A stretch of DNA of 64,000 nt, from contig JAFRLH010000015.1 of assembly GCA_017431345.1 (NCBI GenBank), positions 1 through 64,000 on the forward strand. Direction: 5' to 3'. The position numbers and the translations under genes are program-made. Under the pieces are notes generated by a model, which saw only the letters and a program-made list of their open reading frames with translations, searched no databases and was not told where the DNA came from. Source of the DNA: Lachnospiraceae bacterium (GTDB lineage Bacteria; Bacillota; Clostridia; Lachnospirales; Lachnospiraceae). Each line of letters starts with the position of its first letter. Positions within the stretch are counted from its first letter, which is position 1. Of this stretch, positions 1 through 64,000 are shown piece after piece.

Positions 1-89
1 AACTGCCTGATTGGTTTTTTCTATTATGACCGGTGATCAAAAATAAATAACAACGAAAGACTGTAATCAGCTTTTTGAAAAAACGCGTA

Positions 90-620
90 GCTCGCACTTG
101 TGCGATCAGAAGGGTTTGGGATTATCCCAACAAGCCAGGTTTGGCGAAAGTAGTTCCGATCCGGATCGGAACACTGCTCGCCAAGTTCTGGAACCGTCCA
201 TCGGGACACTGCTTGCCAGTTACCGAGGTAAGGACGGTTCCAGACGAAAATCTGCATACTCTTACGAGTATGCCCTGCTTGCCAAGTACTGAAAGATGGG
301 CAAGACAGGACGTTGACGGCTGAAACCGTCAACCGCTTTCGGGTATATTGACAGTTCAAATCTGTGTTGGTATATTTGTATCGGTCCTGAAAATGGATTT
401 TGGGGGGAATCGGGTTCATCCCGATTCGTTGCCGGTTCTCTCCCCATGACGGGGTGGGTTATCGGCTTATATAGGGTATCTGTCAGATAGGCAGATACAG
501 TGGGCCGCATCAGGGCAGCTACCGGCTTTTTGACTGCCGGGTTACATAGACACATATCGATCAAGGCGGACTCTCCGGGTTCGTCTATCGGTGCGTTTCT
601 ATGTGACCCGGCTCTTTTTG
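90..620 (+). ncRNA. Gene-free hairpin array, candidate structured RNA
   Basis: No plausible gene is seen in 1-590. The stretch carries about ten inverted repeats: 92-105, 116-130, 153-172 (a perfect 20-base palindrome), 187-199 with 232-244 (13 perfect pairs), 254-273, 312-333, 407-427, 476-498, 514-538 and 537-550 with 598-611. Helix 141-147/178-184 encloses the 153-172 hairpin, so the structure is nested. A motif like CTGCTYGCCAAGT recurs near 174, 208 and 275. The last stem is followed by CTTTTT at 612-619, as in an intrinsic terminator reading rightward. The RNA class is not recognised; calling it an RNA is inference. Confidence 0.45.
598..619 (+). terminator. Terminator or attenuator before tnpW-like gene
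   Basis: The arm at 598-611 pairs with 537-550 (14 pairs, one G-U) and is followed by a T-rich run (CTTTTTG). It ends the hairpin array and lies about 20 bases before the AAGGAG site of the next gene, so it could separate the RNA from the recombinase operon or attenuate read-through. Confidence 0.4.
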
Positions 621-653
621 TCCGGAAATATGAGAAAAAGGAGAACAGCCAAA

Positions 654-848
654 ATGAGAAACGTAAGAATTAACGAAGCCGGTCACATCGTGGTGAAGAA
701 TCTTTCGGCCTGGTGGATCCCGGAGATCAAGGTTCAACGTGAGATCCACGGAACCGTCTACACCGTCACCGGCAGCTATGAAGGAACAGAACTTCCCGAC
801 CGGAAGCTCGCCCGCATCCTGCTGAAAAATGTGGAGGATGCCAAATGA
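654..848 (+). CDS. TnpW-like small transposon protein
   Basis: This 64-residue protein resembles the small TnpW-type proteins carried by Tn4451-like elements. The recognisable part is the second half, where REIHGTVYTVTGSYEG is followed by a basic LARILLKN segment. The ATG at 654 is chosen over an upstream in-frame ATG at 591 because AAGGAG lies at 638-643. Its stop overlaps the start of the recombinase gene (ATGA at 845-848), so the two are probably translationally coupled. TnpW's role is not established; accessory function in excision is only inferred from context. Other short DNA-binding or regulatory functions remain possible. Confidence 0.5.
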   Translation: MRNVRINEAGHIVVKNLSAWWIPEIKVQREIHGTVYTVTGSYEGTELPDRKLARILLKNVEDAK

Positions 849-2563
849 CAAGCGAGAGGAATTCGGTTATAATGGCACCAGCCAATCCTGTTAAGACAGT
901 TGCCCCTGAAAAGGAGGAAACAGAAATGATAAGGGCAACTGAAAAGATCACAGCACTATACTGCCGTCTGTCCCAGGAAGATGAGAGACTCGGCGAGTCG
1001 CTTTCCATCGAAAACCAGAAACGTATCCTTGAAGCATATGCAAAGGAACATCGTTTTCCAAATCCGGTATTCTTTGTAGATGACGGATACAGCGGAACAG
1101 ACTTTAACCGTCCCGGCTTCCAGGCCATGCTGAACGAAATCGAGTCTGACCATGTAGCGGTACTTTTGACAAAAGACCTGTCGCGTCTCGGACGTAACTC
1201 AACAATGACGGGGATGTTCATCAACATCACTTTTGCAAAACATGACGTCCGCTATATTGCCATCAATGACAATTTCGATTCTGCCAATCAGAACAGCGTG
1301 GACAATGACTTTGCCGGGATCCGGATGTGGTTCAACGAGTTTTACGCCAGGGATACCAGCAGGAAGATCCGCGCGGTCAACAAGGCTAAAGGTGAACGAG
1401 GAGAGCATCTGACAACAAACCCGCCCTTCGGATATATCAAAGATCCGGAGAATTCAAAACAGTGGATCATCGATGAAGAGGCCGCCAAGGTGGTTAGGCA
1501 CATCTTTGATCTCTGTATGGAAGGCCGGGGGCCGATGCAGATCGCAAAGCAACTGACGGAAGAAAAGGTTCTGACCATTACTGCATACACGATCAAAGAA
1601 GGACGGAAAGGGCTCGCTCCTGCGCCTGAGGATCCATACCATTGGGATTCCACTTCTGTGGTGGGAATTCTGGAGACAAGGGACTATACCGGCTGTACCG
1701 TGAACTTCAAGACCTACACCAATTCGATTTGGGACAAAAAGACCAGAGAGAATCCGGTGGAGAAGCAGGCGATCTTCTACAACACCCAACCTGCTATCAT
1801 CGATCCGGAGGTGTATGAAAAGGTCCAGGAGATACGGTCACAGCGGCATCGGCGAACCAAGACGGGCAAATCCCATATGTTTTCCGGTTTGGTCTATTGT
1901 GCAGACTGCAAATCCAGAATGTACTACTGCACCACCAGTTACTTCGAGGAACGCCAGGATCATTTCGTCTGCGCCAACTACAGGAGCAACACAGGCTCGT
2001 GCTCGGCTCATTTCATCCGGGCGGTCGTTTTGGAACAAATGGTCTGGGAGCATCTCAAAGAAGTCATCTGGTACGTAGGCCACTATGAGAGTCATTTCAG
2101 GTCAATCATGGAGGCTAAGCTTCAGGCAGAGAGTAAAGAGACCCTTCGGGTAAAGCGGAAGCAACTGGAAAAGGATGAGAAGCGTATTCAGGAACTTGAT
2201 CGTCTGTTCATCCATCTGTATGAGGACAATGTGGCTTCCCGGATCAGTGATGACCGTTTCACTATGATGAGTCAGGCCTATGAGAGCGAACAGTATGATC
2301 TGAAAGCGGAAGCGGAAGTCTTACGGCAGGAAATCGAAACACAGGAACAACAGAACCAGAATCTTGAACAATTCATTCAGAAGGCCAGAAAGTACGCAGA
2401 GCTGACGGAACTCACGCCCTATGTGGCCCATGAGCTGATAAAGGCAATCTATGTCGGAGCTCCTGATAAAAGCAGCGGAAAACGCCGCCAGAGCATCCAT
2501 ATCTGCTATGATCTGATCGGGTTCATCCCGCTGAGTGAACTGATGACACAGGAAATGGCATGA
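845..2563 (+). CDS. TnpX-type large serine recombinase
   Basis: A 572-residue site-specific recombinase of the large serine resolvase/invertase group, which would cut and rejoin the element ends by a covalent serine-DNA intermediate. The N-terminal catalytic domain starts near residue 35 with ALYCRLSQED, placing the nucleophile at Ser43, followed by GYSGTDFNRPGF and the LLTKDLSRLGRN segment. A recombinase domain follows (about 190-340), then a zinc ribbon (YCADCKSRMYYC with CANYRSNTGSC, about 355-395), a coiled coil (about 430-510) and a DUF4368-like tail. This layout matches TnpX of Tn4451. Such genes usually sit at one end of their element, so an attachment site should lie just beyond 2563 or far to the left. 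Confidence 0.9.
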   Translation: MTSERNSVIMAPANPVKTVAPEKEETEMIRATEKITALYCRLSQEDERLGESLSIENQKRILEAYAKEHRFPNPVFFVDDGYSGTDFNRPGFQAMLNEIESDHVAVLLTKDLSRLGRNSTMTGMFINITFAKHDVRYIAINDNFDSANQNSVDNDFAGIRMWFNEFYARDTSRKIRAVNKAKGERGEHLTTNPPFGYIKDPENSKQWIIDEEAAKVVRHIFDLCMEGRGPMQIAKQLTEEKVLTITAYTIKEGRKGLAPAPEDPYHWDSTSVVGILETRDYTGCTVNFKTYTNSIWDKKTRENPVEKQAIFYNTQPAIIDPEVYEKVQEIRSQRHRRTKTGKSHMFSGLVYCADCKSRMYYCTTSYFEERQDHFVCANYRSNTGSCSAHFIRAVVLEQMVWEHLKEVIWYVGHYESHFRSIMEAKLQAESKETLRVKRKQLEKDEKRIQELDRLFIHLYEDNVASRISDDRFTMMSQAYESEQYDLKAEAEVLRQEIETQEQQNQNLEQFIQKARKYAELTELTPYVAHELIKAIYVGAPDKSSGKRRQSIHICYDLIGFIPLSELMTQEMA

Positions 2564-2608
2564 CCCGAAGATCATGCCATTCCTGAAAACTATAAAACTG
2601 TCTTATGA

Positions 2609-2636
2609 GGGCCGCCCGTCAGGCGCCCGGTTTTTT
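2609..2636 (+). terminator. Intrinsic terminator after recombinase
   Basis: GGG-C-CGCC pairs with GGCG-CCC around a five-base loop and is followed by six T residues. It lies 46 bases after the recombinase stop. Confidence 0.75.
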
Positions 2637-2659
2637 ATATTGCCCTCCCCTTCAGGAGA

Positions 2660-3091
2660 TCATTCCTCTATGTTTATATCGAAGATCCGGATATCCACAC
2701 CGTCCGGTCTTCCCCAGCCTTCCGCTCTGAAATGGGCACCGTGGAAATAATCGGCAAGCGCTTCCGAATCCGTCATAAATGTAGGTGTTGCTTCAAACGG
2801 TCTCGGCATGCTGTTCCGCTCGAACCATCCATTGTTCTCCACGAACAGATGGCAGGGCTTTCCCTCCTTATCTGTTCCCTCAAAGATATACTTTGCACAC
2901 ATGTGTCTCGCGCCGGCGGGATTCGTCACCTGAATATCCGCGGCGCCGGGACGGACTTTCCCGCAGAAAAGATCCGATTTCACTTCTCCCGAGAACGGGA
3001 TCACAAGGACTTTCCCGTTCTTCGTGATCATTTCCGTACGATCCTCCTTGTTGATGAAAATGTTGAATTCCATGATCATTTTGTCAGCCAT
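2660..3091 (-). CDS. DUF3237-like protein
   Basis: A 143-residue soluble protein resembling the DUF3237 family of small beta-barrel proteins of unknown role. It opens with MADKMIMEFNIFINKEDR, has a central segment GARHMCAKYIFEGTDKEG and a tail GRPDGVDIRIFDINIEE. The ATG at 3091 is preceded by AAAGGAG with normal spacing; the frame is open further upstream but without a comparable site. It is the first gene right of the mobile element and points toward it. No signal peptide or membrane segment is seen. The family assignment rests on overall pattern only. Confidence 0.55.
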   Translation of the reverse strand: MADKMIMEFNIFINKEDRTEMITKNGKVLVIPFSGEVKSDLFCGKVRPGAADIQVTNPAGARHMCAKYIFEGTDKEGKPCHLFVENNGWFERNSMPRPFEATPTFMTDSEALADYFHGAHFRAEGWGRPDGVDIRIFDINIEE

Positions 3092-3124
3092 TTTTTCTTC
3101 TCCTTTAGTAGTAAATATCATTAA

Positions 3125-3176
3125 CAGGAACAGGTGTGTCAGACAGAGCATTCGGGTCCGACACACCTGTTCCTGC
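3125..3176. repeat. Inverted repeat between two genes
   Basis: AGGAACAGGTGTGTC near 3125-3141 and GACACACCTGTTCCT near 3159-3174 form a long near-perfect hairpin. It lies between the Nif11-like gene and the DUF3237 gene, both leftward. No clear T-run follows on the minus strand, so it may act as a weak terminator or processing site. Confidence 0.5.
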
Positions 3177-3187
3177 TTCGTTATGAT

Positions 3188-3475
3188 TCACATCTGCTTT
3201 AACGTCACGATGAACATCTCATAAAAATCATCCTGTCCGTACAGCTTCGGTGCATTTTCCCCGCCGCCGTTCGTGCTGCGGCGGTAGGCGGCATAGGCTT
3301 CTTCCCCGGCTTCGATCAGCTCCATGGGATAGAGTTCGAATCCCTGTGCCTGGCATTCCCTGCAGAATGCATCCACGGGATCTGCCGATTCATGAGTAGC
3401 GATCAGCCTCTCCCTGAGTGCCGGATCCTTTTGGGCCAGTCCACGCATTTCTTCCAGTATTTCATAAGGTGTCAT
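3188..3475 (-). CDS. Small Nif11-like protein
   Basis: A 95-residue protein. Its first 65 residues fit the Nif11-type helical pattern: EILEEMRGLAQKDPALRERL, then DAFCRECQAQGFELYPMELI and AGEEAYAAYRR. A Gly-rich STNGGGEN stretch at 68-74 separates this from a 20-residue tail ending FYEMFIVTLKQM. Nif11-like domains occur as leaders of ribosomal peptides and as free-standing proteins, and nothing in the flanking genes modifies peptides, so no peptide product is claimed. It lies 18 bases after the HerA-like ATPase gene in the same direction, probably in one transcript. The family call is pattern-based. Confidence 0.4.
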   Translation of the reverse strand: MTPYEILEEMRGLAQKDPALRERLIATHESADPVDAFCRECQAQGFELYPMELIEAGEEAYAAYRRSTNGGGENAPKLYGQDDFYEMFIVTLKQM

Positions 3476-3493
3476 AAAATCACCCTCCCCGTC

Positions 3494-5077
3494 TTATCGG
3501 AGCGTTCCCAGGAGGCCTCTGACAAACTTCTTCCCTAATTCTCTGCCGATGGTGTTGGCGGCGGAATTGGCCGCCTTACCGATTGCGGAATTCTTTCTCG
3601 CCCTTGCCTTCTTTTCTTTCTCCCGTTCTTCTTTCTCTTTGGCTCTCTGCGCTTCCCTCTCAGCCCTCTCTTTTTCCTTCTCGGCTTTTAACCTTTCCTT
3701 TTCTTCCTTCTCGCGCTGTTTGGCCGCTTCCGCTTCCTCTTTTGCTTTCGCTTCCGCTTCCGCCTGCTCTGCGGCCGCCTTCGCTTCTTCGTCATATTTC
3801 AGAGCCAGGATCTCATAGGCGGACTCCCGGTCCACCATCTCCTCATACTTATCCTTCAGCGGACTGATAAAGATAGTCTTTTTGATCTCCTGCTCGTTCA
3901 CGGCGTTCATGGAGCTTCTGGGCGGCAGGATATTTGCTCTCTCAACAATCGTCGGAACGCCCTTCTCGTCCAGCACGGATACCAGCGCCTCACCGGTCGC
4001 CAGCTCCTGCAGGACTCTTTCCGTATCAAAATTCGGATTCACGCGGAACGACTTGGCGGCATACCGCAGGGCTTTCTGCTCGTTCGGCGTATAGGCCCGC
4101 AGCGCATGCTGCACGCGGTTTCCGATCTGAGCAAGGACGCTCTCCGGAATATCGGAAGGATTCTGGGAAATGAACCAGACGCTGACGCCCTTGGAACGGA
4201 TCAGCCGGACGACCTGCTCCACCTTATCAAGCAGGGCTTTCGGCGCATCATTGAACAGCAGATGGGCTTCATCAAAGAAGAATGCGATCTTCGGCTTGTC
4301 CAGATCGCCCGCTTCCGGAAGCATCTCATACAGCTCGGTCAGCATCCACAGCAGGAAGGTTCCGTACAGCAGCGGATGCTGGAACAGTTCCGCGCATTCC
4401 AGAATATTCATGACGCCTCTGCCATCCTCCGCCCAGTCGAACCAGTCGGAAAGATCCAGCGCAGGTTCTCCGAAGAAGATCTCCCCGCCTTCATCCTCCA
4501 GGGTAAGGAGAGAACGCTGGATCGCGCCAATGGAAGCGGCGGAGATATTGCCGTATGTCAGTTTATAATCTTTCGCATTATCGCCGACATACTGCACCAT
4601 CAGTCTGAGATCCTTCAGATCCAGAAGAAGCAGTCCCTGATCGTCCGCGATACGGAAAATGATCCTCATGACGCCGGTCTGTGTATCGTTCAGCCCCAGA
4701 AGTCTGGAGAGAAGCTCCGGGCCCATTTCAGAGATCGTTGTCCGTACCGGATGTCCCAGTTTTCCGTATACATCAAAGAACCGGACGGGATAATCGGTAT
4801 AAACGAACGGCTCCAGACCCATGTTGTCAATGCTTCTGCGGATGTGTTTATTCTCCACGCCCGGCTGCACCATACCGGTCAGATCTCCTTTGATATCAGC
4901 AAGAAATACCGGTACTCCCATCTCGGAGAACGATTCCGCGATCACCTTCAGGGTGACCGTTTTACCGGTACCGGTAGCGCCGGCGATCAGTCCGTGCCGG
5001 TTTGCCATGGAAGGCTCCAGATATACTGCCTTCTCCCCCGTTGCAAGCCATATCTTCTTCGTTTCTTCAAGATACAT
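3494..5077 (-). CDS. HerA-like ATPase (DUF853/YjgR family)
   Basis: A 527-residue P-loop ATPase of the HerA/FtsK group, most like the DUF853 (YjgR) family. Walker A is GATGTGKT at 33-40. A Walker B-like segment [13 protein letters not shown] lies near 268, and [19 protein letters not shown] follows as the sensor region. From about residue 425 to 500 it carries a highly charged Ala/Glu/Lys/Arg coiled coil, then a short basic tail. YjgR-family proteins are predicted DNA-dependent motors of unproven role. No NurA-type nuclease partner is adjacent, so a DNA-end-processing pair is not supported. The ATG at 5077 has a GAAGGAGAAA site upstream. Confidence 0.8.
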
Positions 5078-5114
5078 GATCTTTCTCCTTCCAAATGATA
5101 TCTTCTGCCGTTAT

Positions 5115-5996
5115 TTACTGATGCAGCAATGCAGCCGATATTTCCCGTGAAGCTGCATCTCCGCGCGCTGATCTTACCTGGATGATCTCTGCAGCTATAC
5201 TCACACCGATCTCTTCCGGCGTCTCCGCCCCGATGGAGAGACCGATGGGCGCATGGATCTCACTGATCTTCTCTTCACACACACCTTCCTCCCGCAGCAT
5301 ATCGAACAGCATCCGGTTCTTGCGTCTGCTGCCGATCATTCCCAGATAGGCATGCGGTTTCTCTACAGCCTGCCGGAGCACGGTATAATCGCCTCTGTGT
5401 CCGCGTGTAACAATGATGAAGTAGCTGTCTTCATCCGGTTCGATCTCATCAAAGCAATGGTCAAAGTCGCTGCAGACGATGGTCTGTTCTGCTTCCGGGA
5501 AACGATCCGGATTCGCATAATCTGCCCTGTCATCGATGATCACCGTTTCGAAATCAATATGTCTGAGCACCGGTTCCAGCGCCAGGGCGACATGGCCGCC
5601 GCCGAAGATATAAGCCCTGTCCTTCACCTTGAACTGTTCGACAAAATCTCCCGGATCTGCAGCGTTTATATATTCCAGCTCGATCGTCGCATCTCCCCCG
5701 CATCCCATGGCGAGCGCTTCCGGATTCTCCGCCTGCTTCTCATCCAGGATAAAATGATAGGTGCGGTGCTTCTCCTTCGTGTCCAGCATCTCTCTGCAGA
5801 TCTTCTCTGTTTCAAATTCAAGAAGTCCGCCGCCGACGGTGCCGGCCCGGTCGCCGGCCGCCGTCATAATGAGTACGGCGCCGTGCTTTCTGGGGGTGGA
5901 TCCCTCTGTCGCAGCAACGCGTGCCGCTACGAAATCAATGCCTTCTTCAATATATTTTCTTGCGTAGTAGGATACCGGTTCTGCCAAGATCATCAT
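5115..5996 (-). CDS. XdhC/CoxI family molybdoenzyme maturation factor
   Basis: A 293-residue protein of the XdhC family, which binds molybdenum cofactor and helps mature molybdenum hydroxylases such as xanthine dehydrogenase. The N-terminal half has AATEGSTPRKHGA and TVGGGLLEFE. The C-terminal half is a Rossmann domain with AYIFGGGHVALALEPV near 150, IVTRGHRGDYTVLRQAV and AYLGMIGSRRK. No hydroxylase subunit or cofactor gene is nearby, so its client is unknown. The start is ambiguous: GGGAG abuts ATG ATG at 5996-5991, and a TTG at 5987 lies nine bases after it, which is the better spacing. It ends about 40 bases before the ATPase gene. Confidence 0.85.
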   Translation of the reverse strand: MMILAEPVSYYARKYIEEGIDFVAARVAATEGSTPRKHGAVLIMTAAGDRAGTVGGGLLEFETEKICREMLDTKEKHRTYHFILDEKQAENPEALAMGCGGDATIELEYINAADPGDFVEQFKVKDRAYIFGGGHVALALEPVLRHIDFETVIIDDRADYANPDRFPEAEQTIVCSDFDHCFDEIEPDEDSYFIIVTRGHRGDYTVLRQAVEKPHAYLGMIGSRRKNRMLFDMLREEGVCEEKISEIHAPIGLSIGAETPEEIGVSIAAEIIQVRSARGDAASREISAALLHQ

Positions 5997-6061
5997 CTCC
6001 CATTCTTATCTGTTTATAGCTATACTGTTCTGATTATAACATTTATCCTGAAAATGGCAAT

Positions 6062-6091
6062 AAAAACCGGAACCTCCAGAAAGGTTCCGGT
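6062..6091 (-). terminator. Terminator after tsf
   Basis: Read leftward, ACCGGAACC pairs with GGTTCCGGT around an eight-base loop and is followed by a T-run. It lies just after the tsf stop and closes the rpsB-tsf operon. Confidence 0.9.
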
Positions 6092-6110
6092 CATGATCAT
6101 TTTTATGAAA

Positions 6111-7040
6111 TTACTTATTCATCTGCTTTGCAACTTCTGCTGCGAAATCCTCTTCCTTCTTCTGAAGGCCTTCGCCGGTCTCAAAACGGACGAACTTCTT
6201 AAGGACAACAGGTGCGCCTGCTGCCTTGGAGACTTCCTGCAGATACTTTCCGACGGTCTGCTTTCCGTCTTCTGCACGGACATAGACCTGATCGAGCAGG
6301 CAGATATCCTTCATCTCTTTGCTGATACGGCCTTCGATCATGCCTTTGATGACCTTCTCGGGCTTGCTGGATTCCTTGGGATCGTTCATGATCTGTGCCA
6401 TCAGGATCTCTCTCTCATGGTTCAGGAACTCATCGGAAACCTCGTCACGGGATACGTACTGGGGACGCATTGCAGCGATCTGCATGGCAATGTTCTTCAG
6501 CGCTTCCTTCGCAGCATCGTTCTCCGGCGCTTCAGCCTGTACCAGAACACCGATCCGGCCGCCGCCATGGATATAATCAACGACCAGTCCGTCACCCGCA
6601 TCGACCTTCTCGAAGCGGCGGATCTTCAGGTTCTCTCCGATGACGGAGATCTTCTCGGACAGTGCCTGGGCAACTGTAAGGGAAGGATCCTCAGACCAGG
6701 GCTCCTCAAGGAAAGCATCGATATCCGCAGCGGAAGTAGCCATCGCCTGTGCAGCGACCTGTGCTACGTATGCCTGGAAATCAGCATTCTTGGCAACAAA
6801 GTCTGTCTCGGAGTTTACTTCCACGACAACCGCTTTCTTTCCGTCTACGATCGTCTTTACAAGACCCTCGGCAGCAATACGGCCGGCCTTCTTGGCAGCA
6901 GCTGCAAGTCCTTTTTCACGAAGGAATTCAACAGCCTTGTCCATATCGCCGTCCACAGCGGTAAGAGCCTTCTTGCAGTCCATCATGCCTGCGCCTGTCA
7001 TTTCACGCAGTTCTTTTACCATTGCAGCAGTAACAGCCAT
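6111..7040 (-). CDS. tsf: Elongation factor Ts
   Basis: A 309-residue EF-Ts, which exchanges GDP for GTP on EF-Tu in the cytoplasm. The N-terminal UBA-like domain holds KELREMTGAGMMDCKKAL, and the EF-Tu contact motif SETDFVAKN follows near residue 80. Length and domain order are normal for the family. Its ATG shares one base with the rpsB stop (TAATG), so it is translationally coupled to S2, and a strong terminator follows. Expression should follow the rpsB promoter at 7914-7942. Confidence 0.97.
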   Translation of the reverse strand: MAVTAAMVKELREMTGAGMMDCKKALTAVDGDMDKAVEFLREKGLAAAAKKAGRIAAEGLVKTIVDGKKAVVVEVNSETDFVAKNADFQAYVAQVAAQAMATSAADIDAFLEEPWSEDPSLTVAQALSEKISVIGENLKIRRFEKVDAGDGLVVDYIHGGGRIGVLVQAEAPENDAAKEALKNIAMQIAAMRPQYVSRDEVSDEFLNHEREILMAQIMNDPKESSKPEKVIKGMIEGRISKEMKDICLLDQVYVRAEDGKQTVGKYLQEVSKAAGAPVVLKKFVRFETGEGLQKKEEDFAAEVAKQMNK

Positions 7041-7795
7041 TATTCTTCCTCCTCTTTTACTTCCTCAACTACAGCTTCCTCAGCTTCAGCAGCTTCGGTC
7101 TCGTCCATGCTCTCGCCCTGCTGTGCTTCGATAACAGCATCAGCGACCTTGCCGGCGATCAGCTTGACAGCGCGGATCGCGTCGTCATTTCCAGGGATCA
7201 CATAATCAAGCTCTTCAGGATCGCAGTTCGTATCGGCGATACCGATCAGGGTGATGCCGAGTGCGTGCGCTTCCTGTACGCAGATATGCTCTTTCTTGGG
7301 GTCTACGATGAAGATGGCATCCGGGATCTTCTTCATGTTCTTGATGCCGCCAAGGTTCTTCTCAAGCTTTTCCCATTCCTTCTTGATCTGGATGACTTCT
7401 TTCTTGGGCAGTACGTCAAATGTGCCGTCCTCGCTCATCTTCTCGATGGCGCGAAGTCTTGCGATCCGCTGCTGGATGGTCTTGAAGTTCGTCAGCATGC
7501 CGCCGAGCCATCTCTGGTTTACATAGTACATTCCGCAGCGCTCTGCTTCCTGCTGGATCGCATCCTGCGCCTGCTTCTTGGTACCTACGAACAGGATCGT
7601 GCCGCCGTTTGCCACGATATCGACAACAGCATTGTAGGCCTCATCTACCTTGACGACTGACTTCTGCAGGTCAATGATGTAGATGCCGTTTCTCTCCGTG
7701 TAGATGTACGGAGCCATTTTGGGGTTCCATCTTCTGGTCTGATGTCCGAAATGCACACCGGCTTCCAGAAGCTGCTTCATGGAAATTACGCTCAT
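7040..7795 (-). CDS. rpsB: 30S ribosomal protein S2
   Basis: A 251-residue S2 protein of the small ribosomal subunit. Diagnostic segments are [49 protein letters not shown] and [17 protein letters not shown]. The C-terminus is acidic (Glu-rich), a common lineage-specific extension. The ATG at 7795 is chosen because GGAGG lies eight bases upstream; an in-frame ATG at 7810 precedes that site. It leads the rpsB-tsf operon and has a leader of about 110 bases. Confidence 0.97.
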
Positions 7796-7913
7796 GTCTT
7801 TTTCCTCCATTCGGTTATTCTTTCGCGTGTATCCGGCGGGGACCGTAAGGCACCTGCCCGCGGGATCGTTTCACGCGTGCAAAATGAGCATCTGCGTGTC
7901 CGCAGACCAAAAT

Positions 7914-7942
7914 AATATAGCACAGCCGTGTCCCGGACGCAA
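7914..7942 (-). promoter_or_regulatory. rpsB promoter
   Basis: Read leftward: TTGCGT at 7942-7937, a 17-base spacer, then TATATT at 7919-7914. The start would lie near 7907, giving an rpsB leader of about 110 bases with small hairpins (for example TCTGCGGACACGCAGA). In many bacteria S2 represses its own leader; that is possible here but not shown. Confidence 0.65.
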
Positions 7943-8015
7943 GTCCTTTTCCCGACTTTTTTATGTTCTTTTATGCTTTTCCGGACATTTCCGTTCTGAC
8001 AGAACAGGCGCCTGC

Positions 8016-8075
8016 AGAAGAGGCAGAGAGGATATCTTCTGTCTCTGATATCCTCCCTGCCTCTTCTCTTTTTTT
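8016..8075 (+). terminator. Long hairpin with T-run facing rightward
   Basis: Arms 8016-8036 and 8047-8067 pair over 21 bases with a single mismatch and are followed by CTTTTTTT on the plus strand. The only gene ending here is codY, on the minus strand, where no T-run follows the hairpin. It may still stop codY transcripts, but its polarity fits a rightward RNA better. Confidence 0.6.
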
Positions 8076-8106
8076 CCTGTTTTTTCTTATTATAAAGGAG
8101 TGCTTC

Positions 8107-8883
8107 TCAGCTGTCCTCTTTCAGCTTGTTGAGCTCATCGATGATCAGATCGTTCTGGATCTTGATGTAGGTCCCCTTCATTCCGGATGACCGGCTCTCG
8201 ATAACGCCTGCGCTCTCCAGCTTCCTGAGCGCATTGACGATCACGGAACGGGTAATGCCGACTCTGTCAGCGACCTTGCTGGCCACCAGGATGCCTTCCT
8301 TGCCCTCCATCTCATCGAAGATATGGTGCACAGCCTCCAGTTCGGAAGCGGAAAGGGTGCCGATCGCGGATTTGACGATCTGGAGCTTCCTGATCTCTTC
8401 CGCGCTCTCCTCGTTCAGTGACCGCAGCATCTCCAGGCCGACGACCGCATTGCCGTATTCCGCAAGGATGATATCGTCGATATCATAGGGAACGGTATTC
8501 TTATAAATGAAGAGGGTTCCGAGACGCTCTCCGGCAATATCGATCGGGGTGACAATGACATGATATCTCTTCAGCTGCGGGCCTTCAAATCCAAGGGTCT
8601 CCAGGATCACATTTTCTTTTGTCGAAAGAATGTTCAGCAATCTTTCATTCAGGGCTTCGTCAATAAAACGACCGACCTTTGCATTGTCCCAGTCTTCATC
8701 TCCCTCTTCCACAAACGCTTCTCCGACACCGAGGATCTTTCCCTTTTTACTGATCACAAGAACATTTGATTCCAGCACTTCACTCAGTACTTTGCAGACA
8801 TCATTAAACACGAAGACCTTGGAAGTATTGTTATGCAGAAGTTTGTTGATCTTCCTGGTCTTATCCAACAGTTGAACGCTCAT
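8107..8883 (-). CDS. codY: CodY global transcriptional regulator
   Basis: A 258-residue CodY, the GTP- and branched-chain-amino-acid-sensing repressor of low-GC Gram-positives. The N-terminal GAF domain includes VFNDVCKVLSEVLESNVLVI and GERLGTLFIYKNT. The C-terminal winged helix holds SKVADRVGITRSVIVNALRKL and ends with GTYIKI. Length is normal. It lies upstream of rpsB-tsf in the same direction, separated by a strong hairpin, and is divergent from topA. A CodY-box-like 15-mer beside its promoter suggests autoregulation. Confidence 0.97.
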   Translation of the reverse strand: MSVQLLDKTRKINKLLHNNTSKVFVFNDVCKVLSEVLESNVLVISKKGKILGVGEAFVEEGDEDWDNAKVGRFIDEALNERLLNILSTKENVILETLGFEGPQLKRYHVIVTPIDIAGERLGTLFIYKNTVPYDIDDIILAEYGNAVVGLEMLRSLNEESAEEIRKLQIVKSAIGTLSASELEAVHHIFDEMEGKEGILVASKVADRVGITRSVIVNALRKLESAGVIESRSSGMKGTYIKIQNDLIIDELNKLKEDS

Positions 8884-8990
8884 ACTTTCCTCCTGAGGCT
8901 GTACTTAAGCAGATTTCAGTTTATCCGGAAATTTTCGACAGCAGGCTTTGTAATAAAAGCCCTCCAATATCATCCCGCTCTCATTTAGAT

Positions 8991-9036
8991 ATAATACACT
9001 ATATTGGTTGTTATTTCAACCTTTTTTCTGAAATTT
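8991..9036 (-). promoter_or_regulatory. codY promoter with candidate CodY box
   Basis: Read leftward: TTGAAA at 9019-9014, a 17-base spacer and TATTAT at 8996-8991. Immediately upstream, 9022-9036 reads TTTTTTCTGAAATTT, which matches 12 of 15 positions of the known CodY box AATTTTCWGAAAATT. The location fits autorepression of codY. The rest of 8884-9254 is AT-rich and holds no gene. Confidence 0.6.
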
Positions 9037-9193
9037 CTGATATTACTTGCTTCATTTACGAAATCGAAGTACGATTTATTGTTTTTTTATTATGTTTGTT
9101 TTTTATTGTTCGTTTTTACGCATGCTTTTTAACACTCTCCACAATGTCATTATTTTATTACACATATTTATAAATTTTTTATCATCTGTACCC

Positions 9194-9222
9194 TTGCAAG
9201 AGATTTGAAAATGTTGTATAAG
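9194..9222 (+). promoter_or_regulatory. topA promoter
   Basis: TTGCAA at 9194-9199, a 17-base spacer and TATAAG at 9217-9222, about 32 bases before the topA ATG. Confidence 0.65.
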
Positions 9223-9254
9223 AAGGATGATATCCTACCGGAGGCGTTGGTTTC

Positions 9255-11228
9255 ATGGCAAAAAATCTGATAATCGTCGAGTCACCCACCAAAGTTAAAA
9301 CAATTAAGAAATTTCTCGGTTCATCCTATGCCGTCGAAGCATCCGGCGGACACGTCAGGGATCTCCCCAAATCTGCGCTCGGCGTGGATGTGGACGCCGA
9401 TTTTGAACCGCATTATATTACAATCCGCGGCAAGGGCGAAGTGATCTCCGCGTTAAAAAAGCAGGCAAAGAAGGCAGATAAGATCTATCTCGCGACCGAC
9501 CCGGACCGCGAGGGAGAAGCCATTGCCTGGCATCTGAAGGAGATCCTGTCTTCGGAAGACAGAAAGATCTCCAGGATCACGTTCAACGAGATCACAAAGA
9601 ACGCAGTCAAAGCGTCTCTGAAAGCACCGCGGGATCTGAACATGGATCTGATCGACGCCCAGCAGGCAAGACGAGTGCTGGACCGTGTGGTAGGATACCG
9701 CATCTCTCCTCTTCTCTGGAAAAAGGTGAAAAGAGGATTAAGCGCAGGCAGAGTGCAGTCTGCTTCCCTGGCCATGATATGCAGACGCGAAGACGAGATC
9801 AACGCTTTTGAAAAAGAAGAATTCTGGACACTGACGGCCATGGTCTCCGCCGAGGGATCCAGGAAACCGCTTGAACTTCAGTATGCCGGCAGGAAGAAGC
9901 TGACCTCTGAAGAGGAAACTCAGAAGCTGATCGATAAGCTTACGGGCGCTGCGTTTAAGATCTCCGATATCCAGGAGACCAAAAAGACCAGGAAACCCCC
10001 TCTTCCCTTTACGACCAGTACGCTCCAGCAGGAAGCATCCAGAGTACTTAATTTCTCCACCCAGAAGACAATGCGCATTGCGCAGCAGCTTTATGAAGGC
10101 GTGGATGTGAAGGGATCCGGCACGATCGGTCTGATCACCTACCTTCGTACTGACAGTACACGGATCGCAGAGGAAGCAGATGCCGCGGCAAGGGCTTATA
10201 TAGCGGAGAAATACGGAACAGACCATGTCGGCAGAAAACAGGCATCCTCTGCAGCCGGCGGAAGGATCCAGGATGCACACGAAGCGATCCGGCCCACCGA
10301 TATCACACTGATTCCTGCGTCCGTCTCTGATTCCCTGAGCCGTGACCAGCTGAGGCTGTATCAGCTGATCTGGCGGCGCTTCACCGCAAGCCGTATGGCT
10401 GAAGCCCGCTACAACACACTGACCATCAAGGCAGAAGCTGACGGGGAGCCCTTCAAGGCATCTGCAAACATCAAGACATTCGACGGATTCCTTTCCATCT
10501 ATGACACGGATGAGGATAAACTGAAGGGTACCAGTGCTCTTACAAAGATCACTGCCGACACAAAACTGACATTTGTATCCTTTGATCCGAAACAGCATTT
10601 TACACAGCCGCCGGCCCATTTTACCGAAGCTACCCTGGTAAGAGCCATGGAGGAAGCCGGGATCGGCCGTCCAAGCACTTATGCTCCTACGATCACTACC
10701 ATGCTGGGACGGCACTATCTGACCAAAGACGGAAAGAATCTCTTTGTCACCGAGCTTGGCGAAGCTGTAAACAATATCATGAAGGAATACTTCCCCGATA
10801 TCGCTGATGAAGGCTTTACCGCCGGCATGGAATCCGAGCTCGATCAGGTGGAAGAAGGCGCTGAGGACTGGAAAAAACCGGTGAGGGACTATTACCCGGC
10901 CCTGATGAATTCCGTAAAAAAAGCGGAGGAAGAACTGGATAAGATAAAGATCGCCGACGAAGTAAGCAATGAACTCTGCGAAGTCTGCGGCAGAAATCTC
11001 GTCATAAAATACGGCCCGCACGGACGTTTCCTCGCCTGTCCCGGATTTCCGGAATGCCGGTTCACGAAACCCCTTACCGAGAAAGCCGGTGTAAAATGTC
11101 CGCTCTGCGGCGGTGAGATCCTGATCCGGAAGACCAAAAAAGGCAGGCGCTATTACGGGTGCGAGAACAACCCGACATGCGAATATATGTCGTGGAGAAA
11201 GCCTTCGGACGAAGAGCCTGAAAAATAA
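9255..11228 (+). CDS. topA: DNA topoisomerase I
   Basis: A 657-residue type IA topoisomerase that relaxes negative supercoils by a transient 5' phosphotyrosine link. The N-terminal TOPRIM domain has IVESPTKVKTIKKFLG and TDPDREGEAIAWHL at 81-94. The active-site tyrosine is Tyr296 in GLITYLRTDSTR. Two zinc ribbons end the protein: CEVCGRNLVIKYGPHGRFLAC (about 576) and CPLCGGEILIRKTKKGRRYYGC (about 615). Length is usual for Firmicutes. A GGAGG site precedes the ATG. In many Clostridia topA follows dprA; here it precedes comM-dprA and is divergent from codY. Confidence 0.97.
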   Translation: MAKNLIIVESPTKVKTIKKFLGSSYAVEASGGHVRDLPKSALGVDVDADFEPHYITIRGKGEVISALKKQAKKADKIYLATDPDREGEAIAWHLKEILSSEDRKISRITFNEITKNAVKASLKAPRDLNMDLIDAQQARRVLDRVVGYRISPLLWKKVKRGLSAGRVQSASLAMICRREDEINAFEKEEFWTLTAMVSAEGSRKPLELQYAGRKKLTSEEETQKLIDKLTGAAFKISDIQETKKTRKPPLPFTTSTLQQEASRVLNFSTQKTMRIAQQLYEGVDVKGSGTIGLITYLRTDSTRIAEEADAAARAYIAEKYGTDHVGRKQASSAAGGRIQDAHEAIRPTDITLIPASVSDSLSRDQLRLYQLIWRRFTASRMAEARYNTLTIKAEADGEPFKASANIKTFDGFLSIYDTDEDKLKGTSALTKITADTKLTFVSFDPKQHFTQPPAHFTEATLVRAMEEAGIGRPSTYAPTITTMLGRHYLTKDGKNLFVTELGEAVNNIMKEYFPDIADEGFTAGMESELDQVEEGAEDWKKPVRDYYPALMNSVKKAEEELDKIKIADEVSNELCEVCGRNLVIKYGPHGRFLACPGFPECRFTKPLTEKAGVKCPLCGGEILIRKTKKGRRYYGCENNPTCEYMSWRKPSDEEPEK

Positions 11229-11249
11229 TTCGAATACAATATCTGCAGA

Positions 11250-11281
11250 GATGGAAGACCGGACGGGCTTCCATCTTTTTT
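11250..11281 (+). terminator. Terminator after topA
   Basis: GATGGAAG pairs with CTTCCATC around a ten-base loop and is followed by six T residues. It ends topA before comM. Confidence 0.9.
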
Positions 11282-11429
11282 GCTTCAGGAAGACAGCTGC
11301 CCTGCACTTTCCTGTACCGGGACAGCACAACCATCACTTTTTGTCACAAATTTTGTCGCAAATAGTTTGTGTACATCCGCCGGCCGCTTTGCTATGATAC
11401 CCAAAAAGAATCTGCACGGAGGCTGGAAA

Positions 11430-12962
11430 GTGTACGCAAGCATTATAAGTATTGCCATGAACGGAATGAACGGATACCCTGTGCGGGTCGAGACGGATGT
11501 TTCGCCCGGCCTTCCTGAATTTTCGATGGTCGGATTCCTCTCTTCCGAAGTAAGGGAAGCCAGGGAACGGGTCCGGACAGCCCTGCGCAATTCCGGCTTC
11601 GCACTCCTGCCGAAAAAAATCACAGTCAATCTGGCGCCTGCCGATATCAGGAAGGAAGGGACAGCTTATGATCTGGCGCTTGCTGTCTCCCTTCTCGCAG
11701 CGAATGAGATGATCCCGCAGGAACGGACAGACGGCATCGTGTTTATCGGGGAATTGGCTTTAAACGGAGAACTGCGGCCTGTCCACGGTGTCCTGCCAAG
11801 AGTATGCCGTGCAAAAGAAGCCGGCCTGACGACCTGTTTCCTCCCTTTCGAGAACAGACGGGAAGGTGCTGTCGTTGACGGGATACGGATCATCGGCATA
11901 AAGGATCTTCGGGAAGCGGTGCATCTCCTGGCCTGTCCGGAGGAGCAGAAGCCGGAAGTATGCCCTGCCAGAGAGATCCTGGAGCAGACCCGCACCTATT
12001 CCGTAGATTTTTCCGAAGTATGCGGACAATACGGGATGAAACGGGCGGCTGAAGCGGCGGCTGCCGGCATGCACAATCTCCTTCTGATCGGAAGCCCCGG
12101 AAGCGGAAAATCAATGATCGCAAGGCGGATCCCGACGATCCTGCCGGGGCTCACCTGGGAGGAATGCCTGGCTGTCTCAAAAGTGTACAGCGTTGCCGGG
12201 CTTCTCAACGATAAACAGCCGCTGATCGTGTGCCGTCCGTTCAGGGCTCCGCACCATACGATCTCAACAGCTGCCCTCATCGGCGGGGGCCGGATCCCCA
12301 GACCCGGCGAGATATCACTGGCGGACAGAGGCGTTCTGTTCCTGGATGAGCTTCCCGAATTTCAAAAAAATACCCTGGAAGTCCTCCGGCAGCCGATGGA
12401 GGACAGACAGGTGATGATCGCCCGGACCGCGGGATCCGGCAGCTTTCCGGCAGATACCATGATCGTCGCCGCGATGAATCCCTGCCGCTGCGGCTATTAT
12501 CCCGACAGAAGCCGGTGTCAGTGCAGCATATCCGACGTCAGAAGGTATCTCGGGAGAATCAGCCGTCCTCTTCTTGACCGCATGGATCTGTGCGTGGAAG
12601 CGCCTCCCGTCGGTTATTCTGATTTCTCCATGCCGGCAGCAGCCGGAGAAAGTTCTGCTGTCATAAGAGAGCGCGTTGAAAAAGCACGCAGGATCCAGCA
12701 GGATCGTTTCCGGGGCGAGAACATCTTCTTCAATGCACAGATGCAGCCGAAGCATGTCAGTATCCACTGCAGACTCGGTGCACATGAAGAAAGAATCATG
12801 AAGGAATTATTCGAAACAAAAAAACTGAGCGCCAGAGCTTACCACAGACTTCTTAAAGTCGCACGGACGCTTGCCGATCTCTCCGGAGAACCCGACATCC
12901 GCGATATCCATCTTATAGAAGCTGCAGAATACCGCAGTCTGGAGGAAAAATATTGGGGCTAA
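11430..12962 (+). CDS. comM: YifB/ComM Mg-chelatase-like AAA ATPase
   Basis: A 510-residue ComM/YifB family ATPase. In naturally competent bacteria ComM is a hexameric helicase that promotes branch migration during uptake of DNA. An N-terminal ribosomal-S5-like domain (GYPVRVETDVSPGLPEFSMVG) is followed by the AAA core with Walker A GSPGSGKS and Walker B VLFLDELPEF, then the C-terminal CRCG(Y) segment NPCRCGYYPD. I chose GTG at 11430 because GGAGG lies eight bases upstream and homologues begin YASIISIAMNG; the frame is open upstream to 11280 without a suitable start. It overlaps dprA by ten bases, a common pairing in this class. Confidence 0.93.
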   Translation: MYASIISIAMNGMNGYPVRVETDVSPGLPEFSMVGFLSSEVREARERVRTALRNSGFALLPKKITVNLAPADIRKEGTAYDLALAVSLLAANEMIPQERTDGIVFIGELALNGELRPVHGVLPRVCRAKEAGLTTCFLPFENRREGAVVDGIRIIGIKDLREAVHLLACPEEQKPEVCPAREILEQTRTYSVDFSEVCGQYGMKRAAEAAAAGMHNLLLIGSPGSGKSMIARRIPTILPGLTWEECLAVSKVYSVAGLLNDKQPLIVCRPFRAPHHTISTAALIGGGRIPRPGEISLADRGVLFLDELPEFQKNTLEVLRQPMEDRQVMIARTAGSGSFPADTMIVAAMNPCRCGYYPDRSRCQCSISDVRRYLGRISRPLLDRMDLCVEAPPVGYSDFSMPAAAGESSAVIRERVEKARRIQQDRFRGENIFFNAQMQPKHVSIHCRLGAHEERIMKELFETKKLSARAYHRLLKVARTLADLSGEPDIRDIHLIEAAEYRSLEEKYWG

Positions 12963-14041
12963 ACGAAAGAGAATTAAGATACAGGATCTCTCTTATGAAT
13001 ACCGTCGGTCCGGTCACGTTCTGGAAACTGAAAGATTATTACGGAAGCGCTTTCCGGATCTGGAACACCGAACCGCCTGAACTGACGGAACGCCAGCTGA
13101 CGGAATGGAGACTGTTCCATTCAGCAGCTAAGGAGACCGAGTTGAAAGAGGGATATGCCGCTCTGCTGCATTCTGCGTCTTACAGGTTCGTAATCCCTGA
13201 AGACAACGAATTTCCCGAAGCGCTGAAATGGATTCCGGATCCTCCTGTCGGCATTTATGTCAAAGGGTCGCTTCCGGAAAAGCACAGACCGGTCGCTGCC
13301 GTGATCGGAAGCCGGGCCTGCAGCGAATACGGAAAGCACCAGGCGCTGAAGATCGCAAAAGAACTTGCCGAATCCGGTGTCGGCGTAGCAAGCGGACTGG
13401 CTGCCGGCATAGACTCCTTCGGACACAGAGGGGCGCTTGAAGGAAACGGGTATACCGTGGCTGTCCTGGGAAACGGCATCGACCGATGCTATCCTGTTAC
13501 CAATCTGCATCTCTATGAGACCATTTCCGAAAAAGGCGCTGTCATCTCGGAATATCCTCCCGGGACGCCCGGCAGGCCAATGTATTTCCCGCTCAGGAAC
13601 AGGATCATTAGCGGTCTTTCAAAACTCGTTGTGGTGATCGAGGCCAAGAAACGAAGCGGATCACTGATTACGGTAGAACGGGCCCTGGAACAGGGCAAAG
13701 ATGTCATGGCTGTTCCGGGCCGTCTCGGAGATCCCTTAAGCGAAGGCTGTCTTTCGCTGATCCGCCAGGGGGCTGGTATAGTGACCTGTACGGATGATAT
13801 CCTGTTCGCAATGGGGATACAGACCGAAAAGAAGAAAGCTGCCCGGACCGGATCGAAGAACACACGCCTTTCCCGGGAAGAGCAGGCTGTCCTGAATCTT
13901 ATGAGTACAGACCCGGTCCATCCGGACAGATTGTGTGAAACACTGGATCTGCCGCCCGGTACGCTTTACATGATCCTCTTCCGGCTGGAAAATGAAGGGC
14001 TGATCCGAAGCGCCGGCCCCGGACTCTACGCAAAAACATAA
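12953..14041 (+). CDS. dprA: DNA-processing protein DprA
   Basis: A 362-residue DprA (Smf), which loads RecA onto incoming single-stranded DNA during transformation. The Rossmann-like core carries VAAVIGSRACSEYGKHQA, GVGVASGLAAGIDSFGHRGAL, TVAVLGNGIDRCYP, FPLRNRIISGLSK and EAKKRSGSLITVERALEQGK. A C-terminal winged-helix domain follows (EEQAVLNLMSTDPVHPDRL). TTG at 12953 is the likely start because GGAGG lies about eight bases upstream inside the end of comM; an ATG at 12995 is a weaker alternative. Both genes form a competence-type operon, but no ComE/ComG machinery is in this window. Confidence 0.95.
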   Translation: MGLNERELRYRISLMNTVGPVTFWKLKDYYGSAFRIWNTEPPELTERQLTEWRLFHSAAKETELKEGYAALLHSASYRFVIPEDNEFPEALKWIPDPPVGIYVKGSLPEKHRPVAAVIGSRACSEYGKHQALKIAKELAESGVGVASGLAAGIDSFGHRGALEGNGYTVAVLGNGIDRCYPVTNLHLYETISEKGAVISEYPPGTPGRPMYFPLRNRIISGLSKLVVVIEAKKRSGSLITVERALEQGKDVMAVPGRLGDPLSEGCLSLIRQGAGIVTCTDDILFAMGIQTEKKKAARTGSKNTRLSREEQAVLNLMSTDPVHPDRLCETLDLPPGTLYMILFRLENEGLIRSAGPGLYAKT

Positions 14042-14042
14042 A

Positions 14043-14071
14043 GCAGGAACCGTATCAGATACGGCTCCTGC
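14043..14071. terminator. Bidirectional terminator between dprA and nfnB
   Basis: GCAGGAACCGTATC pairs with ATACGGCTCCTGC with minor mismatches. Read leftward it is followed by TTTATGTTTTT, so it mainly serves the nfn operon; read rightward it closes dprA without a T-run. Confidence 0.7.
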
Positions 14072-14104
14072 CTGGAAAGGGAACTAAAGAAAACTGTATT
14101 CGTT

Positions 14105-15514
14105 TTATTTGTTCATGATATCCTTATCGATCGCAGCTGCGGCAGCTTTTCCTGCGCCCATTGCGAGGATAACCGTGGCTGCTCCTGTAACGGCATCGCC
14201 GCCGGCATAAACATGAGGGCGGCTGGTAAGTCCGTCTTCACCGTTTGTCACGATGCAGCCGTGTCTGTTGGTATCAAGACCTTCCGTGGTGTCCTTGATC
14301 AGCGGGTTCGGTGAAGTACCGATCGCGATGATGACGCAGTCAACATCCAGATCGAATTCACTGCCGGGCTTCTTGATGGGACGGCGGCGTCCGGACTCAT
14401 CCGGCTCACCGAGTTCCATCTCGATGCACTGCATGCCGCCGACAAAGCCCTTCTGGAACTTGTCATCGGTATCCTTCGGATAGATCTGTACGGGGTTGCA
14501 GAGAAGTTTGAAGATGATACCCTCTTCCTTCGCATGCTCGACTTCCTCACGTCTTGCAGGAAGTTCCTCATCAGAACGGCGGTATACGATGTAAACATTC
14601 TCCGCGCCCAGTCTCTTGGCTGTACGGGCAGCGTCCATAGCAACGTTTCCGCCGCCGACGACTGCTACGTTCTTTGAACGGATGATCGGCGTAGCAGTGG
14701 TGTCCTTGAATGCCTTCATCAGGTTTACTCTGGTCAGATACTCATTTGCGGAATATACGCAGTTGAGGTTCTCACCGGGGATATTCTGGAATCTGGGAAG
14801 GCCGGCGCCGGTTCCGATAAACACGGCTTCAAAACCGTAATCTTCCATCAGCTCGTCGATAGAGATGACCTTGCCGATGATCATATTGGTCTCGACCTTG
14901 ACGCCCAGTTTCTTCAGGTTGTCCACTTCAGCCTGCACGATCGCCTTCGGAAGACGGAATTCCGGGATACCGTAGATCAGCACGCCGCCCGCAAGGTGAA
15001 GGGCTTCAAAGATCGTTACATCATAACCCATTCTTGCAAGATCGCCTGCGCAGGTAAGTCCGGCAGGGCCGGCGCCTACGATCGCCACTTTATGTCCGTT
15101 CTTCTCCGGAACGACCGGATCTTCCTTCACGTTCTCACGATGCCAGTCGGCAACAAATCTCTCCAGACGGCCGATGCCTACAGGCTCACCCTTCTTGCCG
15201 CGTACGCAGAACTTCTCGCACTGGGATTCCTGGGGACATACACGTCCGCAGACTGCCGGCAGAGAGCTGTCCTGGCTGATGATCTGATAAGCTTCCTCGT
15301 ATTCTCCGGCAGCTACCTTTGCAATGAACTCAGGGATCTTGATCGCTACGGGACATCCCTTCATGCAGGGGCGGGCTTTGCAGCCGAGGCAGCGCTGTGC
15401 TTCATCGAGGGCCTGTTCTTCCGTATATCCGAGAGCGACTTCGCTGAAATTCTTATTGCGGACATTGGGGTCCTGCTGGGGCATTTCATTCTTTTTGAGT
15501 GACATATTAGGCAT
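14105..15514 (-). CDS. nfnB: NfnB large subunit / GltA-type FAD-NADPH oxidoreductase
   Basis: A 469-residue flavoprotein of the GltD-like family, often named glutamate synthase (gltA). It has N-terminal Fe-S cysteines (RCLGCKARPCMKGCPV, then PAVCGRVCPQESQCEKFC), an FAD fold GAGPAGLTCAGDLARMGYDV near 155 and an NADPH fold VVGGGNVAMDAARTAKRLGA. Paired with the adjacent small flavoprotein it matches NfnAB, which couples NADH and reduced ferredoxin to NADPH formation by electron bifurcation. No large glutamate synthase subunit is present, which favours the Nfn reading. The two genes are separated by two bases. The substrate assignment is inferred from pairing. Confidence 0.85.
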   Translation of the reverse strand: MPNMSLKKNEMPQQDPNVRNKNFSEVALGYTEEQALDEAQRCLGCKARPCMKGCPVAIKIPEFIAKVAAGEYEEAYQIISQDSSLPAVCGRVCPQESQCEKFCVRGKKGEPVGIGRLERFVADWHRENVKEDPVVPEKNGHKVAIVGAGPAGLTCAGDLARMGYDVTIFEALHLAGGVLIYGIPEFRLPKAIVQAEVDNLKKLGVKVETNMIIGKVISIDELMEDYGFEAVFIGTGAGLPRFQNIPGENLNCVYSANEYLTRVNLMKAFKDTTATPIIRSKNVAVVGGGNVAMDAARTAKRLGAENVYIVYRRSDEELPARREEVEHAKEEGIIFKLLCNPVQIYPKDTDDKFQKGFVGGMQCIEMELGEPDESGRRRPIKKPGSEFDLDVDCVIIAIGTSPNPLIKDTTEGLDTNRHGCIVTNGEDGLTSRPHVYAGGDAVTGAATVILAMGAGKAAAAAIDKDIMNK

Positions 15515-15516
15515 GA

Positions 15517-16359
15517 TCAGGCTTCCTCCTTCTTGAACAGATTGCAGACCTTCTCATGATCTGCCACCTCAAAAGGCTTGTAGATGATGCTGCGGCTCAT
15601 GGCGGAATCAAAATCAACCAGATGTCCGTCAAAGTCAGGTCCGTCCACACAGGCGAACTTGGTCTCGCCGCCGACGATCAGACGGCATCCGCCGCACATT
15701 CCGGTTCCGTCTACCATGATCGGGTTCATGGAGATGACCGTCTTCACATTGTATTTCTTGGTAAGCAGACATACGAACTTCATCATGATCATCGGTCCGA
15801 TGGCGATGACTTCATCGTACTCGTTCCCGGCATTGATGAGTTCTTCCAGTGCGTTCGTGACAAGACCTTTTGTGCCGTAGCTTCCGTCATCTGTCATCAT
15901 GACCATCTTGCTGCTGCAGGCTTCAAATTCTTTCTCGAGAATAACAAGGTCTTTTGTTCTGAAACCGACGATCGAATGGACTTCTGTTCCCTGCTCATGC
16001 AGTGCTCTTGCGATCGGAAGCGCAATAGCGCATCCCACGCCGCCGCCGACAACAGCGACTTTTTTAAGTCCTTCCGTCTCGGTAGGACGTCCGAGCGGAC
16101 CGACAAAGTCTGTGATAGACTCTCCCTCTTCCTTATGATTCAGCAGTTCGGTAGTTGCTCCCACGATCTGGAAGATGATGGTAACAGCTCCGGTCTCCTT
16201 ATCCGTGCCTGCGATCGTGAGCGGGATACGCTCTCCTTCATCATCCACTCTTAAGATAATGAACTGACCGGGCTTTGCCTTCTTCGCGATAAGAGGAGCC
16301 TCGATATCCATCAGTGTTACTGTGGGATTAAGACATTCTTTCTTCAGGATCCTGTACAT
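15517..16359 (-). CDS. nfnA: NfnA small subunit / sulfide dehydrogenase-like FAD-NAD protein
   Basis: A 280-residue ferredoxin-NAD reductase-like protein. An FAD domain (KPGQFIILRVDDEGERIPLTI) leads to an NAD domain with VAVVGGGVGCAIALPIARAL and a C-terminal [2Fe-2S] site in DGTGMCGGCRLIVGGETKFAC. This is the layout of NfnA and of the dihydroorotate/sulfide dehydrogenase electron-transfer subunits. ATG at 16359 is preferred over ATG at 16365 because AAAGGG lies nine bases upstream of it. It leads the nfnAB operon; NADH is the likely ligand. A promoter lies at 16451-16479. Confidence 0.85.
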   Translation of the reverse strand: MYRILKKECLNPTVTLMDIEAPLIAKKAKPGQFIILRVDDEGERIPLTIAGTDKETGAVTIIFQIVGATTELLNHKEEGESITDFVGPLGRPTETEGLKKVAVVGGGVGCAIALPIARALHEQGTEVHSIVGFRTKDLVILEKEFEACSSKMVMMTDDGSYGTKGLVTNALEELINAGNEYDEVIAIGPMIMMKFVCLLTKKYNVKTVISMNPIMVDGTGMCGGCRLIVGGETKFACVDGPDFDGHLVDFDSAMSRSIIYKPFEVADHEKVCNLFKKEEA

Positions 16360-16450
16360 ATCCATCTGCCCTTTCCTGTTTTCCGCTGTGCGGTGATATA
16401 GCCGGATTATCCGGCACAGACTGAAACCTGATCTCCAGATTTCGTTTAAT

Positions 16451-16479
16451 ATAATAGCAGAACATTCCTTTCTTTGCAA
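16451..16479 (-). promoter_or_regulatory. nfnAB promoter
   Basis: Read leftward: TTGCAA at 16479-16474, a 17-base spacer and TATTAT at 16456-16451. The leader would be about 85 bases. Confidence 0.65.
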
Positions 16480-16572
16480 CGAATTCCACCAACAGATATT
16501 TTCTCTTCCCTGCAACTATTTCATTCAGTGAAACTTTTGTTCGGACTGCTTACTGCATTCTTTGCATGCTCT

Positions 16573-16599
16573 TACCGTAAAACGACCTGTTTTACGGTA
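16573..16599. promoter_or_regulatory. 27-base palindrome upstream of nfnAB
   Basis: TACCGTAAAAC and GTTTTACGGTA are perfect inverted arms around GACCT. It lies about 95 bases upstream of the nfn -35 box and downstream of the blaI terminator. A second palindrome, TTTCGGTGCCGAAA, is at 16761-16774. Neither matches the Rex or BlaI consensus I know. The gene-free stretch 16480-16807 shows nothing else. Confidence 0.4.
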
Positions 16600-16807
16600 T
16601 AAACTGACAGAAGTCTTCCGGTCCATCTTCCGGATCCCTTCCTTTACTTTCATTTTTTTAATCCGGTCAGGCGAACAGAAGCTATTAAAAAGAATACTTC
16701 AGTATGGCCTTAAAATAATATGGTTTTTTGATTGTATCCGAGAATTTCGCCTTATGAAATTTTCGGTGCCGAAACCATACTTTTACAAGGCGTCCCGGCT
16801 ATTTTCC

Positions 16808-16837
16808 ACAAAAAAAACGGGCTGCAACAGCCCGTTT
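16808..16837 (-). terminator. Terminator after blaI-like gene
   Basis: Read leftward, AAACGGGCTG pairs with CAGCCCGTTT around a short loop and is followed by at least seven T residues. Confidence 0.9.
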
Positions 16838-16852
16838 AAGGTAATGCCGGTA

Positions 16853-17170
16853 CTACTTTACTGCGGCAGCAAGATCCTCTACGGATCCATCATACCAGAA
16901 ATCGACAAACTCCCTGGTAACTACCCTCTTGTAGTCTTCCATAGGGACTAACTGATGATAATAGAAAACACGCCCCACTCGGTAGGAAGACAGATAATTC
17001 TTCTGGATCAGATGAAGCAGGAAGGTGGAAACTGTCTGTCTTTTCCATTCTCTTCCATACTTTTCGTGTACGATTGCCATGATTTCTACCAGGGAAACAT
17101 CCTTTTTGGAATCCCAGACAGCCTTCATGACGATCTGTTCACATTCCGTTAAGTTTACATTATCCGTCAT
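16853..17170 (-). CDS. BlaI/MecI/CopY family repressor, orphan
   Basis: A 105-residue winged-helix repressor. The DNA-binding domain fills residues 5-75 (LTECEQIVMKAVWDSKKDVSL, then RQTVSTFLLHLIQKNYLSSYRVGRVFYY). The C-terminal dimerisation part is shorter than in BlaI or MecI. BlaI-type repressors are usually inactivated by a membrane protease (BlaR1/MecR1), but no such gene is adjacent and no beta-lactamase is seen, so target and signal are unknown. ATG at 17170 follows GAAGGAGCGAGGAC. A strong terminator follows, so it is monocistronic. Confidence 0.8.
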   Translation of the reverse strand: MTDNVNLTECEQIVMKAVWDSKKDVSLVEIMAIVHEKYGREWKRQTVSTFLLHLIQKNYLSSYRVGRVFYYHQLVPMEDYKRVVTREFVDFWYDGSVEDLAAAVK

Positions 17171-17303
17171 GTCCTCGCTCCTTCCTGTACAGCCCCGCTT
17201 CGGCTTAGGCGATTATACCATTTTTCTATAATTTATGCAATGTTTTTCTTCAGCGCCTTTCATGAAAATATAAATTTCATATGACAGATAAAACGGGTTT
17301 CCC

Positions 17304-18656
17304 TTACTGCGCAGCAGTTTCGCTCTCAGGCTCCGCCGGTGCTGCCGTTTCCTCTGCGGCTGCAGCTGTTTCGCCTGCTGCTTCTGTTTCTTCGCCCGCT
17401 GCAGGCGTTTCTTCCTCTGTATCGGTCAGCGTAGCCGTCTCCATGATCACTTCTGTGATCTTGCTCATCTTCAGGTTGAACCGGATATAGCCTTTCCCGT
17501 AAAAATCACTGTAGGTGGCAGCCTGATCTTCCCCAAAGAAATCCTTTATCTCATCGTCTGTTACAGTGATGTTCTCCTTGTCGGAAATGACCTGCGTAAT
17601 GATATACTGCTTTGCAGTCTGTTCCGCGTTGGCCCTGTAATTCTCACGCATTTCCTCCACAGATCCGACACCGGTCGCAGACAGATAATCCGCAAGGGTC
17701 ATACCGTAATTATATGCAGTCTTATTCATATAAGCTTCATATATATCCATATGACCGGTCACAAGTGATTCGGGAATCTCGGAAAATTCACTCTTGTCAA
17801 GGAGCCATTTCCAGACCACGCTGTACGCTTTGTTCTTCTCAAGACTCTCTTTTACCTTTGTATTCATATCCTCTACGGATTCATACCCAAAGGATTCCTT
17901 CAGATTCTTCTGAACAAACTCGTCCGTGATCTCCGGATCGACTTTCTCGGAGATATAGTTGATGGTCGTTACAAAGACGGCGTCTTTGCCCTGCAGATCG
18001 GTATTCTGCGGATATTCATCCGGGAACGTCACTTTTACATCGATCGTCTCCCCGGGTTTATGTCCGATCAGCTGCTCCAGAAAATCATCGATATAGGAGG
18101 TCACGCCGATCGTAACATCCGTTCCGTTCCCGCCGGTGCTTCCGCCTTCAAATTCAACGCCGTCGATACTTCCGACATAATCGATATTAACAGTATCTCC
18201 GTCCTTTACTTCTCTGTCTTTCACCTGATTGGTCGTGGCGAAGGAGGCGGTGATCGATTTGATCTGCTCATTCACTTCTTCATCCGTCACTTCCACTTCG
18301 GCTTTCTGGAAAACGGCATTTTTATAGTCTGGCAGCGTGACGCATTCTGTCACGCTCATGTCCTCCAGATTTCCCTCCTCATCCAGGCCTTTGGAAAAAT
18401 CGGGATTCTCTGCGGGCGGTATGGCAGCCTGGGTTTCCGCTTCTGTTCCGGCTGCGCTCTCATCCGCTTCACTCTCTGCTGCTGCCGTTTCTGTATCTGC
18501 GGAAGCTTCGGTGCTCTCTGCCGCCGTCCCTTCAGCTGCTTCGGTCTCTGCCGCAGAAGTTGCATCAGCGGAGGAATCCCCCGTGCTTCCGCATCCGGAA
18601 ATTCCCATGGCACACACTAATACTACAGTCATGATCAACGCTGTCCACTTTTTCAT
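17304..18656 (-). CDS. Trigger-factor-like lipoprotein with FKBP domain
   Basis: A 450-residue exported lipoprotein. The N-terminus MKKWTALIMTVVLVCAMGISGC is a type II signal with the lipidated Cys in the ISGC lipobox. A Ser/Ala/Glu/Thr-rich linker (about 25-95) leads to a trigger-factor-like region with an FKBP fold, KDGDTVNIDYVGSIDGVEFEGG and PGETIDVKVTFPDEYP, then a helical C-terminal substrate-binding part. A second Glu/Ala/Thr-rich tail ends the protein. The likely role is peptidyl-prolyl isomerase and chaperone of secreted proteins outside the membrane, comparable to PrsA in location but of another family. ATG at 18656 has a TGGAGGAT site. It lies just downstream of rnpB. Confidence 0.85.
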   Translation of the reverse strand: MKKWTALIMTVVLVCAMGISGCGSTGDSSADATSAAETEAAEGTAAESTEASADTETAAAESEADESAAGTEAETQAAIPPAENPDFSKGLDEEGNLEDMSVTECVTLPDYKNAVFQKAEVEVTDEEVNEQIKSITASFATTNQVKDREVKDGDTVNIDYVGSIDGVEFEGGSTGGNGTDVTIGVTSYIDDFLEQLIGHKPGETIDVKVTFPDEYPQNTDLQGKDAVFVTTINYISEKVDPEITDEFVQKNLKESFGYESVEDMNTKVKESLEKNKAYSVVWKWLLDKSEFSEIPESLVTGHMDIYEAYMNKTAYNYGMTLADYLSATGVGSVEEMRENYRANAEQTAKQYIITQVISDKENITVTDDEIKDFFGEDQAATYSDFYGKGYIRFNLKMSKITEVIMETATLTDTEEETPAAGEETEAAGETAAAAEETAAPAEPESETAAQ

Positions 18657-18690
18657 TTCTATCCTCCTGGATCCTGTCAAAAAACTTCCG

Positions 18691-19047
18691 GCCGAGCAGG
18701 ACTGTAAGCCGGGTTCTGTCGTGAATGATCATCTGTCTACGACTGCCGTTGCCGACAGCCTCAAGCGACCTACCCGGGAGCAGACGGGCCGCCCTGCGCT
18801 CCCTGTTTGGTCTTGCTTCGGATGGGGTTTACAATGCCCTGCACGTTACCGTACAGGCGGTAGTCTCTTACACTGCCTTTTCAACCTTACCGGATCCCCG
18901 GCGGTATGTTTTCTGCTGCACTTTCCTTGGAGTCGCCTCCACCGGCCGTTAACCGGCATCCTGCCCTGCGAAGCCCGGACTTTCCTCATCCGCAGCTGTT
19001 CCGGATATTCCGGCGTTTCTGCGTCCGCGATCATTCATCCTGCTCGG
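18691..19047 (-). ncRNA. rnpB: RNase P RNA, class A
   Basis: The catalytic RNA that cuts the 5' leader from tRNA precursors. Read leftward the ends pair as P1: CCGAGCAGGA near 19047 with TCCTGCTCGG near 18692. Conserved blocks are GAGGAAAGTCCGGGCT near 18985, GGGTAGGTCGCTTGAGG-type sequence near 18770, and ACAGAACCCGGCTTA near the 3' end. Length is about 357 bases, normal for class A. A T-run follows the 3' end. Confidence 0.95.
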
Positions 19048-19058
19048 ACCATTTACGT

Positions 19059-19087
19059 ATTCTAGCAGAAACATTCCCGTAAATCAA
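19059..19087 (-). promoter_or_regulatory. rnpB promoter
   Basis: Read leftward: TTGATT at 19087-19082, a 17-base spacer and TAGAAT at 19064-19059, placing the start within a few bases of the P1 helix. Confidence 0.7.
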
Positions 19088-19131
19088 TCACTTCACAAAG
19101 TGTTCACCTTTTATGGGAAATGCCGTTCCTG

Positions 19132-20790
19132 TCACACCTTGAACAGGCTTCCGCCGATAAATTCCTTAAGAAGCGAATTCCCGGGGATCGCATCGCTGCT
19201 GACGGCAAGGAAATAATCAAAGAATTTCAGAAGTTTCTTTGCTTCCAGATACTCCTCGCAGTCTTCCGGGATCCCGAAAAGCAGCTGTTCCGCATAAGGT
19301 TTCAGCACGGAGAATTCATAGATCAGGGACGAATCGAACATGACGTCCGCGCTTTCCTGGAACGGGAAAATATTGCGTTCTTCGCCTCTTCTGACAGACG
19401 GCCATCTGGCGATCGTATCTCTGGCAGAGGTTCCGCGCGTCCTTGCGTCCCTGATCATTCTTCTGACCAGCCTTCCGTCCGTAGTGGGGATCCTGTTATG
19501 CTCATCGATATTCAGCTGGGAAAGCGCACTGATATAGATCCTGAATTTCGCTTCCGGCGGAAGGGATTCCGAAAGCCTGTCATTCAGGCAGTGGATGCCT
19601 TCAATGACCAGGATATCCGAAGGGCCGATCTGCAGGTAATGCCCCTTATAAGTCCTTCTGCCCTGCACAAAATCAAAAGTGGGAAGCTCAACTCTTTCTC
19701 CTGCGAGAAGCTTCTTCATATCCTCATTGAAAAGCTTAACATCCACGCATTCCAGCGCTTCAAAATCCAGTTTCCCGTCTTCGTCCACCGGCGTATCTTC
19801 CCTGTTGACGAAATAATCATCCACTGCGATCGGATGCGGATTCAGGCCGTTTGCCCGCAGCTGAATGGAAAGCCTGTGGGAGAAGCTCGTTTTGCCCGAA
19901 GAGGACGGTCCGGCGATCATCACGAACTTGACGTCTTTGCGCTCGGCGATCATGGAGGCGATCTTCGCGATCCTGGCTTCCTGTCTCGCTTCAGCGACGA
20001 GAATCATGTCTTCCGCCATTCCGGCAGCGATCTTGTCATTGATCTCTCCTACCGTCGACAGACCCATCCTGTCGCACCACTGGGAGGTTTCCATCATCAG
20101 GGTAAATCTCTTTTCCTGTCCGGTATCATCCGAAATGACCTTGGGATCCCTGCGCTTTGGCAGCACAAGGATAAGACCTCCGTGATACGGAACGACATCA
20201 AATACTGTTATGTATCCGGAAGAAGGTACCATGTATCCGTAAAAATAATCCATAAAACCTTCCAGTGAATACAGGTTCACCTTCGAATTTCTCCGGTAGC
20301 GGAAAAGTCTGTCCTTCTTGTACATTTTCAGTTTTCGGAACATCGCTCTTGCTTCATCGACCGGTACAGAGAATTTTTCAAACGGCACATCCGCCTCTAT
20401 GATCTCCTGCATCCGTTCTTTGATCCTGGCGGCAAACGCTTCATCGCAGGTCACATTTCCGGTGATCATGATGAAAAGGCCGTTATTGACCGAGAAATCG
20501 GAGTAGACCGAATCCAGATCCTTCAGATCCACGCAGTCATAGACCGCTTTCATCATGACCATCAGCGCCGATCTGCGGTATGTCTGCATGCCCACCGTCT
20601 CGCCGGTCGTAATAAACGTTACCTCTGCGTCTCCGGTGACTTTTTTCCGGAGCTCTTTCAGCTTGCCGTTTACCTTCGCCAGCACAATATCATTTTCATA
20701 ATCTGCCTGTTCGCTCATGGCAAGGAATTTCAGGGATGTGCCTTCGTTTACTTTGATCTGCTTTCCGCCTGTTTTCACAAGTACCATCAT
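19132..20790 (-). CDS. Nucleoside kinase with TGS and ThrRS-like domains
   Basis: A 552-residue fusion. Residues 1-60 form a TGS-like domain and about 60-200 resemble the threonyl-tRNA synthetase second additional domain. From about 285 there is a uridine-kinase-type P-loop kinase with Walker A IAGPSSSGKTSFSHRL, DDYFVNREDTPVDEDGKLDFE and DILVIEGIHCLNDRLSE. Such fusions are common in Clostridia and are annotated uridine kinase; the true substrate is unproven. The ATG overlaps the trmK stop by four bases (ATGA), so it is the last gene of the dgt-dnaG-trmK unit, read leftward. Confidence 0.85.
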   Translation of the reverse strand: MMVLVKTGGKQIKVNEGTSLKFLAMSEQADYENDIVLAKVNGKLKELRKKVTGDAEVTFITTGETVGMQTYRRSALMVMMKAVYDCVDLKDLDSVYSDFSVNNGLFIMITGNVTCDEAFAARIKERMQEIIEADVPFEKFSVPVDEARAMFRKLKMYKKDRLFRYRRNSKVNLYSLEGFMDYFYGYMVPSSGYITVFDVVPYHGGLILVLPKRRDPKVISDDTGQEKRFTLMMETSQWCDRMGLSTVGEINDKIAAGMAEDMILVAEARQEARIAKIASMIAERKDVKFVMIAGPSSSGKTSFSHRLSIQLRANGLNPHPIAVDDYFVNREDTPVDEDGKLDFEALECVDVKLFNEDMKKLLAGERVELPTFDFVQGRRTYKGHYLQIGPSDILVIEGIHCLNDRLSESLPPEAKFRIYISALSQLNIDEHNRIPTTDGRLVRRMIRDARTRGTSARDTIARWPSVRRGEERNIFPFQESADVMFDSSLIYEFSVLKPYAEQLLFGIPEDCEEYLEAKKLLKFFDYFLAVSSDAIPGNSLLKEFIGGSLFKV

Positions 20791-21491
20791 TCACTCCTTA
20801 TCTGCCGCAGAGCGGCTTCCGTCAGTGCTCTTTCAACAGCCAGTTCCTGCATCCTTTCCGATGCCTGCTTCGTGGGATTATTCTTCAGGCCGCCGATGAT
20901 CGATTTCAGTTTCACTGTCCTGGCGGACAGCCATTCTTCCATCGTCTTATCCCGGCGGACGAGGTTGTATTTTCCGAATGCGAGCTCTGTTTCCGTATAT
21001 TCCTCCGCCTTTCCGCGGCACGCACAGAGCAGGGAATAGTATTTCCCGTCATCCCTGATAAAAGACTCATCCGTTATCCTGAAACCGTTTTCATGAAGAA
21101 AAGCTCTGACCTCCGGTACATGGGACTGCGGTCCGAGCACAAGCCTGTTGATACCGGCCAGTCTGTCCATTCCGCAGCCGATGATACGCATGATCAGATC
21201 GCCTCCCATGCCCGCGATCAGTATGGTATCCGCTTCGCCGGGCTTTAGTTCTTCCAGTCCATCCGAGAGCCTTGTTTCTATATGATCTTCCAGTCCGGCA
21301 CCTCTGATATTTGCCCCGGCCGCAGCAAGCGGACCGGAACGGATATCCATGGCAATGGCTTTTTCAAAAGCATTTTCTTCGATCAGCTTAATGCAGACGA
21401 ACGCATGATCACAGCCTATATCTGCGACCGTCTTTCCTGTTCCGCAAAGCCGGATGATCTCGGTAAGCCGTAACGAGAGTTTCGCGCTCAT
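20787..21491 (-). CDS. trmK: tRNA (adenine-N1)-methyltransferase TrmK
   Basis: A 234-residue SAM-dependent methyltransferase that modifies A22 in the D-arm of tRNA in Bacillus. The SAM-binding motif is VADIGCDHAFVCIKL near 20, with ILIAGMGGDLIMRII as the conserved catalytic segment and VLGPQSHVPEVRAFL following. The helical C-terminus is typical. It overlaps dnaG and the kinase gene by four bases on each side. In most Clostridia rpoD separates dnaG and trmK; here it is absent. Confidence 0.92.
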   Translation of the reverse strand: MSAKLSLRLTEIIRLCGTGKTVADIGCDHAFVCIKLIEENAFEKAIAMDIRSGPLAAAGANIRGAGLEDHIETRLSDGLEELKPGEADTILIAGMGGDLIMRIIGCGMDRLAGINRLVLGPQSHVPEVRAFLHENGFRITDESFIRDDGKYYSLLCACRGKAEEYTETELAFGKYNLVRRDKTMEEWLSARTVKLKSIIGGLKNNPTKQASERMQELAVERALTEAALRQIRSE

Positions 21492-23302
21492 AGGTCTTCT
21501 CCGTTTAAAGATACAGAGGGAGGATCCGAAATGCTCCCGGGCTTTTCCAGCCGCGCCGCTTCCTTCAGCGCTTCCTGGAAAGCCTTTGCATCGGACGGAT
21601 CCCGCAGCTGTCTGTCGATCCGGTCCTTTTTCATCCTTCTCACGTTTTCCTTCATAAGCTTTGCAATATCCGGACTGCCGGAACCGCCGGGAAAAGCGGC
21701 CGCCGAAACCTCTGCCGCTGCATTTCTCAGCAGTTCGTTTTCCTGATATCTGTCAATCAGTCCGGCAGGATCCAATACTGTATTGCTTCCCCACAGTCCG
21801 AACAGATCCGCTGCAAGCATGGAACAGTCCCTGTCGGAAAAATCTTCCGGCCTCAGTTCCCTGATCACCCAGGCTGCAGCTTCCGGCTGCTGCATCCCGA
21901 AATACAGCACCTGGATCTGTGCGCTCCGCAGACCTGCCTGTTTTTTGTCGGGACTCCCTGCCGTTTTCCGTACCGGTGTGGTTTTCATGCGGGCCGGTAC
22001 CGGATCATTCTGCACAAGACCGTACCCGGCTCTCCGGACCATGTCTCTCAGCCCCTCCACAGGAATGCCGTGCCGCTGGGCTGCCGACATCAGGTAGTTT
22101 TCCCGTTCCAGTTCCTCGGCAAAGGACGTCAGCTTTCCCGCGATCTGCCGGTAAAATGCGGTTTTTTCCGCCGGATCATTCATGTCATATCCGCTTCTGA
22201 TCACATCTGTCTCAAACAGAAATCCGTTTACGGCGGAATCGATCCGTTCCTGAAATGCTTCCGCTCCGAGCGCTTTGATAAACTCATCCGGATCCTTGTA
22301 CGGCTTCAGATCCAGCACACGGACGTTCACGCCCGCTGCTTTTAAGATCGGAATCGCTCTCATCGCCGCTTTTACGCCCGCCCCGTCACTGTCATAGGTA
22401 AGCACGACTTCCTTCACGTATCTCGCGATCAGCGCAGCATGCCCTTCGGTCAGCGAAGTACCAAGCGAAGCCACTGCCTGATCGAATCCGGCCTGATGCA
22501 TGGAAATGACATCCATATATCCTTCACACAGAAGGAAATATCCTGCCCTGCTCCTTTTTGCAAGGTGAAGGCCATACAGATTTCTGCTTTTATCAAAAAG
22601 CATCGTCTCGGGGGAGTTCAGATATTTCGGTTCCCCGTCTCCCATCACTCTTCCGCCGAAGCCGATCACCCGCCGGTTCGAATCCATGATCGGAAACATC
22701 ACCCTGTTCCAGAAACGGTCGGTGATCCGTTTCTCCGTGATCTTTGCAAGGCCGGCCTGGGATATGATGTCATCCGAATAGCCTTTTCCTTTCAGATACT
22801 GATACAGCGCATTGGATGTCTGCGGTGCATAACCGAGGCCGAAATTGATCATGGTATCCCTGGAAAGACGCCGGCCGGCAAAATACTCTCTGCCGCGGGT
22901 CCCCCTTTCGGAAAAGAGCTGCTTCGCATAGAAGGTCGCCGCTTCTTTATTGACATCCAGAAGTCTCTGCCGGAGCCCGATCCGTTTTCTCTCCTCCGCA
23001 TCCGGTTCCTCTTCCGGCAGCGCGATTCCCGCCCGTTCAGCCAGCGCCTTCACCGCTTCCTGGAAGGAATAGTTCTCGTACTCCATCATGAACGTGATCA
23101 CATTGCCGCCGACGCCGCAGCCGAAACAGTGATACGTCTGCCTGTCCGGCCGGACATGGAAAGAGGGCGTTTTTTCATTATGAAAAGGGCAGCAGCCGAA
23201 ATAGCCGCCGCCTTTTTTTGTCAGCTTTATATAGGATGAGATCACGGATACTATATCATTTCTTACACGGATTTCCTGTATGAGATCCTCACTATAGCGC
23301 AC
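21488..23302 (-). CDS. dnaG: DNA primase
   Basis: A 604-residue replicative primase. The CHC2 zinc-binding domain has FGCCPFHNEKTPSFHV and YHCFGCGVGGNVITFMM, followed by the core domain ALAERAGIALPEE and the TOPRIM part with EGYMDVISMHQAGF and VVLTYDSDGAGVKAAMRA. The C-terminal helicase-binding domain is present but diverged. GTG at 23302 is the start because AAAGGAGG lies eight bases upstream and homologues begin RYSEDLIQEIR; the frame extends upstream into the end of dgt. It overlaps trmK by four bases. Confidence 0.96.
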   Translation of the reverse strand: MRYSEDLIQEIRVRNDIVSVISSYIKLTKKGGGYFGCCPFHNEKTPSFHVRPDRQTYHCFGCGVGGNVITFMMEYENYSFQEAVKALAERAGIALPEEEPDAEERKRIGLRQRLLDVNKEAATFYAKQLFSERGTRGREYFAGRRLSRDTMINFGLGYAPQTSNALYQYLKGKGYSDDIISQAGLAKITEKRITDRFWNRVMFPIMDSNRRVIGFGGRVMGDGEPKYLNSPETMLFDKSRNLYGLHLAKRSRAGYFLLCEGYMDVISMHQAGFDQAVASLGTSLTEGHAALIARYVKEVVLTYDSDGAGVKAAMRAIPILKAAGVNVRVLDLKPYKDPDEFIKALGAEAFQERIDSAVNGFLFETDVIRSGYDMNDPAEKTAFYRQIAGKLTSFAEELERENYLMSAAQRHGIPVEGLRDMVRRAGYGLVQNDPVPARMKTTPVRKTAGSPDKKQAGLRSAQIQVLYFGMQQPEAAAWVIRELRPEDFSDRDCSMLAADLFGLWGSNTVLDPAGLIDRYQENELLRNAAAEVSAAAFPGGSGSPDIAKLMKENVRRMKKDRIDRQLRDPSDAKAFQEALKEAARLEKPGSISDPPSVSLNGEDL

Positions 23303-23318
23303 GCGTCTCACCTCCTTT

Positions 23319-24320
23319 TTACCATCCGACAGGTACAAACAGCTTTCTGAATGTATCGATCGCAAATGTATCCGTCATGCCGGATACATAATCACATACC
23401 ACCCGTTCTTCCGTATCATGCCTGATCCAAATAAGATGAATATATTCCTGGGGAAGGGTATCTACATTTTCAAGAAAATACCCGTAAAGCATGGACAGCA
23501 TGCGTTTTGCCTTTTCATCTTCTGCTTTTGCCAGGCTGTTCGTATAAATATGGCTGAACATCCAGCGTCTCAGATCCGCCATGGCATCGAACACTTCCTG
23601 TTCCATCTCCAGCCTGTCCCGGTCCCTGCTGTTATTAATGACGCTCTTTACAAGCGTATCGAGCCTGCGCCGTACCGAATGTCCGAGTACTGCCGTTGCT
23701 TCCCTGGGAAGCATTTCCTCCGTCAGGAGTCCTGCACGGATGGCGTCGTCGATATCGTGATTGATATAGGCGATCTTATCGGCAAGCCGCACTGCCTGTC
23801 CTTCCAGGGTGGCAGGCCTGCCGCTCGTCCGGTGGTTCAGGATACCGTCCCTTACTTCCTTTGTAAGATTCAGTCCTTCCCCGTCCTTTTCCAGCACTTC
23901 CACGACACGCACGCTTTGTTCCACATGCGAGAAACCGTCGGGACAGACGGTATTCAGCACTTCCTCACCGGCATGTCCGAACGGTGTATGTCCGAGATCA
24001 TGTCCCAGCGCGATCGCTTCTGTCAGATCTTCATTGAGCCTTAACGCCCTTGAGATCGTCCTCGCGATCTGCGAGACTTCGAGCGTATGCGTCAGCCTGG
24101 TCCGGTAATGATCCCCCGCCGGGGACAGGAACACCTGTGTCTTGTGCTTCAGCCTTCGGAACGCCTTGGAATGGAGGATCCTGTCCCGGTCCCGCTGATA
24201 GACAGTGCGTATTTCACACTGCGGTTCATATTCATCTCTTCCGAGACTGTTTTTTGCATGTGCTGCATAGGGGCTCAGATCTCTCAGTTCACGTTCTTCC
24301 AGCTCTTCCCGTATGCTCAT
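23319..24320 (-). CDS. dgt: dGTP triphosphohydrolase-like HD protein
   Basis: A 333-residue HD-domain protein of the deoxyguanosinetriphosphatase family, which hydrolyses dNTPs to deoxynucleoside and triphosphate. Metal-binding residues fit HTLEVSQIARTISR, ALGHDLGHTPFGHAGEE and the later Asp in LADKIAYINHDIDDAI. It lies directly before dnaG in the same direction, the usual clostridial neighbour, and overlaps the upstream hydrolase gene by four bases. Length is normal for the short Gram-positive type. Confidence 0.92.
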   Translation of the reverse strand: MSIREELEERELRDLSPYAAHAKNSLGRDEYEPQCEIRTVYQRDRDRILHSKAFRRLKHKTQVFLSPAGDHYRTRLTHTLEVSQIARTISRALRLNEDLTEAIALGHDLGHTPFGHAGEEVLNTVCPDGFSHVEQSVRVVEVLEKDGEGLNLTKEVRDGILNHRTSGRPATLEGQAVRLADKIAYINHDIDDAIRAGLLTEEMLPREATAVLGHSVRRRLDTLVKSVINNSRDRDRLEMEQEVFDAMADLRRWMFSHIYTNSLAKAEDEKAKRMLSMLYGYFLENVDTLPQEYIHLIWIRHDTEERVVCDYVSGMTDTFAIDTFRKLFVPVGW

Positions 24321-25270
24321 ATTTTCTCCGCAAGCCAGGAAAGCACATCGTTATAGACGACATCCCGGTCTGTTTCATTCAGGATCTCATGTCTGTCCTC
24401 CGGGTAGAGCATGACATTCATATCGTTCATCCCAAGCTCAATGTAGCGGTTATACACCTTGAGGACATCCTTTGAGTAGTTTCCCAGCGGATCTTCCATG
24501 CCGGAGATCATCAGGACCGGAAGGTCTCTCGGGATGGAATCGAATCCTTTTTCCGCAGCCAGATCCTTCAGGATCTTCATGAAATCATGGTAGGCACCGA
24601 GTGTGAACCGGAATCCGCATCTGGGGTCCGCATAGTAAGCAGAAACATTTTCCGTGTTTCTGGAGAGCCAGGAGCCGGGATGTTTTCTGCTGCCGTACTG
24701 TGCGACATACTGTCCGATGCAAAGCATATCCACGGCAGGATCATATCCGTGATCGCCCTTCACTTTGATCAGGCTTCCGGTCAGGCGGTATCCGAAAGAG
24801 GCCGCCTGATACGGGATACGGCCGGTGCCGGAAATGATGCACCCTTTCAGCGTCTTTCCGAAGATAGCCATATATCTTCTCACGAAGAAGGATCCCATAC
24901 TGTGTCCCAGCATGAACACAGGGGTGTCCGGGAACTGTTTCTCAGCCAGCAGCTGGATCTTGCGGATATCCTGCATCAGTATTCTGTCGCCGTTTTTCTG
25001 CGCAAAGAACCCGCGTTCCTTCTCTGACCGCACAGATGCGCCGTGTCCAAGCTGATCGTGTCCGACCACAGCGATATTATGGTCTGTAAGAAATCTGGCA
25101 AATTCATCATATCTGGCGATATGTTCCGACATGCCGTGCACAATGATCAGTACCGCATCCGGCTGTCCGTCCGGTCTCCAGATCAATCCGTTCAGTTTCG
25201 TAAGATGGTCATTGCTACCGATTTTAAATGATGTCTTTATCAATTTCTTCAGATCCTCCGTTTCTGTCAT
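24317..25270 (-). CDS. Alpha/beta hydrolase, lysophospholipase-like
   Basis: A 317-residue serine hydrolase of the monoacylglycerol lipase/lysophospholipase group. The oxyanion segment is AVLIIVHGMSEHIARYDEFA, the nucleophile elbow is GHSMGSF, and the acid and His appear in SGMEDPLGNYSKDVL and YPEDRHEILNE. No signal peptide is seen, so it should be cytoplasmic. It overlaps dgt by four bases and starts 21 bases after the L,D-transpeptidase gene, suggesting one long transcript. The natural ester substrate is unknown. Confidence 0.85.
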   Translation of the reverse strand: MTETEDLKKLIKTSFKIGSNDHLTKLNGLIWRPDGQPDAVLIIVHGMSEHIARYDEFARFLTDHNIAVVGHDQLGHGASVRSEKERGFFAQKNGDRILMQDIRKIQLLAEKQFPDTPVFMLGHSMGSFFVRRYMAIFGKTLKGCIISGTGRIPYQAASFGYRLTGSLIKVKGDHGYDPAVDMLCIGQYVAQYGSRKHPGSWLSRNTENVSAYYADPRCGFRFTLGAYHDFMKILKDLAAEKGFDSIPRDLPVLMISGMEDPLGNYSKDVLKVYNRYIELGMNDMNVMLYPEDRHEILNETDRDVVYNDVLSWLAEKI

Positions 25271-25290
25271 CCGTCATGTGCAGACATTCG

Positions 25291-27495
25291 TCAGCCTACG
25301 ACCTCGTCGTCCCCGCTGTCATCTCCGCTGTCGTCATTTCCGCTGTCGTCATTTCCGCTGTCGTCATTTCCGCTGTCGTCGTTTCCGCTGTCATCATTTC
25401 CGCTGTCATCATCATCGTCATCGTCATCGTTGTCGACAGCCGGTGCTTCCGTCTCCTTCTTGGTCTCGCGGGCTTTCGTCTCCTGCGGCTGTTCCTCCTC
25501 GTCCGGTTCTTCATCCCTGTCATCCGAATCGTCATCCCGGGAAGCCGCTGTTGTCTCCTGTTCGCTCGTTTCTTCCACAGCGGTCTCCTCTTCCGATGCC
25601 TTCGTCGTTTCTTCTTTCGTCTCCGCCGGCTTCGGTCCGCGGGATTGCTCGCCGCCGAAAACGATGACCGGTGTACCCACAGAGATCATATCATAGAGCT
25701 CCGCTGCAACGCTGGAAGGCAGATTCACACAGCCGTGGGAACCATGTTCTTTATAGATGCTTCCGCCGAAATTGCTTCTCCACCAGGCATCATGAAGTCC
25801 GACGCCTCCGTCAAAGGGCATCCAGTATTTGACTTTCGTATTATAGGAATTATTCTCTCCGTGAAGGATCCTGTCTCTCTGCTTCGCGTAAACGAAGAAC
25901 AGTCCGGTCGGTGTGGTATTGTGTTTTGCCACATTGCCGGATACAACGCCGGAGTCCAGCACGCAGGAACCTTCCTTATAATAATACATATGCTGTTCAT
26001 TCAGATTCACTTCGACATAGGTGCCGCCGAAGTCATCTTCTCCGTGGCTGTTGGCCGTACGTGAGTATTCCGGTGCCTCGGAAAGGGTGCCGCCCGCCTT
26101 TACGGTCTCTACCACTTTGTCTCTGGTAGCCTCCTGATCCATCAGCCAGCCATAAGCGCCGGAAAGCGTAATCGTCTTTCCATTTGTCGTTGTAAAGGTG
26201 TGTTCTTTCTTATAGGTATCATATTTATCCGCCAGCCCGGCGATCCAGACTGCGATCGCGGTACTGTCAAAGATAAGATCTTCTTCCCCCTTTGTCAGGC
26301 AGGCAAGGATCGTCTCTTTCGGAAGCTTCTCCGTCCCGGCAGAGCCAAAAGTCAGTTCCACATCAGCTGTAAGGAAACGGTTGTACTTGTCGACTTCATC
26401 CTGCATTTCCTGTGTGGGCTGCTTCGGTTCTCGGTAAAAGCCTTCTTCTGCAAGATCCAGGGAATCGCTGAGCGATTTCACGGCTTCCACGACCCTGTCA
26501 GCCACAGCGTCGACATCGACCTTTGTTCCGGTGACCGGTTCCTTCAGGACATACAGACCGGCCGCTTCATCAAAAGCAGCTTCTGCATCCTGCGTCTCTG
26601 TCATATCCTGAAATTCAGGGAATGCTTTTACCTTCTCCCTCAGCTTGTCCTCATTGATCTCGACCGCGGAATCGACAGATTCCGATGATCCCTGCTCTCT
26701 GTTGTAATCTGCATGGTCCTGCGCTGCGAGGATATCATTCATATCCACAGCGAGGTTCAGTTTCAGGTCCGCGTCATCTCCTGTAATGACCTCATCCGAT
26801 TCAAGCGTCTTCAGTGTGAATTGATAGCCGTCCACCTGGCTTTCCAGAAGCTGTTTCACTTCTTCCGGCGTTTTATCCGTACAGTCAATGCCGTTGATCA
26901 TGGTATAGGGAAGGAAATGCTGCTCATAGAAAGCGACCTTCTCATTGTGTTCCTTCATGCGTTTGAAACCATACACCCCAACGACCGCCGCAGCAGCGAC
27001 AAGCAGCAGAAGCAGGAGGACCAGGATCACTCGTCCGCCTCCGCCTCCATGCCTTCTCCCGCCGGAACTGCTGTAAGGAGATTCATATCTTTCTCTTGCA
27101 GACCTTTCTTCCGTTCTTCTGCCTGTTCTGCGCTTTCTTCCAGAACGGCTGCCGGATTCAGCCTGTCTGCCGGTCTCTTCCGCTTCTCTTCTTTCCCGTT
27201 CGGCTGCTCTCCGCTTCGCAAGCGAATATGCCTGATCTCCCATGGCAGCCCTGGCGCGGATCTCATCCGCCACCGTGTTTCCTGTCGAAACGGGGATCTC
27301 TTCGAATCCGTCTTCGGCATCATCCATGGAATCCAGATGCTCCAGATATCTTCCCGCAGCATTGTCCGGCTGCGCAGCCCTGCGCCTGACCGGTCCTACG
27401 CTTTCAAAATCATCTGCTTCCGCAAAGGATTCCTTTCCTGCGGGAGTCACATCCTCAAAATCATCCATCAAATTTTCATCTAATCGTTCGCTCAT
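25291..27495 (-). CDS. Membrane-anchored L,D-transpeptidase with repeat tail
   Basis: A 734-residue cell-wall enzyme. A long charged cytoplasmic N-terminus (about 1-150) precedes one membrane helix (VILVLLLLLLVAAAAVVGVYGF, about 155-176). Outside are peptidoglycan-binding-4-like modules (about 195-470) and a YkuD catalytic domain with the HGSHGCVNLP motif, in which Cys is the nucleophile that makes 3-3 crosslinks. A low-complexity Glu/Asp/Thr tail follows from about residue 640, ending in repeated GNDDS units. ATG at 27495 follows AAGGGG. The acidic tail probably spans the wall or binds cations; that is inference. Confidence 0.88.
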   Translation of the reverse strand: MSERLDENLMDDFEDVTPAGKESFAEADDFESVGPVRRRAAQPDNAAGRYLEHLDSMDDAEDGFEEIPVSTGNTVADEIRARAAMGDQAYSLAKRRAAERERREAEETGRQAESGSRSGRKRRTGRRTEERSARERYESPYSSSGGRRHGGGGGRVILVLLLLLLVAAAAVVGVYGFKRMKEHNEKVAFYEQHFLPYTMINGIDCTDKTPEEVKQLLESQVDGYQFTLKTLESDEVITGDDADLKLNLAVDMNDILAAQDHADYNREQGSSESVDSAVEINEDKLREKVKAFPEFQDMTETQDAEAAFDEAAGLYVLKEPVTGTKVDVDAVADRVVEAVKSLSDSLDLAEEGFYREPKQPTQEMQDEVDKYNRFLTADVELTFGSAGTEKLPKETILACLTKGEEDLIFDSTAIAVWIAGLADKYDTYKKEHTFTTTNGKTITLSGAYGWLMDQEATRDKVVETVKAGGTLSEAPEYSRTANSHGEDDFGGTYVEVNLNEQHMYYYKEGSCVLDSGVVSGNVAKHNTTPTGLFFVYAKQRDRILHGENNSYNTKVKYWMPFDGGVGLHDAWWRSNFGGSIYKEHGSHGCVNLPSSVAAELYDMISVGTPVIVFGGEQSRGPKPAETKEETTKASEEETAVEETSEQETTAASRDDDSDDRDEEPDEEEQPQETKARETKKETEAPAVDNDDDDDDDDSGNDDSGNDDSGNDDSGNDDSGNDDSGDDSGDDEVVG
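25312..25411. repeat. 15-base tandem repeats in transpeptidase gene
   Basis: The unit GCTGTCGTCATTTCC recurs about six times in tandem with few changes and encodes the GNDDS repeats at the C-terminus of the L,D-transpeptidase. The unit is a multiple of three, so copy-number changes keep the frame. Confidence 0.9.
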
Positions 27496-27684
27496 ATGTC
27501 AGCCCCTTATTTATAAATGAATATATGAAGCCGGCCCGTATGGAGCTTCAGGCTGCGGCAATAAAGTTCTTTCTACTGTCTTCTGACCTTGTATTATAAC
27601 TTGTCTGTATAACCCCGGTCAAGGAATATCCCTTAAAAATATCTTTCTGTTTCATGAATAATAAAGCCGGGTCTCCGGAGGATC

Positions 27685-27712
27685 AAAAAAGGAACTTCCC
27701 CGCGGAAGTCCC
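27685..27712 (-). terminator. Terminator after rpmF
   Basis: Read leftward, GGGACTTCC pairs with GGAAGTTCC around a four-base loop, followed by TTTTTT. Confidence 0.9.
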
Positions 27713-27722
27713 TCTGTGCTCA

Positions 27723-27902
27723 TCAATCCTGAGGAATGATCTCTTTTTTGTTATAGCTGCCACAGGCCTTGCAAACTCTGTGGGGAACCATCAGGGCTCC
27801 GCACTTGCTGCACTTGACCAATGTGGGATTAGCCATCTTCCAGTTCGCTCTGCGGGAATCTCTGTGTCCCTTAGAGGATTTATTTTTCGGACAAATGGAC
27901 AT
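27723..27902 (-). CDS. rpmF: 50S ribosomal protein L32
   Basis: A 59-residue L32 of the zinc-ribbon type, with CSKCG and CKACG providing four cysteines. The N-terminus is basic (NKSSKGHRDSRRANWKM). ATG at 27902 follows GGGAGG with seven-base spacing; the frame continues upstream but homologues begin near here. The usual upstream partner yceD (DUF177) is absent, and the gene has its own consensus promoter and terminator. Confidence 0.95.
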   Translation of the reverse strand: MSICPKNKSSKGHRDSRRANWKMANPTLVKCSKCGALMVPHRVCKACGSYNKKEIIPQD

Positions 27903-27958
27903 AAGACCAACCTCCCATCTATGTAATAAAGTCATGTTTTCCCAAGTCGTACCTGCTA

Positions 27959-27987
27959 ATTATACAGACACGCCATTTCTTTGTCAA
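27959..27987 (-). promoter_or_regulatory. Consensus sigma-A promoter of rpmF
   Basis: Read leftward: TTGACA at 27987-27982, a 17-base spacer and TATAAT at 27964-27959. Both boxes match the vegetative consensus exactly. Confidence 0.9.
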
Positions 27988-28132
27988 CAGGTTTTTTCTC
28001 TTTTTAAAGATCATTTTCTTGACATTCCCGCTCCGCTTTTCTATATTGTGAGTGAACCGCCGGGAGCAGGTCTTTTCCTTACCGGGAACAGCCCGAACGG
28101 CATTCCTCTGATTAAGAACCGTGGAGACTGTC

Positions 28133-29293
28133 ATGAGAATAACAGCTGTAATTGCTGAATACAACCCTTTTCACAACGGTCACCGGTACCATCTGGCAAA
28201 AGCCCGTGCGATGACCGGTGCAGACGCCGTCATCGTCCTGATGAGCGGCGATTTTGTGCAGCGCGGGGAACCGGCGGTCATCGATAAATATGCGCGCACC
28301 GAAGCAGCTCTCGCAGCAGGTGCGGATGCCGTTTTCATGATGCCCGTGCAAGTCTCGACCGGGAGCGCAGCCGTATTCGCCCATGGCGCTGTCCGCATTC
28401 TCGACCGTATGAAAGCGGTATCCTGTCTGTGCTGCGGAACAGAATCAGAGGACAGCGGCAGTATTCTGCAGGCTGCTGAACTGCTGCAGAATGAACCGGG
28501 GGAGTTCAGAGAAGAATTGAAAAAGCTTCTTTCCTCGGGAATGCCATATCCTGCTGCAGTTTCATCAGCGCTGGATTCGGTCTGTCCCGGGACCGGCAGC
28601 GTCCTGGATCTTCCCAACAATACACTTGCTGTCGAATATGACCGTGCCCTGATCCGGCTTGTGTCAGATATAAAACTGTGTACCGTTCCCCGGATCGGAA
28701 CAGACCACAATGATAACACGCTTCTTCCCGAAAGCGATGTTGCCTCCGCCTCGGCGATCCGGAAGGGAATTCTCGAAGGAACAGATACGGCAAAATACAT
28801 CACGCCTGAAATGCGGCAGAACCTGCATTATCATATCAGCGCAGATGATCTGTCCCCTGTTCTGAATTATGTCCTGCTCATGTCCGGAAAGAAGGATCTG
28901 CTGGCTGTGCCGGAAATATCCGAAGACATGGCTCTCCGCATCCTCTCCCACGCCGGCGAATATCACAGTTTCCGGGAATGGATCTCCCTGATCAAGACAC
29001 GCAACCTTACTTATGCAAGAGTCTCCCGCGCTCTTCTGCATCTCATTCTGGGAATCACCGGCTGCGAAGAGCCGTCCGCTGTACGGCTGCTCGGATTCCG
29101 GAAGGATTCTTCGGAAGTCCTCCGCGTCCTGCAGGACAGTACAGAGATCCCGATCGTGACAAAACTTGCCGGCTCCGGCCTTTCCGATGCCTCCCCTGAC
29201 ATCAGAGCCTCCAGGCTGTATGCTATGCTGGTCAAAGAAAAAGCAGGCGTCATCCTGAAAGATGAATACCTGCGTTCTCCCATCATCGTTTAA
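28133..29293 (+). CDS. tmcAL: tRNA(Met) cytidine acetate ligase TmcAL
   Basis: A 386-residue nucleotidyltransferase-fold enzyme that makes N4-acetylcytidine at the wobble base of elongator tRNA-Met using acetate and ATP. The N-terminal HIGH-like motif is EYNPFHNGHRYHL and is followed by VIVLMSGDFVQRGEPAVIDKYART. The central VEYDRALIR and C-terminal helical part are typical. ATG at 28133 is chosen over an in-frame ATG at 28121 because GTGGAG lies eight to ten bases upstream and homologues begin at this point. It stands alone, facing away from rpmF. Confidence 0.92.
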   Translation: MRITAVIAEYNPFHNGHRYHLAKARAMTGADAVIVLMSGDFVQRGEPAVIDKYARTEAALAAGADAVFMMPVQVSTGSAAVFAHGAVRILDRMKAVSCLCCGTESEDSGSILQAAELLQNEPGEFREELKKLLSSGMPYPAAVSSALDSVCPGTGSVLDLPNNTLAVEYDRALIRLVSDIKLCTVPRIGTDHNDNTLLPESDVASASAIRKGILEGTDTAKYITPEMRQNLHYHISADDLSPVLNYVLLMSGKKDLLAVPEISEDMALRILSHAGEYHSFREWISLIKTRNLTYARVSRALLHLILGITGCEEPSAVRLLGFRKDSSEVLRVLQDSTEIPIVTKLAGSGLSDASPDIRASRLYAMLVKEKAGVILKDEYLRSPIIV

Positions 29294-29302
29294 CGCTGTT
29301 GA

Positions 29303-29338
29303 ACGCGGCTCTTCCGGGAATACCCGGAGAGCCGCTTA
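29303..29338 (+). terminator. Terminator between tmcAL and htpG
   Basis: GCGGCTCTTCCGGG pairs with CCCGGAGAGCCGC with one bulge, followed by TTATTGCTGCTTTTT on the plus strand. It closes tmcAL and may also stop htpG transcripts. Confidence 0.7.
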
Positions 29339-29348
29339 TTGCTGCTTT

Positions 29349-31322
29349 TTACTTTCCTGCAAGGATCTTCAGGATCTGCTGGCTTCTCTCAACAAATGCC
29401 GTCATCTCCTCCGCTTTCAGCGGTTCGTGGCTGATCGCCGCCAGATCATAGATCTGCTTTACGATCAGTTCCGTATGTTCGCCCTCCGGCTCCTCAAGCA
29501 GATATTTTACAAGTGCATTGCCGGAATTCAGCACCAGCGTGACAGGCGTCTCACCGCCCATGTCAGCCATACCGTACATCTTCATCATTTCCCGCATCCG
29601 TCTGCTCTGCTCGGAAAGGGTGATCATGGCAGACATGTTCTCATCCTTCAGCGGCTCAACGGATACGGTCAGCGTCTCTTTGCCGAGCGTCTTCCGGAAC
29701 AGCTCTGTCAGTTTGTTTTTATCGTCTTCAGACAGCGCTTCCTCTCCGGACTTCAGGGAACCCGTTACATCCGCATCGATCCGGATGAACTCCAGTTTTT
29801 CGTTCTTCTGCTCCAGGAGCGTAACGAACGGCACGTCGATGTTGGTCGGCAGGATGACAGCATCCAGTCCGGCGTCCTTATACATCCTGATATACTGGCT
29901 CTGTACAGCTTCATCCGTGACATAGGCGACCGGAATATACTCTTTTTCCTTTGTCTCGCCTTCCTTGCCGCCGTACACCGGTTCCATCTTCTTGTCGGAC
30001 GGCCACTCCCCGATCTCTGCAAGCGTCAGATATTTGCCTTCCAGATCCTTAAAGATCAGGCTGTCTTTTACGCGGTCATAGAATTTCTCATCCTTCAGGC
30101 AGCCGAACTTGATGAACGGATGAATGTCCTCCCAGTACTTTTCATAGGATTCTCTCTCGCTGTTCTTCAGTGCGTTCAGCTTATCAGCGACCTTCCTGGT
30201 GATGTAATCGGAGATCTTCTTTACGAACCCGTCGTTCTGCAGGGCGCTTCTGGAAACGTTCAGCGGCAGATCCGGGCAGTCAATGACACCTTTCAGAAGC
30301 AGCAGGAACTCGGGAATGACTTCCTTGATATTATCGGCGATGAACACTCTGTTGTTGTACAGCTTGATCGTCCCTTCGACCGATTCATACTCGTTGTTGA
30401 TCTTCGGGAAATACAGGATGCCCTTCAGATTAAAAGGATAATCCATGTTCAGGTGGATCCAGAACAGCGGCTCCTTGAAATCCATGAAGACTTTTCTGTA
30501 GAATTCCTTATATTCCTCTTCCGTACAGTCATTCGGATGCTTTGTCCAGAGCGGCGCGGTATCCGAAAGGGACTTCGGCTCCTCGTCTTTCTTCTCTTCG
30601 CTCTCTGTTTTTTCCGTGCCGTCTTCCGCCTTCTCTTCCGGTTCCGGCTCTACGACCACGGTCGCTTCCTTCTCCAGCTGTTCTTCCCACTTTTTCTGTG
30701 TGAACAGGAAGATCTCGACCGGCATAAAGGAACAGTATTTCGTGATGACTTCCCTTACACGGTATTCATGCGCGAACTCTTTGGAATCTTCATTCAGATA
30801 CAGCGTGATCTCTGTTCCGACCTTTGTTCTGCTGCCCTGTTCCATGGAGAACTGCGTCCCGTCGTCGCATTCCCAGTGTACCGGCACAGCGTCCGGCAGG
30901 CAGGATAAGGTATCGATCGTCACTCTGTCGGCGACCATGAACGCAGAATAGAATCCCAGGCCGAAGTGCCCGATGATCTGCTCGTCCGTTGTCTTATCCT
31001 TATATTTCTCGATAAACGCGGTCGCTCCCGAAAACGCGATCTGGTTGATATACTCATCCACTTCCTCAAAAGTCATGCCGATACCGGTATCGATGACTTT
31101 CAGCGTGCCGGCTTCTTCGTCTGTGACGACAACAACTCTGTCCTTCGCATCCGAAGGCTCGATCTCGCCCATACCGATCAGCTTGTTCTTTTTCGTGACG
31201 GCATCAGAACCGTTCGAGATCAGTTCGCGAAGAAAGATATCGTGATCCGAATACAGCCATTTCTTAATGATCGGAAACAGATTCTCACTGTTTATGGAAA
31301 GATTTCCTGATTTTTCTGCCAT
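29349..31322 (-). CDS. htpG: Hsp90 chaperone HtpG
   Basis: A 657-residue Hsp90. The N-terminal ATPase has LISNGSDAVTKKNKL, VIDTGIGMTFEEV and GHFGLGFYSAFMVAD; the middle domain carries NRVFIADN and NVSRSALQND. An acidic, Glu-rich insertion separates N and M domains (about 215-245), longer than in many bacterial HtpG. ATG at 31322 follows an AAGGAGATGGGTAG site. The promoter carries a CIRCE operator, so heat-shock control by HrcA is expected. Confidence 0.96.
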   Translation of the reverse strand: MAEKSGNLSINSENLFPIIKKWLYSDHDIFLRELISNGSDAVTKKNKLIGMGEIEPSDAKDRVVVVTDEEAGTLKVIDTGIGMTFEEVDEYINQIAFSGATAFIEKYKDKTTDEQIIGHFGLGFYSAFMVADRVTIDTLSCLPDAVPVHWECDDGTQFSMEQGSRTKVGTEITLYLNEDSKEFAHEYRVREVITKYCSFMPVEIFLFTQKKWEEQLEKEATVVVEPEPEEKAEDGTEKTESEEKKDEEPKSLSDTAPLWTKHPNDCTEEEYKEFYRKVFMDFKEPLFWIHLNMDYPFNLKGILYFPKINNEYESVEGTIKLYNNRVFIADNIKEVIPEFLLLLKGVIDCPDLPLNVSRSALQNDGFVKKISDYITRKVADKLNALKNSERESYEKYWEDIHPFIKFGCLKDEKFYDRVKDSLIFKDLEGKYLTLAEIGEWPSDKKMEPVYGGKEGETKEKEYIPVAYVTDEAVQSQYIRMYKDAGLDAVILPTNIDVPFVTLLEQKNEKLEFIRIDADVTGSLKSGEEALSEDDKNKLTELFRKTLGKETLTVSVEPLKDENMSAMITLSEQSRRMREMMKMYGMADMGGETPVTLVLNSGNALVKYLLEEPEGEHTELIVKQIYDLAAISHEPLKAEEMTAFVERSQQILKILAGK

Positions 31323-31373
31323 GGTCTACCCATCTCCTTATATATAATGTGCGCTTTTTGAACAAAAAATGTG

Positions 31374-31434
31374 TTAGCACTCTTTTATTCTGAGTGCTAA
31401 CACATACTATAATCCTATGCTTTTAAAAAGTCAA
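31374..31434 (-). promoter_or_regulatory. htpG promoter with CIRCE operator
   Basis: Read leftward: TTGACT at 31434-31429, a 17-base spacer and TATAGT at 31411-31406. Just downstream, 31374-31400 is a perfect CIRCE element, TTAGCACTC, nine bases, GAGTGCTAA. HrcA bound here would block initiation and be relieved on heat shock. Confidence 0.95.
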
Positions 31435-31453
31435 GTCCCGTGAGGAGCGCTGC

Positions 31454-33196
31454 TCAGTCGACAAGGATGATCTTATCCGTTGTAAACAGTTCCTTCTGTT
31501 CCTCCCCGGAATACGATCCTTCCGTCGCGGTCAGCCTGATATTCAGCCCGCTCAGACCTTCGATCTGTTTATCGGCAAGCTCTGCATCGTCGATATAGGC
31601 TTCCGTATAAGCCAGATTTCCGGCTGTTATAAATGCGTAACAGTAGCAGTTGATCTCCACGCCTTCGACAGCCGATTCGATCGTTTCGAGGGAGAGGTCA
31701 CCGCTGCTCTTGTTCACGATGCAAAGCGGAATCAGGTGTCCGTCATCGCCGTTCTCTTCGGGATACGCGATGACCTTCACGAGATCATTTTCAAAAACAG
31801 TCTTTCCGCCGTCTTTCGGTGCAGCTGCCGGCGCATCCCCGATCGTCAGGGCCAGGAGATCTGTACGGAAGACCTCATCCCCCGTATCGTTATCCGTCGC
31901 CAGGAACAGGAGCTTCATCTCACCGGGTTCCGTGATCCCTTTGTTTCCCATGTCCTGCAGCATCAGCGTACAGACGACATCCTTCCCGGCTTCCGCCAGT
32001 TCGAACAGACCGTCGTCACTCATCACACCGTTTACCGAGAGACTTTCGGAGGCAATGTTGATGTTTTTTGCAGATTTATTGTTGAAATCGAAATCCACAT
32101 AAACGATCCCGGATTTATCTTTATAAGCCTTCACGGCGCGGATCTCCATCTCATCGGAACGGAAGAGCAGTGCTTCGTCATCCGCGAATTCCTTAATGAC
32201 CTGCGCCTCTTCCGTACTGTCGAACATGCTGCCGGACGGTTCATAGTTTTCTTCGGCGGACGTATCCGCTTCTTCTTCCATCAGATCGCTGAGGCCGTTC
32301 TCACTGATTTCCTGCGCATTGAGCGCCTCTTCCGGGATGGTGATCGAAATGTCCTCCGGATAAGTGAAATCCATATTCATTTCCATCTTATCCAGCGTGA
32401 CCGAGGCGTCTATGTTCTCTCCGGCATCAATCTCCGGCTCTTTTTCATATTCTGTCGAAGCATCCGTTTCCGCGGAGGCCGTGCTTTCGGCGCTTTCGCT
32501 TTCAGCCGGCACCGTGCTGTCGGCGAGCTTCAGTTCGATCCTGACCGGCAGGGATGTCTTCTCATCCGTGTAGAGGACGGTCATGAAGGATTTCCCTTTG
32601 AACATTTCCATATCGCCGGTCTCCATGACCGTATTGGAAACGCCCATGGTATTCAGCTGTTCCATCATCTCTTCCACCGGCAGTTCACCGGTCAGTTTAT
32701 AACAGCCGGCTCCGTTTACGGTCTCCTTCTCCTCCGCCAGAGTGAACCGGTCTTCAAATCCCGCCAGGTTAATGGTCGAACCGGCAGCTGCACTGCCTTC
32801 CGGAATCTCCGTCACGGTCTTGAACCATTCCCCTTCTACCATCGTATAAACGCTGATGTGCGTGTCATCTTCCTGCTTTGTATAAAGCTTCATATCCATG
32901 TCCTGCTTTGTGAAGCCCAGATCAGCGCTCATTTTTACATCCGACTCCGTAAGCATTTCCGCAGTAAGCGACCTGGTCGTTCCGTTAAGCTTCATACTCA
33001 TGGACATGTCTATGTTGAACAGATCCATCTTCATGCCCATGCCCATGTCCAGATCCCAGACTGCTTCGGTCATGTCTTTATTCGCGGAGGCTTCCGCCAT
33101 TTTTTTCATTACGCTCTGCGCCGTCGGTTTGGCGCAGGCTGTCAGTGAAACCGCCACCAGGACAGCGGTCAGCATAAGAAGAATTCTCTTTTTCAT
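31454..33196 (-). CDS. Large lipoprotein, DUF6612-like N-terminal region
   Basis: A 580-residue predicted lipoprotein. MKKRILLMLTAVLVAVSLTAC is a type II signal with lipobox LTAC. Residues about 22-215 resemble the LppX/DUF6612-type beta fold, with Met-rich stretches (MDMGMGMKMDLFNIDMSMSM). A Ser/Glu linker (about 225-260) leads to two further regions, one resembling small beta-sandwich domains (VKAYKDKSGIVYVDFDFNNKSAKNI) and one related in pattern near residue 450. No enzyme motif is visible, so surface binding is the most one can infer. ATG at 33196 follows GGGAGGGTAT. Confidence 0.7.
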   Translation of the reverse strand: MKKRILLMLTAVLVAVSLTACAKPTAQSVMKKMAEASANKDMTEAVWDLDMGMGMKMDLFNIDMSMSMKLNGTTRSLTAEMLTESDVKMSADLGFTKQDMDMKLYTKQEDDTHISVYTMVEGEWFKTVTEIPEGSAAAGSTINLAGFEDRFTLAEEKETVNGAGCYKLTGELPVEEMMEQLNTMGVSNTVMETGDMEMFKGKSFMTVLYTDEKTSLPVRIELKLADSTVPAESESAESTASAETDASTEYEKEPEIDAGENIDASVTLDKMEMNMDFTYPEDISITIPEEALNAQEISENGLSDLMEEEADTSAEENYEPSGSMFDSTEEAQVIKEFADDEALLFRSDEMEIRAVKAYKDKSGIVYVDFDFNNKSAKNINIASESLSVNGVMSDDGLFELAEAGKDVVCTLMLQDMGNKGITEPGEMKLLFLATDNDTGDEVFRTDLLALTIGDAPAAAPKDGGKTVFENDLVKVIAYPEENGDDGHLIPLCIVNKSSGDLSLETIESAVEGVEINCYCYAFITAGNLAYTEAYIDDAELADKQIEGLSGLNIRLTATEGSYSGEEQKELFTTDKIILVD

Positions 33197-33343
33197 ATAC
33201 CCTCCCTTCATGTGAAAAATCATCCTTTCCGTTTACAATATATCAATTCACATCCTTTAAATCAATAAACGGGACAGGAAGCTTCTTAAGATTTCTTTAA
33301 ACGGAAATGAATATAAATCCAATCCCCGGAAGATCCGGAAAAG

Positions 33344-33373
33344 AAAAAGGCCCCGCTTTCCGGCAGAGCCTTT
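33344..33373 (-). terminator. Terminator after radical SAM gene
   Basis: Read leftward, AAAGGCTCTGCC folds onto GGCGGGGCC-like sequence with a small internal loop and ends CCTTTTTC. Confidence 0.65.
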
Positions 33374-33383
33374 GCAATTCCAT

Positions 33384-34868
33384 TCATGATACGGATCTGA
33401 TCCCGTGACTTCCGTCCGCATGGTCAAAGTTGGCCAGCTCGGGATGTTCCTTCTTTTCTTCCGTATAATTCTCGTAAGATACCTTCTTATGTTCCTGCGA
33501 CGCCCAGATTTCCTCTGCTGCAGGTGCCCATTCCTTTGCATAGTCTTCGCACTTGGCGGTCAGCTGTCCGACTTCCTCCGGTGCTTCCTCATTCGTCTGA
33601 CGGGCGCCGGTCTTTCTGATCATTTCCTTCAGCAGCTGCGGATTCTCGAGCATCGGGCACGGTCTCAGATGGTTCCTGTTGAACGGCTGCCCTTCATGAT
33701 ACGCCATGAACAGCGGGCTCCGCAGGATCTCCGCAATGCTTTTGTCATGAATGTTCGAATCCGAGAAATGGATGAACACACACGGCTCCGCGTCCCCGGA
33801 AGAATTGATGTGGAAATAGTTCCTGCCGCCGGCTATGCATCCGCCCACGAACTCGCCGTCATTCTGAAAGTCCATCGGATAGAATTCAAGATCGCATTCC
33901 GGGGAACGGATGAACCGGATGCGGTCGATCATCTTTTTCCGCTGTTCGACCGTCGGCATCAGTTCTGGAACCGCATTTGCACCTACCGGCATATAATGGA
34001 AGTAGAAGCCGAATCTCGCGCCCTTCCCGGAAACGAAGCGGATGAATTCATCACTTGTAACGGCTTCAATATTTTCTCTGGTGTAGCAGACAGAGATCCC
34101 GAAAACGATTCCGTATTCTTTAAGCAGATCCATTGCACGCATGACCGCCGCATAATGTCCTGTCCCGCGCCGCGCATCATTTGTTTCCGGCGATCCTTCG
34201 ATGGAAAGCAGGAACGTGATATTCCCGAGCCTGACGACCTCCCTGCATAGTTCCTCGTCGATCAGGGTAGAGTTGGAGTACAGTGCGAACATGGCGTCGC
34301 TGTGTTTTTCTGCCAGCTTCAGAACATCTTTTTTTCGTACCAGCGGCTCTCCGCCGGTGAGCATATACAGATAGGTACCCAGCGCCTTGCCTTCCGTGAC
34401 GATCTTATCCATATCTTCAAAGGAAAGATGGTTCTTGTCTCCGTAAGTACCGGACCAGCAGCCGACGCAGTGCATGTTGCAGGCATTGGTCGGATCGAAC
34501 AGGATCAGCCAGGGGATATTGCAGTGATATTTCTTTCTGTTCTCCCGGATGGTCCTGGTCCCGCGCAGAAAGGTTTCATAACCGAGATTGAGCATCAGAT
34601 TCCTGAGGTAAACGGGGTCGGTCTCATCCACGATCCGGTTGATAAACCGCATCCATCTGTTGTCAGGATCCTGTACAGCCTTTTTGACCGCTTCCAGCGT
34701 CTCCGGTTTTACGCCGCCTGCCTGGAATTTTCCGACAGCGTCAACGATCTTGACATAGGTCTGCGCGCGGTTCTCCGCCTGGTTCAGATGCTTCAGAAAT
34801 CCGTCGACAAGGATCGTAAATGCCTGCCGCTGGGCGGCATGGGACAGATCAAGCAATTTGCCGGCCAT
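33384..34868 (-). CDS. Radical SAM protein with auxiliary-cluster-like C-terminus
   Basis: A 494-residue radical SAM enzyme. The [4Fe-4S] motif is CNMHCVGC at 130-137, preceded by a 120-residue helical N-terminal region. The SAM-binding GGEP appears in YMLTGGEPLVRKKDVL. A C-terminal cysteine set, VGGCIAGGRNYFHINSSGDAEPC (split here as a single region near 335-357) and RPCPMLEN, suggests SPASM-like auxiliary clusters. The substrate is unknown, and no peptide gene is adjacent. ATG at 34868 follows a purine-rich GGGGGAAG site. Its promoter overlaps a palindromic operator. Confidence 0.85.
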   Translation of the reverse strand: MAGKLLDLSHAAQRQAFTILVDGFLKHLNQAENRAQTYVKIVDAVGKFQAGGVKPETLEAVKKAVQDPDNRWMRFINRIVDETDPVYLRNLMLNLGYETFLRGTRTIRENRKKYHCNIPWLILFDPTNACNMHCVGCWSGTYGDKNHLSFEDMDKIVTEGKALGTYLYMLTGGEPLVRKKDVLKLAEKHSDAMFALYSNSTLIDEELCREVVRLGNITFLLSIEGSPETNDARRGTGHYAAVMRAMDLLKEYGIVFGISVCYTRENIEAVTSDEFIRFVSGKGARFGFYFHYMPVGANAVPELMPTVEQRKKMIDRIRFIRSPECDLEFYPMDFQNDGEFVGGCIAGGRNYFHINSSGDAEPCVFIHFSDSNIHDKSIAEILRSPLFMAYHEGQPFNRNHLRPCPMLENPQLLKEMIRKTGARQTNEEAPEEVGQLTAKCEDYAKEWAPAAEEIWASQEHKKVSYENYTEEKKEHPELANFDHADGSHGIRSVS

Positions 34869-34905
34869 GAAAACTTCCCCCTTCCCGATTTAAAGAGCAC
34901 ATTGG

Positions 34906-34958
34906 TTAATGGTAACTAACCATTAATCGGATTATAGCTGAAGATGTTTTTCCTGCAA
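34906..34958 (-). promoter_or_regulatory. Promoter and palindromic operator of radical SAM gene
   Basis: Read leftward: TTGCAG at 34958-34953, a 16-base spacer and TATAAT at 34936-34931. The 21-base palindrome 34906-34926 (TTAATGGT, five bases, ACCATTAA) begins just after the -10 box, over the expected start site, which fits a repressor site. The cognate regulator is not in this window as far as I can tell. Confidence 0.7.
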
Positions 34959-35053
34959 GCTACAAACATTGTGATTTGTCGGATCGTCAGGCCGTTTTTA
35001 TTCATTTCAGGCAAAATGTCAGATACAGACGTGCCGTACTGTCTGAAAACATC

Positions 35054-35090
35054 AAAAAAACCCGGTCCTGCACAATGTACAGACCGGGTT
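35054..35090 (-). terminator. Terminator after tRNA-Thr
   Basis: Read leftward, AACCCGGTCTGTAC pairs with GTGCAGGACCGGGTT around a short loop, followed by seven T residues. Confidence 0.9.
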
Positions 35091-35098
35091 CCCGCAAA

Positions 35099-35171
<73 letters not shown>

Positions 35172-35247
35172 AAACGCATCGACTATATTACATGAACACA
35201 GTCGATTTGTCAATTGTTTTTTGGATTCTTTTTTTCGGTAAGAGATC

Positions 35248-37434
35248 TTACAGGATCATCGAAAGGCCGATCCGGTTCTTTTCAGGATCTACCTTGATGA
35301 CCTTCACTTCCACCACATCTCCCACGCTCACCACTTCCAGCGGATGCTTAATGAACTTTTTGTTCGTCATCTGCGAGATATGCACCAGACCGTCCTGATG
35401 GACGCCGATATCCACGAAGGCACCGAAATCGATCACGTTCCTGACCGTTCCCTTCAGGATCATCCCTTCGCGCAGGTCTTTCATTTCCATGACATCGCTT
35501 CGCAGGATCGGCTTAGGCATATCTTCTCTGGGGTCTCTGCCGGGACGCTTCAGTTCCGCAATGATATCTGCAAGCGTCGGTTCTCCCACACCCAGTTCCT
35601 CTGCCGTCTTCTTAAGATCCGTTACCCGGATATCTGCCCTGCCGGCAAGGAGATCTTCTTTTGATACGCCCAGCATCGCAAGCAGTTTTTTTGCAGCTTC
35701 ATAGCTTTCCGGATGGACAGCGGTAGAATCCAGCGGATCATCTCCGCCCCGGATCCTGCAGAAACCCGCGCACTGTTCAAACGCCTTCGGACCAAGCTTC
35801 GGCACTTTGAGCAGCTGCTTCCTGTTCCGGAAGCTTCCGTTCTCTTCCCGGTACGCAACGATGTTCTTCGCCACTGCGCCGGTGATGCCGGATACATACT
35901 GCAGCAGCGGCGCGGAAGCGGTATTCAGATCCACGCCGACATGGTTGACGCAGTCCTCGACAACACCGGAAAGTGCATCGCCGAGCTTTTTCTGGTTCAT
36001 ATCATGCTGATACTGGCCTACGCCGATCGATTTCGGATCGATCTTGACCAGTTCAGCAAGCGGATCCTGTACACGCCTGGCGATGGAAGCAGAGCTTCTC
36101 TGTTCCACCGTGTAATCCGGGAGTTCCTGCGCAGCCAGTTTGCTGGCGGAATAGACCGAAGCACCAGCTTCGCTGGTAATTACATACTGCACCTTCTCAG
36201 GGATCTCCTTCAGGAGTTCCGTGATGATCTGCTCGGATTCTCTTGATGCGGTCCCGTTTCCGCAGGAGATCAGCGTGACATGATGCTTCCGGATCAGTTT
36301 TTTAACGGTATCTTTCGCAGCAGCGATCCTCTGCGGCGTTGTCGGCGCAGTCGGATAAACGATGGCGGTATCCAGGATCTTTCCGGTCGGATCCACGACC
36401 GCAAGCTTGCAGCCGTTCCTGTACCCCGGATCCCAGCCGAGCACTGTGTGGCCGGCGATGGGCGGCTGCAGCAGAAGCTGGCGCAGGTTCTTTTCAAATA
36501 CGACAATTGCGCCGTCTTCCGCTTTTTCCGTTAATTCATTCCGGATCTCACGCTCGATGGCAGGACCGATGAGGCGTTCATAACTGTCTTTTATGATCGC
36601 TTTCAGGACCGGCGCCGTGTATGGATTATTATTCTTCAGAAGTCTTCTCTCCATATAGTGAAGGATATCTTCTTCCGGCACTTCCAGCTTCACGGTCAGG
36701 ATCTTCTCATCCTCTCCGCGGTTCAGCGCCAGCACACGGTAGCCCTGGATCTTCTGCACTGCTTCTGAAAAATGATAGTACGTCTCGTAAACAGACTTCT
36801 CATTCTCGTCCTTCGCTTCAGAGGCGATCACGCCTTTCCTGCGTACCAGTTCCCTGATGTCAGAGCGGAAACCGGCGTTGTCTGAAATCACTTCCGCGAG
36901 AATATCCGAAGCACCGGCGATCGCTTCCTCCGCGGAAGCAACGCCTTTTTCTTCAGAAATAAAACGTTCCGCATCCTGCGCGAGGGGATGATCGATGGCC
37001 TGTTTCAGGATAATGAGCGCCAGCGGTTCCAGACCTTTTTCCCTGGCGATCGACGCCCTGGTGCGCCGCTTCGGGCGGTAAGGGCGGTACAGGTCCTCCA
37101 GTTCGACCTGCGTCAGCGCGGCTTCGATCTTCGCTTTCAGATCGGGCGTGAGCTTCCCCTGCTCTTCGATCGTCTTCAGGATCTGCTCCTTCTTTTCCTC
37201 CAGGTTCCTGAGATAGGTCAGCCGCTCGGACAACGCTCTCAGCTGCTCGTCATCCAGCGATCCGGTGACTTCCTTCCTGTATCTGGCGATGAACGGGATG
37301 GTGCTCCCTTCATCCATGAGCTGGACGGCCGCTGCGACCTGTTCTGCTTTAACACCAAGTTCCTCTGCTATTTTTTTATTAATATCCAAATCTGAACTGC
37401 TCCGTTTCTGGTAATACTTCTCTTTCTGAATCAT
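35248..37434 (-). CDS. tex: Tex family RNA-binding transcription accessory protein
   Basis: A 728-residue Tex protein, which binds RNA through a C-terminal S1 domain and is linked to transcription. In order: the N-terminal helix-rich domain (INKKIAEELGVKAEQVAAAVQL), the YqgF/RNase H-like domain (TVLGWDPGYRNGCKLAVVDPTGKIL), helix-hairpin-helix repeats (YVSGITGAVAKNIVAYREENG) and the S1 domain (LKGTVRNVIDFGAFVDIGVHQDGL). An ATG at 37434 has a weak site; a TTG at 37389 has GGAG ten bases upstream and matches homologue starts. It follows the pyruvate-kinase-like gene by 14 bases in one operon. Confidence 0.94.
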   Translation of the reverse strand: MIQKEKYYQKRSSSDLDINKKIAEELGVKAEQVAAAVQLMDEGSTIPFIARYRKEVTGSLDDEQLRALSERLTYLRNLEEKKEQILKTIEEQGKLTPDLKAKIEAALTQVELEDLYRPYRPKRRTRASIAREKGLEPLALIILKQAIDHPLAQDAERFISEEKGVASAEEAIAGASDILAEVISDNAGFRSDIRELVRRKGVIASEAKDENEKSVYETYYHFSEAVQKIQGYRVLALNRGEDEKILTVKLEVPEEDILHYMERRLLKNNNPYTAPVLKAIIKDSYERLIGPAIEREIRNELTEKAEDGAIVVFEKNLRQLLLQPPIAGHTVLGWDPGYRNGCKLAVVDPTGKILDTAIVYPTAPTTPQRIAAAKDTVKKLIRKHHVTLISCGNGTASRESEQIITELLKEIPEKVQYVITSEAGASVYSASKLAAQELPDYTVEQRSSASIARRVQDPLAELVKIDPKSIGVGQYQHDMNQKKLGDALSGVVEDCVNHVGVDLNTASAPLLQYVSGITGAVAKNIVAYREENGSFRNRKQLLKVPKLGPKAFEQCAGFCRIRGGDDPLDSTAVHPESYEAAKKLLAMLGVSKEDLLAGRADIRVTDLKKTAEELGVGEPTLADIIAELKRPGRDPREDMPKPILRSDVMEMKDLREGMILKGTVRNVIDFGAFVDIGVHQDGLVHISQMTNKKFIKHPLEVVSVGDVVEVKVIKVDPEKNRIGLSMIL

Positions 37435-37448
37435 TCCGCACGATTTTT

Positions 37449-38426
37449 TCAGTTCCTGCGGTCATGCTCCGCTTCTTTTCCGATCTTGACAAGATAAGTC
37501 ATCGCTTCCACCGGAAACGATCCGGCAGCCGTTTCCCCGGTCAGCATGACGGAGGATGCACCGTCCAGCACGGCTCTGTAGACATCCGTCACTTCCGCCC
37601 TGGTCGGCACGGCCTGACGGCACATGGAATCCAGCATCTGCGTAACGACCATATAAGGCATATCCATCATCCTGCATTTCCTGCCGATCCGCTCCACGGT
37701 TCCCGGCAGTTTCCAGAGATCCATGGAATTTCCCAGATCTCCTCTTGCAATAACGATCTCATCCGACCCCTCGATCAGCTCATCGAGATTGGTCACGCCG
37801 CTCATATTCTCGATCTTCGAAAAGATCTTTACATAACGAAGGCCGGCGTCAAAAAGGGCATTTTTCAGGTTCTTCAGATCCCGGATCCCTCTGGCAAAGG
37901 GGAGCATGACGCCCGTCACACCGTATTCTCCCGCTTCCTTCAGATTGTTGTAATCATTCTTCGTAAGCGTAGGAAGATCGACCGTCTTATTCTGAATAGC
38001 CACGCTCTTTTTCGAAGTAAGCATGCCTCCGGTGAGCACCCTGAACATACAGTCTCCCGCGCCGTTCAGGACTTCCAGCCTGATCTTCCCGTCATCCAGG
38101 AGAAGGACATCGCCGTAGGAAATATGTTCTGTGACAGATCCCGGCAGATTCAGGGTGACTGCCGACACCAGATCATCCTCATGCAGGACCACCGGCGCCC
38201 TGAGCGCGCCGATCCTCAGTTCCGGCCCTTCCAGATCGATCAGGATCTTCAGATCGATCCTTCTGGCCCTTGCAGCCGCACGCAGCAGATCAAGGCTTTC
38301 TTTTGCATAGGAAAGCCCGCCATGTGACAGATTGATCCTGATCCCGGTCATACCGGCATCCAGCATTCCTTCCAGTTTTTCCTTTTCCCGGCATGCGGGG
38401 CCGAGCGTTCCGTAATAATCGACCAT
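37449..38426 (-). CDS. Short pyruvate kinase-like protein
   Basis: A 325-residue pyruvate kinase-like barrel, well short of the usual 470 or more. The barrel and inserted B domain are present: MTGIRINLSHGG, LIDLEGPELRIG, LLLDDGKIRLEVL, IFSKIENMSGVTNLDELIEGSDEIVIARGDLG and MLDSMCRQAVPTRAEVTDVYRAVLDGASSVMLTGETAAG. The whole C-terminal allosteric domain is missing, and the natural stop follows the barrel. The first strand is atypical (VDYYGTLGPACREKEKLE). It may be a catalytic but unregulated enzyme, or one with another role; a full-length enzyme is expected elsewhere. It leads an operon with tex. Confidence 0.75.
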   Translation of the reverse strand: MVDYYGTLGPACREKEKLEGMLDAGMTGIRINLSHGGLSYAKESLDLLRAAARARRIDLKILIDLEGPELRIGALRAPVVLHEDDLVSAVTLNLPGSVTEHISYGDVLLLDDGKIRLEVLNGAGDCMFRVLTGGMLTSKKSVAIQNKTVDLPTLTKNDYNNLKEAGEYGVTGVMLPFARGIRDLKNLKNALFDAGLRYVKIFSKIENMSGVTNLDELIEGSDEIVIARGDLGNSMDLWKLPGTVERIGRKCRMMDMPYMVVTQMLDSMCRQAVPTRAEVTDVYRAVLDGASSVMLTGETAAGSFPVEAMTYLVKIGKEAEHDRRN

Positions 38427-38472
38427 AGCATTGCTTCCTCATATGTGATGTTATCTTCCGGATACAAGCTGC

Positions 38473-38501
38473 ATTATATATTTTCCGCGCTGTTTTTGCA
38501 A
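38473..38501 (-). promoter_or_regulatory. Promoter of pyruvate-kinase-like gene and tex
   Basis: Read leftward: TTGCAA at 38501-38496, a 17-base spacer and TATAAT at 38478-38473. Confidence 0.75.
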
Positions 38502-38553
38502 CCACTGCGCTGTCAGGACAGACGAAATACACCGACAGCAGCTGCCGCACCGG

Positions 38554-38582
38554 TTGCGGGAATCCCGCTTTTAAGATATAAT
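38554..38582 (+). promoter_or_regulatory. Promoter of aminotransferase gene
   Basis: TTGCGG at 38554-38559, a 17-base spacer and TATAAT at 38577-38582, about 60 bases before the start codon. It is divergent from the pyruvate-kinase-like promoter. Confidence 0.75.
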
Positions 38583-38641
38583 ACCTGTGTCAGAAAACAG
38601 ATTTTCTTTATATTTGCATGAGAAGAAAGGAACTGCAGAAT

Positions 38642-39850
38642 ATGATACCGATCTCAAAAAGGATGGATCCGGTCCATTCAGATATCAGAGGCCCGCTTTT
38701 CCAGGAAGCGATCAAAATGGAAGCCGCCGGCGAAAAAGTCATGAAGCTCAACACGGGCAATCCCGGTCGTTTCGGCTTCGGCCTTCCGGAGTCACTGAAG
38801 AAAGCGCTCAGCGAAGGACTGGAAGAAGCTGTCCCCTACTGCGATTCCAAGGGTATGCCTTCTGCCAGAAAAGCGATCTGTGACTATCACTTAAGCCGCG
38901 GCCTGAAGGATATCACGCCGGATGATGTATTCATCACGAACGGCGTCAGCGAAGCAGCGTCCATGATCCTGAATTCACTGATCGATGCGGGCGATGAATT
39001 CATGATCCCCACGCCCTGCTATTCGCTCTGGAGCAACAGCACCTATCTCAGTGACGGCACGCCGGTATTCTACCGCTGCGATCCCGAAAACCACTGGAAT
39101 CCGGATATTGAAGATATAAAGCGCAAGATCACGCCGAAGACGAAGGCGATCCTGGTCATTAATCCCAACAACCCGACAGGCGTTGTCTACAGCAGGGAGA
39201 CCCTGCTGGCGATCGCACAGATCGCAAGGGAAAACAAGCTGGTCGTGCTGTCTGACGAGATCTATGACCGCCTGGTCATGGACGACCTTCCCTATTACTC
39301 CCTCGGCGCGCTTGCCCCTGATCTTCCCATGATCACCTTCGGCGGCCTGTCCAAGAGCCATATCGTCTGCGGCTTCCGCTGCGGATGGATGGTATTCGGC
39401 GGCCCGAAGGGAGAACTGGACGAGATCAAGGACGGCGTTCTGCGGCTGGCTTCTCTCCGTCTCTGCAGCAATACGCTCACCCAACTGTGCATTCCTGCCG
39501 CGCTGGATGATTATGAGAGCACCAGACAGATGATCATTCCCGGCGGAAGGATCTATGAACAGAGAAAGGCCACGGCAGAAGGTCTGGAAAAAATAGAAGG
39601 CGTGACCTTCGTAAAGAATGATGCCTCCTTCTATATCTTCCCCGGGATCGACCGGGAGATGTTCGATTTTAAGGATGCGCCGGATCTATGCATGCAGTAT
39701 CTGCACGAGTGCAAGGTGCTTGTGATCCCCGGAACCGGCTTTGACTGGTACGAGGATATCCGCTTCCGCATCGTGATGCTGCCTTACCCTGAGGAGATTG
39801 CGAAGGCAATGGCGGATCTGGGCGATTTCCTGAAGAGACATAAGAGATAA
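38642..39850 (+). CDS. Alanine/aspartate-type aminotransferase, class I
   Basis: A 402-residue PLP-dependent fold type I aminotransferase, most like AlaA/AlaT-type alanine transaminases. The PLP lysine sits in GGLSKSHIVCGFRCGW, with NPNNPTGVVYSRE and LSDEIYDRLVMDD as co-factor contacts and FRIVMLPYPEE near the end. ATG at 38642 is chosen because AAAGGAA lies about ten bases upstream; an earlier ATG at 38618 lacks this. It probably interconverts pyruvate and alanine with glutamate. It stands alone between a promoter and a strong terminator. Confidence 0.88.
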   Translation: MIPISKRMDPVHSDIRGPLFQEAIKMEAAGEKVMKLNTGNPGRFGFGLPESLKKALSEGLEEAVPYCDSKGMPSARKAICDYHLSRGLKDITPDDVFITNGVSEAASMILNSLIDAGDEFMIPTPCYSLWSNSTYLSDGTPVFYRCDPENHWNPDIEDIKRKITPKTKAILVINPNNPTGVVYSRETLLAIAQIARENKLVVLSDEIYDRLVMDDLPYYSLGALAPDLPMITFGGLSKSHIVCGFRCGWMVFGGPKGELDEIKDGVLRLASLRLCSNTLTQLCIPAALDDYESTRQMIIPGGRIYEQRKATAEGLEKIEGVTFVKNDASFYIFPGIDREMFDFKDAPDLCMQYLHECKVLVIPGTGFDWYEDIRFRIVMLPYPEEIAKAMADLGDFLKRHKR

Positions 39851-39854
39851 GGAA

Positions 39855-39905
39855 CAAAAAAGAACGGTTCTGTGCTGAAATGACTGCACTGAACCGTTCT
39901 TTTTT
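39855..39905. terminator. Bidirectional terminator
   Basis: AGAACGGTTCTGTGC pairs with GCACTGAACCGTTCT, with an A-run before and a T-run after, so it can end both the aminotransferase (rightward) and the DUF885 gene (leftward). Confidence 0.9.
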
Positions 39906-39958
39906 AATTTCTGCAGAAGGGGAGCCGGAGAACCGTCCCCCGGCTCCTGAAAGACCAT

Positions 39959-41677
39959 TCACCTCATCAGCGATTTGAACTCATGGAAATACCTCTCCCG
40001 CTCTTCCGGTGTCAGTCTCAAAAGATCTCCGAAGCGGTCGATGCTGATATAACCGGCCGAGAACAGCAGTTCCGTGAAATCCTTCTTGCTGAAGCCGTAC
40101 TCCTGCTGCCATTCCTCCAGCTTCTTCATGCCGTAATAATAACAGGTAAAATACCCCGGTGTGTTCTGATGCGACTGCACCTGCGTTCTTGCTGTCACGA
40201 AATCGAATCCGAGCTCGTCCTGATAGATCTTAATGACATCAGCCAGCGTCGCGCCGTAATAGAACATCATCAGATCAACATAGATCCGCACGGAAGCATG
40301 ATGCCTTCTGTACGCCACGAAGAGCTTAAAGAACGGATCCTCCTCATACAGATCTTCAAAAGCCCTCTCGGTACGGAGGCAGGTGCCTTCCAGCAGCGGG
40401 ACGAGTTTGGCACCGATCTTTACGACTTCGGGCGTTTCATCGATCGCAGCACGGACGAACTGACAATGATGTCCCGGATAGGCTTCATGCAGCGCATTCA
40501 GCTTGATCCATCCGTCTGTGATCGCCTGAACATTGTACTGGTTCAGGAACATCTGTCCGACATACGGACGGATGCTGAAATCGCCGCCTTCATAACCGCC
40601 CCAGGGATAGGAATCCCTGCAGCATTCGCAGATCGGCACACAATTGCAGATCTCGTCTTCCGGCAGGTTGACATATTCATGGGCTAAGGCGCGGGTACGT
40701 TTCAGATACCCGTCCATACGCGCGAACATTTCCTCTGCCGTATCGCAGGGGCCGGCATATTTCAGGAGAAGTTCATTCACTTCAAGCATCGTCTTCGGGG
40801 CAGGATCATCCACCGGCATCTGCGCGCCGATCGCAAGCGCCTCCGCCCTTGTCTTTTCAATCTCCTCTTTATGCCAGGCGAGCAGTTCGTCCAAATTCAC
40901 GCCCAGATTCTTATCCAATAGCGTGCGGTATGCGTCAGGATCCATTTTGACCGTAATGCTGAGATCCTCTTCTTTTGCGGCTGTTTCTTCCTGTGCCTCA
41001 TCGCTGCTCTCTTCTTCCGACCAGCTCTTTCCGATCACGAAGGACAGACCGCCGCCCGTCTCCAGCAGACGCACTGCCATCCCTTCTTCCAGATCACAGA
41101 TCCTTCTTATAGCCGCCTCCAGCCTTGCCAGCTGCTCCCCGGAGAAAGTCGGGAAATACTCTTTAAGGCGCGGGATATCCGCTTCCAGCGCTTCCTTTGT
41201 CTTCCGAAGCGCTGCGGCAATGCGGGGCCACTCCTCCGGCGCTGAGCGTTCGCGGATCAGCTGCAGCATCTCCACGCGGTTCTCCACAAGCTGGCGCATC
41301 ATCATAAGCAGTTCACTCAGCCGGTCCTGATCCGGCTGACGGCTGCATCTTGCGGTTCCCTGCAGAATGCTGTCGAGACCGAGGTACGAATTTTCCGGAT
41401 GACGCCAGTTGTCGTTTATTATAAATTCCAGCGAATCGATGAAATCCATCTGAATATGATTCATCAGACTGAAAACAGCATCCGGCGCCTCCAGATGCAG
41501 CACACGTCTGCGCAGACCGACCCATGTTTCCCTGGCTGCCTGCATATTCTTTTCGTTGGGAATGAATCTCTCCCTGATCTTCCGGTTTTCCTCACTGTAT
41601 TTTCCCACAGCATAGTAAAACGTCGCCAGATCCCTGTCAAGTTCCCGGTATTTCATGCATAATTCTTCTCTGTTCAT
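39959..41677 (-). CDS. DUF885 family metal-dependent peptidase-like protein
   Basis: A 572-residue protein of the DUF885 family, related to zinc metallopeptidases. The signature HEAYPGHHCQF lies near 420, with a downstream Glu-containing helix (LLEGTCLRTERAFEDLYEED). The N-terminal two-thirds is helical and holds an acidic stretch (ESSDEAQEETAAKEED) near residue 275. No signal peptide is seen, so it is likely intracellular. ATG at 41677 is chosen because AAGG lies six bases upstream; the open frame extends 144 bases further without a better site. Substrates for the family are not established. Confidence 0.85.
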   Translation of the reverse strand: MNREELCMKYRELDRDLATFYYAVGKYSEENRKIRERFIPNEKNMQAARETWVGLRRRVLHLEAPDAVFSLMNHIQMDFIDSLEFIINDNWRHPENSYLGLDSILQGTARCSRQPDQDRLSELLMMMRQLVENRVEMLQLIRERSAPEEWPRIAAALRKTKEALEADIPRLKEYFPTFSGEQLARLEAAIRRICDLEEGMAVRLLETGGGLSFVIGKSWSEEESSDEAQEETAAKEEDLSITVKMDPDAYRTLLDKNLGVNLDELLAWHKEEIEKTRAEALAIGAQMPVDDPAPKTMLEVNELLLKYAGPCDTAEEMFARMDGYLKRTRALAHEYVNLPEDEICNCVPICECCRDSYPWGGYEGGDFSIRPYVGQMFLNQYNVQAITDGWIKLNALHEAYPGHHCQFVRAAIDETPEVVKIGAKLVPLLEGTCLRTERAFEDLYEEDPFFKLFVAYRRHHASVRIYVDLMMFYYGATLADVIKIYQDELGFDFVTARTQVQSHQNTPGYFTCYYYGMKKLEEWQQEYGFSKKDFTELLFSAGYISIDRFGDLLRLTPEERERYFHEFKSLMR

Positions 41678-41818
41678 AGACACCTTCCGTCTTCCTGCAA
41701 GGAGTTTGCAACTAATAGTAATAATGAATGACCGCACAATATAATAACTATAATTATAAGCCGTGTCAATAGACAGAATATGTCCACCTGAAGGCGCTTC
41801 GATCTGCTGTGCAGCAAG

Positions 41819-41877
41819 CAAAAAAACGGGGACCGGCAGTTCATCCCCGTAATGCAGAATGCCTCTTCCGTCCCCGT
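41819..41877 (-). terminator. Terminator after gpx
   Basis: Read leftward, ACGGGGAC (41877-41870) pairs with GTCCCCGT (41833-41826) around a 36-base loop, followed by a T-run. Confidence 0.75.
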
Positions 41878-41899
41878 TGTATTGTCGTCTTTCTGTTTT

Positions 41900-42445
41900 T
41901 TACAGCGCAGCTGCGACAGCCTTCTTAACTTCTTCCATATCGACCGTCGGCTCGAATCTTGCGATCACCTTTCCTTCACGGTCAACAAGGAACTTGGTGA
42001 AATTCCACTTGATATAAGCCTTGTCCCCAAAAGCCTTGTTGTTCATATCCGCGAACTTAGAGAGAGCAGCAAACTTCAGGCCTTTGCCGAATCCCGCGAA
42101 CGGCTTCTCTGTGGCAAGCCATGCAAAAAGCGGATCCGCATTCTCTCCGTTCACATCGATCTTTGCGAACTGCGGGAACTCTGTTCCGAACTTCAGCGTG
42201 CAGAACTCATGGATCTCGTCATCGGAGCCGGGCGCCTGGTTCGCGAACTGGTTGCTCGGGAAGTCCAGGATCTCGAATCCCTGGTCCTTCATTTCCTTAT
42301 ACATGGCCTCCAGCGGCTCATAATGCGGGGTAAATCCGCAGCCTGTTGCTGTGTTGACGATCAGAAGGACTTTTCCCGCAAAATCCTTCAGGCTTACTTC
42401 GTTTCCTTTTCTGTCTTTGACTGAAAAATCATATACTGTGCTCAT
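41900..42445 (-). CDS. Glutathione peroxidase-like thiol peroxidase
   Basis: A 181-residue peroxidase of the GPx fold. The peroxidatic residue is Cys36 in VNTATGCGFTPHYEPLE; Gln appears in FPSNQFANQ and Trp in IKWNFTKFLVDREG, completing the catalytic set. Cysteine in place of selenocysteine suggests it uses thioredoxin. ATG at 42445 follows AAGGAGAG. It lies 40 bases after the OhrR-like gene in the same direction, so the pair is likely a peroxide-induced operon ended by the terminator near 41850. Confidence 0.9.
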   Translation of the reverse strand: MSTVYDFSVKDRKGNEVSLKDFAGKVLLIVNTATGCGFTPHYEPLEAMYKEMKDQGFEILDFPSNQFANQAPGSDDEIHEFCTLKFGTEFPQFAKIDVNGENADPLFAWLATEKPFAGFGKGLKFAALSKFADMNNKAFGDKAYIKWNFTKFLVDREGKVIARFEPTVDMEEVKKAVAAAL

Positions 42446-42485
42446 GGTGCTCTCCTTCCGGTTTGTTTTTTTTTTCTGACTGATC

Positions 42486-42920
42486 TCAATGACCAAGCAG
42501 TATTTCATACAGCAGCTTATACAGCATTTCCGCTTTCTGTGGTTCCAGGTCTATGCAGGATCCGACGCTCACCGGGATCCCGGCTGCTTTTTCCTGAAGC
42601 GCTCTGCCCTCATCTGTAAGGAATACAGAAACGACCCGCTCATCTTCTTCGCCCCTTTTCCTTTTCAGCAGTCCTTCCTGTTCCATTTTCTTCAGCATTG
42701 GGGAAACGGTACCGTTATCCAGCATCAGTTTCCCGCAGATCTCTCCGACTGTGATGCCGTCCTGCTCCCACAGAACAAGCATCAGGATATACTGTGTGTA
42801 CGTGAGTCCCAGCGGTTTCAGATGCGGTGTGTAAAGGTTTGTTACTTTCCTGGCCGCGGCATAAAGAGGAAAACACAGCTGGTTCTTCAGCTTCATCGCT
42901 TCCGCCGGATCATAGTTCAT
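42486..42920 (-). CDS. OhrR-like MarR family peroxide sensor
   Basis: A 144-residue MarR-family repressor. LKNQLCFPLYAAARKV at 11-26 holds Cys16 in the position of the reactive cysteine of OhrR, which is oxidised by organic hydroperoxides and then releases DNA. The winged helix has TVGEICGKLMLDNGTVSPMLKKMEQEGLLKRKR. A regulator of ohr or peroxidase genes fits, and the next gene is a thiol peroxidase. ATG at 42920 follows AAGGAGG. No ohr gene is present, so here the sensor seems paired with gpx. Confidence 0.88.
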   Translation of the reverse strand: MNYDPAEAMKLKNQLCFPLYAAARKVTNLYTPHLKPLGLTYTQYILMLVLWEQDGITVGEICGKLMLDNGTVSPMLKKMEQEGLLKRKRGEEDERVVSVFLTDEGRALQEKAAGIPVSVGSCIDLEPQKAEMLYKLLYEILLGH

Positions 42921-42963
42921 ACTGTTTTCCTCCTTTCTGTTAGCTTTCACTTACTTGATGCAA

Positions 42964-42999
42964 TTGTATTTTATCAAATATAATTGATTTGTCAAGTAC
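42964..42999 (-). promoter_or_regulatory. ohrR-gpx promoter with inverted repeats
   Basis: Read leftward: TTGACA at 42995-42990, a 16-base spacer and TAAAAT at 42973-42968. The region is symmetric: ACTTGA near 42953 and TCAAGT near 42993, with CAATTGTA and TATAATTG inside. TACAATTG resembles one half of the known OhrR box TACAATT-AATTGTA. Autoregulation by the OhrR-like protein is inferred. Confidence 0.6.
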
Positions 43000-43076
43000 T
43001 TTTTTTGCTTTTTCCAAAAGAAACAGCGGTCTCCCGGAGGCCGCCGTTTCCGTCCTCCTACAGACTGTTTCTTCCT

Positions 43077-44786
43077 TTATTCCGCTTTATGCAGATAATC
43101 CACATGCAGCATCTCATGCGTCCTGCCCTTCAGCAGTCCTTCATAGAGATCCTTCATCAGCGGGTTATCCTGCGACCGCTTGATGGAGGTCAGCTTGTCC
43201 GCACGGTACAGACCCTCTCCTCTCTTCGTTCTGTGACGCTGAGAGATGTAAGGCTGTCCTGCGCCGCTGATGCAGCCGCCGCGGCAGGCCATGACTTCCA
43301 CCAGATCATAGTGCAGTTCTCCTGCTTTGATGCCTTCGATCACCTTTGATGCATTGGCAAGTCCGCTGACAACAGCGATGTGCAGTTCACGGTCACCGTA
43401 ATGGATCGTGCATTCCTTTACGCTGTCCATGCCGCGCACGCCGGTATAGGCGATCCTGGCGAGCTCGCTGCGCGTGTGGTCCTGGCAGATCAGGCGTCTT
43501 AACACAGCTTCCGTCACACCGCCGGTGACACCGAAGATCGTGCCGGCGCCGGACATGCTGCCGAACGGCAGATCCACGGATTCAGGCTCCAGCTCTTTGA
43601 ACTGGATTCCGGAACGCTTGATCATCTTGATCAGTTCCTGGGTAGTAATGACTGCATCGGTATTCGGAATGCCGTCTACCTTGAATTCCGGTCTCTTTGC
43701 CTCGAATTTCTTGGCTGTGCAGGGCATCAGCGCCACGTGGAAATGGCTGGTCCTGCCTTCCGGAAGTTTATCCTTAAAGTATTCCTTTACGACCGCCGCG
43801 AACATACCGAGCGGCGAACGGCAGGTGGAAAGATTCGGAAGCATCTCGGGATATTTCTTCTCCGCGAACTGCACCCATGCAGGACAGCAGGATGTGAAGA
43901 GCGGCAGCGTACCTCCCTGCTCGATCCGCTCGACGAACTCCTGCGCTTCCTCGATGACCGTCAGGTCAGCGCCTGTGGCGGTATCATAGACCTGATCAAA
44001 TCCCATGCGGTGAAGCGCGGAAATGATCTGGCCCATGGCGTTCTCATCATTGCCGAGGCCGAGCTCCTCACCCAGGCCCACGCGTACGGCAGGAGCGATC
44101 TCACAGGTAACATATACGGTCGGATCATCCAGTTTCTTCCATACACCGGGCGTATCATTCTTCACAACGATAGCGCCCGTAGGACATACAGCCGCGCACT
44201 GTCCGCATCCCACGCAGAGGGATTCTGCGATCGGCTTTCCGAAAGCCGTACTGATCTTTGCATCCGATCCGCGGTAGGCGAAATCGATCGCGCCGACATT
44301 CTGGATCTCATTGCATTCCCGTACACAGTCACCGCAAAGAATACATTTGCTCGCATCCCTGACGATGCTGACAGAGGAAGTATCCTTCTCCGCCTCCAGC
44401 TTGTCATTCGGGAAACGGATATTCGTAATGCCGAACTGGGCTGCCAGATCCTGCAGCGTACATTTTCCGCTGTTCTCGCAGGTCGTGCAGTCGCGGCAAT
44501 GGCTGGCAAGCAGCAGTTCGATGATGTTCTTGCGGTATTTTCTCAGACGCTCCGTATTGGTGCGGATCTTCATGCCGGGTTTCGGAAGCGTGGAACAGGC
44601 AGCCATCATGCGTCCGCGTTCGTCTTCCACCATGCAGAGACGGCATGCGCCGTAGATCGAGAGATCCGAATGATAGCAGAATACGGGAAGCTTAATGCCC
44701 GTTTTGCTGATGACTTCAAGAAGATTGCGTTCGCCCTCGACCGCGACCGGAATATTGTCTACATACATATAATTACTGGGCTGCAT
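43077..44786 (-). CDS. hydA: [FeFe]-hydrogenase catalytic subunit (HydA)
   Basis: A 569-residue hydrogenase subunit. An N-terminal [2Fe-2S] domain (YHSDLSIYGACRLCMVE) precedes the His-Cys cluster (HCRDCTTCENSGKC), two [4Fe-4S] motifs (CILCGDCVREC, CVGCGQCAAVCPTGAI) and the H-cluster domain with the L1 TSCCPAW, L2 MPCTAKKFE and L3 MACRGGCISGAGQP motifs. It would reduce protons with electrons from the HydBC partners. Combined with the two upstream genes it fits the NADH/ferredoxin-dependent bifurcating type. It follows hydB by two bases and is last in the operon. Confidence 0.95.
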   Translation of the reverse strand: MQPSNYMYVDNIPVAVEGERNLLEVISKTGIKLPVFCYHSDLSIYGACRLCMVEDERGRMMAACSTLPKPGMKIRTNTERLRKYRKNIIELLLASHCRDCTTCENSGKCTLQDLAAQFGITNIRFPNDKLEAEKDTSSVSIVRDASKCILCGDCVRECNEIQNVGAIDFAYRGSDAKISTAFGKPIAESLCVGCGQCAAVCPTGAIVVKNDTPGVWKKLDDPTVYVTCEIAPAVRVGLGEELGLGNDENAMGQIISALHRMGFDQVYDTATGADLTVIEEAQEFVERIEQGGTLPLFTSCCPAWVQFAEKKYPEMLPNLSTCRSPLGMFAAVVKEYFKDKLPEGRTSHFHVALMPCTAKKFEAKRPEFKVDGIPNTDAVITTQELIKMIKRSGIQFKELEPESVDLPFGSMSGAGTIFGVTGGVTEAVLRRLICQDHTRSELARIAYTGVRGMDSVKECTIHYGDRELHIAVVSGLANASKVIEGIKAGELHYDLVEVMACRGGCISGAGQPYISQRHRTKRGEGLYRADKLTSIKRSQDNPLMKDLYEGLLKGRTHEMLHVDYLHKAE

Positions 44787-44788
44787 GA

Positions 44789-46672
44789 TCAGGCCTCCTC
44801 TCTTACGGCGCCGAATGCGCAGTTTTCAACGCATGCACCGCACTTGATACATTTATCCTGGTCGATCACATAAGGCGATTTCAGCTTGCCGGAAATAGCC
44901 TCTACAGGGCAGTTCCTGGCGCACTTGGAGCATCCCTTACATTTGTCAGGATCGATCACGAACCTCCTGAGCTTGGTGCAGGTACCGGCAGGACAGCGTT
45001 TCTCATAGATATGCGCTTCATATTCGTCACGGAAATTCTGGATGGTGGAAATGACCGGTGAAGGCGCGGTCTTTCCGAGTCCGCACAGAGCCGTATTCGC
45101 AATCGTATCGGAAAGCTCTTCCAGCAGTTCGATATCTCCGTCTCTTCCGTTTCCTTCCGTGATCCTGGTCAGGATCTCCAGCATTCTCTTGGTGCCTTCC
45201 CGGCAGGGAACACACTTTCCGCAGGACTCGTTCTGCGTGAAATCCATGAAGAACCTGGCGACTTCCACCATACAGGTCTTGTCATCCATGACAACAAGTC
45301 CGCCGGATCCGATGATCGCGCCGACTTTCTGCAGCGAATCAAAATCAAGCGGGATATCCAGATCCTTTTCCGTAAGACATCCGCCCGACGGGCCGCCGAT
45401 CTGGACTGCTTTGAACTTCGTGCCGCCGCGCATTCCGCCGCCGATATCATAAATGATCTCCCGCAGCGTGGTGCCCATGGGGACTTCGATCAGTCCGGTA
45501 TTCTTGATCGTTCCGGTAAGCGCGAACGCTTTTGTTCCCGGGCTGTTCTCCGGTCCGATCGAACGGTACCAGGCAGCACCCTTTGTGATGATCATCGGAA
45601 CGTTCGCATAGGTCTCCACATTATTCAGGTTGGTAGGCTTGCCGAACAGGCCCTGCTCTACTGTTCTGGGCGGCTTAACACGGGGCATGCCGCGTTTTCC
45701 TTCGATGGAGGAAGTAAGCGCAGAACCTTCGCCGCAGACGAACGCGCCCGCGCCGCGGTTGATGTGCATATGGAAGCACTTGTCCGTACCAAGAATATTG
45801 TCGCCCAGAAGTCCGAGTTCCTCAGCCTGCGCGATCGCCAGGCGCAGACGTTCCACCGCCAGCGGATATTCTGCTCTGACGTAAATGTAGCCTTCCGTCG
45901 ATCCGATTGCCAGGCCGGCAATGATCATGCCTTCCAGCAGGCAGTGCGGATCACCTTCCATGACGGAACGGTCCATGAATGCCCCGGGATCGCCTTCATC
46001 ACCGTTGCAGACAATATATTTCGGCGTGACTTTCTGTCTTGCGCAGGAAGCCCATTTGGTGCCGGCGTGGAAACCGCCGCCCCCTCTTCCGCGGAGGTTG
46101 GAATCCGAGACTTCTTTCACGATCTCTTCAGGCGTCATCTCAAAGAGCGCCTTCTCAAGCGCTTCATACGCGCCGAGCGCGATCGCTTCCCGGATGGAAG
46201 TGGAATCGATATGGCGGCTGTCTTCCAGAAGATTCAGGGTCTGCTTTGTGTAGAACGGGATCTCCGACTGTTTTTCAAAGATCTTTCCGTTCTCCTTGTA
46301 AGCCAGGCGGTCGATATGTTCTCCGCCGATCACGGACTTTTCGATGATCTCTTCGCAGTCTTCCTCATGGACTCTCGTATAAAGCCAGCCCTGCGGCTCG
46401 ATGCGGATCAGCGGACCGATTTCGCAGAAACCATGACATCCGCTCTTCTTCAGTCCCACCGCGTCGGGATGAGGATTATCGGAAAGTTCCACATTTACCG
46501 GAATATTCTTTTCCGCAAGGAGTGTTTTAAGACGATCGTATACTTTCAGGGAACCGGCAGATACACAGCATGTTTCGCAGCATACCAGAAGCTTCATACG
46601 CTCAAGTCTGTAAGCTTCCTGGCAGGAACGCCGGAAAGCAGCCAGTTCTTCTCTGCTCATCAGTTTATTCAT
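44789..46672 (-). CDS. hydB: Hydrogenase diaphorase subunit HydB (NuoF-like)
   Basis: A 627-residue NuoF-type subunit that binds FMN and NADH. In order: a thioredoxin-like [2Fe-2S] domain (LLVCCETCCVSAGS with KSGCHGFCEIGPL), the FMN/NADH domain (RGRGGGGFHAGTKW, NGDEGDPGAFMDRSVMEGDPH), the C-terminal [4Fe-4S] site (ESCGKCVPCREG) and two added ferredoxin clusters (CKGCSKCARNCPVEAI, CIKCGACVENCAFGAV). The last pair distinguishes bifurcating HydB from NuoF. ATG at 46672 follows AAGGAGGG and overlaps the hydC stop by eight bases. Confidence 0.95.
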   Translation of the reverse strand: MNKLMSREELAAFRRSCQEAYRLERMKLLVCCETCCVSAGSLKVYDRLKTLLAEKNIPVNVELSDNPHPDAVGLKKSGCHGFCEIGPLIRIEPQGWLYTRVHEEDCEEIIEKSVIGGEHIDRLAYKENGKIFEKQSEIPFYTKQTLNLLEDSRHIDSTSIREAIALGAYEALEKALFEMTPEEIVKEVSDSNLRGRGGGGFHAGTKWASCARQKVTPKYIVCNGDEGDPGAFMDRSVMEGDPHCLLEGMIIAGLAIGSTEGYIYVRAEYPLAVERLRLAIAQAEELGLLGDNILGTDKCFHMHINRGAGAFVCGEGSALTSSIEGKRGMPRVKPPRTVEQGLFGKPTNLNNVETYANVPMIITKGAAWYRSIGPENSPGTKAFALTGTIKNTGLIEVPMGTTLREIIYDIGGGMRGGTKFKAVQIGGPSGGCLTEKDLDIPLDFDSLQKVGAIIGSGGLVVMDDKTCMVEVARFFMDFTQNESCGKCVPCREGTKRMLEILTRITEGNGRDGDIELLEELSDTIANTALCGLGKTAPSPVISTIQNFRDEYEAHIYEKRCPAGTCTKLRRFVIDPDKCKGCSKCARNCPVEAISGKLKSPYVIDQDKCIKCGACVENCAFGAVREEA

Positions 46673-47165
46673 TCTGTCCGCCCTCCTTTGCAAGAGAATC
46701 CTGCAGCTTCTTAAGAAGCGCTTCCGCCTGATCAGGCGTCATGCCCGGGTACACCTCTCCGTTTACCGTCATGACCGGGGCAAGCCCGCAGGCGCCGAGA
46801 CAGGAAACGGTCTCCACGGTAAAGTTCAGATCATCTGTCGTCTTTTTGCCTTCAGAAAGACCGAGCATATCCCTGAGCTTCTTGAGGATCGGAAGGGATC
46901 CGCGCACATGACATGCGGTCCCGTCACAGCAGCGGATAACATATTTTCCTTTCGGTTCCAGAGAGAAATTCTCATAGAACGTGGCTACACCGAAAAGTCT
47001 TGCCTCTCCGACACCGATCGCAGCCGCGACGTGAGGAAACACTTCCTGCGGCAGATAGTGATAATACTCCTGGATGTCCTGTAGAATGGCAATCGTGGAA
47101 AGTTCATTCTTCGGATATCTCTCCAGGATCTGATCCACTATCGTGAAATCGAATTGATCGTTCAT
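46665..47165 (-). CDS. hydC: Hydrogenase subunit HydC (NuoE-like)
   Basis: A 166-residue NuoE-type subunit of the hydrogenase. The thioredoxin-like [2Fe-2S] domain has VIRCCDGTACHVRGS and TVSCLGACGLAPVM supplying the four cysteines. The N-terminal helical part (DQILERYPKNELSTIAILQDIQEYYHYL) is normal. It leads the hydCBA operon, with AGGAGG before its ATG. A strong promoter, a candidate Rex half-site and a long leader hairpin lie upstream. Confidence 0.95.
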   Translation of the reverse strand: MNDQFDFTIVDQILERYPKNELSTIAILQDIQEYYHYLPQEVFPHVAAAIGVGEARLFGVATFYENFSLEPKGKYVIRCCDGTACHVRGSLPILKKLRDMLGLSEGKKTTDDLNFTVETVSCLGACGLAPVMTVNGEVYPGMTPDQAEALLKKLQDSLAKEGGQNE

Positions 47166-47193
47166 AAAACCTCCTTTTTACGATAGTGTGAAA

Positions 47194-47241
47194 GATCCTC
47201 CCCCATGGTGGTATGTTATACTGCCGCCATGTGGGAGGATC
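47194..47241 (-). promoter_or_regulatory. Leader hairpin of hydCBA
   Basis: GATCCTCCC at 47194-47202 pairs with GGGAGGATC at 47233-47241, and CATGGTGG at 47204-47211 pairs with CCGCCATG at 47224-47231. It lies inside the transcribed leader, 30 bases upstream of the AGGAGG site. Flanking GTGTGAA (47186-47192) and TTCACAC (47267-47273) form a second, outer arm pair. Confidence 0.65.
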
Positions 47242-47278
47242 CTGATGAATAGTTTCTAAACCCTCGTTCACACGATGT

Positions 47279-47321
47279 TTGTTAACTATTTGATTATACC
47301 ATTCTCATCATCCAAATGCAA
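47279..47321 (-). promoter_or_regulatory. hydCBA promoter with candidate Rex site
   Basis: Read leftward: TTGCAT at 47321-47316, a 17-base spacer and TATAAT at 47298-47293. Positions 47279-47296 read TTGTTAA, four bases, TTGATTA: one perfect and one degenerate half of the Rex box TTGTTAA-N4-TTAACAA, over the -10 box. Rex control by the NADH/NAD ratio is plausible but not proven. Confidence 0.6.
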
Positions 47322-47385
47322 TGAATTTATTTTTTTATTTCATGAATCGATTCACAAAAAGATCCTGAAGCAGCAGCGTTCCTTC

Positions 47386-49095
47386 TCAGAACGGATGCCT
47401 GCTTTCCGGGCACCTGTATTCTGCCTCGCCGTTTACCGGAGAAGGATTTCTGTGATCGAAAAGCCAGGTCTTCGTGCGACCGTCTATACAGAATGTTTCC
47501 GTGAATACCATCTTTCTGCTTGCATGGGTATGCAGGCATTGATCAAAACGGATCATTTCCTTTATCTGCGGCAGCAGGTTTTCCCCTGTCCTGCCGGCTT
47601 CTCCCGCTCTTCCGGCAATAAACGCTTCAAATATTTCATACCGCCGGAACACGGAAGGCTGCTGTCTGTCATAGCCGTGCTCTCTGTAATATCCCGCAAG
47701 CGCTTCGAACATTCCAAATGCATCCGGGAACAGCTTCTCCGCCAGCGGAAGACTTCTTCGGAAGCCCTGGGAGTTTACATATTCTTCCACTCTGTCACTG
47801 ATCCGCTGAAGCAGATCCACCTCTTCATAGGACAGCCATTTTGTCCGGAGCACCTCATATGGCGCGTCATCCGAGCACACCAGTCCGTATTCTTCCTTCC
47901 TGTCATGCAATTCCGTGCCTTTCAGAAGCTTCAGGAAGCCGAGCTGGAGCTGATGCGGATACATTTCATAGACGGTGTTGAATGACTGCCGGAAACTCTG
48001 CAGGTCTTCATACGGAAGTCCCGCGATCAGATCAAGATGCAGATTGATATTCTGTTTTTTGTTCAGCCGTTCCGTGACTTCCCGGATCCGGTCCAGCTTT
48101 GCACTCCTGTGTACGCTCATGAGCGTATCCGGATTTGCCGACTGGACGCCGATCTCCATCTGGATCAGCCCCGGCCGCAGCGTTTCCAGCAGCTCCAGTT
48201 CTTCGTCCGTGATCCGGTCTGCTTCAATTTCAAAATGAAAGTTCGTGACGCCGTTGTCATGCTCTTTCAGATACTGCCAGATATGCATTGCATGGGAAGA
48301 CACCGCATTAAACGTACGGTCTATGAATTTTACCTGCGGCACCCGGGCATCCAGGAAGAACTGCAGTTCCTTTTCCACCAGGCCCTGATCCCGCAGCCTG
48401 ATCCCGCGTTCCCTTCCGGACAGGCAGTATGCGCAGGAAAACGGACATCCGCGGCTGGATTCATAATACAGGATCCGGTGGTCAAATGCCTGCAGATCCG
48501 CATAGAGAAACGGGATCTTATTGAGATCGACAGGCGCAGCCAGCCCGTTGTTCACTATTTTCCCATCTGAAAGATAAGCTGTTCCGCGCAGGCCTGCTGT
48601 CTTATTGGGCAGCGGGCAGCCCGTCCCCTTCAGATCTGCTGTCACCTCTGGCAGCAGCCCGTATGCACCGCCGCAGCAGGCATCTTTCCCATTCTCAGAA
48701 AGTGCTGCGAGCAGCGCAGAAAATACTTCCTCTCCTTCTCCAAGCATGCACAGATCCGCGCCGTTCTCTCCCAGAAAGGATTCCGGATAATACGTCGCCT
48801 CCGGACCTCCTGCCCAGATCATGACATCCTTTCCCCGGATCTTCCTGATGTCCCTGATCAGCCGTCTGACGCGGTCAACATTCCAGATGTAAACGGAAAA
48901 TGCGATCACATCTGCTTTCTCAGACATGATCCCCGCAAGCACATCGGAATAACGGTCATTGATCGTATACTCCGCGGTCTCAACGGACGCATTTCCGATC
49001 TTCTGTCCCGCAGCGTATGCTTTCAGACTGTAGACAGCCGGACAGGTATGGATATATTTTGCGTTCACTGCTGTCAGCAGTACTTTTTTCTTCAT
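47386..49095 (-). CDS. B12-binding-domain radical SAM protein (DUF4080-like)
   Basis: A 569-residue protein. A cobalamin-binding-like N-terminal domain (KKKVLLTAVNAKYIHTCPAV to WAGGPEATYYPESFL) precedes a radical SAM domain with CPFSCAYC near 215 and a C-terminal extension resembling DUF4080 (FPDAFGMFEALAGYY). Enzymes of this group are largely uncharacterised. ATG at 49095 is preceded by a GGCTGAGGAATG-type site. It runs in the same direction as, and follows, the YitT gene by 46 bases. The function is unknown. Confidence 0.85.
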   Translation of the reverse strand: MKKKVLLTAVNAKYIHTCPAVYSLKAYAAGQKIGNASVETAEYTINDRYSDVLAGIMSEKADVIAFSVYIWNVDRVRRLIRDIRKIRGKDVMIWAGGPEATYYPESFLGENGADLCMLGEGEEVFSALLAALSENGKDACCGGAYGLLPEVTADLKGTGCPLPNKTAGLRGTAYLSDGKIVNNGLAAPVDLNKIPFLYADLQAFDHRILYYESSRGCPFSCAYCLSGRERGIRLRDQGLVEKELQFFLDARVPQVKFIDRTFNAVSSHAMHIWQYLKEHDNGVTNFHFEIEADRITDEELELLETLRPGLIQMEIGVQSANPDTLMSVHRSAKLDRIREVTERLNKKQNINLHLDLIAGLPYEDLQSFRQSFNTVYEMYPHQLQLGFLKLLKGTELHDRKEEYGLVCSDDAPYEVLRTKWLSYEEVDLLQRISDRVEEYVNSQGFRRSLPLAEKLFPDAFGMFEALAGYYREHGYDRQQPSVFRRYEIFEAFIAGRAGEAGRTGENLLPQIKEMIRFDQCLHTHASRKMVFTETFCIDGRTKTWLFDHRNPSPVNGEAEYRCPESRHPF

Positions 49096-49141
49096 TCCTC
49101 AGCCTCCGGCAAGTCGGATCTCCGACCGCAGTACTGCAGCA

Positions 49142-50023
49142 TCATACATCCGAGCCGTATCCCGGCCCCTTGGGGACATATCTCATATTGCTGACTTTAT
49201 AAACGGTGACGAACGCCTTCGGGTCCGTTTTTTCAAGATAAGTCATCAGCTTCTGATACTCATGTTTATCCACGATCGTAATGATCTCATTCCGCTGTTT
49301 CAAATGGAGCGCGCCGTAACAGTGATAGATGGAGGCGCCGCTGTGCAGTTCCTTCAGGATGAACAGCCTGATCTCTTCCTCTTTATCCGAAACGATGCAG
49401 ACGCGCCGCTTCAGGCTCTGGTCAAAAATGAAATTGTCCAGAACGATGCCGTTCAGATAGGTACCCAGGATACTTAAGATCACGATCTTCTTGTCATAGA
49501 CGAGCGCCGAAGAGAGGGCAATGCACATCCCGGCCGCGGACATGGCTTTTCCGAGATCCACATGCAGATATTTGTTCAATACTTTTGCAACGATATCCAG
49601 GCCGCCGGAGGAAGCATTCCGGTTAAACAGCATAGCCAGGCCGACGCTCACGGTAAAGATATAGCAGACGACATCCAGCGCGGGATCGCCTGTCAGAGAG
49701 GTGTAATGGGGAAGAAGCTTCTCAAACACGCCGATGAACAGCGGAAGCATAATGGAAGTATAGACTGTTTTGATGCCGAATTCATTGCCGCAGGTGATAA
49801 ACCCGACGATCAGCAGCGCCACGTTCAAGATCATTGTCAGCTGCGCAACAGATAACGGTGTGAAATTCGTCAGCAGGATCGCCAGTCCCGAGATACTGCT
49901 GACCATGCACTGGCTGGGGACCAGGAAGAAGAACACCGCTGCTGCAATGATCAGGACAGCCAGCGTCAGCAGGGCAAATTCCCTGATCATCTCTTTTCTG
50001 GAAATTCTTACTGTATCAGACAT
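49142..50023 (-). CDS. YitT family membrane protein
   Basis: A 293-residue integral membrane protein. About five membrane helices fill residues 12-190 (for example LTLAVLIIAAAVFFFLVPSQ and VCYIFTVSVGLAMLF), with the family motif NRNASSGGLDIVAKVLNKY. A cytoplasmic C-terminal DUF2179 domain follows (VCIVSDKEEEIRLFILKEL, AFVTVYKVSNMRYVPKGPG). Substrates of the family are unknown. It lies between an EamA gene and the B12/radical SAM gene, all leftward. Confidence 0.9.
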   Translation of the reverse strand: MSDTVRISRKEMIREFALLTLAVLIIAAAVFFFLVPSQCMVSSISGLAILLTNFTPLSVAQLTMILNVALLIVGFITCGNEFGIKTVYTSIMLPLFIGVFEKLLPHYTSLTGDPALDVVCYIFTVSVGLAMLFNRNASSGGLDIVAKVLNKYLHVDLGKAMSAAGMCIALSSALVYDKKIVILSILGTYLNGIVLDNFIFDQSLKRRVCIVSDKEEEIRLFILKELHSGASIYHCYGALHLKQRNEIITIVDKHEYQKLMTYLEKTDPKAFVTVYKVSNMRYVPKGPGYGSDV

Positions 50024-50098
50024 AATGATTCTCCGATCTGCGGCAGCTTGCTCTGCCCTGATGAATCATTATATCCGAATCCGAAAGCAGCTTCAACA

Positions 50099-51001
50099 CT
50101 AAGACGAAGCTTTGTGCCTGTCATGCGGAATACTGCTGACAATGACCGTTGCGGCGATCAGCGCGCCGCCGGCAAAGAACCGTCCGGTCAGTTTCTCCCC
50201 GAGCAGCGCAGCACCGAGGATGGCCGAGAAAACAGGCATCAGCGGATAGAACATGGAGCAAGTGCTCGCAGGGAGCTTGGAAAGTGAATAATTCCACAAG
50301 AACTGCGGGATCGCTGTTCCGAATACGCCCGAATACAGAATGCAGAGAAAGGTGAGCAGACTTACCTGCGGCAGGCCGTTATTGACAAGCTCAAACGAAG
50401 CCGTGGGAATATGGAAAATCAGGCTCAGCGTGATCCCCAGGAATGTGATCAGCATCGCAGGATATCTTGCAGACAGTTTCCGGATCGATACGACACAGAC
50501 CACCCAGGCGAGTATGGAACCAAGTCCATACAGGACGCCCGGCACATTGCCTGCCCCGTCTGCGCCGCCGGTAACGATCAGAACGCCGATCATAGCCAGG
50601 ACCAGACACAGGATCTTTCTGACAGTCAGCTGTTCCTTCAAAAAGATGGCAGCAAAGATCGTGATGAATACCGGATTCAGGGAATTGATCAGCGATCCAA
50701 GCGACGCTCCTGCATACTGGACAGAAAGCAGCGTGCACTCCATAGACAGATAATACCCCATGAAGCCGATGAACAAAAAGGCAGCTCTGTCCTTCCTGTC
50801 GATCTTCGGAAGATGGCCGCGCTGTCCGAGCAGCATCCCGCCCAGTACTGCTGAAGATACGAGGAACCGGCAGCAGGCCAGTTCCGGGGCTGTCAGGGAA
50901 TTCAGCACATATCTATTCGCGACATAGACGCTTCCCCAGCAGAAAAAGACCACCAGCAGGCTGAGATATGCTTTCATTGTATCCTTCGATCCGGTCATCA
51001 T
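50099..51001 (-). CDS. EamA/DMT family transporter
   Basis: A 300-residue drug/metabolite transporter with ten predicted membrane helices in two EamA repeats; the first begins LSLLVVFFCWGSVYVANRYVL and the second WVVCVVSIRKLSARYPAMLI. ATG ATG at 51001-50996 is chosen because AAGGAG lies about seven bases upstream; the frame extends further. Such carriers move amino acids, nucleosides or drugs; the substrate cannot be told from the sequence. A second, separate EamA gene lies at 51917-52789. Confidence 0.88.
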   Translation of the reverse strand: MMTGSKDTMKAYLSLLVVFFCWGSVYVANRYVLNSLTAPELACCRFLVSSAVLGGMLLGQRGHLPKIDRKDRAAFLFIGFMGYYLSMECTLLSVQYAGASLGSLINSLNPVFITIFAAIFLKEQLTVRKILCLVLAMIGVLIVTGGADGAGNVPGVLYGLGSILAWVVCVVSIRKLSARYPAMLITFLGITLSLIFHIPTASFELVNNGLPQVSLLTFLCILYSGVFGTAIPQFLWNYSLSKLPASTCSMFYPLMPVFSAILGAALLGEKLTGRFFAGGALIAATVIVSSIPHDRHKASS

Positions 51002-51256
51002 CCTACACTCCTTGCGCTCAGATACGGTATCCGCCGATATACTGCTCTGCTCCCGGCACAGCCCGGAACATACTCCGCTCATCTTAACCCAACCGCAAAA
51101 TGAAGTCTAATGCTAAAAATATTGTTGTATATTCAAACGGACTATATTTCTTTTGACAATCTTAAGAATAATGCCGCGCATGTTCATTTCGCGGAATACC
51201 TCTTTATGGTATAGTAAAGCCTGAAGAGTTACTCTCGTTCCCGTCTCACAGGACCT

Positions 51257-51931
51257 GTGAAGCGGGTCTCTTTCCAGGAAAGATCTGACTTAAAAATGAT
51301 AAGAAACAGCCTGAACAGGATCCGCAAAGCGGAATCAATCGGAAAACAAAAAGCTGCGATAACTGCCATCGGCATTTTCGCAGCGGGAATCGTACTGGGC
51401 ATTTTTTCAAAATGGCTTGACAATCTGGGACTGGACAGCTCCCTATGGCGGCATGTTCTCCTGGAAAGACTTGATCTGCACAATTTCTTCTCGGATCTTG
51501 CCGTCTGGCTGCTGGCTGCACTTGCCATTGCGGTCTTCAGCCGTTCTGCTGTACAGGCTGCAATTAATGTGTTTGTCTTTTTTGCGGGGATGTGCGCAGC
51601 CTATCATCTCTATACGATCCTGTTCAGCGGGTTCAATCCCGCCTCGTATATGATGATCTGGTACGGGATCACTCTCCTTTCGCCGCTTTTAGCCATACTG
51701 TGCTGGTATGCAAAAGGCTCCGGTCCCGCAGCCCTTCTTCTTGACGCAGGCATCATAGCTGTCTTCTTTCTGACCTGCTTTTCCATCGGGTTATTCTATA
51801 TATCTCTCCGGGGAATCCTTTATCTGATGGTGTTCGCCGGTGCGGCGGCTGTCCTTTACAGGACTCCGAAACAGCTTGGCATCTCCCTTCTGGCCGGTTT
51901 TCTTCTCTCTTTTCTTTTATGCTCGTTCTAA
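51257..51931 (+). CDS. Multi-pass membrane protein of unknown function
   Basis: A protein of up to 224 residues with six to seven hydrophobic segments, among them ITAIGIFAAGIVLGIFSKWL, LAVWLLAALAIAVFS and AALLLDAGIIAVFFLTCF, and a basic N-terminus. No family is recognised. The start is uncertain: GTG at 51257 lies in a small CACAGG-CCTGTG hairpin, while ATG at 51296 has AGGAAAG 15 bases upstream. The 3' end overlaps the convergent EamA gene by 15 bases. It is transcribed opposite to both neighbouring transporters. Confidence 0.65.
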   Translation: MKRVSFQERSDLKMIRNSLNRIRKAESIGKQKAAITAIGIFAAGIVLGIFSKWLDNLGLDSSLWRHVLLERLDLHNFFSDLAVWLLAALAIAVFSRSAVQAAINVFVFFAGMCAAYHLYTILFSGFNPASYMMIWYGITLLSPLLAILCWYAKGSGPAALLLDAGIIAVFFLTCFSIGLFYISLRGILYLMVFAGAAAVLYRTPKQLGISLLAGFLLSFLLCSF

Positions 51932-52789
51932 TCTCGACTGCAGCAGGATCCCTCCGACAATGAAGGCCAGCGCGAACAGCGCATAAATCGTGATCTTCTC
52001 TCCCAGAAGGATCAGGGTCACGAACAGGGAAAAGAACGGAACGAGATACGCCAGATTCGCGATCACGGCAGTCTTCTTTCCGCTTCCGTTGATCGCAAAC
52101 GCCCACAGAATATTGGCTGCCGCGTTGACGAACAGGCCGATCCAGAAAACGCCGATCCACTGAAAGCTGCTGATCGCTTTCCATGGTTCTCCGAACTGTC
52201 CGAACAGAAGAGAACATACTGCCGTGACCAGCCAGTAGACTACCATAGAAATGTATTGATCCCGGTCCTGTTTCTTATTCAGAACAGAGAAAAGGCCGTA
52301 GCAGGAAGCCCCGCCAAAACAGCTCAGCCTGCCGATAAAAGCGCCGCTTCCGATCCCGCCCGCTCCGTTTGAGACGGTAATAATGATGATTCCTATGAAA
52401 GAACAGATCATGGCCACGATCTTCATGGTCGTGAACGGTTCCTTCATGATGATACAGGCAAAGATGACCGTCATCAGCGGCCACAGATAATTGATAATGC
52501 ATCCTTCCTGCGCGCTGAGCCGCCCGAGCCCGAAATAATAAAGCGCATTATAAAGGAACAGGAAAACGCCGGTGCCGGCTGTCTCAAGCCAGTCGGAAAA
52601 ACGATATTGTCTGATGAGCCGAATCCTTCCGGAACAGACGGTAAGAACGAGCAGAAAAAGAGCGCCGAAAACAGACGCTGCGCAGAGGAGTTCCAGATCC
52701 GGCAGATCTTCGGCAAACATTTTTACGGTTGCCGCCATGGTGGACCAGATCAGGACCGCGCCCATGGCAGTTATTATCGGTTTTCTCAT
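51917..52789 (-). CDS. EamA/DMT family transporter
   Basis: A 290-residue ten-helix transporter of the EamA group. Features include ITAMGAVLIWSTMAATVKMF at the start, INYLWPLMTVIFACIIMKEP and INGSGKKTAVIANLAYLVPFFSLF. It is only loosely like the EamA protein at 50099-51001, so a recent duplication is unlikely. It converges with the membrane-protein gene by 15 bases. The substrate is unknown. Confidence 0.88.
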   Translation of the reverse strand: MRKPIITAMGAVLIWSTMAATVKMFAEDLPDLELLCAASVFGALFLLVLTVCSGRIRLIRQYRFSDWLETAGTGVFLFLYNALYYFGLGRLSAQEGCIINYLWPLMTVIFACIIMKEPFTTMKIVAMICSFIGIIIITVSNGAGGIGSGAFIGRLSCFGGASCYGLFSVLNKKQDRDQYISMVVYWLVTAVCSLLFGQFGEPWKAISSFQWIGVFWIGLFVNAAANILWAFAINGSGKKTAVIANLAYLVPFFSLFVTLILLGEKITIYALFALAFIVGGILLQSRLERA

Positions 52790-53018
52790 ATCTTATATAG
52801 TACATCGTAATTGTTTTTTTGCAATCATTCAGCGGACTGTCAGACGCTTCTGCGGCAATCAAAATATCCGATACTGTCTATCAGCATTTGAAATGTACTA
52901 TCGCAGGCATCCTGTTCCGGACGAAGCAAAGCAAATGACAGATTCTTTCATTGCTGTTATACTGTTATAAAGATCCCACGAAAAATATCTTATGTAGACC
53001 GCAGATAAGGAGCATAAA

Positions 53019-53831
53019 ATGAGCGAATGCATTTTTTCAACACCTTACGGCGATATTCATTACTGGAAAAACAGGATCCGGAAAGAAAGACAGACCCTGG
53101 TGCTGCTGCCTGGTCTGACAGCAGATCACCATCTTTTTGACCAGCAGGTGAAGGCGCTCAAAGATGATTACAACCTCCTCACTTGGGACGCGCCCGGCCA
53201 CGCGGCCTCCAGACCGTTCAAACTGGATTTCAGCCTGGCGGATAAAGCAAAATGGCTGCACGGGATTCTGGAAAAGGAAGGAATCCAAAAACCGATCCTG
53301 ATCGGACAGTCCATGGGCGGCTATGTTTCCCAGTATTATATGGAACTTTATCCCGGAGAAACAGGCGGCTTCATTTCCATCGATTCCGCCCCCTTAAAAC
53401 GGCGCTATCTGACCGCCATCGAGCTCTGGCTGCTGGAACGGATCGAGCCTGTTTACCGTATCTATCCCAGAAAAGCGCTTCTGCGGGACGGTTCAAAAGG
53501 ATGTTCCGAGACCGCCTATGGAAGAAAACTGATGGCGCACTTTATCAACACCTATGAGCATGAGGAATACTGTCATCTTGCAGGACACGGTTACCGGATC
53601 CTCGCAGAAGCGATCCGGGAGGATCTGCCGTATGAGATCGACTGCCCCGCGATCCTGATCTGCGGAGAAAAGGATAAAGCCGGCTCCGCCAGACACTATA
53701 ACAAAAAGTGGGCAGAGAAAGAAGGACTGACGATATACTGGATCTCAGACGCCGGCCACAACGCCAATACAGACAAACCGGAGGAGATAAACGGAATCAT
53801 CCGGGAATTTGCGGAATCGCTCCGTGAATAA
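53019..53831 (+). CDS. Alpha/beta hydrolase
   Basis: A 270-residue serine hydrolase. VLLPGLTADHHLFDQQ gives the oxyanion loop, GQSMGGYVSQYYMEL the nucleophile elbow, ILICGEKDKAGSA the acid region and SDAGHNANTDKPEE the catalytic His. The pattern resembles esterases and haloperoxidase-like enzymes. No signal peptide is seen. ATG at 53019 follows AAGGAG. It is monocistronic with a hairpin terminator. The substrate is unknown. Confidence 0.87.
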   Translation: MSECIFSTPYGDIHYWKNRIRKERQTLVLLPGLTADHHLFDQQVKALKDDYNLLTWDAPGHAASRPFKLDFSLADKAKWLHGILEKEGIQKPILIGQSMGGYVSQYYMELYPGETGGFISIDSAPLKRRYLTAIELWLLERIEPVYRIYPRKALLRDGSKGCSETAYGRKLMAHFINTYEHEEYCHLAGHGYRILAEAIREDLPYEIDCPAILICGEKDKAGSARHYNKKWAEKEGLTIYWISDAGHNANTDKPEEINGIIREFAESLRE

Positions 53832-53845
53832 CTGTTCTGCGCAGA

Positions 53846-53876
53846 AAGAGGGAGGGGCATAATGCCTCTCCCTCTT
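53846..53876 (+). terminator. Hairpin after alpha/beta hydrolase gene
   Basis: AAGAGGGAG-G-GGCAT pairs with AATGCC-T-CTCCCTCTT. The T-run is weak. The next 190 bases (53880-54066) hold no convincing gene. Confidence 0.65.
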
Positions 53877-54068
53877 CAGATCATTTCCTGTCTCAGATGC
53901 AGTTTTTTACTCTTCAGAGTATTCCACGGCGCCTTTTTGCCGCTCCATTTGATCTTCTATCCGTTTCATCCTGCCGGATACTTTTTTCGTTTTTCCTTCG
54001 TGTGCGCATCTATGGTTTTCTCTTCCCACTGAAGTTTTTCTTAACCTTTCTGTCTTTTTCAGGCAGGC

Positions 54069-54269
54069 TCAGGGCTCGAATACTGTTCTGCAGCCGGAAC
54101 AGGTAATGGTATATCCGGGTCTTACGAGAAGCGGACTCTTGTTTTCGGTACCGCAATACGGGCATTTCACCATCTCGTAACCGGGATCCTTTTTCGTTTT
54201 CGTCCCTTCACCGCCTGTTACACCGTCAAGCTGTTCATTGGTAAGATTCGTGATCTTTTCCTTGTCCAT
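54069..54269 (-). CDS. GG-leader peptide with C-terminal zinc ribbon
   Basis: A 66-residue protein. Residues 1-20 look like a double-glycine leader (LTNEQLDGVTGGEG, Gly-Gly at 19-20). The remaining 46 residues carry CPYCG (Cys36, Cys39) and CSGC (Cys57, Cys60), the ligand set of a rubredoxin-like zinc ribbon. AAAGGAGG precedes the ATG. Leaders of this kind direct peptides to C39-peptidase ABC exporters, but none is in this window and no modification enzyme is adjacent. It may be a secreted peptide, a remote-encoded substrate or merely a leader-like small protein. The family is not recognised. Confidence 0.6.
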   Translation of the reverse strand: MDKEKITNLTNEQLDGVTGGEGTKTKKDPGYEMVKCPYCGTENKSPLLVRPGYTITCSGCRTVFEP

Positions 54270-54551
54270 GAACGATTCCTCCTTTGTTGTTTTGTTTGAA
54301 TTACCGCACGAAAGTTTCGACGGATGATCTGTCCCATACTTTCCGGGTCTGCGATGCTCTGCTTCATCACCTTGTCATTTCTTCCGGATTCTGTAAAACA
54401 GCATATTATAGATATTTTAACATATCTGCGCAGAGAAATAAATGAAAAAACACATAATAGGAATCCGGCATCACAATACCCCTGCCGTTTACAGGACAGA
54501 TTCGTATCTGTTATAATAACGATAAATTATGTCTCATTCAGGAGAACCGGT

Positions 54552-55341
54552 ATGTTTTCCACAGGACATTTTTTCTTTATTCTGTTAAGCACCGCAGCAA
54601 TCCTTGCCGGGGTCGCTGCATGCAAAAAAATACAGCCTCCGATCCGAAAGCTGCTCATCGTATGTCTCTGTCTCGGACTGCTCTCCGAGGTAAGCAAGAT
54701 CCTGGGGAGCATAGAGATCGTCCCCGTGGTGGAACCAGCGGTAGAAAACGGGGTCCTGCTCTATCGGGAGACCGGGGCGTATACACCCTATCTGGAAGCG
54801 GAGCACCTGCCATTTGAACTCTGCTCTCTCCAGATCCTCTTTATGCTCTTTGCGCTCCTGCTCCGGAATCCGACCTGGCGCAAACGTCTGTACGCCCTGA
54901 TGTATACCACCTGTATCGTCGGGGCCGGCATGGCCATCCTCTTTTCTTCCGAAGCGCCCTGATTAAGCACTGTCTCTGACTTCATCTCGTCTCTCAGTGT
55001 ATGGCGCGCCTTTCTGTATCACTCCATGCTGATCATCCTGGGCATTTACATAGGCATGAGCGAGGAGTGTGATGTTCAATTCCGGGATCTCCCCTGGACT
55101 GTCTTGTTCATCCTCTGTCTCGACGGACTGAGTTTTTATATGAACTCCATGATGTCAACGCCGTATTACGCCGGAGATACCCTGGTCGGCGTGGTCAACG
55201 CGGTGAATTATTTTTCCTCTTACAATAATCCTCTCGGTATCCCGATGGCGACAAAAGGGCAGTGGCTTCTCTATCTGCTGATCCGCATTGTTCTGGCGCT
55301 GATCCTGATCACCCTGATCCAACTGCCTCTGCGGAGGAAAG
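54552..55341 (+). pseudogene. YwaF-like membrane protein split by in-frame TGA
   Basis: The frame begins at ATG 54552 (AGGAG upstream) and encodes membrane helices of the YwaF (TMEM164-like) family: LLSTAAILAGVAAC, LEAEHLPFELCSLQILFMLFALLL. It stops at TGA 54960-54962, then continues in the same frame as LSTVSDFISSLSVWRAFLYH and LIILGIYIGMSEE to LRRKE at 55341. The two parts together match one family member of about 260 residues. A single nonsense change, a sequencing error or recoding are all possible. No start codon with a good site precedes the second part. Confidence 0.75.
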
Positions 55342-56175
55342 AACACTCACCCTCGCAGCGTCACCCTGCTTTTCTCTGTCATTTCCATCATTGCCGCTCT
55401 GATCCATTACACCCGGATGGGCTGGGCGGTCTCGGATTACTTCCGGTATTTCACCACCCTCTCCAATCTGACCACTGCGCTGGCTGCAGGCTTTATCCTG
55501 CCATTTGCTGTCAACGGCATCCGCAGGAAGCGTTTTGTGTATCCACGCTGGCTGTTCCTTATGCATTACGCCGGAACGATCTGTACCACGCTGACCCTGC
55601 TGTTTGCGCTCGTATTTATCCTCCCGTGGGATCCCGCGTTCGCGGTCGGCGGCGGCCAGAAGTTCCTGCACATCATATGTCCGATCGCTATTCTGACTGC
55701 CTTTTTGCTGGTGGAGGGCGGGTACCTGCTGACACGCAGGAATACCTGCTTCTGTCTGATCCCTTTCCTGGTCTATTCCCTTGTCTATGTGGTCATGGTC
55801 GTCCTTCTCGGAAAGGAGCGCGGAGGCTGGGAAGATCTGTATATGCTCAATACCTATGTACCGTTTTATCTCAGCCTTCCTGCCCTGTGGCTGCTCTCCT
55901 ATGGATTGGCATCGGTCATACGGATCGCGTCGAACCGCCTCGCTGTGATGCGAAAGGAACGTCTGCTCTCTCTCTGGACGGAAGACATGGAACCGGTGGA
56001 AGTCAATATCGAGATCTACGGACTGGGACGCTACAACGGCCTTCACGACGAGAAGAGCGAGATGAGCATTCCCTATGATATTCTGGAATCGCTGGCGGAA
56101 AGATATGCCATGGATCCCACAGCGCTCATGAAAGTCTATACCAAGGGACTGCAGGATGCTGTAAAGGAAAAACAG
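55342..56175 (+). pseudogene. Pr6Pr-like membrane protein, start missing
   Basis: A six-helix membrane protein frame, about 275 residues, of a type resembling Pr6Pr-family proteins: VTLLFSVISIIAALIHYTRMGW, YFRYFTTLSNLTTALAAGF and LMHYAGTICTTLTLLFALVF. The likely beginning at 55342-55350 has an AGGAGG-like site (GGAGGAAAG, 55333-55341) but no ATG, GTG or TTG; the first ATG is at 55417, after the first helix. At the 3' end the frame has no stop and runs antisense into the DUF4405 gene from about 56172. The C-terminal cytoplasmic domain ends near LQDAVKEKQ. Both ends thus look damaged. Confidence 0.6.
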
Positions 56176-56697
56176 ATAATCCGGCATACCGCTTCGCAGG
56201 AACATCCAAAGACCAATACCGCCAATACAGGTAAAGATACAGGTCAGGATCATTTTCGTTTTATTATTCAGTTTCAGGCCGGCTGTCATCGCCGGGATAT
56301 GCATTCCCAGGTGCATTCCCATCAGCACGAAAGCCCAGTGCGACATGGAAAGATGCATCCGTCTCGCGAAAGATACCGGAGCCATCCCATACAGGAAAGG
56401 AACCGCATGACCGCTCATGGACATACCGCAGAAGGCGGTAAGCGCAAAACTGAGAAGAAGCAAGATATCCAGGATGGTCGTGACGCTGCGGTATGGATTG
56501 TATTTTCCTTTAAACAGTACTCCGTACCACTTCCGGTTCAGGATCTGATGAATGATGACAAGCAACGTCACACCCATGCCAATCCATTCATGCACCATTT
56601 CCCCGGTGACCTGATAAGCCATGAGGAACAGCAGAAGGACGGTCATGACCGCATCCACGGTCCGTTTGATCATATTATTCGTTTTTGCCTTGGACAT
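56168..56697 (-). pseudogene. DUF4405 cytochrome b-like protein, C-terminus lost
   Basis: A frame encoding about 177 residues of a DUF4405 protein, a cytochrome b561-like family with helices and paired histidines: VTGEMVHEWIGMGVTLLVIIH, RSVTTILDILLLLSFALTAF and MSHWAFVLMGMHLGMH. Homologues continue past SGMPDYL into another helix; here the reading frame instead runs antisense through the neighbouring plus-strand gene. No stop is seen near the junction. DUF4405 proteins are thought to pass electrons to flavin-binding domains. A deletion removing the end of this gene is the simplest reading. Confidence 0.65.
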
Positions 56698-56794
56698 GGT
56701 TGCGTCCTCTCCATGAATTTTTTACCGCAGTTCTTCGTTCCCGGACTGCAGAACTGTCTCCGACATGTTTCCGCCTTCTTATAAACAGTTCCTC

Positions 56795-56923
56795 TTATTT
56801 CATCTCTTTTTCCCAAAAACGGATCACATTCAGTCCCAGGCTGTCGGCCGTGAAGGTATTTCCAAATGTTCCGTCATTTCCCCATGCCCAGGCGCCAAGG
56901 GCGATTTTCGGTAAGTTTGCCAT
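56795..56923 (-). pseudogene. Aldo/keto reductase reduced to 42 codons
   Basis: A 42-codon frame, MANLPKIALGAWAWGNDGTFG followed by NTFTADS and then LNVIRFWEKEMK. The first part matches the N-terminus of aldo/keto reductases, and the last residues resemble their C-terminal WEKEM-type ends. Homologues have about 280 residues between these two parts. An in-frame internal deletion is the simplest explanation. The product cannot be catalytic. A palindromic operator pair lies just upstream. Confidence 0.6.
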
Positions 56924-56981
56924 CGATGTACGCTCCTTTTCTGTCATTCTGATCCTTATGCTGTCAGTATTTGAATTTATA

Positions 56982-57032
56982 TTGACATCGTGTCAGCATT
57001 TAAACCATACGCTCATTTTGACACTATGTCAA
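56982..57032. promoter_or_regulatory. Paired palindromic operators upstream of aldo/keto remnant
   Basis: TTGACATCGTGTCAG (56982-56996) and TTGACACTATGTCAA (57018-57032) share the layout TTGACA-N3-TGTCA. Centres are 36 bases apart. Such TGACA-N3-TGTCA sites fit a small dimeric repressor (TetR/MerR type). The divergent regulator gene expected next to them is missing. Confidence 0.65.
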
Positions 57033-57272
57033 TATGTTTTCGCCTGTTTCAACTTTCTTTCCGGAAGATCCTTTGCAGCATAGGAAGAACAGATTCACTT
57101 CACAGACTGATCCGGGAACAGCAGATCTACAGGAAACTACATTTTTTGCACAAAACCATCAACTATTTGTTGAATTGTACTGCGATATTGATTTAAAATA
57201 ACCTTGGAAGCAGATTAAAGAAGGCTCAGCAGGCTGCTTCTGTATATCAGGGAAGGAACGGGATACCCGGAA

Positions 57273-59354
57273 ATGAATACGATCGAACAGAAAAAATACG
57301 ATAAGATCTCAGCGCGCGCCGCGAGCGGTGAGATCGCAGACCAGAAAAGCTGGAAAATGATCAAAGAGCTGAATTCCTTCAGCGAAGAGCGCCTGGATTC
57401 CCCTGCTATGATCAGCTGCACACGCAAATACACCTACCGTCAGATGTTCAGGCAGTGGGAACGGTATGCAGAGGTATTTTCCGCGCTTAATATTACCGGA
57501 AAGAACAGATCCCGGGCAGGCATGCTTGCCGCTCCGGCCGCCGAATCCACCTTTGCGCTTTACGGTCTGAACATGACCGGCGCATCCGTTTCCATGATCA
57601 GTCCTGCAGATGCGCTGAATATGGACCGCCTTGAAAAAATGATCCGGGGAGAAGGTATTACGGACCTGCTCCTTTCCGACATGATGCTGCAGCCGGATCT
57701 GCTCCGCCGCCTGCTTGCTGCGCGCTCAGATCTGGGACTTCGCAATATCATTGTGCTCCACTGGGAACTAACCGGCCCCTATATCATACGTGAACTTGCC
57801 ATGTTCTGCCGTTATCATTACCGGCAGATCAAAATGGTCCCCGGCGTTGTTCTTATGGAGGACCTGCTTGTCCGGTATGAAGCCTCCCCCATCCTTTACG
57901 GACCCGATCATTCTGAAGAAGCCGCCCTGATCCTCCATACTTCCGGGACGACAAGCGGGATCCACAAGCCGATCCCTCATTCTGACCTGGGGTTCAATGA
58001 ATCCGCTGCCCAATTGCTGCGGGATGACCGTTTCAGATACCTGGCCGGCAATGCGAGGACCTACCTGGGCATTGATCTTTCCGCTTCCTTCGTCCTGATC
58101 GATATGCTGCACCTGCCGCTCGCTTTCGGCGGTACTGTCACAGCGATTCCCCTGGACTTCTATACTGCCGCCAGCGCGAAGGCGATCAAAGAGCTTTCTG
58201 TCAATGTCATGTTCGGCGGCGGAATCATGCTTCCCCAGATGATCCACAGCCCGGTCAGGCCTGATCTGTCCTCTCTTGAACTGTGCTTCATCGGCGGTAT
58301 ATATACCTCTGCTGACAAAAAGAGACAGTACGACGAGTTCCTTGAAAAATGCGGCTCGAAAGCGCGTGTCACGATAGGATACGGGCTGTCTGAAGCAGGG
58401 GGCGCTGTCATTATCGCTGATCCGGAAAGAACGGATGATGCGATCGGCCGCCCTCTTCCCGGCGTCAAAGTAAAGATCTTTGATGAAGAAGAAGGAAAAT
58501 ACTATTCACCGGAGGACGGGCCTCATACCGGCGTTCTGTTCCTCTCTTCTCCTTCCGTCAGCAGCGGCAGGATCGATGACAAGGTCTTCTTTACCCCGGA
58601 TGAGATAGACGGGGAACAATATCTCAACACTTATGATCTGGTAACGGTCAATGAAGACGGCAGTCTCACCTGTATCGGAAGAGCCAACAAGTACTTTGTG
58701 AACAACGAAGGAGTGCGTTTTGACGCCGGGCTTGTGGAGACCGCGGTATCGGCACAGCCCGGGATCATTTCCTGCGGCCTGGCGCCGGTCTATGACAAGG
58801 CGCTCCACGATACGGTCCCTGTCCTCTATGTGCATGCAGAAGGAAATCCCGCTGATGCCATGCGGACAGTCCGCCAGGCACTCCTGAACGTCTTCATCAA
58901 AGACAATAAGATCGTTGAAACGAACCTGCCGGGGAAATGCGTGATCACGGATCATATTCCGCTGACGCCGACAGGAAAAGTCGATGTATATGCGATCATA
59001 AAAGAGGGTGTGAACGGAACTGTATACACGGTCACGCCGATCCGAAGACAGGACAGGCTGTGTGATATCGGCCTTGTTCCTGTTCCGCAAAAATCAGACA
59101 GGCTTGCTTCAGTTTCAGGCATATCCGACGAGCTCGATGTCGGCAATGAGCTCATGCAGGCTTTGGGGTTATTCCTGCCGGGGCTCAGGCACGCCCCGCA
59201 GTCCCCGGGCCGTCAGCAGGGTCCGATGCAGCCGCCTTTCTTTGGCGGAATGAATCAGGGGAACGGTCCCATGTATGCGCCTCCCTTCCTGTTCCCTGTG
59301 CCGATCCGTTTGCTGAAGCGCTTCCATCACAGACATTTCCGTCCGTCAAAGTGA
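57273..59354 (+). CDS. AMP-binding (ANL) enzyme with Pro/Gly-rich tail
   Basis: A 693-residue adenylate-forming enzyme. The P-loop is LILHTSGTTSGIHKPIPHS near 222, with GYGLSEAGGAVI, TYDLVTVNEDG and GRANKYFVNNEGVRFDAGLVE downstream, and the catalytic lysine in LTPTGKVDVYAI near 571. After this it carries an unusual extension of about 110 residues, rich in Pro, Gly, Met and Phe, ending in a His/Arg cluster (RFHHRHFRPSK). The substrate acid is unknown. The extended gap upstream (56925-57272) holds the operators and no gene. No carrier protein is adjacent. Confidence 0.85.
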   Translation: MNTIEQKKYDKISARAASGEIADQKSWKMIKELNSFSEERLDSPAMISCTRKYTYRQMFRQWERYAEVFSALNITGKNRSRAGMLAAPAAESTFALYGLNMTGASVSMISPADALNMDRLEKMIRGEGITDLLLSDMMLQPDLLRRLLAARSDLGLRNIIVLHWELTGPYIIRELAMFCRYHYRQIKMVPGVVLMEDLLVRYEASPILYGPDHSEEAALILHTSGTTSGIHKPIPHSDLGFNESAAQLLRDDRFRYLAGNARTYLGIDLSASFVLIDMLHLPLAFGGTVTAIPLDFYTAASAKAIKELSVNVMFGGGIMLPQMIHSPVRPDLSSLELCFIGGIYTSADKKRQYDEFLEKCGSKARVTIGYGLSEAGGAVIIADPERTDDAIGRPLPGVKVKIFDEEEGKYYSPEDGPHTGVLFLSSPSVSSGRIDDKVFFTPDEIDGEQYLNTYDLVTVNEDGSLTCIGRANKYFVNNEGVRFDAGLVETAVSAQPGIISCGLAPVYDKALHDTVPVLYVHAEGNPADAMRTVRQALLNVFIKDNKIVETNLPGKCVITDHIPLTPTGKVDVYAIIKEGVNGTVYTVTPIRRQDRLCDIGLVPVPQKSDRLASVSGISDELDVGNELMQALGLFLPGLRHAPQSPGRQQGPMQPPFFGGMNQGNGPMYAPPFLFPVPIRLLKRFHHRHFRPSK

Positions 59355-59479
59355 AAAACTGAACCAGAAAATAAAGGCTCTTTGCCTCCGAAGTAAAAAC
59401 GGCGGCAAAGAGCCTGATCTATTTAAGTGTGTCATTTAAAAAAGACGGAATCGGCTGCATCCTGTATGACCGGGTTCTG

Positions 59480-60226
59480 TCAATCGGATTCTTCCTCAAA
59501 CACGGCAACAAAATCAGCACTCTCTTCCAGCTGTACGGTGATGACCGGCTCGGTGGAGTAATCCTCTCCGTTCTTCGTCCACTTGACGAACGCATTGCCT
59601 TCTTCCGGCGCCGCTGCAAAGGTGTATGTCTCAGGCTCCGCCAGATTGACCTGCGCAGACTGATATGGTTCTTCGGGATCAAGTTCGGGAACGGTCTCTC
59701 CCGGCTCATAACCGATCATGCCAAAACCTTCTGTGCTTATCGTCACAATGATGCTGGCCGTCATATCGCCCATGGAGGTGAAATGATATGTTTCTCCCCC
59801 TTCCACTTCGAGAAGGAGCCCATCCCCGCCCTCTTCGGAAACGGTCACTGTAATATCTTCCTGACTTCCTGAAGCGGTGAGTATGCCGTGCAGCGTGTTT
59901 CCTTCCTGCGGCAGGGTACCGCCCCAGGAGTCCTCCATCACATCTTCGCCTAACATACATCCGACATACCAGCCGGGTTCGTCAATATCGTCCATCCAGG
60001 TGACAGAGATCATGTTCTCATTCTCATCCTGGAAGTAGCCCTCCCGCGTCCACTCGGTGACCGGCTGTTCCGTCTGAGCAGAGGTTTCCCGGGCCGGCGT
60101 TTCAGAAGCGGGTACTGTGGTTTCTTTCGTATTGTCTGGTTTTGTGCCTCCGCACGCACAAAGCGTAAACAACATTACGATACAGATCGCAAAGCTGAAC
60201 AGCTTTTTGGAAAGCTGTGCCTCCAT
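59480..60226 (-). CDS. Lipoprotein of unknown function
   Basis: A predicted lipoprotein of 248 residues from ATG 60226: MEAQLSKKLFSFAICIVMLF is followed by the lipobox CAC, then a Thr/Glu linker and a beta-rich body (EEGGDGLLLEVEGGETYHFTS) ending in a repeat-like domain (AFVKWTKNGEDYSTEP, typical of bacterial Ig/InlB-B-type repeats). The frame is open 138 bases further, to a TTG at 60364 that overlaps the upstream stop; that stretch is charged and helical (MQEAMNRFPEDVKGN). Which start is used is not clear. No domain of known function is recognised. Confidence 0.6.
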   Translation of the reverse strand: MEAQLSKKLFSFAICIVMLFTLCACGGTKPDNTKETTVPASETPARETSAQTEQPVTEWTREGYFQDENENMISVTWMDDIDEPGWYVGCMLGEDVMEDSWGGTLPQEGNTLHGILTASGSQEDITVTVSEEGGDGLLLEVEGGETYHFTSMGDMTASIIVTISTEGFGMIGYEPGETVPELDPEEPYQSAQVNLAEPETYTFAAAPEEGNAFVKWTKNGEDYSTEPVITVQLEESADFVAVFEEESD

Positions 60227-60360
60227 TGCCCCGAGGGTCTCAAACATATTCCTGTTCTCCGCTTTGAAATCCCGGAGCAGAGCTTCGTACTTTTTCTTCA
60301 TTTCCTTATTTCCCTTTACATCCTCCGGAAATCTGTTCATGGCTTCTTGCATCTTTTTTG

Positions 60361-60640
60361 TCAAACTGCCATAGAAAGTGCAAACCTTGCCGCAACTGCT
60401 TCGATATCCGCTTTGTCTGCTGTAATCAGTACATAGGCAGAATCATTCAACGAAGCGAGATAGCCCATCTCATCCTCATAGCAGGTATAATATACGCCTC
60501 CATCTGCTTCCTGATCCAGGTATGCTGAAGCAGTCTGCTTTCCGCTGTTCGTGGTTCCGCAGGCCGCCAGAGAAAGCAGCAAAACAGCAGCCAGTAATGT
60601 GCAAATTGCTCTCTTCGTCTTCCACTTCTCCCATCGTGTT
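60361..60640 (-). pseudogene. Small lipoprotein, start codon not found
   Basis: The frame reads RAICTLLAAVLLLSLAACG, a complete type II signal with lipobox, then about 60 residues (QTASAYLDQEADGGVYYTCYED, KADIEAVAARFALSMAV). No ATG, GTG or TTG with a binding site precedes the signal; the only TTG, at 60582, is inside it. The stop at 60361-60363 overlaps the TTG of the next frame. It may be a start-less remnant, or begin at a rare ATT or ATA codon. Confidence 0.45.
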
Positions 60641-60690
60641 TTGACGATTTCCTTTATTATTCTCCCTGCCCTCTTACCGACGAGGAATTT

Positions 60691-61266
60691 TTAATTATCA
60701 TTTTCTCTGCGGGCCGTGAGCATCTTCTGCAGTTGAATCACGATGGCTACCACCCTTTTTTCATGCTGAGGCTGATAAAGATCGATACTGTAGCGGTCAT
60801 GCATCGAGATCATTTTCTGTCCGATGGATGCAACCGGCTCGCTGTTCTGATCAAAGAGGGTAAAATTCAGGCCGATTACATTGCCCTTCAACTTCCAACC
60901 CAGACCTTTGATGTTTGTAATGTCTTTGAACACATGAAACAGCTCATTGGAAAGTGTGAACTTCTGTCCATCGTCCATGGTGATGTAGTGCTCTTCGTGA
61001 AAACTGATCGGCTTCTTTGACAGCTGCGCCACCAGTACTCCGGAAGCATCGTACAGTTCCGTTTTTCCTTTTATGGCAATCACAGAGGACTTTGTATAAT
61101 ACAGCAGCTGCCCCTGTTCATCCTTGATCTCGATCTTCTGGTGGAGGTCACCGGGGTCCAGTTCCGTGTACAGGGAGCGTACCGGAGCGCCGTATTGTTC
61201 GACGGTATTTTCGTTCGGACCCTCGCCAGCTCTGTGAAAGCTCTGAATGCTTGATAAAATACCCAT
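60691..61266 (-). CDS. LURP-one-related family protein
   Basis: A 191-residue protein of the LURP-one (Tubby-like beta-barrel) family: LHQKIEIKDEQGQLLYYTKSS, GKTELYDASGVLVAQLSKKP, TNIKGLGWKLKGNVIGLNFTLFDQNS and HDRYSIDLYQ. Bacterial members are small and of unknown role; lipid or membrane association is suggested for the fold. AAGGAAGG precedes the ATG at 61266. It lies upstream of, and in the same direction as, two lipoprotein frames. Confidence 0.82.
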   Translation of the reverse strand: MGILSSIQSFHRAGEGPNENTVEQYGAPVRSLYTELDPGDLHQKIEIKDEQGQLLYYTKSSVIAIKGKTELYDASGVLVAQLSKKPISFHEEHYITMDDGQKFTLSNELFHVFKDITNIKGLGWKLKGNVIGLNFTLFDQNSEPVASIGQKMISMHDRYSIDLYQPQHEKRVVAIVIQLQKMLTARRENDN

Positions 61267-61321
61267 TTTTCTTCCTTCCTTTTCTTATTTGTTTTTATAC
61301 TTTTGTCTGTCGTTTTCGCTG

Positions 61322-61487
61322 CTTCAGCCTTTTGCACGATCAGGCTGAGGCAGCGCACTATGATCAGAAGCATGATCCGCCGCTGTTTTTGCCGGGTACA
61401 GGGATCGATCACTACTGTGAACCCAGGCCCGGGCAGCAAGAACAGCATTGGGAGAAGTATGGCAAGAGTTCCTGAATCCATCGTCAT
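61322..61487 (-). pseudogene. N-terminal remnant of a membrane sensor protein
   Basis: From ATG 61487 (GGAGG upstream) the frame encodes MDSGTLAILLPMLFLLPGPG, IDPCTRQKQRRIMLLIIV and RCLSLIVQKAEA, then loses family resemblance and runs out of frame over the start of the LURP-one gene. The pattern resembles the first helices of GHKL-type sensor kinases of Lachnospiraceae. It is a fragment at best. Confidence 0.3.
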
Positions 61488-61551
61488 AAATGAACATCCT
61501 CCATATCTTCCGCGTATTGTTTTCGTTCATTATATCCGATTGCCATAATAG

Positions 61552-61706
61552 TATCAAGAGGGCGCGGAATACAGCAATATCGGCATCAACAGGATCGATC
61601 AGATGCTCCGGCACCGAACTGTCCGTTTGTACTCTATGGGGGAACAAAAAAGCTGGTAAAACGGAAGGAATTCGAAGAGTTTATCCGCAGCAGTGTTATC
61701 ATCTGA
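61552..61706 (+). pseudogene. Tn916-type excisionase remnant, frameshifted
   Basis: Two frames together read YQEGAEYSNIGINRIDQMLR, then APNCPFVLYGGTKKLVKRK and EFEEFIRSSVII, ending at TGA 61704-61706. This matches the small excisionases of Tn916-like integrative elements. One base is missing near 61610, and a TAG closes the upstream side at 61549. No integrase gene follows, so only this relic of the element remains. Confidence 0.7.
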
Positions 61707-61842
61707 AACCCGTTGTGGGTAATGCACCAAGGTGAAGTTACCTGCAAAAAACGCGATATTTCCGCCGAAAATGATTGAGAGAACAACTCCTGCATGATAT
61801 AATTGGAAGTCGTGTTGGGCTCGTTCTTACAGACAGGTGCCC

Positions 61843-61975
61843 AACCGTTATGTGCAGGACTTCCGTCCTGCTTTTCGAAGGAGAATATACAGAAATGAAA
61901 TTAGGTATCGTCGGGAGGCGGCCGTTTTTCATATCTCCATACAAATCCATGAAAGCCCGTAAAGCCGCATAGAAC
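61843..61975 (+). pseudogene. Leader with hairpin and truncated MKLGIVG start
   Basis: GCAGGAC-TTCC-GTCCTGC at about 61853-61870 is followed by TTTT, then AAGGAG (61878-61883) and ATG at 61895. The frame starts MKLGIVG, as in the GTPase-like ATPase YchF, but instead of LPNVGKST continues RRPFFISPYKSMKARKAA and stops. A TTGGGC/GCCCAA stem lies just upstream (about 61816-61845). It looks like the promoter-proximal end of a gene whose body was lost. The identification as ychF is weak. Confidence 0.3.
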
Positions 61976-62135
61976 GGACATTTCCGACAGAAGCGATCCC
62001 ACATATCTTCATATAAAATTATGTAAGTCTACGCCATTTAGGCGTAAGAATGGGCGTAAAGGGCTTATCTCTGTTATATTTAAAAAGAAGAGGGTTCAGC
62101 GCAATCTCATCACTGATCAATTCAGAAAAATGTTT

Positions 62136-62160
62136 ACCCGGCCTGCCAGCCGGGTTTATT
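62136..62160 (+). terminator. Terminator-like hairpin in remnant region
   Basis: ACCCGGC pairs with GCCGGGT around six bases and is followed by TTATT. No intact gene ends just before it. The rest of 61976-62225 shows nothing recognisable. Confidence 0.5.
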
Positions 62161-62225
62161 CATTTATCTCACTTTTCCATGAGATAATATGTAGCTATTC
62201 GGGACAATCCGCAAATAGTGATTTT

Positions 62226-62255
62226 GACAACATTTCGACCGATCGAAATGTTGTC
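62226..62255. promoter_or_regulatory. 30-base palindrome upstream of AlbA_2 gene
   Basis: GACAACATTTCGA and TCGAAATGTTGTC are perfect 13-base arms around CCGA. The core CGATCGAAATGTTGT (62240-62254) recurs exactly at 62373-62387. Confidence 0.75.
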
Positions 62256-62360
62256 GAAATGTACTTAAATGATTGATCGAATATTTCTTTTTACGCTTCT
62301 ATCATTCGTTGCCTTAATCTTTGAAAACGAATACAATGCATCCGGCAATCAACATTGCAA

Positions 62361-62415
62361 CAACATTACAATCGATCGAAATGTTGTTGTAATATTTCAA
62401 AATGTTTGATATAAA
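62361..62415 (+). promoter_or_regulatory. AlbA_2 gene promoter with second operator
   Basis: TTGTAA at 62387-62392, a 17-base spacer and TATAAA at 62410-62415 form the promoter. The repeated core CGATCGAAATGTTGT (62373-62387), inside CAACATT...AATGTTG arms, ends on the -35 box, so binding there should block it. Autoregulation is inferred. Confidence 0.65.
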
Positions 62416-62443
62416 TAAACCATCACAGGCGGAGGTTTAAAAT

Positions 62444-63835
62444 ATGCATATTCGAGAATTGTTTCCAGATGTAATAACCGAAGATTTGGACTATGAATTC
62501 AAAGCGGTTTTGAATTCTGACAAACCGGTCAAATGGGCAAAAACGATTGTTGCTTATGCAAATGGAAAGGGCGGCGTGATGTTTGTCGGTGTCTCAAACA
62601 GCGGGGAAGCTTTTGGGATTGATCTTGATGAGATAGACAAGACAAAAAATCTAATAGCAGTCATTAACGATCGGCATATCCTTCCCCATGCAAGAATACA
62701 GTATATGATGCGAAGTGTAGACGAAAAGGCAGAACATTTTGTTTTAGCTGTTCGCGTTATTTCAGCGGATTCTATAGTCAGATATCGCGAAGGTGATTTT
62801 AACGAAACGGTTTATATAAAGGGCGATGGGAATACTCCTCCGGCAACACCTGAAGAAATAATAACTCTTCATAAAAGAAAGTTCGGCATCGATAACGAAA
62901 CAAGCGAAATACGATACGATGAGAACAAGTGGACCGAATACATCGCAATGTGCCGTGAATACCGGGATGATTCTTCTGCTCCATCACTAAAAGATCTTCA
63001 AAACGAGGAAGTTGTTTCTAAAGAAGGCTTCGCAAAATCGGGTTTTCTTATGTTTAGCGACGAATATGAAAGGGACGATTCTCTTGTCTGCTGTCGTCTT
63101 TGGAATGGCAAACAGAAAACAGGAACGGTTTTAGATCACGACAGATTTAAAGGATCCTTGGCAAAGGTTTTTCAGGATGCCTTTCATTTTATTGAAAGAA
63201 ATACAAGAACAGGATGGAAAAAAACGCAGCACGGCGGACGTGTAGAGTTACGCGCATATCCCAAAGAGGCAGTCCGTGAGGCATTGGTAAATGCGATCGC
63301 TCATAGAGACTACTCGATCGCGGGGACCCAGATTGACGTGGATATATATAGTGATCGTATAGAGATCGTTTCGCCAGGCTCATGGCTTCTGCCAAAAAGC
63401 TATAAAGAATACCCTGTCGGCTCCATACCTTCCATTCGCAGGAACACCATTATTGCAGCCTGTCTGGATATTGCCAATCTTATGGAACGAGGAGGAACCG
63501 GATTCCAAGCAATGGTTGAAAGCTACAAGGATAGTGAAGAACATTTACAGCCCGTTGTTTCAATATACCCTGGATTCCTGAATCTACGTCTGTTTGACAG
63601 ACTGTATGATGAGCACATGGAAGAAACAAAGGATCCTATTGCAGAAGAAAAAGATAAGCTTGTTTATGTATTAAAAACAGAAGGTCCCAAAAGCATGAAA
63701 GAACTGCAGGCTTATTCAAAGTATAGAAGCAGAAGTCAGTTCTTAAGAGAGATCATTAATCCGCTTATCGAATCAAATATTATCTTCAGGGACGGAAAGG
63801 TAAGATCTCCGAGAACACTGATCAGACTGAGATAA
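62444..63835 (+). CDS. Schlafen/AlbA_2 ATP-binding domain protein
   Basis: A 463-residue protein. The N-terminal AlbA_2 (Schlafen-type) domain (about 15-135) shows DYEFKAVLNSDKPVKWAKTI and ANGKGGVMFVGVSNSGEAFG. A central ATPase-like domain of the HATPase_c_4 type (about 240-345) has PKEAVREALVNAIAHRDYSI and DIYSDRIEIVSPGSW. A winged helix (VLKTEGPKSMKELQAYSKYRSR) ends it. Such proteins occur as regulators and in defence islands. GGAGG lies eight bases before ATG 62444. The gene is clearly lower in GC than the core genome and has its own palindromic operators, so recent transfer is likely. Confidence 0.85.
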   Translation: MHIRELFPDVITEDLDYEFKAVLNSDKPVKWAKTIVAYANGKGGVMFVGVSNSGEAFGIDLDEIDKTKNLIAVINDRHILPHARIQYMMRSVDEKAEHFVLAVRVISADSIVRYREGDFNETVYIKGDGNTPPATPEEIITLHKRKFGIDNETSEIRYDENKWTEYIAMCREYRDDSSAPSLKDLQNEEVVSKEGFAKSGFLMFSDEYERDDSLVCCRLWNGKQKTGTVLDHDRFKGSLAKVFQDAFHFIERNTRTGWKKTQHGGRVELRAYPKEAVREALVNAIAHRDYSIAGTQIDVDIYSDRIEIVSPGSWLLPKSYKEYPVGSIPSIRRNTIIAACLDIANLMERGGTGFQAMVESYKDSEEHLQPVVSIYPGFLNLRLFDRLYDEHMEETKDPIAEEKDKLVYVLKTEGPKSMKELQAYSKYRSRSQFLREIINPLIESNIIFRDGKVRSPRTLIRLR

Positions 63836-63904
63836 TGTATATTTAGAACTGACAATCACTCATGCTCTCTGGTTTCTAATCATATTTATCCTGAGGAGTT
63901 TGAT

Positions 63905-64000
63905 ATGCGCATCAATGAACACAATCTGGATTCGCTTCGTAAGCTTATCCGAGATCTCCAACAGGAGAACGAATCTCTGAAAACGCTTCTCTCAGAACAT
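63905..64000 (+). CDS. Start of a gene with N-terminal coiled coil, cut by window
   Basis: Only 32 codons are visible: MRINEHNLDSLRKLIRDLQ followed by QENESLKTLLSEH, a leucine-heptad coiled coil. GAGGAG precedes the ATG. The pattern is like the N-terminal zipper of large helicase/primase proteins of TOTE-type conflict systems, but the visible part is too short to be sure. It follows the AlbA_2 gene by 69 bases in the same direction. Confidence 0.4.
   Translation, partial: MRINEHNLDSLRKLIRDLQQENESLKTLLSEH

Follow-up and report, generated by a model that had tools for sequence, protein, structure and literature searches.

What is the hairpin-rich stretch at positions 90–620, upstream of a large serine recombinase gene, for? 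It lies in the window (the whole 64-kb stretch of DNA that was analysed, which starts at a contig edge, G000:C16:1), and the sequence-only reading had offered one large ornate RNA, a recombination region or a set of binding sites as answers. The stretch is two different things, an oriT-like array on the left (86–300) and a promoter with a leader RNA on the right (348–622). For the left half, binding sites came closest among the three, in the form of relaxosome (oriT) sites. With a probability of roughly three in four, we read the locus as a relaxase-less integrative mobilizable element with a putative tandem array of three oriT units and a separate structured leader RNA.

Inverted repeats, nic motifs and a leader RNA

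A re-scan of the sequence recovered the reported stems and motifs at 90–620. The 20-base palindrome (GTTCCGATCCGGATCGGAAC, 153–172) and the 13-pair stem (187–199/232–244) were perfect, as was an 8-pair hairpin at 254–273. A further 8-pair stem was located at 407–414/420–427, and the terminal stem with its T-run was present (536–561/587–612, then TCTTTTT). The recurring motif had three copies (174, 209 and 275), the middle one (CTGCTTGCCAGT) being shorter by one A, and the described nesting of helices was seen in the 13-pair stem, which encloses the second copy. The claim of ten inverted repeats was right as to abundance but not as to the exact count, with 17 inverted-repeat pairs in 1–1000 at the scan thresholds. 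Similarly, the stem density was high and above chance but not unique within the window: 8-mer inverted pairs at most 60 nt apart numbered 12 in 90–620 versus a mean of 1.4 per 531-nt tile, and 12 pairs were reached by 4 of 318 tiles of the window, one of which (tile 1–531) overlaps 90–620. Folding of 86–300 as single-stranded DNA gave a z of -7.5 and folding of 384–625 as RNA a z of -7.9, with 0/200 shuffles equally stable in each case. TGCTYGCCA occurred four times in 64 kb, three of them in the array; the whole-window count was not far above chance (shuffle mean 1.3, with 4/100 shuffles reaching 4), and the clustering is the unusual part.

The segment 86–300 is most likely an array of three origins of transfer, all on the + strand, in which one proximal inverted repeat is followed by three inverted-repeat/nic units. 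The nic sites tabulated in the available part of PMC7755788 are RYGCTTG|C for Tn1549 and TGCTTG|CCA for pRJ6 (row tagged P7). Judged by its letters, CTGCTYGCCA is this pRJ6/Tn1549 nic motif in three copies, each standing 3' of an inverted repeat. The array opens with a hairpin (TCGCAC-TT-GTGCGA, 92–105) that reads TCACAC/GTGTGA in relatives, a compensatory change by eye, and continues with the core of the putative oriT proximal repeat (IR1; AAGGGTTTGGGATTATCCCAACAAGC, 110–135). Predicted unit 1 (153–183) consists of the 20-base palindrome and a nic-like TGCTCG|CCA at 175–183. In predicted unit 2 (187–244), the nic TGCTTG|CCA (210–218) lies in the loop of the 13-pair stem and is preceded by a short arm, ATCGGGAC. 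Predicted unit 3 (254–284) joins the hairpin GCATACTC-TTAC-GAGTATGC (254–273) to a nic TGCTTG|CCA at 276–284, the hairpin-nic layout of single sites found elsewhere in the host family. The nic core TGCTTG|CYA was thus exact in two of the three units, and the TGCTCG of unit 1 was also present in relatives L032, L035, L091, L097 and L108. The inverted repeats end at most 4 nt 5' of the nic, with stem scores of 8 for units 1 and 3 and 5.5 for unit 2. The right arms of units 1 and 2 are nearly alike (ATCGGAAC/ATCGGGAC), evidence against a distinct specificity for each of the three units. Downstream of unit 3 lies a copy of the nic region, inverted and imperfect (GGGCAAGaCAGG, 298–309; by eye). Such a copy follows the last nic in array relatives and is cleaner in L038 (TGGCAAGCAGT) and behind the internal nic motifs of L080 (both by eye).

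The best promoter-like site, TTGACA-17-TATATT (348–376, + strand; 11/12, with TG before the second hexamer), was located downstream of the repeated motifs, and the promoter scan listed none on the + strand before 320. Its TTGACAG was invariant in the homologue alignment. A structured leader RNA or candidate small RNA probably runs from 384, a start deduced from the promoter, to 622, and its end coincides with a predicted intrinsic terminator with a T tract upstream of the ORFs (536–619). The terminator helix has 24 pairs in the alignment, the outer 15 nearly invariant; 536–619 was not among the matches of a simple terminator scan, which allows loops of 3–8 only. The alignment of homologues that the sequence-only reading had proposed as a check revealed covariation in this right half. 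For ten aligned sequences, RNAalifold yielded 83 pairs, 12 of them with changes on both sides. Within a 62-pair core, 98.5% of the cells pair, and double-change cells numbered 26 versus 10.3 in shuffles (0/500 as high), while slid partner structures gave 0–3. Two statistics point the other way: pairs with double changes numbered 8, which 59/500 shuffles reached, and the 24 further pair types were below the shuffled mean of 27.7. On balance a structured RNA is supported, smaller than the one originally proposed and in the right half; it may attenuate the downstream genes or act as a small RNA.

A covariance model built on 474–622 (R1) had a single match in 391 class genomes, in its own genome. 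In 48 of the loci gathered here, about a quarter of them and including the rabbit-gut arrays and single-site regions described below, it found no new member; its matches were its own source sequences (the window; L154, L155, L156 containing L020, L034 and L004) and a cut copy in L091, and a match in L121 was at chance level. The covariance search against known RNA families, also proposed earlier, returned nothing relevant, with no Rfam match at gathering in 86–622 from either the whole window or 1–1000; the best row in 1–1000 was psRNA2 on the minus strand (E 1.5, searched to E 5). ROOL, GOLLD, raiA and HEARO were presumably among the 4227 models searched. Elsewhere in the window, the same scan located a class A RNase P RNA (18689–19046, minus strand) and a tRNA (35099–35171).

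The same motif beside relaxase genes

When window 85–660 was searched against 299 genomes of the family, 17 matched, its own included, and many short matches covered 106–135. The 26-nt core (110–135) was exact at nine places in eight other family genomes. Seven of these nine loci (L007, L008, L010–L013 and L021), near-copies of one ICE, adjoin relaxase and MobC genes, so that the proximal repeat of the array and that of relaxase-linked sites are identical at 26/26 positions. The genes in L007 are those of a PF03432 relaxase and a NikA-like/MobC protein, and the core there is followed by a hairpin and TGTGCTTGCTA. The two remaining exact cores (L009 and L023) precede another gene, with no relaxase or MobC beside them. 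Near-exact cores in L006, L014, L016 and L024 adjoin a second ICE-type relaxase (67–79% identical protein). The proposition that all 26-nt core sites are relaxase-operon oriTs was rejected, as L009, L023, L122 and L157 precede other genes. At up to one mismatch, the core was found in 6/291 class genomes, its own included, and a reversed control in 0 among the matches listed.

A more general pattern (CCCAACRAGC, 20–50 nt, TGCTTGCYA), which is our own and not a published definition, matched 45 places in 41/397 family genomes; among the matches listed, its reversed control had 0. The window array is not matched, because unit 1 has TGCTCG and unit 2 is separated from the proximal repeat by over 50 nt. 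Thirty pattern loci were examined, of which 18 had a relaxase match (a short fragment in two cases) and a further one had a MobC match, all within 1.5 kb; seven of the 18 were near-copies of one ICE. The other 11 comprised one array element (L125) and ten loci without a relaxase or MobC match nearby. In wider regions around single sites (4.8 to 14 kb each), 0/10 had a relaxase match with the models built here, which may miss distant relaxases. Five of these ten regions were viewed as ORF lists (L179, L180, L181, L183 and L187), and in each the oriT-like site stood near the start of a small integrase-bearing element. Pfam searches of three detected a RepA_N protein (L179), a Tn916-type integrase (L180), and a serine recombinase with a NikA-like/MobC protein (L187). 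The survey thus indicates that this oriT type occurs both with and without an adjoining relaxase; since cores also precede other genes and single-site loci often had no relaxase, the relaxase linkage is partial. No stem identical to that of any window unit was seen by eye among the matches listed of pattern sites. One Tn1549-like ICE (by eye; L157) had two oriT-like sites in opposite orientation, 5788(-) and 12802(+), each with a proximal repeat and one nic, one before mobC-mobA and the other before a 1115-aa gene.

A small element and its relatives

Window 69–2617 is most likely an integrative element without cargo, about 2.5 kb long, judging from relatives with unrelated flanks, with which similarity starts at about 69 and ends near 2617–2641. 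The putative left terminal hairpin (69–86, + strand), where similarity to relatives with unrelated left flanks begins, is imperfect in the window. In relatives it reads GCGT-GAAA-ACGC, GCGTTTT-GC-AAAAACGC, GCGTCCC-n-GGGACGC or GCATTTT-GC-AAAAATGC, stem letters that vary yet still pair (by eye). The right end (2600–2633, + strand), placed by the same comparison, abuts a hairpin and T tract that are partly those of a host terminator. The recombinase gene (845–2563, + strand) encodes Resolvase, Recombinase, Zn_ribbon_recom and DUF4368 domains, and it is only in these that the earlier label "Tn4451-like" holds. A second start, ATG 926, has a ribosome-binding-like site, and a promoter-like site lies before it at 845–873; the true start may be 926. 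Upstream, a 64-aa ORF with a ribosome-binding-like site (654–848, + strand) had been called tnpW-like, a likeness by eye that gained no Pfam match (E 0.1) or NCBIfam match (E 0.01). No mob or cargo gene was seen between the element ends. The host genome (G000) had no PF03432 relaxase, so no helper is visible there. DNA similarity searches gave no phage match for 1–850, two weak plasmid matches for 1–2600, both in the recombinase, and one recombinase relative in viral contigs, cut at the contig end.

Both ends were recovered in 12 copies, eight of which had a left-to-right motif distance of 2392–2585 bp. The other four (L079, L091, L092 and L108) were internally deleted (498–1397 bp), resembling non-autonomous derivatives; all kept both ends and three kept at least two nic motifs, L079 showing no nic units. 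A GC-rich stretch with a T tract adjoins the right end in 12/12 copies, and the next gene on the right is oriented towards the element in 8/11 copies with enough right-hand sequence (both by eye). We dropped the claim that insertion invariably splits a host terminator, as the left flanks had no matching half (by eye). All 11 genomes of the genus contain the right flank; five loci besides the window's own were retrieved and three of them read. In L160 and L161 an uninterrupted terminator occupies the right-hand site, between a gene that we take by eye to be carB and the DUF3237 gene flanking the window element; in L162 another gene stands in place of the presumed carB. The presumed carB of L160 and L161 shows no match to the 68-nt left flank of the window, and G000 yielded no carB. 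With the flanks of the G238 copy as queries, only weak matches resulted. The left flanks of the window (11–38) and of L091 (about 2527–2555) have a common stretch, TTTTTTCTATWATGACCGGTGAT, and their right flanks differ; a TetR-like gene close to the left flank of L091 has its place within a different G000 contig and not at the edge of the window.

A scan of genome contigs for the recombinase returned 79 loci. Across all the loci then available, there were 17 distinct arrays, the window's included, each with two to six same-strand nic motifs spaced 32–36, 66–70 or 79–80 nt apart and with differing stems; L005 and L038, on the same contig, were counted once, and L020, L097 and L108 are cut or deleted copies. 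The stem test covered 50 units under a stricter motif, 46 of them distinct over 40 nt. A local stem score of at least 5 was reached by 36/46 array units versus 18.8% of shuffles (10/46 were below 5) and a score of at least 8 by 12/46 versus 0.6%. For 23 distinct single sites, the corresponding values were 22/23 (null 15.1%) and 2/23 (null 0.6%). Some units have arms in common, so the same left arm could form a stem ahead of one nic or another.

Arrays and relaxase genes were found apart. Counting motifs up to 900 nt upstream, in loci spanning at most about 3 kb upstream, 16 of 83 recombinase rows (15 distinct) had at least two nic motifs and no relaxase match, 24 had a relaxase match and no motif, and 43, many cut by contig ends, had neither. 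L073 is among the 43 only because a broken recombinase misplaced its upstream stretch, in which four motifs are present. No relaxase was detected in 16 array loci over the same upstream span. L042 has a NikA-like/MobC gene and no relaxase in the stretch covered. A recombinase tree of 50 of the 83 rows, with an arbitrary root and a few rows on very long branches, placed ten array rows in two groups. The window's clade (support 100/100) contains seven array rows and three unlabelled ones; a rabbit-gut clade of three array rows (100/96) falls outside the 40-row group (99/98) that holds the window's clade and 20 relaxase rows. Because the root is arbitrary, two gains of the array and one gain with losses cannot be separated on this tree. 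In L020/L154 (G238), the array and leader precede an HTH_36 protein, an HTH-like regulator and a serine recombinase of another type, so the RNA accompanies the array across more than one type of recombinase. The stretch in L154 (16449–19940, at a contig end) is a different small element headed by array and leader RNA.

Transfer by helpers, rival readings and known systems

Our best reading of the array is a multi-unit landing pad that may serve MOBP relaxases of other elements. The steps of nicking and transfer that we infer would begin when an element with a MOBP relaxase and a MobC/NikA-type accessory protein shares the cell with the window element, which its serine recombinase would excise as a circle. 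The foreign accessory protein would pick the array unit whose repeat fits, the helper relaxase would nick there, and the single strand would exit via the helper's channel. The differing stems would then correspond to differing helper specificities. A more ambitious version, which we put forward tentatively and would sooner doubt than accept, makes the array a multi-key origin: each stem-differing unit would serve a different MOBP relaxosome, cutting and rejoining from nic to nic would add, delete or swap units and so update the helper range, and the leader RNA would be part of the same hitchhiking module, since it is found with the array even before a different recombinase (L154).

The most serious competitor is a narrower form of the landing-pad reading, in which a single oriT works, probably unit 3, and the other units are decayed leftovers of slippage between short direct repeats. 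The deviating nic of unit 1 and the weak local stem of unit 2 fit this, as does the deleted copy L092, from whose array, set against that of L038, precisely two units are missing between nic motifs; the outcome of relaxase action could not be told there from that of slippage or homologous recombination. Against it, L032, L035 and L091 retain all three units, arrays recur in two clades, and stems within an array differ more than those of fresh slippage copies would. We hold this narrower form to be possible, if somewhat doubtful. It is improbable that the array is instead a replication origin of the excised circle, of iteron or rolling-circle type: the regular unit spacing and the HTH_36 (L154) or RepA_N (L179) protein adjoining the site would suit one, but neither of the two window-element ORFs tested matches a replication protein, and the nic motif and proximal repeat match oriT sites. 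Origin of transfer and of replication are not mutually exclusive.

Binding sites of the element's own serine recombinase or of a directionality factor near the attachment site would account for repeats at one element end beside the recombinase gene, and for the deleted copies that keep both ends and, in three of four cases, at least two nic motifs. This alternative has little to recommend it, however, given that unit number varies from two to six among copies with similar recombinases, that the same layout precedes relaxase operons and recurs in small elements that encode a Tn916-type integrase (L180) or a different serine recombinase, and that the deletion copy L079 has no nic units. We give still less credence to the proposal that the whole of 90–620 is one large structured RNA of a new family. 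Both halves fold strongly and 384–620 covaries, but there is no Rfam match at gathering, the promoter-like site at 348–376 leaves the left half outside the transcript, and the left half, which matches relaxase-linked DNA, varies from two to six units while the right half stays alignable.

The landing-pad reading has precedents in part. The Tn1549-type ICE and pRJ6 oriTs likewise have a nic TGCTTG|CYA directly 3' of an inverted repeat and a proximal repeat TTTGGG..CCCAACAAGC upstream; unlike the window, with three units and no mob genes, they have one nic unit before mobC-mobA. The comparison with Tn1549 used the tabulated nic motif and the sites of related ICEs. For Tn1549, the accessible text of PMC12857230 says that MobC brings the MOBP relaxase to oriT. 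Relaxase-less IMEs (MGIs, iOriT; MTnSag1, tISCpe8 and MGIVflInd1) are also integrative, with an oriT, an integrase and no relaxase; they are reviewed in section 3.2 of PMC5704250, and an excerpt of PMC11389934 names integrated elements with an oriT only "iOriT". MTnSag1 and tISCpe8 have a DDE transposase and MGIVflInd1 a tyrosine integrase, with one oriT described for each, whereas the window element has a large serine recombinase and a putative oriT array. As in those IMEs, its own recombinase is present and no relaxase was found. The ends of the window element recur in the 12 copies, and the terminator at the right-hand site is uninterrupted in L160/L161, whereas the left flank had no match. 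TnpX of Tn4451 carries DUF4368, as does the window recombinase. The Tn4451 family also has a large serine recombinase (PMC5704250, in part); unlike that family, the window element had no mob or cargo gene, and the TnpW label was not confirmed.

Multiple oriTs are known from S. aureus plasmids with pWBG749-type oriT mimics, which have mostly different IR2 repeats and are taken to reach several helpers (passages of PMC4652767 and PMC8136818). In the passages of PMC4652767, plasmids have two oriT copies (42) or three (15), most often of differing subfamily; two-oriT plasmids always have them on opposite strands, and same-strand oriTs recombine and are lost, which counts against the tandem-array reading. 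The putative array is by comparison integrative, tandem and on the same strand, with units in such arrays 32–80 nt apart. IR2 beside the oriT core is, in the part of PMC8136818 available, an accessory-protein site that sets mobilisation specificity. SGI1, a helper-dependent island, needs a small RNA (sgm-sRNA) encoded beside its oriT according to an excerpt of PMC9299015, and the leader RNA resembles it in its position.

Among the matches listed in openly licensed literature, no compact same-strand oriT array on an integrative element was described, and the sole occurrence of the phrase "oriT array" there denotes an oligonucleotide array. Relaxase-less elements and multiple plasmid oriTs are already known; the tandem same-strand array on a cargo-free element is the part not seen in the literature searched. 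The spread of small islands that lack conjugation genes is not yet understood. Should each unit serve a different helper, a very small mobile element would here extend its helper range through stacked start sites, and the natural variants with two to six units would be a ready test of the fit between repeat and relaxase. The combination of proximal repeat, stem and TGCTTGCYA offers a signature for finding relaxase-less hitchhikers, its pattern being present in 41 of the 397 sampled genomes of the host family.
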